22,215 bases of DNA from a virus, in the IMG/VR virus record IMGVR_UViG_3300025425_000183, positions 1 through 22,215 of that record. The stretch is one strand, 5' to 3'. Below the pieces are notes generated by a model. The model was given only the letters and a program-made list of their open reading frames with translations, was not told the origin of the DNA and ran no database searches. Below are positions 1 to 22,215 of the stretch, in pieces (positions within the stretch are counted from its first letter, which is position 1; each line of letters starts with the position of its first letter). Made by a program: the position numbers and the translations under genes.

Positions 1-1
1 C

Positions 2-541
2 TCTAAAGGTGTTGAAATTATCCCTGTTCATTATCAAAGACAGTTAGTAGAATGGCAAGACAGGGGAGCCAGTACTGGTGCTCCAGTTGCAATTCATAAC
101 GCTGAAAGTGATATCATGAGTAAAACAACTCGTGATAAATCTTATAAAGATAGATTACCTAATGGTAATTATATTGAAAACACAGCAAATCATTTTGTGC
201 TTATGTTAGGGGATTCGCCTACAACAGCATTGATTTCTATGAGAGCTACTCAATTAAAAATTAGTAGAAAATGGAACTCAATGATGATGGGGATTAAACT
301 ACAGGGTAAAAATGGTATGTTTACTCCGCCAACATATAGCCACATTTACAAACTAAAGACTGTTCAGATGTCAAATGACAAAGGAACATGGTTTGGATGG
401 GACGTATCACAAGTTGGTCCGGTATCAGATAAAGGTGTTTATGATATGGCTAAAAATTTCGCAGAGCGTGTAAGCGCTGGCGAGATTGCAGCTAAACCTG
501 AAAATCAAGAACAACCAAAAACTGAAAAAATAGTTTTATAA
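2..541 (+). CDS. Conserved phage protein, 5' end outside window
   Basis: The reading frame is open from base 2 without a stop, so the gene starts before the window; the ATG at 116 is internal. At least 179 residues are visible. The pattern (VIPVHYQR near the start, LPNGNYI, FVLM, LISM.ATQLKISRKWNSMM, KNGMFTPP, NDKGTWFGW, VGPVSDKGVYDMAKNF) resembles a family I have seen next to phage replication genes in tailed phages. No catalytic motif is apparent. Its position just upstream of the primase suggests a role in replication or ssDNA handling, but this is inference. The last residues are charged and low in complexity. Confidence 0.85.
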   Translation, partial: SKGVEIIPVHYQRQLVEWQDRGASTGAPVAIHNAESDIMSKTTRDKSYKDRLPNGNYIENTANHFVLMLGDSPTTALISMRATQLKISRKWNSMMMGIKLQGKNGMFTPPTYSHIYKLKTVQMSNDKGTWFGWDVSQVGPVSDKGVYDMAKNFAERVSAGEIAAKPENQEQPKTEKIVL

Positions 542-554
542 GTTCCTAGGGAAT

Positions 555-584
555 TGGGCGGGGAAGCGAGAGTGAATCCGCCCA
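555..584 (+). other. GC-rich hairpin between two genes
   Basis: TGGGCGG (555-561) and CCGCCCA (578-584) form a perfect 7-bp stem with a 16-nt loop, directly after the first gene and 11 nt before the primase ATG. The sequence after it is TAATAAAATT, not a T-run, so it is not a classic terminator. It may act as a processing or partial attenuation site, or affect primase translation; no clear Shine-Dalgarno is seen before the primase. Confidence 0.5.
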
Positions 585-594
585 TAATAAAATT

Positions 595-2067
595 ATGGAT
601 GAAATTAAAAATATAAATAACGGGCCAGTTACTTACGGGGACTGGTATGATCTTGGATATACTCTAGTGCCTTGTGAGGGAGGCAGGCCTAAAGTTAAAA
701 GTTGGAGTGATTCAGATTTTAAAATAACGAAAGAAGAATGGAAAAACAAATATTTAGATAAAGAAATAGGATTAAGATTAGATAACGTAGTTGATTTAGA
801 TCTTGATAACAGTCGTGCAAAAGTTTTTGCAAATAAATATTTATCAAATTGTGGTACTATATCCGGTAGAGAACATAACCCTGCAAGTCACTACTGGTTT
901 AAAGAAAGATTACCTGCACAGAAATTCTCATTACCAAAAGATCTCGAAAGATATGTTCAACATGCTGCACATGGGCAGTGTTTATGTGAAATAAGAAGTA
1001 CAGAAACATGTTATACAATTGTTCCAGGATCATTACACAGCAAACATAGAGAAATTGTAAGATGGGAAAAGTATACAGGCTTTAATAAATATGTAGGGGA
1101 TTTAAATAAAATTTTAAGAAAGATAGCTTTAGCTACTGCTTTATCAGTTTTATATGCACCTAAAGGTCAAAGAGATGAATATTGTACAGCTATCGCTGGA
1201 GTTTTAATTAAACAAACGGATTGGGACGATACTGAAATTAATGAATTTATTTATGACATTGCAGTAGAATCTAATGACGATGAATCTGAAAGTAGAAAAA
1301 ATAAAGGATCTACAACTAGAAAATCTAAAAAACCATTTGGCATGCCTAAACTTGCAGAAATAATTGAATGCAGGACTGAAAGTATTGCAACAATATTTAG
1401 TTGGATAGGTGTCCAAGATAAATCATTAGTACAAGTTAAACAGATAGCTGATGATTCTATGGGTGAAATTGTTGAGTATGGTGAAGACAGATATAAGATA
1501 GAAGTAACAGGAAAATTAGAAGGTGTAGTTTTTACTAAAACTATTACAGTCGATGGACCAACACTTATGAACCAGTTAAAGTTTTATGATGCGGTTGTAA
1601 TGCAAGCTCAAGTTTGGATTCCAAAAATGAAGTCTGCACAGTTTGAGGAGATCATGAGAATGAAATTTGAATCACGAACTAAATCAAAAAACTATGTGGC
1701 AGAAGCTGCAGAGTCTAATAAGATTAAGAAATATTTTGTTAATTATATTAAAATTAAAAAAGCATATACAACTAAAGCAGAATTATTTAATTATGGAAAC
1801 CCTTATTTTAATCCAATAAATAATGAATTAGAATTTAGTTTAAATGATTTTGAAGATTATTTAGAAGAACAAAGAGTGGTTTTCAAAAAACGAGTAGATC
1901 TTGTACTTTTAGTACAAGACGTATTAAAAGCTTATAAAAAGAATGGGTCCTATCAAAAAAAATCTTTAGTTTCTTGGGTAATAGAGAACCCTGAAATTGA
2001 AAGGGCAGATTTTGTGTTAGAAGGAACTAGCGAAGAAACGAAAGAGGTAAATTCTGAACAAGCCTAG
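595..2067 (+). CDS. Prim-pol type DNA primase (AEP superfamily)
   Basis: Protein of 490 residues. The N-terminal 160 residues match bifunctional primase/polymerase domains: VVDLDLDN (residues 65-72) gives the metal-binding DxD, SGREHN and HYWF follow, then CEIRST (131-136) and PGSLH (144-148), the S-x-H nucleotide-binding motif. It should make primers for phage replication. The remaining ~330 residues have no helicase Walker motif; the helicase is a separate gene immediately downstream and overlaps this one by about 14 nt. The C-terminal part may be a primase C-terminal or DNA-binding region. The start at 595 has no strong ribosome site; it is chosen as the first ATG after the 555-584 hairpin. 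Confidence 0.88.
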   Translation: MDEIKNINNGPVTYGDWYDLGYTLVPCEGGRPKVKSWSDSDFKITKEEWKNKYLDKEIGLRLDNVVDLDLDNSRAKVFANKYLSNCGTISGREHNPASHYWFKERLPAQKFSLPKDLERYVQHAAHGQCLCEIRSTETCYTIVPGSLHSKHREIVRWEKYTGFNKYVGDLNKILRKIALATALSVLYAPKGQRDEYCTAIAGVLIKQTDWDDTEINEFIYDIAVESNDDESESRKNKGSTTRKSKKPFGMPKLAEIIECRTESIATIFSWIGVQDKSLVQVKQIADDSMGEIVEYGEDRYKIEVTGKLEGVVFTKTITVDGPTLMNQLKFYDAVVMQAQVWIPKMKSAQFEEIMRMKFESRTKSKNYVAEAAESNKIKKYFVNYIKIKKAYTTKAELFNYGNPYFNPINNELEFSLNDFEDYLEEQRVVFKKRVDLVLLVQDVLKAYKKNGSYQKKSLVSWVIENPEIERADFVLEGTSEETKEVNSEQA

Positions 2068-3742
2068 ATTTATTGCAGGTCCTCCAGGTACCGGTAAAAC
2101 TCACAAATTTATTGTAAATACATATATGAAAGCTTTAGAAAAATATACTCCTGAAAAAATTATAATTCTATCTCACACTAACATAGCAGCTAATGAAATT
2201 AGAGACGCTATTTTTGATTTAAAAAATTTAAAAAATAAAGAAGGACATTATACATTTCCACAATTAAGAGGGGTTACTAAAAAAGCAATGAAGCATAGAG
2301 TATGTACCATTCATACTTATTGTAAAAGTAGATTATTAAAAAAAGAAATGTTTAATTTACACAACCATCAAGAATTAATAAAAAAAGATAGCCGCTTTAA
2401 TCGTCACAGGGAAGACGACATACAACGTAAACATAGATTTTATAAATACTTATCAGACGCTGATGGACATGGAAAAACTTTAGATAAGTACTGGATTAAA
2501 TGCGATCAAAAATCTTTTGAACCTTACGGTTTAAAATTAATTAAAGAATTACTTCCACTTTATGAAAAATATAAAAAGGATAACAATCTTTGTGATTTTT
2601 CTGATATGATAAATAATTTTACACGTCAAACGTATAATGAAAAAACTAAACAATTGGAAGACGATGTAAAAGATCCAGATATAGACATGTTAATTATAGA
2701 TGAATGTCAGGATTGTAATGTACCTCAAAGAAAAGCTATTGATAAAATGGCAAGAAACGTAAAAGAGGGTCATTACTATTTAGTTGGAGATGCAGATCAA
2801 ACTTTATTTGAGTACTCGGGGTCAGATGCAAAATATTTTCACAACTTAGCTGCAAATCCTTATGATGAATTAAAAGAAGGTAGTAGATGTGGTGAAGCTA
2901 TCAATACATATTGTAAATCAATCATACACGATGTTTGGGAGCATTATAAGTCTCATAGAGTGTGGACTCCAGCAAAGTATCAAGAAAAACATAAAAAGGG
3001 CCATATAGGGGAAGTCATTAAAGGAACAGGTTATTATTTACCAGATTTAAAACCATCGGGACATTTAAAAAAGCTTTTAGATAAAATCAACAATACTGAG
3101 GAAACATTTTTATTTACTTATAGAGGAACTCCAAGCGATGTACGTTGTACAGATTTTCTTATGGCACAGGGTATAGAATTTGCTCCAGTAAGTAAGCCTC
3201 CATTTGTAATTAAAAAAGAATTAAGAGCTCATAAATTATGGCCAGAATTTATTAAAGGTACTCCAATGGATCTTACTCAGATAAAACATTTTTGTGAATA
3301 TTTAAGTAAAGATTTGATTGTCGGAGATAAATCTAAAGCAACAGAAACTATTAAAAAATGGATTAAAAAAGATTACACTGTGGATTATTTAATAGATAAT
3401 AAATTATTAAAATCTACTTGTAAGGGACATAAAGATTTTGATCTTATAAGAGCACCGGTTAACAGACATAAAGAACGAATGGGATATATAAAAAGAGTTT
3501 TACATAAAGGTTTTGATTTTGATAAAAAAGTTAGAGTAGAATATGCAAATATCCATACTGTTAAAGGTCTAACTTATGACAATGTTGTTGTTGACGAAAC
3601 TATCGTTAATAAAGATCCTTACTTCACTTCAAGAAGATTACAATACACTGCATACAGCAGAGGAATTTTTGACTATTGGAGATTAGCAAAAATGCCCGGA
3701 AAAAAATACTTTACAATAGGAGAAAAAAATGAGTGCTTATAA
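2054..3742 (+). CDS. SF1A (UvrD/PcrA-like) DNA helicase with non-ATG start
   Basis: The frame is open from 2051 (stop TAA at 2048-2050). The first ATG is at 2126, but the Walker A box GPPGTGKT is encoded before it at 2078-2101, so starting at 2126 would remove an essential motif. GAGG at 2044-2047 lies 6 nt before CTG 2054 and 3 nt before ATT 2051; CTG 2054 is preferred, giving 562 residues. Other SF1 motifs: Ia (LSHTNIAA), Ib (TIHTYC), II (DECQD, about 216-220), III (GDADQTLFEYSG, from about 245), V (NIHTVKGLTYD) and VI (YTAYSRG, about 531). It should unwind the phage replication fork or act in repair. Alternative: a +1 frameshift fusing it to the primase. Confidence 0.88.
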   Translation: MNKPRFIAGPPGTGKTHKFIVNTYMKALEKYTPEKIIILSHTNIAANEIRDAIFDLKNLKNKEGHYTFPQLRGVTKKAMKHRVCTIHTYCKSRLLKKEMFNLHNHQELIKKDSRFNRHREDDIQRKHRFYKYLSDADGHGKTLDKYWIKCDQKSFEPYGLKLIKELLPLYEKYKKDNNLCDFSDMINNFTRQTYNEKTKQLEDDVKDPDIDMLIIDECQDCNVPQRKAIDKMARNVKEGHYYLVGDADQTLFEYSGSDAKYFHNLAANPYDELKEGSRCGEAINTYCKSIIHDVWEHYKSHRVWTPAKYQEKHKKGHIGEVIKGTGYYLPDLKPSGHLKKLLDKINNTEETFLFTYRGTPSDVRCTDFLMAQGIEFAPVSKPPFVIKKELRAHKLWPEFIKGTPMDLTQIKHFCEYLSKDLIVGDKSKATETIKKWIKKDYTVDYLIDNKLLKSTCKGHKDFDLIRAPVNRHKERMGYIKRVLHKGFDFDKKVRVEYANIHTVKGLTYDNVVVDETIVNKDPYFTSRRLQYTAYSRGIFDYWRLAKMPGKKYFTIGEKNECL

Positions 3743-3935
3743 AAAACAAGTAGGAGGATCACATTATAAAGATATGGCGATTCAACCAGCAGATTTTATT
3801 AATAAAAACAAATTACTTTTTGCAGAAGGAAACGCAATTAAATATATTTGTAGACATCAGTCGAAAGGTGAATTACAAGACATAGAGAAAGCTATTCACT
3901 ATTTAGAAATGATAATAGAAAGGGATTATAAATAA
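3729..3935 (+). CDS. DUF3310-type small phage protein
   Basis: Protein of 68 residues. The pattern QVGGSHYKDMAIQPADFI, then NAIKYICRH, then KGELQDIEKAIHYLE is the signature of the phage DUF3310 (SaV-like) family, which also appears in the nucleotide kinase gp1.7 of T7-like phages. The family's own biochemical role is not firmly known; a link to nucleotide metabolism fits the location between helicase and DNA polymerase. The start overlaps the helicase end by 14 nt, and the stop overlaps the polymerase start by one base (TAATG), indicating translational coupling. Confidence 0.85.
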   Translation: MSAYKKQVGGSHYKDMAIQPADFINKNKLLFAEGNAIKYICRHQSKGELQDIEKAIHYLEMIIERDYK

Positions 3936-6031
3936 TGTGTGACGTTCCACAACTCAGTGAGTTAAATTTAGAAGGTATAGATACTGTTGCAATTGACTTA
4001 GAAACTTACGATCCTAATTTAAAAACAAAAGGATTAGGTGCTGTAAGAAAAGATGGTTTTGTTACCGGTATAGCTATAGCTACCAAGAATCAAACTTTCT
4101 ATTTCCCTATTGCTCACCACATGACCGAGAATTTAAATACTAAGGAAACTTGGGCTTATTTAAATGAAAAAATATTTCAAAACAAAAATATACGTAAGGT
4201 ATTTCATAATGCTATGTATGACGTATGTTGGATTAGATCAGCAACTGGAGATATGCCTCAAGGAGAATTGTTAGATACCATGATTGCAGCGTCAGTTATT
4301 GATGAAACAAGAATGAGATATTCTTTAGATTCGATCAGTAAAGATTATTTAAATGAAACTAAATACAAATATGATTTAGCTGAAAAAGTTTTAGAGTGGT
4401 CTAATGGAATGATAAAAGACCCTATGACTAGTATGCATAAATTACCATACCATTTAGTAAAAGATTATGCAGAGCAAGATACTAATTTAACTTTGAAATT
4501 ATGGGAACTGTTTGAAAAAAAATATCTGGACGCGGTATTATACACAAAAACTAATCCAGATGGAAGTAAAGAATACAAAACATGTAGAAAGATATTTGAA
4601 TTAGAAACTAAATTATTTCCTTGTTTGGTTGACATGAAGTTTAAAGGCGTTAAGATAGATGTCGAAAAAGCTAAGACACTTGGAGAACTTCTAGAAAAAC
4701 GTAGAGATAATTTATTAAAGATTATTAAAAAACATACTAACGTTGATGTAGAGATATGGGCCGCTTCTTCTATTAAAGCTTTGTTAGAGCATGAGAAAAT
4801 TACCGACTATGAAAAAACAAAAGATAGAAAGAAAAAACTAAAAGGTAAAGATGGTAAAGTTCTTCTTGATGAAAAAGGTGAACCTAAAATAGAATTAGTT
4901 CCATCTACTACTCCTAAACTTCCTAAAGATTATTTAAAGACGCATAAGAATCGTTTCTTAAGAATGATTGTAAAAGCTAGAGAGTGTGACAAAGCTAAAG
5001 GTACTTTTGTTGAAGGGCTACTAAGTTTTGTACACGAAGGAAGAATACACGCAGACATTAATCAGATTAGATCAGATCAAGGCGGAACGGTTACTGGAAG
5101 GTTCTCAATGTCTAATCCTAACTTACAACAAATTCCATCTAAAGGAATTATCGGTAAAAAGATGAGAGAACTTTTTGTACCTGATGAAGGTTGCGTATGG
5201 GGATCATTCGATTACAGTCAACAGGAACCACGGATTGTGGTCCACTACGCTTTAACTTTATATCCTTATAAGAATCCTGATATTGAGATGCCTAATAATT
5301 TAAGAGAAAGTTTAGAACAAATTGAAGAGTCTTATAAAAGTGGATTCGATGTAGACTTTCATCAAGTTGTTGCAGACATGGCTCACATATCACGGACCAT
5401 GGCCAAAACAATTAACCTGGGACTCTTCTATGGTATGGGTAAAATAAAATTAGCCAGTGAATTAAATTTAACTAAAGCTCAAGCTAGTGTTTTGTTTAAT
5501 ACTTATCATGAGAAAGCTCCGTTTGTTAAGAAATTATCTCAGGATTTGATTGAGTTTGCAGAAGATAATAAACTATTATTTACATTGGGAGATAGATTTT
5601 GTAGATTTAATAAATGGGAAACTAAAGACAGATCATGGAATAATGCAATTAATAGATATGAACCTGTCCCTATATTAACAGAAGAGAATGCAAAGATAGC
5701 TTTTAAAGCTGAGTTATTAGATAAATATAAAGATCACATAGCTGATAATTATATGGGTGACTTTACTAAACATTATAAACCTGCATTTACTTACAAAGCT
5801 TTGAATAGGTTAATTCAAGGTTCCGCAGCCGACATGACTAAGAAAGCTATGGTCGACTTATATGAGCAAGGAATTTTACCGCAGATACAGATACACGATG
5901 AGTTGTGTCTGTCTATTGATAGCGAAGAGACTGCTAAAATAGTAAAAGAAACTATGGAAAATGCTGTTCTTCTTAAAGTGCCTAACAAAGTAAATTACAA
6001 AAAAGGTAAAAACTGGGGTTCAATAAAGTAA
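3935..6031 (+). CDS. Family A DNA polymerase with 3'-5' exonuclease (Leu762 type)
   Basis: Protein of 698 residues, similar in length to T7 DNA polymerase. Exonuclease motifs are intact: Exo I DLET (D21, E23), Exo II HNAMYD (91-96), Exo III YAEQD (178-182). Polymerase motif A is FDYSQQEPR (D426, E431, R433), motif B is RTMAKTINLGLFYG (R487, K491, Y499), motif C is HDE (654-656). In motif B the residue equivalent to E. coli Phe762 is Leu495. A lysine-rich stretch near residues 290-320 looks like a linker or insertion. It replicates the phage genome with proofreading and is coupled to the DUF3310 gene by TAATG. No phage thioredoxin-like partner is seen. Confidence 0.96.
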   Translation: MCDVPQLSELNLEGIDTVAIDLETYDPNLKTKGLGAVRKDGFVTGIAIATKNQTFYFPIAHHMTENLNTKETWAYLNEKIFQNKNIRKVFHNAMYDVCWIRSATGDMPQGELLDTMIAASVIDETRMRYSLDSISKDYLNETKYKYDLAEKVLEWSNGMIKDPMTSMHKLPYHLVKDYAEQDTNLTLKLWELFEKKYLDAVLYTKTNPDGSKEYKTCRKIFELETKLFPCLVDMKFKGVKIDVEKAKTLGELLEKRRDNLLKIIKKHTNVDVEIWAASSIKALLEHEKITDYEKTKDRKKKLKGKDGKVLLDEKGEPKIELVPSTTPKLPKDYLKTHKNRFLRMIVKARECDKAKGTFVEGLLSFVHEGRIHADINQIRSDQGGTVTGRFSMSNPNLQQIPSKGIIGKKMRELFVPDEGCVWGSFDYSQQEPRIVVHYALTLYPYKNPDIEMPNNLRESLEQIEESYKSGFDVDFHQVVADMAHISRTMAKTINLGLFYGMGKIKLASELNLTKAQASVLFNTYHEKAPFVKKLSQDLIEFAEDNKLLFTLGDRFCRFNKWETKDRSWNNAINRYEPVPILTEENAKIAFKAELLDKYKDHIADNYMGDFTKHYKPAFTYKALNRLIQGSAADMTKKAMVDLYEQGILPQIQIHDELCLSIDSEETAKIVKETMENAVLLKVPNKVNYKKGKNWGSIK

Positions 6032-6055
6032 ATTTATGTTATAGTAGCTTAAATT

Positions 6056-6715
6056 ATGGCTTACTTAAATGCAAATATTCCTGTACAATACTCACAAATA
6101 AAAAGGGAGTATTTATATGATCTTAAAAAACATCATGGCGAAGTTGAAGACTGTATCATCTTCGGTATTACATCACTTACAGGTCGTTCGATCTTATTCC
6201 ATGCCATCATGGAAAACGGTGCAGTCTTTTATCGTTTACCCATATCGGCTTTTATTCAACGTGGTTTTCAACCGGAAGCTGTTCCATTACAGAGACTTGA
6301 TGAACTACAATTGTGGAATAGTTTTTCTTATTACCCTGCTATTACTAGTTGGGATATTTTAACAGCCGCATCCGGCAAATACATTGGTAAAGACAAGAAA
6401 TGGTATCACGGTAAATATTTATTTACAGTTGACTGGGGACACCCAGATGCTAATATACTAAATTCTGATCATTCAGAAATTCCGCACGAACATAAGTGCG
6501 CACACATAATTGCGTTAGACAACGGCAACTATGCAGCACAACCTAATAACAGATGTATATGGGACCTACCTTCTTTCACTGTGAAAGATAGTATTCCTGA
6601 CTGGAAGGTACAAAATAATAACTGGAACGTAGAAGATACGGGCCAATGGAAGACTGAAGACACCGACAATTTCTTTTATGAAATCGAGGAAAAAACACAT
6701 GGAAAAAAAGATTAA
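6056..6715 (+). CDS. Hypothetical phage protein, 219 residues
   Basis: I do not recognise a named domain. The middle part is rich in aromatic residues and histidines (KWYHGKYLFTVDWGHPDAN, IPHEHKCAHIIALDNGNYAAQPNNRCIWD), which looks like a compact soluble beta-rich protein. A W-rich acidic tail (about 185-215) follows. It starts 24 nt after the polymerase stop with no strong ribosome site; TATAGT at 6040-6045 could be a weak -10, but no good -35 is seen. The protein should be cytoplasmic, since no signal peptide or membrane helix is visible. Position suggests expression with the replication genes. Confidence 0.85.
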   Translation: MAYLNANIPVQYSQIKREYLYDLKKHHGEVEDCIIFGITSLTGRSILFHAIMENGAVFYRLPISAFIQRGFQPEAVPLQRLDELQLWNSFSYYPAITSWDILTAASGKYIGKDKKWYHGKYLFTVDWGHPDANILNSDHSEIPHEHKCAHIIALDNGNYAAQPNNRCIWDLPSFTVKDSIPDWKVQNNNWNVEDTGQWKTEDTDNFFYEIEEKTHGKKD

Positions 6716-6854
6716 AAATGAATGTAAAAAATGTGGTCATGCGTGTCATTGCGTGGATGATTTCCACACCGATCCTTACGGTATTTGTCCTTGTGATACT
6801 TGTGTTTGTGATGACCCTAAAAATTCTGGAGAGGAGTGCCTGTCATGTCAATAG
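6699..6854 (+). CDS. Very cysteine-rich 51-residue zinc-binding protein
   Basis: Ten of 51 residues are Cys, at 9, 12, 16, 18, 30, 32, 35, 37, 47 and 50 (CxxCxxxCxC, CxCxxCxC, CxxC). Such spacing is typical of zinc clusters or Fe-S binding. GAGGA at 6685-6689 provides a ribosome site about 9 nt before ATG 6699. It overlaps the previous gene by 17 nt and the next by 10 nt. The frame at 6718-6930 over the same bases gives a hydrophobic product but lacks this support, so I reject it. Function is unknown; a nucleic-acid-binding or host-interaction adaptor is possible. Confidence 0.75.
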   Translation: MEKKIKNECKKCGHACHCVDDFHTDPYGICPCDTCVCDDPKNSGEECLSCQ

Positions 6855-7195
6855 CGGATCTATTAAAAAAGAACTTTGTATTGATCCCAGTGATAGCCTC
6901 AATTTTAGTTGGAACCTTTACGGGCGTTAAGTATATCGTAAGTCTTACAGAGACTATTAATAAAAACCAAGCTGCAATTACAATAATCAACGAGAAAGAT
7001 TTAAAAAATCAAATTGGATACATAGCTAGAATACAAGAAAATCAAAGCCATTTATTATTAAATATAGAAAAAAACAAAGGTAATACAATTGTTACAAACG
7101 ATAAACTTAAAACAATGGAAGAAAAAATAAAACAAATGGAAACAGATTTTAAAAGTTTTTTAATTATGCGTAGTACATTGTCTCAAGGTAATTAA
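6845..7195 (+). CDS. Membrane-anchored coiled-coil protein (i-spanin-like)
   Basis: Starting at ATG 6845, with GGAGAGGAG at 6828-6836 as ribosome site, the protein has 116 residues (a GTG at 6836 is less likely because it overlaps that site). Residues about 11-33 form one membrane helix preceded by two lysines, so the C-terminus should face the periplasm. The rest is charged and heptad-like (NKNQAAITIINEKDLKNQI, NDKLKTMEEKIKQMETDF). This layout fits an inner-membrane spanin or a generic phage membrane coiled coil. A second protein of the same design lies at 7866. Confidence 0.78.
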   Translation: MSIADLLKKNFVLIPVIASILVGTFTGVKYIVSLTETINKNQAAITIINEKDLKNQIGYIARIQENQSHLLLNIEKNKGNTIVTNDKLKTMEEKIKQMETDFKSFLIMRSTLSQGN

Positions 7196-7196
7196 T

Positions 7197-7298
7197 ATGG
7201 AGTGTGCCTTTATGGAACCAGATATGAATTACAAATTTACTACTATATTAATCGTGGCTATTTGTATCCTAGCTTTATTTGGAGGCCCACCAAGATGA
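7197..7298 (+). CDS. 33-residue single-helix membrane peptide
   Basis: The ORF runs from ATG 7197, directly after the previous stop, to TGA 7296-7298. It encodes an acidic N-terminus (MECAFMEPDM), one helix of about 17 hydrophobic residues (TTILIVAICILALFG) and a short GPPR tail. The stop shares ATGA with the next start. A competing frame from 7202 would give a 101-residue protein without a good start; the coupling and GGAGG inside this gene favour two separate genes. It could be a small holin-like or membrane-modulating peptide; that is inference. Confidence 0.65.
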   Translation: MECAFMEPDMNYKFTTILIVAICILALFGGPPR

Positions 7299-7507
7299 AA
7301 TTTACTTTAGTAATATTTTTATGTTCTTTTATTAATAACAAATGCCTACCTCCAGTAGAAATTAAACAACCTTATAATTCATGGAAAGAATGTACTATTG
7401 CTGCATACGAATTATCTAAAGAACTAATACTTGCACAAGAAGAAAAGTTTGTTAATAATAGTAAATTATCTACTAAATTTACATGTACAGAGATAGCATT
7501 AATATGA
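7295..7507 (+). CDS. Small exported protein with N-terminal signal
   Basis: GGAGG at 7281-7285 lies 9 nt before ATG 7295. The 70-residue product starts MKFTLVIFLCSF, a short hydrophobic signal or anchor, followed by a soluble part with Cys residues near 10, 18, 33 and 64 (NKC, WKEC, FTC) that could form disulfides outside the cytoplasm. I chose 7295 rather than 7202 because the N-terminal part of the longer frame covers the 7197-7298 gene. It overlaps both neighbours by ATGA. No known family is recognised. Confidence 0.72.
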   Translation: MKFTLVIFLCSFINNKCLPPVEIKQPYNSWKECTIAAYELSKELILAQEEKFVNNSKLSTKFTCTEIALI

Positions 7508-7632
7508 AATATTTAATTATACTTATTTTAATAACGGGGTGTGTAAAAAGTGAATATGGTTTTGAACCTGCTCCTCCTGGCTTAACAGCTACGATAGTAG
7601 AACAGCTAATGAAAATAGAATATGATCGATAG
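7504..7632 (+). CDS. 42-residue lipoprotein (o-spanin-like)
   Basis: The sequence MKYLIILILITGC has a lysine, a hydrophobic core and a lipobox I-T-G-C, with Cys13 as the lipidation site; the mature part would be 30 residues. It contains PAPPG, a proline-rich patch as in outer-membrane spanins such as Rz1. It overlaps the previous gene by ATGA and the next by 11 nt. Together with nearby single-helix coiled-coil proteins (6845, 7866) it could form an i-spanin/o-spanin pair for outer-membrane disruption at lysis. The lipobox is seen; the spanin role is inference. Confidence 0.72.
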   Translation: MKYLIILILITGCVKSEYGFEPAPPGLTATIVEQLMKIEYDR

Positions 7633-7720
7633 ATTTTGTTACAGATTCTTTGCGAAGATAGATGATATTTGTGATTGGATCGCTAAATTATTTGAACCTA
7701 AACCAAGGAAAAAGAAATGA
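7622..7720 (+). CDS. 32-residue peptide, paralog of the peptide at 10906
   Basis: Encodes MIDRFCYRFFAKIDDICDW, then a basic end (PKPRKKK). The N-terminus matches that of the 44-residue ORF at 10906 (MIDFFVYKCLEKINDI) in pattern MID.F.Y+...KI.DI, which supports both as real. It is probably an amphipathic helix with aromatic face and basic tail, perhaps associated with the membrane. It overlaps the lipoprotein end and shares ATGA with the next gene. Confidence 0.6.
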   Translation: MIDRFCYRFFAKIDDICDWIAKLFEPKPRKKK

Positions 7721-7869
7721 ATAATGACACATACGAGGAATTTGTTAAAGAGTTTCCAGGGGTAGATGAAAAACATTACATTGTAATTTGTGGAGAGGCG
7801 GGTAAATTTAACAAACTTGGGACTACTGTTCAAGAATATTACAGAGAATTATTAAAACAAAAAAAATGA
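7717..7869 (+). CDS. 50-residue unknown protein
   Basis: Starts at ATG 7717 within ATGA of the previous stop and ends at 7869, again sharing ATGA with the next gene. The sequence has an acidic first half (NNDTYEEFVKEFPGVDEKHY), a short hydrophobic strand (IVICGE) and a basic C-terminus. Placement in an unbroken chain of coupled genes is the main support. No family recognised. Confidence 0.6.
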   Translation: MNNDTYEEFVKEFPGVDEKHYIVICGEAGKFNKLGTTVQEYYRELLKQKK

Positions 7870-8234
7870 AAATATCAGATAAAACTACAATCGGAATGCC
7901 TATTAAGAACATGGTTAGTATCATGGCAGCGGTAGCTGTAGGTGTTTGGGGATACTTTGAACTGACAGCTAGACTAACAAGTCTCGAGACTTCACGTGAA
8001 TTGTTTCAAGCAGACTTACTCAAGAAGAGTGAGCAACTGCCCACGGACCAGGAACAGTTTATGTTGATAGAAAATTTATATAAAGTCACAGAAAAATTAG
8101 AGTTAACTCAAGAACAAAATATGACCAATAAGGTTAACATAGAATTCTTAAGAGATCAATTAGATAAAGCACTAATAGATGTAGAAAAATTAAAAGATAA
8201 AGTTAGACAAAACGGTAATGGTAGTCATGATTGA
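7866..8234 (+). CDS. Second membrane-anchored coiled-coil protein
   Basis: Protein of 122 residues. A basic N-terminus (MKISDKTTIGMPIKNM) precedes one membrane helix at about 16-33 (VSIMAAVAVGVWGYF), giving N-in, C-out topology. Residues about 35-115 are strongly coiled-coil (LTSLETSRELFQADLLKK, then LIDVEKLKDKVRQ). Size and layout fit an inner-membrane spanin; it lies 230 nt after the small lipoprotein gene. It starts in ATGA with the previous gene. A tail-chaperone or generic membrane role is also possible. Confidence 0.8.
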   Translation: MKISDKTTIGMPIKNMVSIMAAVAVGVWGYFELTARLTSLETSRELFQADLLKKSEQLPTDQEQFMLIENLYKVTEKLELTQEQNMTNKVNIEFLRDQLDKALIDVEKLKDKVRQNGNGSHD

Positions 8235-8439
8235 GATAGTTGTTGCATTGTTGATGATTGTTAATGGGGTAATAAAAGAACATAGAATACAACCAGCAAT
8301 GAGTGACTGTTTAAAAGGTAAAAGAATTGCTATGCGAGGTGCTTCTAAAAATGTTGAATACCAATGTATTAAATCTAAAGCAGAAACAGAGATTTATATG
8401 GGTGAAAAATCTATAAAAAAGCTTATACTATCTGAATAA
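8227..8439 (+). CDS. 70-residue protein with N-terminal hydrophobic segment
   Basis: I prefer ATG 8227 over 8218; both lie inside the end of the previous gene. The N-terminus MIEIVVALLMIVNGVI is a membrane anchor or uncleaved signal. The rest is basic with two cysteines (SDCLKGKR, EYQCIKSK) which could pair if exported. Architecture is like the protein at 7295. The stop overlaps the next start by one base (TAATG). Function unknown. Confidence 0.72.
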   Translation: MIEIVVALLMIVNGVIKEHRIQPAMSDCLKGKRIAMRGASKNVEYQCIKSKAETEIYMGEKSIKKLILSE

Positions 8440-8666
8440 TGAAAAAAACTAAAAATAAAAGACTGGCTTTTCAAACAGAAATTGTTAAAGGTGAATGTCC
8501 AACGTGTAATCAAATCACGACTTTAGTCGGAATAACTTCTCAATTTTATAGATGCATGGAATGCGGAGGCGATCTAGAGCAACATGTTAATGGTAAAATA
8601 AGTTATCTACCTATCATGACGTCACGTCAAGATGGTGGTACACCTTTTGTTAAGGAGTGGAAGTAA
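8439..8666 (+). CDS. Zinc-ribbon protein
   Basis: Protein of 75 residues with two Cys knuckles, CPTC (20-23) and CMEC (39-42), a classic zinc ribbon. The C-terminal part (GKISYLPIMTSRQDGGTPF) resembles phage zinc-ribbon proteins I have seen in marine phages. It is likely a nucleic-acid or transcription-machinery binder. It is coupled by TAATG on both sides. Confidence 0.82.
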   Translation: MKKTKNKRLAFQTEIVKGECPTCNQITTLVGITSQFYRCMECGGDLEQHVNGKISYLPIMTSRQDGGTPFVKEWK

Positions 8667-8809
8667 TGCCTTTTAAATCCGATAAACAAAGAAAATATTT
8701 ATTTAAAAACAAACCTAAAATAGCAAAGAAATTTGCAAAAGATTCTAAAAAGAAAACTCATAAAATGCCCGACGGTACTATTATGAAAGGTGCCAAACAC
8801 GGTGGCTAA
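8666..8809 (+). CDS. 47-residue basic phage peptide
   Basis: ATG 8666 overlaps the previous stop by one base, with AAGGAG at 8652-8657 as ribosome site. The start MPFKSDKQRKYLFKNKPKIAKKFAKDS resembles a short family common in phages (K/S-x-K-Q-R-x-Y-L then P-x-I-A-x-x). The second half (HKMPDGTIMKGAKHGG) is a conserved-looking tail. Very basic; could bind nucleic acid or capsid components. Function is not known. Confidence 0.75.
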   Translation: MPFKSDKQRKYLFKNKPKIAKKFAKDSKKKTHKMPDGTIMKGAKHGG

Positions 8810-8942
8810 AAAGTCAAAGAACGCGGAACATGCACCTCGTGACCAACACAAAAAACGGCCTAGAACTCACAAAAAATGCTTAAATAAGGCAGAAAAAAGG
8901 CAAAAGAAAAATAAAAAATATAAAGGTCAAGGTAGGGGTTGA
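8802..8942 (+). CDS. 46-residue highly basic peptide, GTG start
   Basis: The GTG at 8802 overlaps the previous stop and gives MAKKSKNAEHAPRDQHKKRP, followed by a run of Lys/Arg with one Cys and a GQGRG end. No in-frame ATG exists, so the start is GTG. Like other basic micropeptides it may bind nucleic acid. Its last codons overlap the -35 box of the promoter at 8939. Moderate certainty because low-complexity lysine-rich frames can be open by chance in AT-rich DNA. Confidence 0.55.
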   Translation: MAKKSKNAEHAPRDQHKKRPRTHKKCLNKAEKRQKKNKKYKGQGRG

Positions 8943-8973
8943 CAAATATCATTTAGTATCCTATATATAGGAC
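8939..8973 (+). promoter_or_regulatory. Sigma70-type promoter with palindromic operator
   Basis: TTGACA (8939-8944), a 17-bp spacer and TATATA (8962-8967) form a strong promoter. The -10 lies inside TCCTATATATAGGA (8959-8972), a perfect 14-bp palindrome, likely an operator. Transcription should start near 8974, which is an ATG. Two other promoters (13581, 15179) have the same geometry. Confidence 0.8.
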
Positions 8974-9006
8974 ATGAAAGAAACAACAAATAGAAAGAAG
9001 GAAATA

Positions 9007-9213
9007 ATGAAAACAGAAAAACATAAGTTTGAAGCAAGATATGCAAAAGGCATAAAGTTAGATGTAAGAACTAAAGGTTCTTGTTATGTAACTATGCAAA
9101 CTAATGCAGGCCCATTAACTGTTTATATAGATAGTATGGACAATTTAACTGATCCACCATTAGTACATGCATGGATACCTGGTAGAAGAGATAAGGAGGT
9201 TTTTGTAAAATGA
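9007..9213 (+). CDS. 68-residue unknown protein
   Basis: The frame also contains ATG 8974, but that lies at the predicted transcription start. ATG 9007 has AAGGA at 8998-9002 as ribosome site, so it is preferred unless the mRNA is translated leaderless. The protein looks beta-rich (SCYVTMQTNAGPLTVYIDS, then PPLVHAWIPGRRDKEVFVK). No known domain recognised. It is the first gene behind the 8939 promoter; its stop shares ATGA with the next frame. Confidence 0.75.
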   Translation: MKTEKHKFEARYAKGIKLDVRTKGSCYVTMQTNAGPLTVYIDSMDNLTDPPLVHAWIPGRRDKEVFVK

Positions 9214-9605
9214 ATATATTTAGAGGAGGCATCATAATGAAAGAAAATATAAAAATAGAAACACCCGAAGATAAGTTAAAAAAAGAAATAAAAATACTAA
9301 AAACAGAAGCTAAACCCTATCTTGCATATAGAAGATTAATCTTAACTGCAGCTAAATCGGAACATGAACCTAAAGAAATCGTAGAAGGTTTAAAATTTGC
9401 AGCTAAGCAAATTAAGAAAAAGAATTGGGCACTCGTTGATAGAGTAGGAGGAACCTCTGGCGATTTAATGGCAAGAGGAGCTTGTCCAAAATGTGAAATA
9501 AATTTAGTGGGAGAAGATCTTAAACCAAGGGAGTTTACAATGCCTTGTTTAATTAAAGATTGCCCATTTAATAAAGAAGACCAACTAACAATGAAAGAAA
9601 TATAA
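9210..9605 (+). CDS. Helical protein with a four-cysteine zinc site
   Basis: Two in-frame starts each have an excellent ribosome site: ATG 9210 (AAGGAGGT at 9193-9200, coupled by ATGA) and ATG 9237 (GAGGAGG at 9223-9229). They give 131 or 122 residues. From 9237, residues 10-70 are helical and lysine-rich; CPKC (83-86) and C104/C109 (PCLIKDCP) form a likely zinc knuckle. Nucleic-acid binding is plausible. I list the upstream start because of the coupling and strong site. Confidence 0.78.
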   Translation: MNIFRGGIIMKENIKIETPEDKLKKEIKILKTEAKPYLAYRRLILTAAKSEHEPKEIVEGLKFAAKQIKKKNWALVDRVGGTSGDLMARGACPKCEINLVGEDLKPREFTMPCLIKDCPFNKEDQLTMKEI

Positions 9606-9606
9606 T

Positions 9607-9864
9607 ATGAAAAAAGAAACTATACAAGAATGGATAAGAAATGCAGAAACACATGAAGCTATCGTGTATCATACAGGACATCTAATTGAAGAAAGAAAAG
9701 ATATGGATCTTGTAAAAAAAGCTGATGCTTTTTTGTTAGCAGCCCAAGAAGGAAAAATAGAGTTATACCAAAAGAAAATCAAAGAGGGTTCTGAAAAAAA
9801 AGCACCTATTTATGATTATATAGCAAGAAAGTTAAAAAATAATGAAAAAAGTAACAATAACTAG
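9607..9864 (+). CDS. 85-residue small helical protein
   Basis: Starts one base after the previous stop. Pattern ETHEAIVYHTGHLIEER, then KKADAFLLAAQEGKIELYQKK, then PIYDYIARK resembles a small winged-helix-like phage family, but I cannot name it. Charged and soluble. The 3' end overlaps the next ORF by 23 nt. Confidence 0.72.
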   Translation: MKKETIQEWIRNAETHEAIVYHTGHLIEERKDMDLVKKADAFLLAAQEGKIELYQKKIKEGSEKKAPIYDYIARKLKNNEKSNNN

Positions 9865-10024
9865 TAAAGACATAAGTCAAAAGCAGTGGAGTAATCTATT
9901 GTTGGAGCTTAATCTAATTAAAACTGCATGGAAAAACTATGCAAAATTAGAAATGCAGGCCCTAGGCTTAAAAAAAATAATAGCCGCTGGTCAAAAAACC
10001 AATGAAGTTAATAAAGAAGAGTAA
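9842..10024 (+). CDS. 60-residue helical protein
   Basis: ATG 9842 lies inside the end of the previous gene. The product appears wholly alpha-helical and basic (KQWSNLLLELNLIKTAWKNY, KLEMQALGLKKIIAAG). No family recognised. It is the last gene of the operon that begins behind the 8939 promoter; a new promoter follows at 10032. Confidence 0.65.
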   Translation: MKKVTITSKDISQKQWSNLLLELNLIKTAWKNYAKLEMQALGLKKIIAAGQKTNEVNKEE

Positions 10025-10031
10025 TTAATAC

Positions 10032-10060
10032 TTGACTATGTAGGAGTTTTTCTATATAGA
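10032..10060 (+). promoter_or_regulatory. Promoter for the ribbon-helix-helix gene
   Basis: TTGACT (10032-10037), a 17-bp spacer and TATAGA (10055-10060), followed by AAAGGA 12 nt before ATG 10081. TCTATATAGA (10051-10060) is a perfect 10-bp palindrome over the -10, smaller than but similar in placement to the one at 8959. This could allow autoregulation by the encoded repressor. Confidence 0.6.
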
Positions 10061-10080
10061 TAATATAAAAAGGAAAGAAA

Positions 10081-10254
10081 ATGACTGATATAACTAAATA
10101 CAGGAATGTGTCATTAACCCATGACACTTATAAGAAATTGATAACGTTATCCAAAATATTATTACCGGATGCTAAATTATCAATTAGTAAAACCATAGAA
10201 TCAATTGCAAATGAGAAAGCGAAAAAATTAAATGGCAAATTTAAAAAAGCGTAG
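10081..10254 (+). CDS. Ribbon-helix-helix (Arc/MetJ-type) DNA-binding protein
   Basis: Protein of 57 residues. KYRNVSLTHDTYKKLITLSKI gives the RHH beta strand (YRNVSL, residues 7-12) and helix A; SISKTIESIANEKAKK gives helix B after a turn (PDAKL). This is the size and layout of a small dimeric RHH transcription factor. Such proteins bind palindromes, and the phage has palindromes over several -10 boxes, so it is a candidate regulator of those promoters (inference). It has its own promoter and AAAGGA ribosome site. It overlaps the next gene by 23 nt. Confidence 0.75.
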   Translation: MTDITKYRNVSLTHDTYKKLITLSKILLPDAKLSISKTIESIANEKAKKLNGKFKKA

Positions 10255-10474
10255 ACACAAGGCAATCTGTTCTGAATGTAATGGAAATGGTTACAAACAA
10301 TTCCAAATACAAGAGAATGGAAAGCTGAACGAAGAAAAAACTAGCAGAGAACATATAGTGTTGCAGTGTGATACATGCGACTCGGAAGGAGAAATCTATG
10401 TGGATGAGTCCGAAGTTGTTGAGCTTTATATTGATGATGATACTTCTACAAGTGATGTTGGTAAGTTGCACTAG
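10232..10474 (+). CDS. DnaJ-type cysteine-rich zinc protein
   Basis: Protein of 80 residues with CSECNGNG (13-20) and CDTCDSEG (46-53), two CxxCxGxG-like repeats as in the DnaJ zinc finger, separated by a charged stretch. The acidic tail (VDESEVVELYIDDDTSTSD) is unusual. No J domain. It may act as a small zinc-binding adaptor or chaperone-like factor, possibly co-expressed with the RHH protein because the frames overlap. A shadow frame on the opposite strand is rejected. Confidence 0.78.
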   Translation: MANLKKRRHKAICSECNGNGYKQFQIQENGKLNEEKTSREHIVLQCDTCDSEGEIYVDESEVVELYIDDDTSTSDVGKLH

Positions 10475-10477
10475 GGA

Positions 10478-10507
10478 TTTACAACCTAATCCTTATACGA
10501 CTATAAT
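10478..10507 (+). promoter_or_regulatory. Promoter before the LAGLIDADG-like gene
   Basis: TTTACA (10478-10483), an 18-bp spacer and a perfect TATAAT (10502-10507). The predicted transcript start near 10514 leaves a short leader with GAAAGAAAAG before ATG 10532. This promoter lacks the TATCCTA operator found at other promoters. Confidence 0.6.
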
Positions 10508-10531
10508 AAAACATATAATGAAAGAAAAGAA

Positions 10532-10906
10532 ATGAACGACAACTTTAAATTAGATACGCCTTATATTGCAGGATTGTTTGATGCTAAAGGTATTATTAAA
10601 AGTTCTACAAAAACAAAGTGGCATTGGAAAATGGAACTGTCTATGGCAGATAGAGATGTTATAAAGTTGATTCATGAGACTTTAAAGTGTGGTGAGTTAC
10701 GTAAAATTAAAAAACAATGGCGTTGGACATGTTTTAATAAAGATTGTTTCTTTGTTGCAAGAGAATTATGGGCTTATGCCTTAGTTAAATTACACATGAT
10801 AGAAAAAGTTATAGATTATTATGGTCCTGATATACAAGATCTTGATGATAATGTAATTGAACTCGATAAATTTAGAAATAACATATGGTTTGGGAAGAAA
10901 AAATAA
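10532..10906 (+). CDS. LAGLIDADG-like protein, catalytic acid replaced by Lys
   Basis: Protein of 124 residues with one LAGLIDADG motif, IAGLFDAKG at residues 12-20. In active enzymes the residue before the final Gly is Asp or Glu and binds metal; here it is Lys19, so cleavage is unlikely. The rest fits a single LAGLIDADG domain: basic strands (WHWKMELSMADRDVIKLI, KKQWRWTCFNKD) and a C-terminal helix (AYALVKLHMIEKVIDYY). It may have been kept as a DNA-binding regulator. It has its own promoter at 10478 and is coupled to the next ORF by TAATG. Confidence 0.75.
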   Translation: MNDNFKLDTPYIAGLFDAKGIIKSSTKTKWHWKMELSMADRDVIKLIHETLKCGELRKIKKQWRWTCFNKDCFFVARELWAYALVKLHMIEKVIDYYGPDIQDLDDNVIELDKFRNNIWFGKKK

Positions 10907-11040
10907 TGATAGATTTTTTTGTATATAAATGTTTAGAGAAGATTAATGATATATCAACAAAACTAACAAGTTGGTCATGGAAAAAACTATGGGCTGACAG
11001 AAAGAAAGGTTATGGCTACAGGAAAAGAAACAAAAACTAA
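10906..11040 (+). CDS. 44-residue peptide, paralog of the peptide at 7622
   Basis: ATG 10906 overlaps the previous stop by one base. The product MIDFFVYKCLEKINDIS, then a Trp-rich segment (LTSWSWKKLW) and a basic tail, shares its N-terminal pattern with the 7622 ORF. Probably an amphipathic, possibly membrane-associated peptide. It overlaps the next gene by 29 nt. Function unknown. Confidence 0.55.
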   Translation: MIDFFVYKCLEKINDISTKLTSWSWKKLWADRKKGYGYRKRNKN

Positions 11041-11224
11041 ATTTTATATTAATTATTTTTCAAAGTCTGATGGGAAAAAAATAAAACGACCTTACGATCC
11101 CCATTCAGAAAAACAACATGAGTTTATTGCAAGAAGTGGTAATCTTTGTAAACGGTACTGGGACACTAGTAAGGAAGGTTTGAGGACCGCTAACGCACCT
11201 TGGACGATTATGGTAAAGAAATGA
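11012..11224 (+). CDS. 70-residue protein, paralog of the protein at 19169
   Basis: Sequence features: KFYINYFSKSDGKKIKRPY, then YWDTSKEGLRTANAPWTIMV. The 61-residue protein at 19169 has TFYITYYANKHKKHITR and YYDLDNNGYRTATVNWKV, i.e. the same FYI.Y, basic segment, Y(W/Y)D, G.RTA and W. endings. The two are diverged copies. The fold is probably a small beta sheet. No known function. The end shares ATGA with the next gene. Confidence 0.7.
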   Translation: MATGKETKTKFYINYFSKSDGKKIKRPYDPHSEKQHEFIARSGNLCKRYWDTSKEGLRTANAPWTIMVKK

Positions 11225-11400
11225 CAAAAAAAGAAAAATACGACGGCAGAAGTAGACCTTCTAATAAAGCTTATGATGAGAGTTGGCATAGAATTTTTGG
11301 ATCAAACCCTGTAGCATTGGAGGTTAGGACTCCTAAGTTTAAATCTCAAGTGGTTGTATCTAAGAAAATATATAACAGAAAAAGAAATGATAACGGATAA
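11221..11400 (+). CDS. 59-residue basic unknown protein
   Basis: ATG 11221 is chosen because it shares ATGA with the previous stop; an upstream ATG at 11200 lies deep in that gene. The product begins MTKKEKYDGRSRPSNKAYDESW and ends with a lysine/arginine-rich tail. No known domain. Its stop is overlapped by the following coiled-coil ORF. Confidence 0.6.
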   Translation: MTKKEKYDGRSRPSNKAYDESWHRIFGSNPVALEVRTPKFKSQVVVSKKIYNRKRNDNG

Positions 11401-11533
11401 AGACGCAAAAGAATTTCATAAAATGATTAAGAAGTTAGAAGAACAAAATAGATTTAAAAAAGAACAAGATGAGTTGAAAGAGAGTTACGAACAATCAAAA
11501 AAAAATAAAAAGGAACGTGATGATAAAAAATAA
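11387..11533 (+). CDS. 48-residue coiled-coil peptide
   Basis: ATG 11387 overlaps the previous gene by 14 nt. The sequence is almost entirely Lys/Glu with heptad-like spacing (FHKMIKKLEEQNRFKKEQDEL), predicting a single long helix. It ends within the start region of the next gene. Support is context (coupled chain) and length; low-complexity frames can be fortuitous. Confidence 0.5.
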   Translation: MITDKDAKEFHKMIKKLEEQNRFKKEQDELKESYEQSKKNKKERDDKK

Positions 11534-11981
11534 TGAAAATATAATAAATTCTATACAATTAGGAAAAACTATACAAAAATTTATTACAACAATAGACGGT
11601 TTTTTTGTAGAACCTAAAAAAGAAGAGTATTACGAATTATTAAGAGCATTTAAACATTGTAAGAGGGTTATAAAAGATATTAATTATATAAAAAAAGTTA
11701 AACGTAGAAGTATTAGAGAGTGGCTTTGGACCTGGATATTATTTTTTTATGCTAGACCGGAGAGTGCTTTTTTTGCCTTAAAAAATACTAAAAGAGATTC
11801 AAAATTTTATGTAAATGAATATTGGATTCTTAAAAATGATATTAAAGAAGTTGAAGAATGTATTGATCAATTAGATGAAACTCTTGATCAATTTGAAATT
11901 TTTTCTTTAAGAATGAAAGAAGTGGATAAAAAGTTTGAAACTATTGCAAAAGAAATAGGTGAGTATGATAAAAAAAAGTAA
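11520..11981 (+). CDS. 153-residue unknown protein
   Basis: ATG 11520 with AGGA at 11511-11514; the GTG at 11517 is too close to that site. Residues about 60-90 include a Trp/Phe-rich, partly amphipathic segment (IREWLWTWILFFYARPESAFFAL) that might touch a membrane or form a hydrophobic core. The last 60 residues are acidic coiled coil (IKEVEECIDQLDETLDQFE). No family recognised. It overlaps the exonuclease gene start by 17 nt. Confidence 0.7.
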   Translation: MIKNNENIINSIQLGKTIQKFITTIDGFFVEPKKEEYYELLRAFKHCKRVIKDINYIKKVKRRSIREWLWTWILFFYARPESAFFALKNTKRDSKFYVNEYWILKNDIKEVEECIDQLDETLDQFEIFSLRMKEVDKKFETIAKEIGEYDKKK

Positions 11982-12708
11982 CAAATACAGCTATATACAA
12001 GGAAAACAGCTCACGGACCCCGGATCAGGGACGAGGATGTATGAGATTGGTAATTACAAATTACCTAGTGTTACGACTGTACTCGGTGCCACAAAAAATC
12101 AAGATTTTATAAAAAAATGGAAAGCTCGAGTGGGGGAAACAAATGCAGAACAAATCAAGAACCATTCAAGTTCACGTGGAACATGCATGCACAAATTCTT
12201 GGAGCACTATGTTCTTGGGACCAATATCATTGATCTAACACCCATAGGTCAAGAAGCACGGCCCATGGCTGATAAAATTATAGAGATGGGTCTTGCACCC
12301 GTAGATGAATATTATGGTAGTGAAGTTATGTTACACTATCCTGGCCTGTACGCGGGTGCTACAGACCTTATATGCAGTCATAATGGTATGGAGACTGTTG
12401 TCGATTTCAAGCAGTCTAATCGACCAAAAAGAGAAGAATGGATTGAAGATTATTATTTACAAATTGCAGCCTACGCTATGGCCCACGATTATGTTTATGG
12501 ATCTAAAATTAAACAAGGTGTCATTATGGTTTGTACGCCAGATTTATACTATCAAGAGTTTAAAGTTGAAGGATTACAATTCAGGAAATGGAAACATGAG
12601 TTTCTAAAAAGATTGGACATGTATAATGAATTAAAATTTAGTGAGAAAGAGAAAGTTAAAGTAGATACTAATGAATTATTAAAAGAATTTGAGAAGGATA
12701 AATCATGA
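11965..12708 (+). CDS. PD-(D/E)XK exonuclease, RecB/MGME1-like
   Basis: From ATG 11965 (GTG 11959 is possible) the protein has 247 residues. Motifs: LPSVTTVL near 33-40, RGTCMH (71-76), YPGLYAGATDLI with Asp134, VVDFKQ (D147, K149) and YYLQIAAY (Q166, Y170). This order is that of RecB/Cas4-type nucleases, close to the MGME1 mitochondrial exonuclease and phage exonucleases. No Fe-S cysteines as in Cas4. It likely processes DNA ends in phage recombination or nucleotide recycling. The stop shares ATGA with the following HNH-like gene, suggesting joint function. Confidence 0.85.
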   Translation: MIKKSNKYSYIQGKQLTDPGSGTRMYEIGNYKLPSVTTVLGATKNQDFIKKWKARVGETNAEQIKNHSSSRGTCMHKFLEHYVLGTNIIDLTPIGQEARPMADKIIEMGLAPVDEYYGSEVMLHYPGLYAGATDLICSHNGMETVVDFKQSNRPKREEWIEDYYLQIAAYAMAHDYVYGSKIKQGVIMVCTPDLYYQEFKVEGLQFRKWKHEFLKRLDMYNELKFSEKEKVKVDTNELLKEFEKDKS

Positions 12709-13400
12709 AAGCTGGAAGCGGAAAACATCCAATAAGATATACACACCCAATAACGGGTGTTGTCTCACCACAGTCTTGGTATATAAATGAACAGGGCATA
12801 AAGAAAAACATTAGCAGTAAGTATATGGAGTATCAAGTTGATGATAAATGGGTAAAAGCAAAGTTAGTTCCTCATCTTAGGGAGTATAGTATAAAATATT
12901 ATAATTCTAAAAAAGGTTTTATGCTGAAGATTCATGGCTCGATGACTAGAAAGGTAAAGGATAGGCTAAAACAAGGTAAAACTCTGCATGGAGAGTTTGA
13001 ATTTAAAGATGATCGTCGTGGTCGATGCGATAAACTTTTAGAAGCTTTTGATAAACAAGTGGCACGATACGGAGATAGATGTCCGATGACCCATATACCT
13101 TTTACTATGGATAAGCCTATTGAGCTAAGAGATATAAACAACTATCACGGTGGAGTTTATTCCAATGTATCAGCGGACCGTATTTTTAATCCTATAGAGT
13201 ACACCGAACAAAATACAATATTTACTTCTCAATTATGGAATTTAAAAAAAGGTACTAGTTCTATTGAAGAACTAAAATTTATTTTCATACCAGAAGTTTT
13301 GACACGATATAAAGCAATTGTAATAGAACGATTTCCTGATCAAATATACAAAATTAATGAGTTAGAGAACGGGGCGGAGCACCCTCAAGAGAGACGATAG
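12705..13400 (+). CDS. HNH-like / endonuclease-like phage protein
   Basis: Protein of 231 residues. The C-terminal half has CPMTHIPFT, then NVSADRIFN, YTEQNTIFTSQLWNLKKG. This resembles the HNH pattern of phage nucleases (Cys-Pro-x-Thr, N-x-S-x-D-R-I, GY-x-x-x-N, N-x-x-K), although the canonical His-Asn-His residues are not all obvious. The N-terminal ~110 residues are basic and may bind DNA. Translationally coupled to the exonuclease by ATGA, which fits a recombination or DNA-degradation pair. It could alternatively be an inactive HNH-fold binding protein. Confidence 0.6.
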   Translation: MKAGSGKHPIRYTHPITGVVSPQSWYINEQGIKKNISSKYMEYQVDDKWVKAKLVPHLREYSIKYYNSKKGFMLKIHGSMTRKVKDRLKQGKTLHGEFEFKDDRRGRCDKLLEAFDKQVARYGDRCPMTHIPFTMDKPIELRDINNYHGGVYSNVSADRIFNPIEYTEQNTIFTSQLWNLKKGTSSIEELKFIFIPEVLTRYKAIVIERFPDQIYKINELENGAEHPQERR

Positions 13401-13417
13401 GCTCTTAAGCTGTTGTG

Positions 13418-13612
13418 ATGAGCTTCTTACCCCTTTTCATCACCGTTGCAACAGCACCTATCATTACCCAATATTACAGAAGCATGGAACACGGCCCACG
13501 GCCCAATTATTATTATTCTCATCATTCTCATAGGTGTACGACAAGATCAATTATTCCTGGTGGATGGAACACGAGAAAGGTTGACAAACATCCCAAAGTA
13601 TCCTATATATAA
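13418..13612 (+). CDS. Possible 64-residue membrane protein (frame uncertain)
   Basis: ATG 13418 opens a frame with a hydrophobic N-terminus (MSFLPLFITVATAPIITQYY) and a His/Tyr/Arg-rich rest. A competing frame (TTG 13446 to TGA 13619, 57 residues) encodes a textbook membrane helix (HGPIIIILIILIGVRQDQLF). Neither has a clear ribosome site. GTGATGA (13415-13421) pairs with TCATCAC (13437-13443), so a hairpin covers the ATG. One of the two frames is probably real, or an error or frameshift joins them. Both run into the 13581 promoter. Confidence 0.35.
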   Translation: MSFLPLFITVATAPIITQYYRSMEHGPRPNYYYSHHSHRCTTRSIIPGGWNTRKVDKHPKVSYI

Positions 13613-13615
13613 GAC
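13581..13615 (+). promoter_or_regulatory. Promoter of the shared family, ATG at +1
   Basis: TTGACA (13581-13586), 17-bp spacer, TATATA (13604-13609). TATCCTATATATA over the -10 matches the 8939 promoter, but the second palindrome arm has one change (AAGAC instead of AGGAC). As at 8939, ATGAAAGAAA begins 6 nt after the -10 box, at the expected transcription start. Confidence 0.75.
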
Positions 13616-13666
13616 ATGAAAGAAATAACATTTATCGGCCTTCATATAGCCTACAGGAGAAAAATA

Positions 13667-13867
13667 ATGAATAAGAAAAAAAGAATATGGAATAACTGTA
13701 TTACTCCCTCTCTTTCATTAATTAAATATCAGAATAAATTTGATAAATTAATGATACAAATTGAAAGAGATAAAATCTTAAAAAAAATGCCGGGTAATCA
13801 TACTGCAGGAATGGCTGTTCAAATGATTTTAAGTTTAAAGAACTATTTGAAAACAAATAGACTGTGA
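13667..13867 (+). CDS. 66-residue basic helical protein
   Basis: ATG 13667 has AGGAG at 13655-13659 (7 nt spacing), better than ATG 13616, which lies at the predicted transcription start. The product is basic and helical (IWNNCITPSLSLIKYQNKFD, AGMAVQMILSLKNYLK). No known domain. It is the only gene between the 13581 promoter and the GCGACACC repeat region, so it may be linked to that region. Confidence 0.68.
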   Translation: MNKKKRIWNNCITPSLSLIKYQNKFDKLMIQIERDKILKKMPGNHTAGMAVQMILSLKNYLKTNRL

Positions 13868-13903
13868 GACTGAATTGTGTTCCAATTGTGGCAAGATTAA
13901 GGC

Positions 13904-14310
13904 AAAATAAGGCAGATTACTGCGACACCCAAGGTGTCGCAAGGTGTCGCATAAATGCGTTTTATGCGGGTTTTGCTATCGCAGGGTGTCGCGAGATTTC
14001 TGTTTTTCTGTGTCATTGTGTCGCATGTCTGTATACTTATGTCGCAGGTAAAGCCCATATAGAGAAAAAACTGCGATAGCTACCTTGAAAAAAATGGCGT
14101 TAAATGAACAACTGCGACACCTGCGATACCACTGCGACACCCCAGGTGTCGCATGTTTTTGGTCAAATGGACAGCGGTTACCAACACTTCTAGGAGATAG
14201 GTCAACATTATTTACTTCTTGCGACACCTCCCAGGATTTTTTAGCGCAAATAAATAAAAAAAATAAAAATATGCTCTTTAGGTGTCGCAGCACCAAAGCT
14301 GCCTTATTTT
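13904..14310. repeat. 407-bp element with 12-bp inverted ends and GCGACACC array
   Basis: AAAATAAGGCAG (13904-13915) and CTGCCTTATTTT (14299-14310) are perfect inverted ends. Between them lie nine exact GCGACACC/GGTGTCGC sites, at 13922, 13933, 13943, 13985, 14114, 14134, 14145, 14221 and 14281, plus degenerate ones near 14017 and 14123, in both orientations. AATTGTGTT (13873) and AACACAATT (14312) form an outer inverted pair. Frames across it translate the repeats and do not look coding. It could be a replication origin with iterons, an operator array, or a non-autonomous mobile element. Confidence 0.75.
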
Positions 14311-14375
14311 AAACACAATTGAGGCAATTTTTATTTTCCCTGTTCGTGCCTATATTTTTGATATATAGAGGTTTC

Positions 14376-14696
14376 ATGCCTAAAAGAAAAAACAAATCTA
14401 GAAATTTAAACACCTATTCTAAACCTAAATTGATTAAACAAGAGGTTACATTCCCCTATTCAAGATATAAAATAGATTGGTGTGACATCGTCACTGAAGG
14501 CGGTTGGGGATCTGAAAAAGAATTTAATAACATGAAATTAGCAACTCCAGTAAGTGAAGGTTATCTTTTTAGTAAGGATAAACACACTGTAAAAATTTTT
14601 GCGGGTTATGATATTGATGATGATGGTACTATTACTTTTTCTGAACGATCGGTGTTTCCGACTTCGTGTGTTCTGAAGATGACGAAACTTCATTAA
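14376..14696 (+). CDS. 106-residue unknown phage protein
   Basis: ATG 14376 is preceded by AGAGG (14367-14371, short spacing). The upstream in-frame extension to 14319 is hydrophobic and lies next to the repeat element, so I exclude it. The N-terminus is basic (MPKRKNKSRNLNTYSKPKL); the rest (YKIDWCDIVTEGGWGSEKEF, then SEGYLFSKDKHTVKIFAGYD) looks like a small beta-rich domain of a type seen in phages, without known activity. The 3' end overlaps the convergent small terminase gene by 65 bp. Confidence 0.72.
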   Translation: MPKRKNKSRNLNTYSKPKLIKQEVTFPYSRYKIDWCDIVTEGGWGSEKEFNNMKLATPVSEGYLFSKDKHTVKIFAGYDIDDDGTITFSERSVFPTSCVLKMTKLH

Positions 14697-15177
14697 CTTC
14701 TTCTTCTAATGCATCAACAGTCTTCATATTTAACATCGGAGCGTAGTCTTCTAAAATCTTTTTCATCTTTAATTCTATTTCTTCCTCTGACATATCTTCT
14801 ATTTTTCCATGTTTTATTATTTTTCTGTCTATGTATAGTCCTGCTGCCTTGCCTCGAGATACTTCAGCGTTTACAGCAGAAGAGAAACTCCCTTTCTTCA
14901 AAGCCGCTGTCTTAATTCTGTCTAGTTCAGCTAAATGTTTATCGTACGTAACTTCATGTTTAGCTAATCTCTCTTGTTTAAGTGAATCTACATATTGAAC
15001 TACTAATGGAGATAGTCTAGGATTTAATAACTCTGATCCTTCTACCTTGCACCGCTTATGACTGTACCCAGCTAACTTAGCTGCTTCTGATTGAGATACA
15101 GGACCTTCTTCATCACCGAATACTATAAACTCGGCAAATCTCTTTTGCATTTCTGTTAATCTTTTTGGTACTCCCAT
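14632..15177 (-). CDS. terS: Terminase small subunit
   Basis: Protein of 181 residues. The N-terminal part has the helix-turn-helix of small terminases: LTEMQKRFAEFIV, SQSEAAKLAGYS and GSELLNP, followed by helical oligomerisation segments and an acidic, low-complexity tail. It recognises phage DNA and hands it to the large subunit (at 20733). It is leftward and 5.5 kb away from its partner, instead of adjacent. The ATG lies 6 nt after a TAAATT -10 box with no ribosome site, so translation may be leaderless. Its transcript is convergent with the gene at 14376. Confidence 0.82.
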   Translation of the reverse strand: MGVPKRLTEMQKRFAEFIVFGDEEGPVSQSEAAKLAGYSHKRCKVEGSELLNPRLSPLVVQYVDSLKQERLAKHEVTYDKHLAELDRIKTAALKKGSFSSAVNAEVSRGKAAGLYIDRKIIKHGKIEDMSEEEIELKMKKILEDYAPMLNMKTVDALEEEVNEVSSSSEHTKSETPIVQKK

Positions 15178-15213
15178 GTTGACAATTTAGGGTAACTATC
15201 CTATAAAGTCAAT
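15178..15213. promoter_or_regulatory. Fully overlapping divergent promoter pair
   Basis: Rightward: TTGACA (15179-15184), 17 bp, TATAAA (15202-15207), 6 nt, ATG 15214. Leftward: TTGACT (complement of 15207-15212), 17 bp, TAAATT (complement of 15184-15189), 6 nt, ATG at 15177. Each promoter's -35 overlaps or touches the other's -10, so polymerase can use only one direction at a time. TATCCTATA of the shared operator family is present at 15198-15206. Confidence 0.78.
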
Positions 15214-15513
15214 ATGAAAGATGAAGACAAAACATTTGAAAATGAAAGGAAACACGTGAGTGAACCAGTAGAAGATAGAGGAGCGTCTGATTTAACCTTC
15301 CTTATTGAAGAACATCAAAGACAAATTTGGGAATATAAACAGAAAGAATCTGAATGGATTAAGACTGATAATATACTTAAAGGTTCTAAAAAAATTATAG
15401 ATGAGTTAAGCACTAAGTTGGTTGGTCTAGCCAGACGTATTCAAGAGTTAGAATATGACAATGCTACTTACAGAAAAGAAATTGATAAACTACTTGCAGA
15501 AAAATCTAAATGA
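15214..15513 (+). CDS. 99-residue coiled-coil protein
   Basis: Opens at ATG 15214, exactly at the predicted transcript start. An in-frame GTG at 15256 with AAAGGA just upstream offers a conventional start (85 residues). Residues about 30-99 are coiled coil (FLIEEHQRQIWEYKQKESEW, LVGLARRIQELEYDNATYRK). First gene of the rightward operon opposite the small terminase. No enzyme motif; probably a scaffold or regulator. Stop shares ATGA with the next gene. Confidence 0.75.
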   Translation: MKDEDKTFENERKHVSEPVEDRGASDLTFLIEEHQRQIWEYKQKESEWIKTDNILKGSKKIIDELSTKLVGLARRIQELEYDNATYRKEIDKLLAEKSK

Positions 15514-15773
15514 GAGTAAGAGACCTTCAAGAATTCTTATCTAAATTTACTGAGTCTAAAAAAGATGGAAGTCGTCAAGGCAACGCTATGAGTGATGCTG
15601 TGATTATGGTAGAGATCAATGGATTCCTAGAAGAAATTAAAAAAATGGAAGTACACGAAAACAATCAAACAATAATTGGGTTAACTAAAAACCATCAATC
15701 TCACCGTCTAGTTTTAAAAACTAAGAGCGATAGAAAGATAATTATTCCAGATAAATTACGTGATACACTGTAG
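15510..15773 (+). CDS. 87-residue unknown protein
   Basis: ATG 15510 sits in ATGA of the previous stop. Features: RDLQEFLSKF helix, SDAVIMVEINGFLEEIKKME, and a beta-rich end (QTIIGLTKNHQSHRLVLKTK, IIIPDKLRD). Cytoplasmic, no known family. Operon position before a nuclease gene suggests a DNA-related role, without direct evidence. Confidence 0.72.
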   Translation: MRVRDLQEFLSKFTESKKDGSRQGNAMSDAVIMVEINGFLEEIKKMEVHENNQTIIGLTKNHQSHRLVLKTKSDRKIIIPDKLRDTL

Positions 15774-15805
15774 TATTTGCGTGACATGGTTACTTTAAAA
15801 AACCT

Positions 15806-16189
15806 ATGGGCCCAGAGGCTAAATTATACCAAAAAGTTAAGCGTCATTTTAAGGATTTTTCACTTCTCAGACTTGAAAACATTAGCTTACTTGGTACTCC
15901 TGATCTATTGGTCTACAATAATAATCGCCACTTCTTCACTATTGAATTAAAAGTAACCAAGAGTAAAAAAGTTCGTTTCTCACCACATCAAATTGCGTTC
16001 CATTTAAGGCATCCTGACAATACATTTATCCTTATAGAGGCCCTTGGTCCGTGGTCCTCGAATACTTTTCCTATATCCATGTACCATGGTTCCCGGATCA
16101 GGGAGCTTGTAGCTTCCGGCTTGAAGCTTGACGCTTGTTACTCTGGTTGGGATGCTTGCCGCTTGAAACTTTCGGAGCTTGGTGCTTGA
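15806..16189 (+). CDS. VRR-NUC-like PD-(D/E)XK nuclease
   Basis: Protein of 127 residues. PEAKLYQKVKRHF helix, then GTPDLLVY (GTPD at 30-33), FFTIELKV (E47, K49) and FSPHQIAFH (S59, Q62): the G-x-P-D ... E-x-K ... Q signature of VRR-NUC and small Holliday-junction-type nucleases. It should cut branched or structured phage DNA. The last ~30 residues (from about residue 100) are encoded by the GCTTGNN heptad repeats, giving a tail of Leu/Ala/Ser/Cys repeats that the family normally lacks. No clear ribosome site. Confidence 0.8.
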   Translation: MGPEAKLYQKVKRHFKDFSLLRLENISLLGTPDLLVYNNNRHFFTIELKVTKSKKVRFSPHQIAFHLRHPDNTFILIEALGPWSSNTFPISMYHGSRIRELVASGLKLDACYSGWDACRLKLSELGA

Positions 16190-16239
16190 TGCTTGGCGCT
16201 TGAAGCTTGATGCTTGGCGCTTGCAGCTTGAAGCTTCCT
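16105..16239. repeat. Tandem GCTTGNN heptad repeat, cluster 1
   Basis: Units of 7 bp, consensus GCTTGNN, run in register from 16105 to 16174 (10 units, some degenerate), skip 2 nt, and continue from 16177 to 16239 (9 units: GGT, GAT, GGC, GAA, GAT, GGC, GCA, GAA ending after GCTT). GAT-GGC-GAA forms a partial higher-order order. The first units are inside the nuclease gene. Open frames on the opposite strand (KLQAPSI-type) are translation of the repeat. Confidence 0.85.
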
Positions 16240-16302
16240 AAATATAGGCGCGTGGGATTTTCTAATTGGTTCGGGAGCCTTGGGCCGCGGATCATGGCGC
16301 CT

Positions 16303-16323
16303 GCACCAGCCGGTGCCGTTTTT
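16303..16323 (+). terminator. Rho-independent terminator after the nuclease operon
   Basis: GCACC (16303-16307), loop AGCC, GGTGC (16312-16316), CG and then T5 (16319-16323). It would end the rightward transcript that begins at 15214. Stem is short but GC-rich. Confidence 0.5.
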
Positions 16324-16334
16324 AAAAAAATCCA

Positions 16335-16493
16335 TTAGTGCTTGACGCTTGAAGCTTTTATTTTTGTTATACCTAACGCGCGCAGCTGTGAGCTGGACAA
16401 CGTGCGGCCTTTATTAATATTCAAAAATGATTCAGGGCGCATTAAATGACCGTCCCTGGATCTATACATAAAAGTGTACTTTGTTTTTTTCAT
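16335..16493 (-). CDS. 52-residue basic protein, end encoded by repeats
   Basis: Starts at ATG 16493 just after the stop of the Gp88-like gene (TAATATG), so it is co-transcribed. MKKTKYTFMYRSRDGHLMRP, then GRTLSSSQLRALGITKI; the last residues (KASSVKH) are encoded by heptad units 16340-16360. No known domain. The upstream 8 codons of the longer frame overlap the previous gene and are not needed. Confidence 0.6.
   Translation of the reverse strand: MKKTKYTFMYRSRDGHLMRPESFLNINKGRTLSSSQLRALGITKIKASSVKH
16340..16360. repeat. GCTTGNN heptad repeat, cluster 2
   Basis: Three units in register: GCTTGAC, GCTTGAA, GCTTTTA. It forms the 3' end of the leftward 52-residue gene, as cluster 1 forms the 3' end of the nuclease gene. 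Confidence 0.7.
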
Positions 16494-16494
16494 A

Positions 16495-17103
16495 TTAGTG
16501 CTCACCATAACAAACATTTGAAACTGATTTATCCCAGCAAGCTCTACAATCTTTACACTTATTACCCTGAAGAGGGGCCGGGCATGTTACATCAATTTTT
16601 TTAGTTGAGACTGTCGACGTGTTGGGCCAGCTGGTCCCTGCTGCCTGGTCCACCATTGGAATGGAGAACCGGACAACAAGATTGTCAGGAGCTTCAACAA
16701 TATAGTCTTTGGTCCATGCTTCTCTAGTTGGCATCCAATGCTTAACTTCAGGCGTCAACCTACAGACCTCGTAAATTCGTCTTAAATGGTCCAGGTTTTG
16801 AACATCACCTGAATCGTGCCATCTAAAATATTTGACCTTCTTTGAATTAATTTGTGCGGCCATAGCCTCCACCCATTTAGGATGAGTTAAAGATCTAAAT
16901 CTTTTATATTGCGCGTCTATAACATTTTGGAATCTATAACGGCCTCGTTTGTAGGCGTAACAGTTAGAACAGACAGAGTTTGGAATTAATCTTAATTTAG
17001 TACCTGTTTTGCATTCGTGAGCTGGTGTTGAATATGCAAACCCGGGCATCTTGCCGGGCTTGCTTAAAGTGTGAGTTATTGCTTGTGCTTCTTTTATATT
17101 CAT
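16495..17103 (-). CDS. Gp88-like cysteine-rich phage protein
   Basis: Protein of 202 residues. GKMPGFAYSTPAHECKTG, SVCSNCYAYKGR-like (C45, C48), FRWHDSGDVQ, HWMPTREAW, and a C-terminal cluster C174, C183, C186, C189, C198 (CPAPLQGNKCKDCRACW). This matches the phage family known from mycobacteriophage gene product 88, whose biochemical function I do not know. The cysteines suggest a zinc or Fe-S site. AGGAG (complement of 17114-17118) precedes ATG 17103. Leftward cassette between heptad repeat clusters 2 and 3, opposite to the surrounding genes. Confidence 0.8.
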   Translation of the reverse strand: MNIKEAQAITHTLSKPGKMPGFAYSTPAHECKTGTKLRLIPNSVCSNCYAYKRGRYRFQNVIDAQYKRFRSLTHPKWVEAMAAQINSKKVKYFRWHDSGDVQNLDHLRRIYEVCRLTPEVKHWMPTREAWTKDYIVEAPDNLVVRFSIPMVDQAAGTSWPNTSTVSTKKIDVTCPAPLQGNKCKDCRACWDKSVSNVCYGEH

Positions 17104-17113
17104 TGTTTTATTT

Positions 17114-17161
17114 CTCCTGTATATTTTATTTATTAGTACTATTTAATTGTGTTCGAATTAA
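17114..17161 (-). promoter_or_regulatory. Leftward promoter-leader, copy A
   Basis: On the minus strand: TTAATT (17161-17156), 17 bp, TACTAA (17138-17133), then the leader with ATACAGGAG (ending 17114) before ATG 17103. The -35 is weak, but the same arrangement recurs at 17607-17656, and AATTGTGTTC plus AAGGCTTG are conserved in both, supporting function. Confidence 0.45.
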
Positions 17162-17162
17162 G

Positions 17163-17232
17163 GCTTGCCGCTTGACGCTTGGAGCTTGCCGCTTGGTCCT
17201 TGGGCCCTGGTCCATGGAGCTTGAGACTTTTA
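17163..17232. repeat. GCTTGNN heptad repeat, cluster 3
   Basis: Ten 7-bp units in perfect register: GCTTGCC, GCTTGAC, GCTTGGA, GCTTGCC, GCTTGGT, then degenerate CCTTGGG, CCCTGGT, CCATGGA, then GCTTGAG, ACTTTTA. It begins directly after the leftward promoter A. Confidence 0.8.
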
Positions 17233-17255
17233 AAAAAGCGCTCGCAGCTGGCAAC

Positions 17256-17278
17256 ATAGGCGCGCGGTAGGCGCCTAT
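17256..17278. other. GC-rich hairpin in intergenic gap
   Basis: ATAGGCGC (17256-17263) and GCGCCTAT (17271-17278) form a perfect 8-bp stem with a 7-nt loop. It lies between cluster 3 and the end of the leftward gene at 17327. No T-run on either strand, so it may be a processing or boundary element. A related TATAGGCGCG follows cluster 1 at about 16242. Confidence 0.5.
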
Positions 17279-17326
17279 GATCTTGTAAAAAATAGTGAGT
17301 TAGATCTCGATGTTTAATTCTTTTCA

Positions 17327-17491
17327 TCAATTTAAACTCCCTAAGCTTTCAATTTGTTTGTGCATATTTATTATTCTAAGATTATCTTTAATTTCTTCAG
17401 CTTTAAGTAGGATTATTGCATCGTCTTCTGAAATATTGTGTTTCTTTAGATATTTTAAAAGATCTTTCAAAGATTTAACTTGTGCTTTCAT
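17327..17491 (-). CDS. 54-residue basic helical protein
   Basis: ATG 17491 has GGAGG (complement of 17498-17502) at 6 nt. The product MKAQVKSLKDLLKYLKKHN, then ISEDDAIILLKAEEIKDNLR is helical and charged; no domain recognised. A longer frame to 17539 would overlap the preceding gene heavily and lacks a ribosome site. It is second in a two-gene leftward operon. Confidence 0.68.
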   Translation of the reverse strand: MKAQVKSLKDLLKYLKKHNISEDDAIILLKAEEIKDNLRIINMHKQIESLGSLN

Positions 17492-17600
17492 CTTTGTCCT
17501 CCATGTATTTTCTTGATTTTTCTTGGTCCTCTTTAACAAGACGCAGGATCTCTTCTATTGCATCCGCTATTCTAATTAACGCTTTTGTACTTTCTGACAT
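17475..17600 (-). CDS. 41-residue acidic helical protein
   Basis: ATG 17600, preceded by CCAATACAGGAG on the minus strand (ribosome site at the complement of 17607-17611), the same leader as several rightward genes. Product MSESTKALIRIADAIEEILR, then LVKEDQEKSRKYMEDKDES: one amphipathic helix. It overlaps the next leftward gene by 17 nt. Function unknown. Confidence 0.65.
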   Translation of the reverse strand: MSESTKALIRIADAIEEILRLVKEDQEKSRKYMEDKDESTS

Positions 17601-17606
17601 TTTATT

Positions 17607-17656
17607 CTCCTGTATTGGTTAACTTATACTGTACTACTTAATTGTGTTCTTATTAA
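17607..17656 (-). promoter_or_regulatory. Leftward promoter-leader, copy B
   Basis: On the minus strand: TTAATA (17656-17651), 17 bp, TACAGT (17633-17628), then CCAATACAGGAG before ATG 17600. Near copy of the unit at 17114-17161. CTTAAT and ATTAAG around TGTGTTCTT (17637-17657) form a small dyad. Confidence 0.45.
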
Positions 17657-17657
17657 G

Positions 17658-17692
17658 GCTTGGTGCTTGAAGCTTGCCGCTTGAAACTTTCA
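17658..17692. repeat. GCTTGNN heptad repeat, cluster 4
   Basis: Five units in register: GCTTGGT, GCTTGAA, GCTTGCC, GCTTGAA, ACTTTCA. The pair GCTTGAA-ACTTTC also occurs in cluster 1 (16161-16173). Placed directly after promoter copy B, as cluster 3 is after copy A. Confidence 0.75.
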
Positions 17693-17713
17693 ACTTCAGG
17701 TTGAATTTTTTTT
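17689..17713 (+). terminator. Possible rightward terminator
   Basis: TTCAAC (17689-17694), loop TTCAG, GTTGAA (17700-17705), then eight Ts. It could stop rightward read-through (antisense to the leftward cassettes). CAGGTTGAATTT is repeated at 17721-17732 and CAACCT lies between, so alternative pairings exist. Confidence 0.45.
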
Positions 17714-17866
17714 ACAACCTCAGGTTGAATTTGCTAATTAGAATCATTCTAAAGTGATCAGTCACTAGCTACGTAGGGTCCGGGACTGATTTATTACCGG
17801 TTTTACGAGAGGCCACCCCGAAAGTCGCAACCTATGTTCTAGTGTTTATTCTCACAGTCATAGTAA

Positions 17867-17952
17867 CTGATCCCAGATCCCTTGAGTGCTGGCCAGTAGC
17901 AACGATCGTTTCCGCATAAGCTACACCACTCGGTCAAGAGATCAGGGATCAG
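17867..17952 (+). ncRNA. Long imperfect stem-loop, possible structured RNA
   Basis: CTGATCCC (17867-17874) pairs with GGGATCAG (17945-17952), then GATC (17876-17879) with GATC (17940-17943), then CTTGA (17881-17885) with TCAAG (17934-17938): 17 pairs in 19 positions. Inside, GTAGC (17896-17900) pairs with GCTAC (17920-17924), and AACGATCGTT (17901-17910) is a palindrome. No ORF uses this region. It fits a structured RNA or a cruciform; strand is unknown and given as + by default. I recognise no Rfam family. Confidence 0.5.
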
Positions 17953-17982
17953 TAGCACGACCACAAAGTACGTGCTACTGAT
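17948..17982. other. Perfect 12-bp hairpin overlapping the long stem
   Basis: ATCAGTAGCACG (17948-17959) and CGTGCTACTGAT (17971-17982) are perfect complements with an 11-nt loop. Its first five bases also belong to GGGATCAG of the 17867-17952 stem, so the two structures compete for the same strand. Confidence 0.7.
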
Positions 17983-17985
17983 AAA

Positions 17986-18057
17986 ATTAGTAATAGGGAT
18001 TAATGCACAACAAACTTGTGTGTAATCAATTACTTGATTACTTTACCTATTACTAAT
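17986..18057. other. 12-bp stem enclosing smaller hairpins
   Basis: ATTAGTAATAGG (17986-17997) and CCTATTACTAAT (18046-18057) form a perfect 12-bp stem. Inside, GTAATCAA (18022-18029) pairs with TTGATTAC (18034-18041), and GATTA (17998-18002) can pair with TAATC (18023-18027) plus GCACA with TGTGT. It lies just upstream of the 18076 promoter; a cruciform operator, origin structure or RNA is possible. Confidence 0.65.
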
Positions 18058-18075
18058 CTATCTCCTATATAATGC

Positions 18076-18104
18076 TTGACAAAGTATTAGTCAAGGGCTA
18101 AATT
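18076..18104 (+). promoter_or_regulatory. Promoter for the 323-residue protein gene
   Basis: TTGACA (18076-18081), a 17-bp spacer and TAAATT (18099-18104). TCTCCTATATAAT just upstream (18061-18073) contains a second -10-like box. The leader carries AAAGGA before ATG 18139. Confidence 0.6.
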
Positions 18105-18138
18105 GATTTTAATTAAAATAAATATAACCAAAGGAAAC

Positions 18139-19107
18139 ATGACACAGAAAATAAGAATGAACACCGAACTACGAAACAAACTGTTTAATAAAATTAAACA
18201 CGTTTTTGAAAATGAAAGCACACAAGAGAGAGAGGACTATCTACAAGCAAGAGAAAATGTTGATGTTCAATATAAGTCAGCATTTGGATTAGCTTCTCAA
18301 ATAGTTGAACGTGCTTATCCAAGTGATGATGTTGCAACATTAAGACATTATAAAAAGAAATATGGTGAAGCTGTTGATGTTGTAGCCAAAGATAAATGTT
18401 TTTACTTTGCACACAATGAAGCTGTTGATGAAGATAATGACACAGTTGAAACTAAATCACACTTTGACTTTGGTTTGTTTGGTAATCTAAATGGTAATGA
18501 ACACTCAAGCGACGAGGGTAGAAAGTTTGCCTATGCTTATTTAAGAGAGGACTTGAGAGCATTGGACTTAAATCCAGATATACTAGCACAGCAAGATAAA
18601 AACCAAGACAATCCACACAAGACAAAACATATTGACCTGAATGATAAAGCATTAGGGAGAACAGGAAGATATAATGATAGGGATAATAATGGTTTAACGA
18701 AATCATTTGACGACCAATTTTATCTTGATGTTATTGGAACATCTTATTGTAGGTCAAGAGCAATAGCTTGTACTCAAGATGAATACAAACAACTTGAAGC
18801 ATGGAGAATTGCCAAAGGTCAAGTTGTATCAACTCATCAAACATGGGTGGATAGTATAACTAAACAATGCGACCAATTAAAAATTGGATTGAAAGCATAT
18901 AGATACTTGAGTGAAGCAATAGAACTTGCAACTGAACTAGGTATTGAAATTGAGGAAGCTGAATTGATTAGAACTAACTCAACAGGCTTAACAATCTACA
19001 ACCCTAAAAATCTTGCTGATATGATTAAAGGTCTAAAGAATAATAAACCTTTAACCCTAGCCCAGAAGATAGAAGCACGAAAAAAATATGAAGCAAGTGT
19101 AAATTAA
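18139..19107 (+). CDS. Unknown 323-residue phage protein
   Basis: ATG 18139 with AAGGA at 18131-18135; a longer frame to 18103 uses a non-ATG start inside the -10 box and is rejected. N-terminus (KIRMNTELRNKLFNKIKHVFE) is basic and helical. The middle is acidic and Asn/Asp-rich (HFDFGLFGNLNGNEHSS, DNPHKTKHIDLNDKALGRTG). The C-terminal ~110 residues are helical (TQDEYKQLEAWRIAKGQ, KAYRYLSEAIELATELGIE, LADMIKGL). I cannot assign a family with confidence; families associated with nucleotide modification would be worth testing. Minus-strand frames here are shadows. Confidence 0.85.
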   Translation: MTQKIRMNTELRNKLFNKIKHVFENESTQEREDYLQARENVDVQYKSAFGLASQIVERAYPSDDVATLRHYKKKYGEAVDVVAKDKCFYFAHNEAVDEDNDTVETKSHFDFGLFGNLNGNEHSSDEGRKFAYAYLREDLRALDLNPDILAQQDKNQDNPHKTKHIDLNDKALGRTGRYNDRDNNGLTKSFDDQFYLDVIGTSYCRSRAIACTQDEYKQLEAWRIAKGQVVSTHQTWVDSITKQCDQLKIGLKAYRYLSEAIELATELGIEIEEAELIRTNSTGLTIYNPKNLADMIKGLKNNKPLTLAQKIEARKKYEASVN

Positions 19108-19110
19108 CAT

Positions 19111-19165
19111 TTGACATGGGCTATCCTATAATATAGGATAGTCCTATAACCAATACAGGAGAAAT
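19111..19165 (+). promoter_or_regulatory. Promoter-operator-leader module 1
   Basis: TTGACA (19111-19116), 17 bp, TAGGAT (19134-19139). The spacer and -10 form a dyad with 10-bp arms CTATCCTATA (19121-19130) and TATAGGATAG (19132-19141), and TATAGGA pairs again with TCCTATA (19142-19148). ACCAATACAGGAGA follows as ribosome-site leader for ATG 19169. Confidence 0.8.
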
Positions 19166-19168
19166 AAC

Positions 19169-19354
19169 ATGGACAAAACATTTTACATTACTTACTACGC
19201 AAACAAGCACAAAAAACACATCACGAGAAAAGGAAAGCACGACGAAAAATCTCGTTATGGTAAAAATAAACAAGGTGTTCCATACTATGTATATTATGAT
19301 TTAGATAATAATGGATATAGAACAGCAACTGTTAATTGGAAAGTGAGGTACTAA
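19169..19354 (+). CDS. 61-residue protein, paralog of the protein at 11012
   Basis: FYITYYANKHKKHITRKGKH, then YYVYYDLDNNGYRTATVNWK. Shares its start and end patterns with the 70-residue protein at 11012. Very rich in Tyr, Lys and His; likely a small beta sheet. It is the first gene after module 1 and is coupled to the next by TAATG. Function unknown. Confidence 0.75.
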   Translation: MDKTFYITYYANKHKKHITRKGKHDEKSRYGKNKQGVPYYVYYDLDNNGYRTATVNWKVRY

Positions 19355-19527
19355 TGACACAACTAAATGAAGAACACTTTGAACTACACGACCAGAACAA
19401 AGCTGAAAGATATGAAAGACAAAAGATTAAATTTCTAGAGGACAGAATAAAAGTTCTAGAGAGTGCAATCGAGAGCCATGCGAAAATCTTGGCTAGATTT
19501 CAAATGACCGAGGGAGATAACTCATGA
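19354..19527 (+). CDS. 57-residue coiled-coil protein
   Basis: ATG 19354 overlaps the previous stop by one base, with GAGG upstream at about 19345. MTQLNEEHFELHDQNKAERY, then a heptad helix (KFLEDRIKVLESAIESHAKI). Similar in style to DUF1192-like or phage coiled-coil peptides, but no assignment. It shares ATGA with the next gene. Confidence 0.72.
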   Translation: MTQLNEEHFELHDQNKAERYERQKIKFLEDRIKVLESAIESHAKILARFQMTEGDNS

Positions 19528-19847
19528 GTGAACATGTATGGTGCCATGGACCGAGTTGCCATACCTCTCATACACAAGATAGAATAAGAGGTGTTAAAGG
19601 TAGCAAGGTTTTAAGAACTAGGAAAGTAAAACAATACTCAAACAATATAAACATGTACTCTTATTTCTGTAGTAATGGCTGTTACAATGACTTTGCTAAT
19701 AAACATATAGAACGAGTCATTGCCATTGAACCAAGGACCACGCCCCTTGAAACATCGGTTGAGGTTACCAAAGAAAAGAAACAATATGGATATGGGGACG
19801 GAACTTATACTGATACAATAATAACAAGGGTTGACAATCCTAGTTGA
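19524..19847 (+). CDS. Zinc-binding protein with FCS-type finger
   Basis: Protein of 107 residues. WCHGPSCHTSHTQDR gives C7 and C12 with His 8, 13 and 16; YFCSNGCYNDF gives C49 and C53, as in MYM/FCS-type zinc fingers (F-C-S-x-x-C-x-x-x-F). The C-terminal part is hydrophilic and ends inside promoter module 2. Likely protein- or nucleic-acid-binding; no known phage function. Confidence 0.75.
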   Translation: MSEHVWCHGPSCHTSHTQDRIRGVKGSKVLRTRKVKQYSNNINMYSYFCSNGCYNDFANKHIERVIAIEPRTTPLETSVEVTKEKKQYGYGDGTYTDTIITRVDNPS

Positions 19848-19882
19848 ATAAACTAGGATAGTCCTACATTAACTTTATACAG
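19831..19882 (+). promoter_or_regulatory. Promoter-operator-leader module 2
   Basis: TTGACA (19831-19836), 17 bp, TAGGAT (19854-19859). ATCCTAGTT (19837-19845) and AACTAGGAT (19851-19859) are perfect 9-bp arms. Then TAGTCCTA and TTTATACAGGAGA before ATG 19893. The -35 lies in the last codons of the previous gene. Confidence 0.8.
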
Positions 19883-19892
19883 GAGATATAAT

Positions 19893-20105
19893 ATGACAAG
19901 AACAATTAAAGCCGAGTACATGCCAGGAGGCGAGAGACGTCAAGAGATGTTAGACAAAGCAGTCGACTACATCAAGACCCCTGGACAAACTCAACAGATC
20001 AAACATGAGTTCTGTTTAACTTATTTAAAGATGACTGAGACCGAGTATCTTGAGGCGCTCAACGCAGCGACCAACGGCGCAATGGTCAAGGACCTTTGGA
20101 ACTAA
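19893..20105 (+). CDS. 70-residue unknown protein
   Basis: Single gene behind module 2, ribosome site AGGAGA at about 19877. MTRTIKAEYMPGGERRQEML, then IKHEFCLTYLKMTETEYLEALN: mostly helical, possibly a small helix-turn-helix-like domain (not certain). It uses GC-richer codons at its 3' end than its neighbours. Function unknown. Confidence 0.72.
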   Translation: MTRTIKAEYMPGGERRQEMLDKAVDYIKTPGQTQQIKHEFCLTYLKMTETEYLEALNAATNGAMVKDLWN

Positions 20106-20111
20106 TAACAG

Positions 20112-20160
20112 TTGACAGGGCTATCTTAATAAACTAGGATAGTCCTATAACCAATACAGG
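20112..20160 (+). promoter_or_regulatory. Promoter-operator-leader module 3
   Basis: TTGACA (20112-20117), 17 bp, TAGGAT (20135-20140), then TAGTCCTATAACCAATACAGGAGA. From 20130 on it is nearly identical to modules 1 and 2. The left arm (CTATCTTA) is less perfect. Confidence 0.8.
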
Positions 20161-20166
20161 AGATAT

Positions 20167-20478
20167 ATGACAAAACAAAACACACTAAGCACAGACGCCA
20201 ACGAGTTTGTTATCATTGATGACAAAAAGAATGAGCCACAATACAAAGCAGTATCAGACTTTGTTGGTGGCATGGTTGAATGTGTATCGTTTCCAAATGG
20301 TGACTTACTTCTTTTAAATGAAGAGGGCAAACTAATGGGCTTACCATTAAACGAGAAAGCCAGTAAGTTATGGAAAGATACATTTGATAACGACAACTAT
20401 ATTACAGGTCGTAAGGACTATGTTGTTGGACCTGCCATACTTATAAAGAAACAAGCCCTTAACACTTGGGCTAACTAA
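20167..20478 (+). CDS. DUF3846-domain protein
   Basis: Protein of 103 residues. YKAVSDFVGGMVECVSFPNG, then NEEGKLMGLPLN (51-62) and YVVGPAILI match the DUF3846 pattern (V..fVGG.vE, NEEGkL.gLp.N, d.ivG.a.). The family occurs in phages and mobile elements and has no established activity known to me. Single gene behind module 3. A minus-strand frame over it is a shadow. Confidence 0.78.
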   Translation: MTKQNTLSTDANEFVIIDDKKNEPQYKAVSDFVGGMVECVSFPNGDLLLLNEEGKLMGLPLNEKASKLWKDTFDNDNYITGRKDYVVGPAILIKKQALNTWAN

Positions 20479-20732
20479 CCGAACACCAACTGTGTGGTCC
20501 TGTTGGACCACACTCACACGCACAGGTTGTGCGCCCCCCTATCACAGCATAAATACATAATCAATAGAGGTACCAGACGCGATCCGAAAAATCGCGCGCG
20601 CTCAGTAATCGATCCCCTTTAAATAAAAAGGGGTCCCACTACTTCAGGTTGTATTGCTTGATTTAGACAGTTAATGGGTGTATAAAACTTCTTCACCTTA
20701 AAAAGTGCAAAAAAAATTATAAAAATTTTAAA
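20479..20732. other. Gene-free gap with hairpins before the large terminase
   Basis: No coding frame is convincing. GTGTGGTCC (20492-20500) and GGACCACAC (20505-20513) form a perfect 9-bp stem with a 4-nt loop, right after the previous gene. CGCGAT/ATCGCG (20578-20583 / 20591-20596) and CCCCTTT/AAAGGGG (20614-20620 / 20627-20633) follow. CTTCAGGTTG (20642-20651) also occurs at 17694-17703. No T-run follows the stems. A packaging (cos/pac) site or transcript boundary is possible. Confidence 0.6.
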
Positions 20733-22214
20733 ATGGATTTAAATAACTTAGATATAAGCCAATTACCATCTGATGTTAGAAAAGAATTTAAACAATTAAG
20801 ATTACTTCACACCGAAAAAAAGATTCAAAACAAGGCTAGAGAGGATTTTATGTCCTTTGTTAAGTGCGTATGGCCCGAGTTCATTGAAGGTGCGCACCAT
20901 AGAGTAATTGCTAAAAAATTTAATGATCTTGCAACTGGTAAAATTAATAGATTAATCGTGAACATGCCTCCTAGGCATACTAAATCTGAATTTGCATCTT
21001 ACCTACTTCCAGCGTGGATGGTGGGCCGTAATCCAAAACTCAAGATCATTCAAGCAACCCACACAGGTGAACTTGCTGTAAGATTTGGTCGTAAAGCAAA
21101 AACCTTGATTGATAGTGAAGAATATTCTAAAATATTTGAAACAAGTTTAAGAGAAGACAGTCAAGCCGCTGGGAGGTGGGAAACAGCACAAGGCGGCGAG
21201 TATTTTGCTGCGGGTGTCGGCGGTGCAATCACTGGACGGGGTGCTGACTTATTAATCATTGATGATCCTCACTCAGAGCAAGATGCGATGTCAGCAAGTG
21301 CATTTGACAATGCTTATGAATGGTACACCTCTGGTCCACGTCAAAGGATGCAGCCAGGTGGAAAAATTGTTTTAGTTATGACTCGATGGTCTAAAAAAGA
21401 TTTAACAGGAATTTTATTAAAGAACCAAGGTAAGATTAAAGGGGATCAGTGGGACGTGGTCCAGTTTCCGGCAATCATGGACCACGGACCAAAGGAAGGA
21501 AAGCCCGTTTGGCCTGAATATTGGAAAATAGATGAGTTGGAGAAGGTTAAAGCAACCCTTCCGGTTGGAAAATGGAACGCGCAGTGGATGCAAAAGCCAA
21601 CTAGTGAAGAAGGAGCGATTATAAAACGTGAATGGTGGCGAAAATGGGATCGAGACACGTTACCAGACATAAGTTATGTTATTCAAAGCTATGATACTGC
21701 TTTTTTAAAAAAAGAAACTGCCGATTTTAGTGCAATTACCACTTGGGGAGTATTTTATCCTGAAATTGATGGTCCCGCTAATTTAATTTTAATGGATTGT
21801 CTAAAAGATCGATTTGAATTTCCAGAATTGCGTCGAGCAGCTCTTGAGCAATATAAATATTGGAATCCTGACATGGTGGTCATCGAACAAAAAGCGTCTG
21901 GAACCCCTTTGACCCATGAATTTCGTCAAATGGATATTCCAGTTATGCCCTTTACTCCAAGCCGAGGAAATGATAAACATGTAAGAATAAATTCATGTGC
22001 ACCTCTTTTTGAAGCGGGTTTAATCTGGGCGCCAGATATGCGTTTTGCAGAAGAAGTGGTTGAGGAATGCGCGGCATTCCCACATGGAGATCATGATGAC
22101 TTAGTAGATTCTATGACTATGGCTGTTATGCGATTTAGACAGGGAGGTTTTATAACTCACCCGGAAGATTATGTAATTGAAACACAACCGCCTAGAAAAA
22201 GAGAGTATTATTAA
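20733..22214 (+). CDS. terL: Terminase large subunit
   Basis: Complete protein of 493 residues. ATPase: Walker A PPRHTKSE (79-86), Walker B LLIIDD (D177, D178), coupling motif VMTRW. Nuclease (RNase H fold): SYDTAF with D321, VVIEQKASG with E385, and HDDLVDSM with D455/D456/D459. It translocates phage DNA into the capsid and cuts it. The start ATG 20733 has no ribosome site and follows a very A/T-rich run. The partner small subunit is not adjacent but leftward at 14632. The stop is at the window's edge. Confidence 0.95.
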   Translation: MDLNNLDISQLPSDVRKEFKQLRLLHTEKKIQNKAREDFMSFVKCVWPEFIEGAHHRVIAKKFNDLATGKINRLIVNMPPRHTKSEFASYLLPAWMVGRNPKLKIIQATHTGELAVRFGRKAKTLIDSEEYSKIFETSLREDSQAAGRWETAQGGEYFAAGVGGAITGRGADLLIIDDPHSEQDAMSASAFDNAYEWYTSGPRQRMQPGGKIVLVMTRWSKKDLTGILLKNQGKIKGDQWDVVQFPAIMDHGPKEGKPVWPEYWKIDELEKVKATLPVGKWNAQWMQKPTSEEGAIIKREWWRKWDRDTLPDISYVIQSYDTAFLKKETADFSAITTWGVFYPEIDGPANLILMDCLKDRFEFPELRRAALEQYKYWNPDMVVIEQKASGTPLTHEFRQMDIPVMPFTPSRGNDKHVRINSCAPLFEAGLIWAPDMRFAEEVVEECAAFPHGDHDDLVDSMTMAVMRFRQGGFITHPEDYVIETQPPRKREYY

Positions 22215-22215
22215 T

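Follow-up and report, generated by a model that had tools for sequence, protein, structure and literature searches.

A phased array of short repeats beside the small terminase gene of a probable SAR11 phage, a candidate initiation site whose word changes between relatives

What does a bacteriophage do with a gene-free stretch of DNA in which short words are repeated on both strands? The question is raised by a locus in a 22,215-base IMG/VR virus record (the window), and the answer at which we arrive is that the array most likely marks the start of a phage DNA process, for example the copying of the genome.

The repeat array and its surroundings

An earlier sequence-only reading had reported nine exact copies of an 8-mer, on both strands, within about 370 bp. 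A recount of words in the window recovers them: GCGACACC occurs nine times in 13922–14288, four times forward and five times reverse. Chance was assessed with 200 first-order Markov sequences of 448 bp each, in which the commonest 8-mer was counted; nine copies were reached in none of the 200, eight in one, and four or fewer in the other 199. Counting both strands, the shorter words TGCGACA and TGCGAYA are present 10 and 13 times, respectively, in 13921–14289, and outside the array TGCGAYA is found once in the 22 kb, at 13026 within an endonuclease-like gene. The array sites beyond GCGACACC are TGCGATA (three) and TGTCGCA without the final CC (two).

The array is real and gene-free, and its short repeats number about fourteen. 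With these extra sites, and the conserved GCGC with its A/T-only tract, the feature exceeds the extent first noted (Table 1). The perfect 12-bp inverted ends and the outer pair AATTGTGTT / AACACAATT described in the earlier reading are present, and the array is indeed richer in G+C than its surroundings (42.5% in 13904–14310 versus 34.0% for the whole window). Between 13873 and 14320 inspection of the reading frames, made without family search, gave only short overlapping ORFs, none of them gene-like, in agreement with the claim that no believable gene lies here.

Table 1. Features of the array and of its neighbourhood in the window
Feature	Position	Strand	Basis
Left outer flank: AATTGTGTT, GGCA-type repeats and, last, the 12-bp inverted end AAAATAAGGCAG (13904–13915)	13873–13915	+	Sequence; partly kept in relatives G007, L194 and L009
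Palindrome TGCGACACCCAAGGTGTCGCA	13921–13941	.	Sequence
Left cluster of reverse sites; cores start at 13935, 13945, 13977, 13987, 14019 and 14040; steps 10, 32, 10, 32 and 21 bp	13933–14046	-	Site coordinates; phasing over relatives
Right cluster of forward sites, 14072, 14113, 14122 and 14133; forward steps 9, 11 and 87	14072–14141	+	Site coordinates
Palindrome TGCGACACCCCAGGTGTCGCA, closing the right cluster; its 5-bp core spacing recurs in several relatives with other words	14133–14153	.	Sequence and relatives
Conserved spacer ACCAACACTTCTAGGAGATAGG, common to relatives using other words	14180–14201	+	Comparison with relatives
Single forward site S1, 87 bp past the last right-cluster site	14220–14229	+	Site coordinates, relatives
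GCGC, then 25-bp A/T-only tract	14244–14272	+	Sequence; relatives
Single reverse site S2	14280–14290	-	Site coordinates, relatives
Right outer flank: CTGCCTTATTTT (14299–14310) and AACACAATT	14299–14320	+	Sequence
57-aa ribbon-helix-helix (RHH)-like protein that hardly varies across the group; putative reader of the GA[CT]A core	10081–10254	+	Sequence
phrog_298 exonuclease, left conserved neighbour of the array	11959–12708	+	Family match
phrog_25889 gene, adjoining the array and kept beside it in relatives; predicted small beta-barrel	14376–14696	+	Family match, model
Small terminase subunit TerS (Terminase_2, helix-turn-helix)	14632–15177	-	Family match

On the left of the array lie the phrog_298 exonuclease and the endonuclease-like gene; on the right the 3' end of the phrog_25889 gene overlaps TerS, which is on the opposite strand. 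The structural model of the phrog_25889 protein gives SH3/Sm-like matches with Z below 8, which may share only a common arrangement. The primase gene is about 12 kb from the array.

Two further observations concern the window at large. Against one relative (G003) it shows a recombination boundary at about 10.2 kb, the two being near 100% identical from 10.5 kb to TerS and 62–97% identical in the upstream genes. A second family of short repeats, made of AAGCTTCAAGC / CAAGCTCC words, is located at 16138–16335 (-) and 17025–17270 (+), where small ORFs close to the GP88 gene have it in their tails. Many loci carry this family upstream of TerS, and it is there, at a distance of 1–1.5 kb from TerS, that contig ends accumulate.

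Among annotated phages, the best or near-best matches of the window TerS and TerL are Pelagibacter phages HTVC027P and HTVC023P and phage 023Pt_psg01, and two of five TerS-related loci in genome assemblies come from Pelagibacteraceae single-cell or metagenome-assembled genomes. We therefore infer that this is probably a SAR11 phage, a podovirus like HTVC023P and HTVC027P. HTVC023P-type phages are, according to the available part of PMC9599517, widespread phages of SAR11.

Place, spacing and wording of the array in relatives

Relatives were gathered by a TerS scan (at least 80 loci), a polymerase scan and three exonuclease scans of IMG/VR. The locus sets are weighted to near relatives and some contigs were fetched twice; removal of contained sequences reduced 286 to 251. 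The array occupies one constant position in many of the IMG/VR relatives, and likewise in genomes related to isolates: it is flanked on one side by the phrog_298 exonuclease and on the other by the phrog_25889 gene beside TerS. Both of these genes are present in 122 contigs among the matches listed, and 68 of these have an over-represented 6-mer at p ≤ 0.05 (55 at p ≤ 0.01), 54 falling short of p 0.05 in a test that scores one exact 6-mer and misses degenerate arrays. The corresponding gap of 023Pt contains an array of TGGCACA, reached in none of 1000 controls, and that of HTVC023P one of TAGGAA (p = 0.001). By the exact-word test the gap of HTVC027P was not significant and that of DSL-LC04 had no array, and blastn of the array against annotated phages gave no match.

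A blind IMG/VR scan with two neighbouring GCGATACC words brought up, among the matches listed, 118 new loci, 35 of which combine a gene of this neighbourhood with at least 10 cores in a span of 700 bp. When 8-mer clusters are ranked in two long contigs (G002 and G007), the array comes first. Searching relatives had been proposed from the outset, and it revealed neither a conserved coding frame nor a general absence of the repeats: relatives carry arrays, often with another word.

The constancy of place bears on the possibility that this is a mobile element, a MITE or transposon-end array with inverted termini. Its perfect 12-bp inverted ends and outer 9-bp pair would suit such an element. However, all array-bearing relatives have the array at a single syntenic place, no second copy exists in the window or in G002 and G007, the ends are only partly kept, and the spacing stays constant while the words change. 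Neither empty sites with target duplication nor second copies of the array were seen in the relatives examined. The MITE or Tn7-end interpretation offered by the earlier reading has therefore been dropped as highly improbable.

Among the matches listed, 56 of 172 TerS-bearing loci possess at least six CGAYAC cores, which fall into 30 distinct spacing patterns. Sites usually follow one another as a reverse cluster, a forward cluster, and then reverse, forward and reverse singles. Of 181 steps between sites of like orientation, 95 measure 11 bp. Most patterns place the isolated forward site at a step of 87 bp, and others at 76–78, 67 or 52–54 bp, shorter by approximately whole turns. Phase coherence at 10.5 bp is R = 0.82, and 0.67 for the 39 steps longer than 13 bp. 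Neither value was reached in 5000 sets with steps jittered by up to 5 bp, a control which ignores shared ancestry, the 30 patterns being distinct yet related. The longest A/T run in front of the phrog_25889 gene is closely preceded by GCGC in 48 of the 122 loci, versus about 0.04 GCGC per 31 bp genome-wide, and in 49 of the 122 this run ranks in the top tenth for its contig.

Relatives hold the repeats at constant spacing, while the spelling of the word changes together at all copies. The words found at this place include TGCGACACC, TCGCGACACC, TTTCGACACC, TGCGATACC, GCCGACACC, TGGACATT, ATCGCGACAC, TGTCGACACC and TGACACTTT. Between the window and relative L194 the phrog_25889 protein is identical, TerS differs at one residue in 181 (residue 126), and the right-half spacers of the array can be aligned at almost every base. 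Here the TG prefix has become CG at all six homologous right-half sites, and at one of the six L194 sites the remaining core is also replaced by a G run. It is unlikely that recombination homogenised ten-base words scattered in two orientations, and selection by a trans-acting reader is therefore inferred. The word could switch because this putative reader is exchanged or mutates, every copy then having to follow.

Candidate readers and the function of the array

Among the genes tested (TerS, LAGLIDADG-like, RHH-like, phrog_25889, primase and UvrD), none covaries with the full word, in a scan limited by short contigs and with word classes assigned by eye. TerS was rejected as reader of the full word on account of its near identity in L194 and its 100% identity in L238 and L241, the words differing in each case, and the phrog_25889 protein on account of its identity in L194. 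The LAGLIDADG-like protein (10532–10906) of L204 is approximately 90% identical to that of the window, yet L204 has the TTTCGACACC word; L224 carries the word of L219 with a very different LAGLIDADG protein, and a coincidence of W-T-W residues in the proteins of L009 and L193 did not hold up. The primase is 82% identical between the window and G003, which share a word, and 86% identical between the window and G007, which do not. No consistent pattern across word classes was seen for the UvrD helicase. The RHH-like protein is identical at 57 of 57 residues in the window, L204 and G005, whose prefixes differ, and the R/K change in its strand does not track GATAC.

Two of these proteins have features of their own. 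The LAGLIDADG-like protein is present throughout the group, and since DAKG stands in place of DADG or DGEG in the window and several relatives, its catalytic acid looks to be lost. In G002, a 63,580-base record, the frame of the UvrD-like helicase appears broken after 36 residues.

For the core of the word, to judge from sequence, two candidates may be put forward. The RHH-like protein is one for the shared GA[CT]A core, because the strand with which it would face the DNA is almost constant wherever the core is fixed and is different in three more distant phages with other words; on the same grounds TerS could read the shared CGAYAC core. Counting short fragments, 88 of the 251 contigs encode the RHH-like protein, with a strand, KYRNVSL, that is nearly constant, and those of its contigs that have strong arrays have GA[CT]A-type cores; the strand reads KYKSLAV in HTVC027P, KYKSLSV in 023Pt and KWKSVAI in HTVC023P.

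One might then suppose that a small RHH protein coats the 11-bp-phased words, as ParR does on parC, and serves in partition-like anchoring or in transcriptional control of the adjacent gene. Like parC/ParR of R1, the locus has steps of about 11 bp and clusters of four to five words, close to the two sets of about five ~11-bp repeats expected of a parC site, and there is an RHH-like protein in the genome. It differs in that the clusters are opposed rather than all direct, that no par operon adjoins, and that the carrier is a phage and not a low-copy plasmid. Moreover, prefixes differ between phages with identical RHH-like proteins, and the content of GATAC versus GACAC varies between phages having the same strand. 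The RHH assignment itself is unproven and derives from one homologue matching Pfam RHH_1 (E = 0.0023, below the curated cut-off) together with a sequence pattern, whereas 13 of 20 family members match the Ribosomal_L50 model, with a best E of 1.2e-5, better than any RHH model. Its structure model is poor (pLDDT 65), and Foldseek matched no PDB chain. An array bound in this manner seems to us rather improbable.

The pac site of phage P1 has two clusters of hexamers, and the two-cluster plan of the array, along with its fixed TerS neighbourhood, would likewise suit the initiation of packaging. At such a pac or cosB-like site rings of TerS would assemble on the phased words and the large terminase would cut nearby, perhaps at the GCGC/A-T tract. 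As expected of a site of this kind, members of the group have the array next to TerS, and this holds also for HTVC023P, whose TerS gene runs the opposite way. In the available part of PMC4737164 the SPP1 pac is described as carrying direct repeats and overlapping the start of its TerS gene, but the DNA-binding domain of SF6 TerS as having little sequence preference; that of a P1 paper (PMC9024508) makes no mention of pac hexamers. Unlike the P1 and SPP1 sites, this array lies outside the terS gene, and all six compared words changed where TerS, the expected carrier of specificity, differed at one residue only, although TerS might still read the core. Nor is there a genome-end signal, as contig ends do not pile up near the array among 172 loci; headful phages, however, need not show one. 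On balance we regard a packaging site as possible but unlikely.

Tentatively, and with less than even confidence, we consider the array to be a cis-acting site of nucleoprotein assembly, most likely an iteron-like site of replication initiation. Its words, of 9–11 bp, lie on one helix face and form two clusters that oppose each other; after them come a palindromic pair, two isolated sites, GCGC and an A/T-only tract. The origin is favoured because phased words in two opposed clusters next to such a tract are what one expects of an iteron origin; several copies of a short word do stand at helical-turn spacing, and the adjacent tract in the window is 25 bp long. Of the interpretations first offered, the iteron, operator or partition type of array is thus the part that has stood, in view of fixed position, helical phasing, opposed clusters and A/T tract. 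A putative phage-encoded multimeric protein would bind the words and wrap or loop the DNA, whereupon the A/T tract would be opened and the phage primase, helicase and polymerase loaded.

In SaPI origins an AT-rich region is surrounded by short iterons in two sets, and the specificity differs between relatives. The array resembles them in its two sets of short words, its AT-rich region and its relative-specific words, but no Rep helicase gene adjoins it. Iteron origins of plasmids and of phage satellites, such as PLE ori/RepA of Vibrio, are similar in their words repeated at whole turns, their A/T-rich tract and the switching of types between close relatives. The PLE origin has three iterons of about 30 bp; here the words are of about 9 bp, with 11-bp steps and two opposed clusters. 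In the satellite, according to the available part of PMC8263062, the iteron origin varies together with the initiator domain, the two forming a module, whereas here no linked or covarying initiator was found among the tested genes.

Several points count against an origin. No tested gene sets the word, the constant neighbour TerS is a packaging gene and the primase is remote, and the 54 non-significant contigs, HTVC027P among them, have to be reckoned with, as does the DSL-LC04 gap. The skew analysis that had been suggested for mapping the start of replication proved uninformative: cumulative GC skew gave no origin signal, and at fourfold sites the GC skew of HTVC027P, 023Pt and G002 stays unchanged from one side of the array to the other.

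Implications for the phage group

The start of replication or packaging in HTVC023P-type phages seems undescribed in the literature searched. The available part of the HTVC027P transcriptome paper (PMC12753301) makes no mention of an origin or of intergenic DNA, and that of the HTVC023P-type genome paper (PMC9599517) none of an origin of replication, intergenic DNA or skew; related literature, likewise available in part, comprises PMC7145576, PMC10504331, PMC4949242 and PMC5016525. The array thus offers a short, testable candidate locus in the isolate HTVC027P and in many environmental genomes. With its word replaced and its geometry kept, it is also a natural experiment on the co-evolution of binding sites and their readers.

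A more speculative suggestion, which we think doubtful, is that the array serves an abundant group of phages as an identity code, its geometry fixed and its word replaced at all copies at once. Were this true, co-infecting relatives, satellites and origin-directed nucleases could tell phages apart by it, and the initiation site would seem to be under diversifying selection, its reader belonging to a protein family so far unrecognised.

Follow-up and report, generated by a model that had tools for sequence, protein, structure and literature searches.

A conserved 34-bp module of predicted, interleaved divergent promoters at the small terminase gene in a group of phages

In the window, by which we mean the whole 22,215-base virus record that was analysed, a 34-bp stretch at 15179..15212 (both strands) reads as a pair of overlapping divergent promoters, fully interleaved and tied to the small terminase gene terS. 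We consider it probable that this stretch is a conserved two-way promoter at which the directions compete for host polymerase, with starts at or near the two flanking ATGs and a factor acting on a TTACC element in the spacer; as such it would be a variant of a known arrangement. Read from the sequence, the rightward promoter consists of a -35 box TTGACA (15179..15184, plus strand), a 17-nt spacer and a -10 box TATAAA (15202..15207), followed after 6 nt by the ATG at 15214. The leftward promoter, for which the box scan and the relatives agree with the direct reading, consists of TTGACT (15207..15212, minus strand), again a 17-nt spacer, and TAAATT (15184..15189), a -10 box with only a 4/6 match, followed after 6 nt by the ATG at 15177. 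The sequence-only reading of this DNA had described two overlapping box sets with these spacers, gaps and start codons, and its description is exact to the base. In the 34-mer 12 of 17 pairs are symmetric, which makes it an imperfect palindrome (p about 0.0003 in base shuffles), and both box sets, in opposite orientations, lie inside one polymerase footprint. No description of a terS-linked interleaved promoter module was found in the accessible portions of the open-access literature on pelagiphages, leaderless genes and divergent promoters, and a word search of the available text of PMC9599517 and PMC2704228 returned nothing on promoters.

The leftward ATG opens terS (14632..15177, minus strand), whose identity as a small terminase subunit, proposed earlier from the letters alone, is confirmed by matches to Terminase_2 (5e-8; 34.1 bits against a curated cut-off of 26.1) and phrog_51 (1e-13). 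The best match of its product is the TerS of Pelagibacter phage HTVC027P, with 49% identity over 82% of the protein. The ATG of terS provides the predicted first message base, as does that of the first rightward gene (15214..15513, plus strand), which encodes a charged, possibly coiled-coil protein of 99 aa for which no family was found and which is under coding constraint in the relatives. A second gene of 87 aa follows (15510..15773, plus strand), and a similar-looking gene sits at the module in loci of the MFVKHLQEYL type. The third gene (15806..16189, plus strand) likely encodes a PD-(D/E)XK nuclease, judging from the motif series GTPD...ELKV...SPHQ, from invariant residues and from weak profile matches (phrog_2165, named DNA helicase, 1.5e-9; the Holliday-junction resolvase phrog_5702, 0.0025; Hjc, 0.0044 in one of seven relatives; the nuclease PDB 4qbn, E 0.49); its structure model, with a mean pLDDT of 41, was of too low a quality to be of help. 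A PD-(D/E)XK-like pattern is present in the protein ending the rightward operon in 118 of the 123 module loci that extend for 1200 nt or more on that side, a count which, like those of the MFVKHLQEYL type, of Shine–Dalgarno sequences, of codons 2 and 3 and of promoter words, takes in, of the pattern-fetched loci L086–L200, those numbered L086–L163. The claim of a rightward nuclease operon is supported by this recurrent pattern, with a nuclease assignment that rests on weak matches. As a general pairing, 'packaging versus nuclease' fails, because beyond gp31, the divergent gene of HTVC027P, come genes of the opposite strand instead of the nuclease.

Conservation was assessed in the 80 best out of at least 600 terS relatives from viral contigs. 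Of these 80 loci, 78 have the module at terS with both of its box sets, in 35 distinct versions, the two others being a locus cut inside the module (L009) and one with no upstream sequence (L014); in L013 the module is displaced by about 55 nt. The consensus used for finding it was drawn from the same terS-fetched sequences, with up to five mismatches allowed, and related sequences are not independent counts. Across the 35 distinct versions the kept columns are TTGAC at the rightward -35 end (35/35), the TATA of the rightward -10 box (at most one exception per column, i.e. at least 34/35), TTACC, the TAAA of the leftward -10 box (35/35) and GTCAA; these figures are quoted from the terS-fetched set only, as in pattern-fetched loci the conservation is enforced by the pattern. 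The sequence-only reading had named the retention of just one box set by related phages as evidence that would count against it; the clade of the window keeps both, which supports that reading. Identity is 0.867 in the module, as against 0.584 for the third codon positions of terS and 0.513 for the opening 51 nt of the divergent gene (computed on the 68 of 78 terS-fetched loci in which terS itself adjoins the module, 63 distinct), and this points to strong selection on the stretch. Viral contigs searched with the pattern only gave at least 120 matches and 115 new loci, all 115 with terS within 3 kb downstream, so that terS lies downstream in every one of the 193 module loci among the matches listed; several pattern loci duplicate contigs already fetched through terS, and merging identical 94-nt contexts reduces the 193 loci to 157. 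Phage records gave no match to the whole stretch in a DNA search. A host assignment from genome-contig matches was rejected, the matches being two MAG scaffolds labelled Rhodobacteraceae and SAR86 that are probably binned phage contigs.

The position of the start codons is kept through exchange of the genes themselves. Of the 157 distinct contexts, a count that includes all 115 pattern loci, 149 have the next terS-side ATG 1–2 nt from the module edge, and 153 have the next ATG of the other side 1–5 nt from the opposite edge. A non-terS ATG adjoins the module on the terS side in 13 of the 157, mostly at 1–2 nt. A 36-codon gene stands between module and terS in L021, L036, L042, L068, L069, L072 and L074, and a 146-codon gene in L056 and L077, each with its ATG 1–2 nt from the module. 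On the divergent side the first gene varies as well (proteins beginning MKD, MKV, MFV, MTD, MER and others), with its ATG still at the edge. If the module is a promoter with a fixed start, an ATG that stays at the edge through gene replacement is just what would be needed. In L027 (3169–3880) the module is duplicated around a gene of 203 aa, the second copy standing away from terS.

A more distant version is found in the cultured phage HTVC027P, where the layout is CAT-3-TTGATT...ATCAA-2-ATG; both 17-nt spacers are as in the window, and the core is different. Among 80 relatives of the HTVC027P TerS, 42 loci fit this layout strictly, 21 loosely and 17 do not, and the ATG-to-ATG distance is constant in all 26 distinct strict copies. 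These copies keep TATA and an AGTT.T core, neither required by the search pattern, and in the HTVC027P relatives the position of TTACC is taken by a different conserved word, AAGTTGTA. In most of the 21 loose loci the terS-side TTGA has changed to TTGC or TTGT. The genes at the terS-side edge include terS, arfA-like and other small genes, and in HTVC027P itself this edge gene is gp30 (ArfA), between the module and terS. No RNA polymerase gene is present in HTVC027P, which reportedly depends on the polymerase of its host, and gp30 RNA has highs at 3 h and once more at 12–15 h, according to the published account (PMC12753301). Since HTVC027P on HTCC1062 is already in culture and RNA-seq has already been made, the module could be tested there. 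An ORF at 11221–11400 of the window resembles HTVC027P ArfA gp30 by eye.

Leaderless initiation is likely in both directions. There is no Shine–Dalgarno sequence at 15177 or 15214, AGGAG or a similar motif preceding many other starts, and the divergent gene is constrained as coding sequence from its edge ATG onwards: in the MKDKRTY group (25 sequences, 289 pairs) codons 2–17 have a dN of 0.076 and a dS of 0.658 (dN/dS about 0.12), and codons 2 and 3 (AAA, then GAT or GAC) are present in 30 of 30, leaving no later start before the conserved stretch. For these two reasons both messages are probably leaderless. The gap from -10 box to ATG is 6–7 nt on the terS side and 6–10 nt on the other in nearly all loci. 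Outside the module, layouts of a TTGAC box, a -10 box and an ATG have their gap peak at 6 nt (46 of 139 distinct layouts from 196 sources, all 115 pattern loci included; three in all in the reversed control), from which leaderless starts would be predicted to be a common style in these phages; smaller peaks at 12 nt (20/139) and 14 nt (17/139) imply that some such promoters are not leaderless. Within the frame opened at 15214, a later GTG at 15256 behind the Shine–Dalgarno sequence AAAGGAAA could serve as a start too. The form seen at 15179 recurs at 8939 and 13581 (TTGACA-17-TATATA-6-ATG with TATCCTATA), each with a later in-frame start that has a better Shine–Dalgarno sequence.

Two elements in the spacer may bind factors, one of them found throughout the phage group and the other special to the module. 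The first is the word TATCCTATA (15197..15205, plus strand), which occurs exactly five times in the window, counting both strands, and is common to other promoters of the group. Words of the TATCCTA type are strongly tied to TTGACA (of 811 stretches, 108 contain ATCCTAT and 118 its complement), and ATCCTAT, TCCTATA, TATCCTA and CCTATAT, which overlap one another, lead 210 permutations. The second is TTACC (15191..15195, minus strand), a candidate operator found in 35 of 35 distinct modules and explained by neither box set. TATCCTATA had been put forward as a shared operator half-site, and its link with promoters across these phages is in keeping with that proposal; the operator reading was nevertheless demoted, because the TATCC part is variable inside the module (columns 12–17, identity 0.616) and TTACC is the invariant element (columns 18–23, TTACCY, GGTAA/TTACC, identity 0.975). 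A ribbon-helix-helix regulator guessed by eye at 10081–10254 gained no support from family searches.

How would such a stretch work? We infer that the main sigma factor and RNA polymerase of the host would use the leftward boxes to make the terS message and that the same polymerase on the rightward boxes would make the message for the small proteins and the nuclease, with starts about 6–7 nt past each -10 box, at or within a few nucleotides of the A of each ATG, and with leaderless or nearly leaderless messages translated without a Shine–Dalgarno sequence. Since each -10 box touches the -35 box of the other promoter, one polymerase would cover both, and the directions would compete at each initiation event and so set the ratio of the products; a factor on the invariant TTACC would probably shift this balance during infection. 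An either/or switch had been proposed, and the geometry does imply a single polymerase at a time. What the geometry does not yield is a stable state, for a polymerase that has started frees the site again, and without a regulator the layout gives a ratio. If this reading holds, a group of phages of abundant marine bacteria would possess a very compact, conserved two-way promoter.

The simplest alternative, a chance pairing within AT-rich DNA, draws on the frequency of loosely scored overlapping opposite pairs, of which the window has 105 against a mean of 87.6 in 60 shuffles, and on the ordinariness of single boxes in such DNA (13 promoter-like sites observed between 13 and 18 kb versus 14.6 expected in a simple scan, which listed the leftward promoter only, because its second hexamer has to end in T). 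Loose pairs with both ATGs arose 13 times in total across the 60 shuffles; a pair with both promoters at 9/12 or better and both ATGs 5–7 nt away appeared in 7 of 500 dinucleotide shuffles, and the observed summed score of 20 with both ATGs was reached by none of the 500. Taken by itself, the pair is unusual yet not decisive; the conservation is, by our comparison of sequences, decisive, and it already refutes chance, which we regard as practically negligible. It could also be that the module is chiefly a packaging start (cos or pac) bound by TerS, its promoter likeness arising through compactness. Sites for pac or cos lie in or beside terS in other phages, and terS is always downstream of the module in the loci listed above. 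Against this, wherever genes have been inserted before terS the module has kept its place beside the ATG of whichever gene now comes first, rather than beside terS, the second copy in L027 is away from terS, and the HTVC027P relatives change the spacer core and keep the boxes and the ATG spacing; we hold this explanation to be very improbable.

Somewhat less remote, but still unlikely, is that one direction alone is a promoter and the mirror boxes are half-sites for a dimeric regulator. The imperfect palindrome, the weak terS-side -10 box and the decay of the terS-side -35 box in part of the HTVC027P group would fit, but the ATGs have stayed 1–5 nt from each edge although genes on either side have been replaced, and in 78 of 78 loci the module promoter ranks first, or shares first place, over 250 nt in each direction, with no better one to replace it. 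A temporal switch, in which a phage regulator on the spacer (on TTACC, often on TATCC) flips the direction during infection, is a more serious though still tentative possibility, and an extension of the preferred explanation rather than its opposite. It is favoured by the near invariance of spacer columns 18–23, needed by no box, by the HTVC027P relatives conserving a spacer word of their own at the same place, and by the early and late highs of gp30 RNA, which suggest regulation, the dip and return being unexpected from constant competition (PMC12753301, in passages that single out neither gp31 nor terS); on the other side, no regulator was identified, and family searches found no DNA-binding family for the small protein at 10081–10254. 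The fullest form of this idea, a regulated packaging toggle in which a TTACC-reading factor, possibly TerS, shuts one direction and opens the other, seems doubtful to us; were it true, terminase supply would be linked to a nuclease-bearing operon through two leaderless messages from a single site. Competition between the two directions, adjustable by a factor on TTACC, remains the explanation that we prefer.

The window has other features of note. A second divergent pair, arranged back to back, lies at 18066–18104 (plus strand, TTGACA at 18076, 17 nt, TAAATT; minus strand, TTGACT at 18094, 17 nt, TATATA), and TTGAC-N7..11-GTCAA with -10-like boxes on both sides was found in 59 distinct contexts among the sequences compared. 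Next to this pair, 17740–18066 (minus strand) is a candidate structured non-coding RNA with a fold z-score of -5.1. Rfam gave no match in the window, nor at 17600–18150 at E values up to 0.5. The GGATCTGGGATCAGTCATT...TTGACTGTGAG core of the candidate recurs in about two dozen loci, HTVC027P included, and GGATCTGGGATCAG alone precedes different sequence in other loci. At 19111, 19831 and 20112, TTGACA-17-TAGGAT comes before the word AGTCCTA, with the palindrome TAGGATAGTCCTA, and a leader of the form ACAGGAG. Dense inverted and direct repeats (GCGACACC/GGTGTCGC), partly terminator-like, fill 13919–14300, and GCTTG-rich repeats in locally GC-rich DNA occur at 16094–16357, 17157–17201 and 17652–17697 (a 24-nt unit, 10 copies at 69% or more). 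Near-identical blocks at 17130–17164 and 17625–17659 (AATTGTGTTC...TTAAGGC) stand upstream of two minus-strand genes with a ATACAGGAG-like leader.

Overlapping divergent promoters are familiar from tetR/tetA, where they are combined with defined operators, and symmetric -10 bidirectional promoters start in two directions from one site through a single shared -10 box. The module differs from both in that each -10 box touches the -35 box of the other promoter. Further parallels come from published accounts. In the EcoRV and CfrBI systems the divergent CR and M genes have overlapping core promoters from which polymerase cannot start both ways at once, and their expression is coupled (PMC5333194); these are restriction-modification systems governed by a C regulator, the C transcript of EcoRV is not leaderless, and there is no relation to packaging. 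The divergent Pc and Pr promoters of pLS20 coincide, and polymerase itself acts as a switch, but they are very unequal in strength, involve the regulator RcoLS20 and DNA looping, and Pc lies at an unusually large distance and so is not leaderless (PMC4207663). The cI and cro genes of phage PY54 are likewise divergent and both messages start at AUG, but they encode lysis/lysogeny repressors served by a 16-bp Cro operator, not by two box sets in 34 bp (PMC4488713). It is from such accounts of overlapping promoters (PMC5333194, PMC4207663), together with the geometry of the module, that mutual exclusion at each initiation event would be expected at terS.

Follow-up and report, generated by a model that had tools for sequence, protein, structure and literature searches.

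A gene-free stretch between the two terminase genes of a pelagiphage very probably specifies a structured RNA that codes for no protein and is made up of interchangeable domains that have been swapped among related phages. Sequence comparison establishes structure at the level of RNA, the strand involved, syntenic conservation, and the exchange of domains. An earlier note on this DNA had read the region as a possible structured RNA, a reading that is upheld by covariation in relatives, with no Rfam match in the window (the whole 22,215-base stretch analysed, which is the virus record). The note missed the strand, the promoter-like sequence, the pseudoknot, and the modular exchange.

The phage and the locus

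The genes of the window include those for a DNA polymerase, a primase-like protein, a PD-(D/E)XK nuclease, and the small and large terminase subunits. Its nearest named relative is Pelagibacter phage HTVC027P (68% identity for the large terminase and 73% for the homologue of gp35). The window belongs to an HTVC027P-type pelagiphage, whose hosts are the most abundant bacteria in the ocean. The structured region lies both between the two terminase genes and between divergent genes (Table 1). The rightward neighbour, gp35, has no Pfam or PHROG family, and its AlphaFold model is weak (pLDDT 63.8). No tRNA or tmRNA gene was found in the window.

When the region was compared by blastn with named phages, only HTVC027P was recovered, in weak pieces, the rest being chance matches; with the HTVC027P RNA as query, only the RNA itself was returned, again with chance matches. 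Phage HTVC023P has another gene order at this locus and gave no match either to Rfam or to the covariance model R1 described below.

Folding and parts of the RNA

The three main elements reported in the earlier note are present at the positions claimed. These are a long stem with 20-nt arms, 90% complementary and 48 nt apart (17866-17885 / 17934-17953), a 12-bp hairpin without mismatches (17948-17959 / 17971-17982), and, around an 8-bp hairpin, another uninterrupted stem of 12 bp (17986-17997 / 18046-18057). The region is indeed free of long ORFs, and two helices do overlap at 17948-17952. A proposed pairing of ATCAGTC with GACTGAT (17757-17763 / 17784-17790) has been dropped, since relatives instead keep a pseudoknot, in which 17784-17787 pairs with 17823-17826 and 17780-17783 with 17797-17800. 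Two other short repeats listed there, CTACGTAG and CTATG/CATAG, overlap the conserved helix 17774-17777 : 17831-17834.

The predicted fold of 17735-18137 has a z-score of -6.75 on the plus strand and -6.48 on the minus strand, and none of 100 shuffled sequences is equally stable; the inverted-repeat fold is therefore not due to chance. Among 220 tiles of 200 nt that cover both strands of the window, the lowest z-score (-7.7) belongs to 17854-18053 on the minus strand. The structured region extends past the limits first given for it, up to a promoter-like sequence at 18066-18094. At the equivalent place, 71 of 123 gp35-bearing relatives have TTGAC[AT]-N16-18-TATAT[ATG]; the match is absent there in 36 of the 123 loci, and the 16 further matches are a different sequence, TTGACC..TATTTT. 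A promoter consensus scan omits 18066-18094 because its rule demands T as the last letter of the -10.

Table 1. Positions of the parts of the RNA and of the neighbouring genes in the window
Feature	Positions	Strand	Description
Left neighbours of the structured region		minus	GP88-family gene and small genes
Next genes past the structured region	17601 and 17539 downwards	minus	
Conserved CTTTAGAATGATTCTAA past M2	17738-17754	minus	at the locus in 50 of 123 relatives
M2 domain	17755-17872	minus	closed by GATCAGTTA / TGACTGATC
M2 helix P3	17774-17834	minus	TAGG 17834-17831 : CCTA 17777-17774
M2 H-type pseudoknot	17780-17826	minus	GACT 17826-17823 : AGTC 17787-17784; CCGG 17800-17797 : CCGG 17783-17780
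F2 long stem	17867-17952	minus	CTGATCCC(U)GATC... / ...GATC(U)GGGATCAG
Hairpin H1	17948-17982	minus	perfect 12 bp, ATCAGTAGCACG / CGTGCTACTGAT; 3' strand common with F2
Leader hairpin	17986-18058	minus	12-bp stem around 8-bp hairpin; would start ~8 nt past the -10
Promoter-like sequence	18066-18094	minus	-35 TTGACT 18094-18089, 17-nt spacer, -10 TATATA 18071-18066
gp35 homologue, right neighbour (divergent)	18139-19107	plus	

A leader nearly identical to that of the window is found at loci L007 and L010, and in L007 the inner hairpin is altered on both sides (GTAATCAA/TTGATTAC to GTAATTAA/TTAATTAC). More distant relatives have other leader modules in place of the leader hairpin. F2 combines a conserved U.U mismatch with an exchangeable inner arm, and M2 contains the conserved stretches TGACTGTGAGAATAAACACTAGAACA and CGTAGC..TAGTGACTGATC. 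The CTTTAGAATGATTCTAA element past M2 probably lies near the 3' end of the RNA.

Covariation

A search with the gp35 homologue gathered 29 viral loci. In most of these, a TTGACA-N17-TATATA that resembles a promoter stands upstream of gp35 on the minus strand, and motifs recur in the non-coding sequence past it. A pattern search with the TGACTGWGRNRDTAAACACTAKAACA motif gave more than 100 contigs among the matches listed, nearly all of which share the same neighbours, namely the GP88-like gene, gp35, and the terminase genes. F2 and/or M2 stand at the equivalent place in more than 90 related contigs.

Because F2 is nearly palindromic, it was counted only on the strand bearing the U.U mismatches, which gave 108 distinct inserts from 103 contigs; totals for the F3 frame, in which the two strands are mixed, were left aside. 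Within the constant frame CTGATCCC(U)G...C(U)GGGATCAG, the arms of these inserts vary, yet they pair. All nine arm positions adjacent to the frame pair better than in 1000 of 1000 shuffles, and position 5 is 100% Watson-Crick with four pair types, where 39% would be expected.

The structures were drawn from the very alignments under test, and shuffle and slide controls were consequently needed; M2 passed both by a wide margin. In an alignment of 45 M2 sequences of one subtype, 98.2% of the cells pair, and there are 180 changes on both sides of a pair, compared with 63.5 +/- 6.9 after shuffling and at most 47 when the partners are slid. Helices 48-50 : 83-85 and 67-72 : 86-91 of this alignment cross, and M2 thus contains an H-type pseudoknot. 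In the subtype of the window itself (eight sequences), all cells are paired, with 18 both-side changes versus 4.9; its pseudoknot is paired in 8 of 8, with both-side changes in 4/4 and 2/4 of the pairs. A third subtype has the same layout and also covaries, and the pseudoknot topology is shared by subtypes A2 and A3. The outer pair of P3 appears as C-G, U-A, and G-C in the window subtype, and the matching pair in the 45 relatives as C-G, A-U, G-C, and U-A. Compensatory change, which the earlier note had proposed to look for in homologous regions, is thus strong in both F2 and M2.

Model R1, built from the first M2 subtype (other than that of the window) with one crossing helix omitted, finds the M2 of the window with 58.3 bits (E 7.5e-12) on the minus strand and with 14.1 bits on the plus strand. 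On the minus strand, G-U pairs far exceed A-C pairs (67:8 over the nine positions of F2 and 61:6 in M2), and the U.U mismatches of F2 are nearly always on that strand. DNA hairpins would lack such an asymmetry, and the constraint is therefore on RNA rather than DNA.

Competing helices

Four consecutive copies of CTGATC, in direct or complementary form, lie along the RNA strand; the first (a) precedes H1, the second (b) separates H1 from F2, the third (c) separates F2 from M2, and the fourth (d) follows M2. Pairing of a with b and of c with d gives three separate hairpins, while pairing of b with c and of a with d gives a four-way junction. The mutually exclusive helices noted earlier exist as predicted pairings, and the two folds of the window have predicted energies of -86.4 and -86.3 kcal/mol (calculated without pseudoknots). 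However, this equality is not conserved, because the F2-extended (b:c) fold is the minimum free energy (MFE) structure in 80 of 96 loci, with a median advantage of 3.25 kcal/mol (also without pseudoknots). In relatives, strand a is mostly GAT[TC]A, a possible partner for the CTGATC that follows H1, with a G-U pair in many cases. At least four of five nucleotides of a:b are paired in the MFE structure at 65 of 96 loci, versus 132 of 480 shuffled sequences. Comparison across the loci thus supports both sets of helices as predicted pairings.

Modules and their exchange

The usual order among the 123 gp35-bearing loci, which were partly chosen by these same motifs, is leader modules, F2, M2, an F3 frame, the Rfam family Flavobacterium-1 (M4), and the CTTTAGAATGATTCTAA element. 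Any module can be absent, and F2 or M2 is sometimes double. When loci are chosen by gp35 alone, at least one module is present in 21 of 24. The close relatives L016 and L017 are without every module, so that some members of the phage group can do without the RNA. At L008, L023, and L024, a small gene separates gp35 from the RNA, which is consequently not bound to a fixed leader position. Since the modules differ, a global alignment of the full upstream regions was uninformative.

Inserts of the same family are found in both F2 and F3 frames. Furthermore, identical F2 inserts of 45-64 nt lie between different H1 and downstream modules in phages whose gp35 proteins are 60-84% identical (L127/L141, 60%; L089/L134, 83%; L035/L186, 84%). 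The simplest explanation of these shared sequences would be that single domains have been exchanged recently. A second named phage genome, that of phage 023Pt_psg01 (L238), has the F2 frame with a different next domain at the equivalent locus, positions 6100-6440 of L238.

Relation to known RNA families

No Rfam family matches the window, known riboswitch classes included, and RF02976 (Flavobacterium-1) gives no match there even at E 5. Weak hits to HIV_POL-1_SL, SNORA9, MIR7502, and mir-789 fall well short of the respective cut-offs and were regarded as chance matches. In relatives, RF02976 (gathering cut-off, 58.9 bits) is found downstream of M2 with 90-115 bits in L015, L020, L021, HTVC027P, and six further virus records, and it is present in seven of eight related virus records searched. 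An exact search of 84,980 species genomes with the core of the phage version gave one match, a scaffold of the single-cell genome of Flavobacterium sp. SCGC AAA160-P02. This scaffold (L158, KB911123.1) has an M2 and four genes of the phage group, namely those for the small terminase, the GP88-like protein, the nuclease, and gp35. Among 199 Flavobacteriaceae genomes, searched under strict filters that weak matches could escape, RF02976 occurs in one, again on the phage scaffold, and no flavobacterial chromosomal RNA of the kind suggested by its name was found. Model R1 had no match in 59 other Flavobacteriaceae genomes. As the other 198 genomes lack the family, its name appears to stem from a phage scaffold inside a single-cell genome and is probably misleading.

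RF02976 spans only 121 nt of the larger composite and is also found on its own at other phage loci. The solitary module lies in the sense orientation directly past the stop codons of other phage genes, for example between PolA and an exonuclease (L166, L164, L192, L182, and others) or upstream of TerL (L034, L052, L169, L201).

The leader module lead1 (L018, L025, L041, L193, L238) is a short H-type pseudoknot with an A-rich loop. Its helices covary, being TTCC/GGAA and GCTAAT/ATTAGC, but ATCC/GGAT and GGTGG/CCACC in L238 and GCATGTT/AACATGC in L193. The order of its strands (stem, stem, A-rich loop) resembles that of preQ1-I riboswitch-type H pseudoknots, but lead1 matches none of the riboswitches in Rfam, even at E 5, and this preQ1-I-like module of relatives is absent from the window. 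In L238 it lies directly ahead of a gene.

In kind, the composite is closest to the large ornate phage RNAs. GOLLD and ROOL are such RNAs of phages and prophages, and their function is unknown (PMC12286853). Like GOLLD, the RNA described here is large, elaborate, non-coding, and phage-encoded, with a conserved and a less conserved part (PMC12286853). However, it is shorter, is composed of shuffled domains, and differs in sequence and context; the GOLLD and ROOL models of Rfam have no match in the window, and these RNAs often lie near tRNA islands, whereas the window has no tRNA gene. GOLLD and ROOL also assemble into homo-oligomeric complexes of RNA alone. The likeness to the pRNA of phi29, also a structured phage RNA, is limited to the position between terminase genes, and the family model of that RNA does not match the window.

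Function and alternative explanations

The best explanation of the whole, to which a probability of about 0.55 is given, is a stand-alone, modular phage RNA that acts in trans. In this model, a non-coding RNA of ~300 nt would be transcribed from the minus strand from its own sigma-70-type promoter and would fold into a row of rigid domains (leader hairpin, H1, F2, and M2), joined without linkers through the four CTGATC/GATCAG copies. These copies would form three separate hairpins or a four-way junction, perhaps alternating as two states in vivo. The ends of F2 and the core of M2 would be the constant part of the RNA. Its variable part would be the inner arms, traded among co-infecting phages through recombination within the conserved frames. 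In trans, the RNA would most likely serve during infection as a structured scaffold or a decoy, with a macromolecule of the host or the phage as its binding partner. It is position alone that suggests action in trans. Such an RNA is preferred because the region has its own promoter-like sequence, a fixed place, and a conserved unpaired core, because it has neither a terminator nor a start-codon platform, and because the frame stays constant as the arms are exchanged. A more tentative extension is that the RNA is diversified combinatorially and recombined among pelagiphages like polymorphic proteins, in which case its arms might represent binding specificities in an arms race against hosts, satellites, or rival phages.

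It is unlikely that the RNA instead belongs to the 5' untranslated leader of the small minus-strand genes and regulates these in cis by a change of fold. It does lie on the strand of the next genes, its mutually exclusive helices are predicted to be equally stable in the window, and a separate pseudoknotted leader module directly fronts a gene in phage 023Pt_psg01. However, no terminator-like site was found at the end of the structured region, the next gene starts ~150 nt past it rather than directly after it, and the small gene that comes next in relatives appears to have a TTGACA-type promoter of its own past the RNA. Furthermore, the RNA sometimes stands behind a small gene rather than ahead of one, the F2-extended fold prevails (80 of 96 loci), and no riboswitch family matches. 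The attenuator or riboswitch suggested earlier is thus not supported. Pseudoknots are able to block exonucleases, and the region could be a 3' element that stabilises transcripts, an array of nuclease-resistant folds that protects the upstream RNA or itself and in which the content of the modules matters little. The solitary Flavobacterium-1 modules past stop codons and the position of the composite after a small gene in L008 and L023 would fit such a role, but most loci have no translated sequence upstream of the RNA on its strand, and the conserved, sequence-specific unpaired stretches of M2 exceed the needs of a generic block, which leaves this explanation rather improbable.

The remaining alternatives concern DNA. 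Selfish, MITE-like palindromic repeats that insert into each other and have no function for the phage would account for nested and exchanged inserts, and at L139 an M2-like sequence does lie within another frame; nevertheless, the fixed position and strand at one locus, the compensatory changes, the conserved unpaired core, and the promoter-like sequence make this very improbable. A DNA element near the terminase genes, i.e., a replication origin, a packaging signal, or a cruciform operator, might be expected from strong intergenic inverted repeats placed between divergent genes and between terminase genes, but it is scarcely credible given the one-strand excess of G-U over A-C, the one-strand U.U mismatches, and the covariation of the pseudoknot. 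The origin or cruciform operator offered in the earlier note is accordingly not supported, as the pairing follows RNA rules on one strand and the model scores 58 bits on the minus strand versus 14 on the plus.

No description of the composite RNA was found in Rfam or in the open-licence literature searched. Rearrangement of RNA was known only as simple circular permutations before a paper of 2023, as that paper states (PMC10085705). Domain swapping is familiar in proteins and hardly described for RNA, and while structured phage RNAs of unclear function are known, no account was found of one that is a mosaic with domains passing between phages. If such a mosaic is real, RNA can evolve through the shuffling of domains in a protein-like way, and does so in phages of highly abundant ocean bacteria. 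An orphan Rfam family would be accounted for as part of a longer RNA of phages, and concrete domain borders are supplied for structure determination and the search for partners. HTVC027P, which carries the RNA, has been isolated, and its host HTCC1062 is in culture; transcription and function are thus directly testable.

Other features of the window

Next to the structured region, a palindrome at 18074-18104 (CTTGAC-N9-GTCAAG), which is conserved in relatives, sets a plus-strand TTGACA-N17-TAAATT (for gp35) facing the minus-strand promoter-like sequence, and its arrangement suggests a possible operator. A second structured, gene-free stretch lies upstream of the large terminase at 20480-20735; the tile 20454-20653 has z-scores of -4.8 (minus) and -4.3 (plus). 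Many TGTCGCA / TGCGACA repeats occupy a poorly coding stretch at 13854-14330; L131 and L095 are among the relatives with similar repeats close to gp35. Short repeat arrays of the GCTTG type (GCTTGAAGCTTGCCGCTTG) are present at 16100-16335, 17160-17230, and 17650-17690, and GCTTG-like repeats are also seen past the RNA in most relatives.
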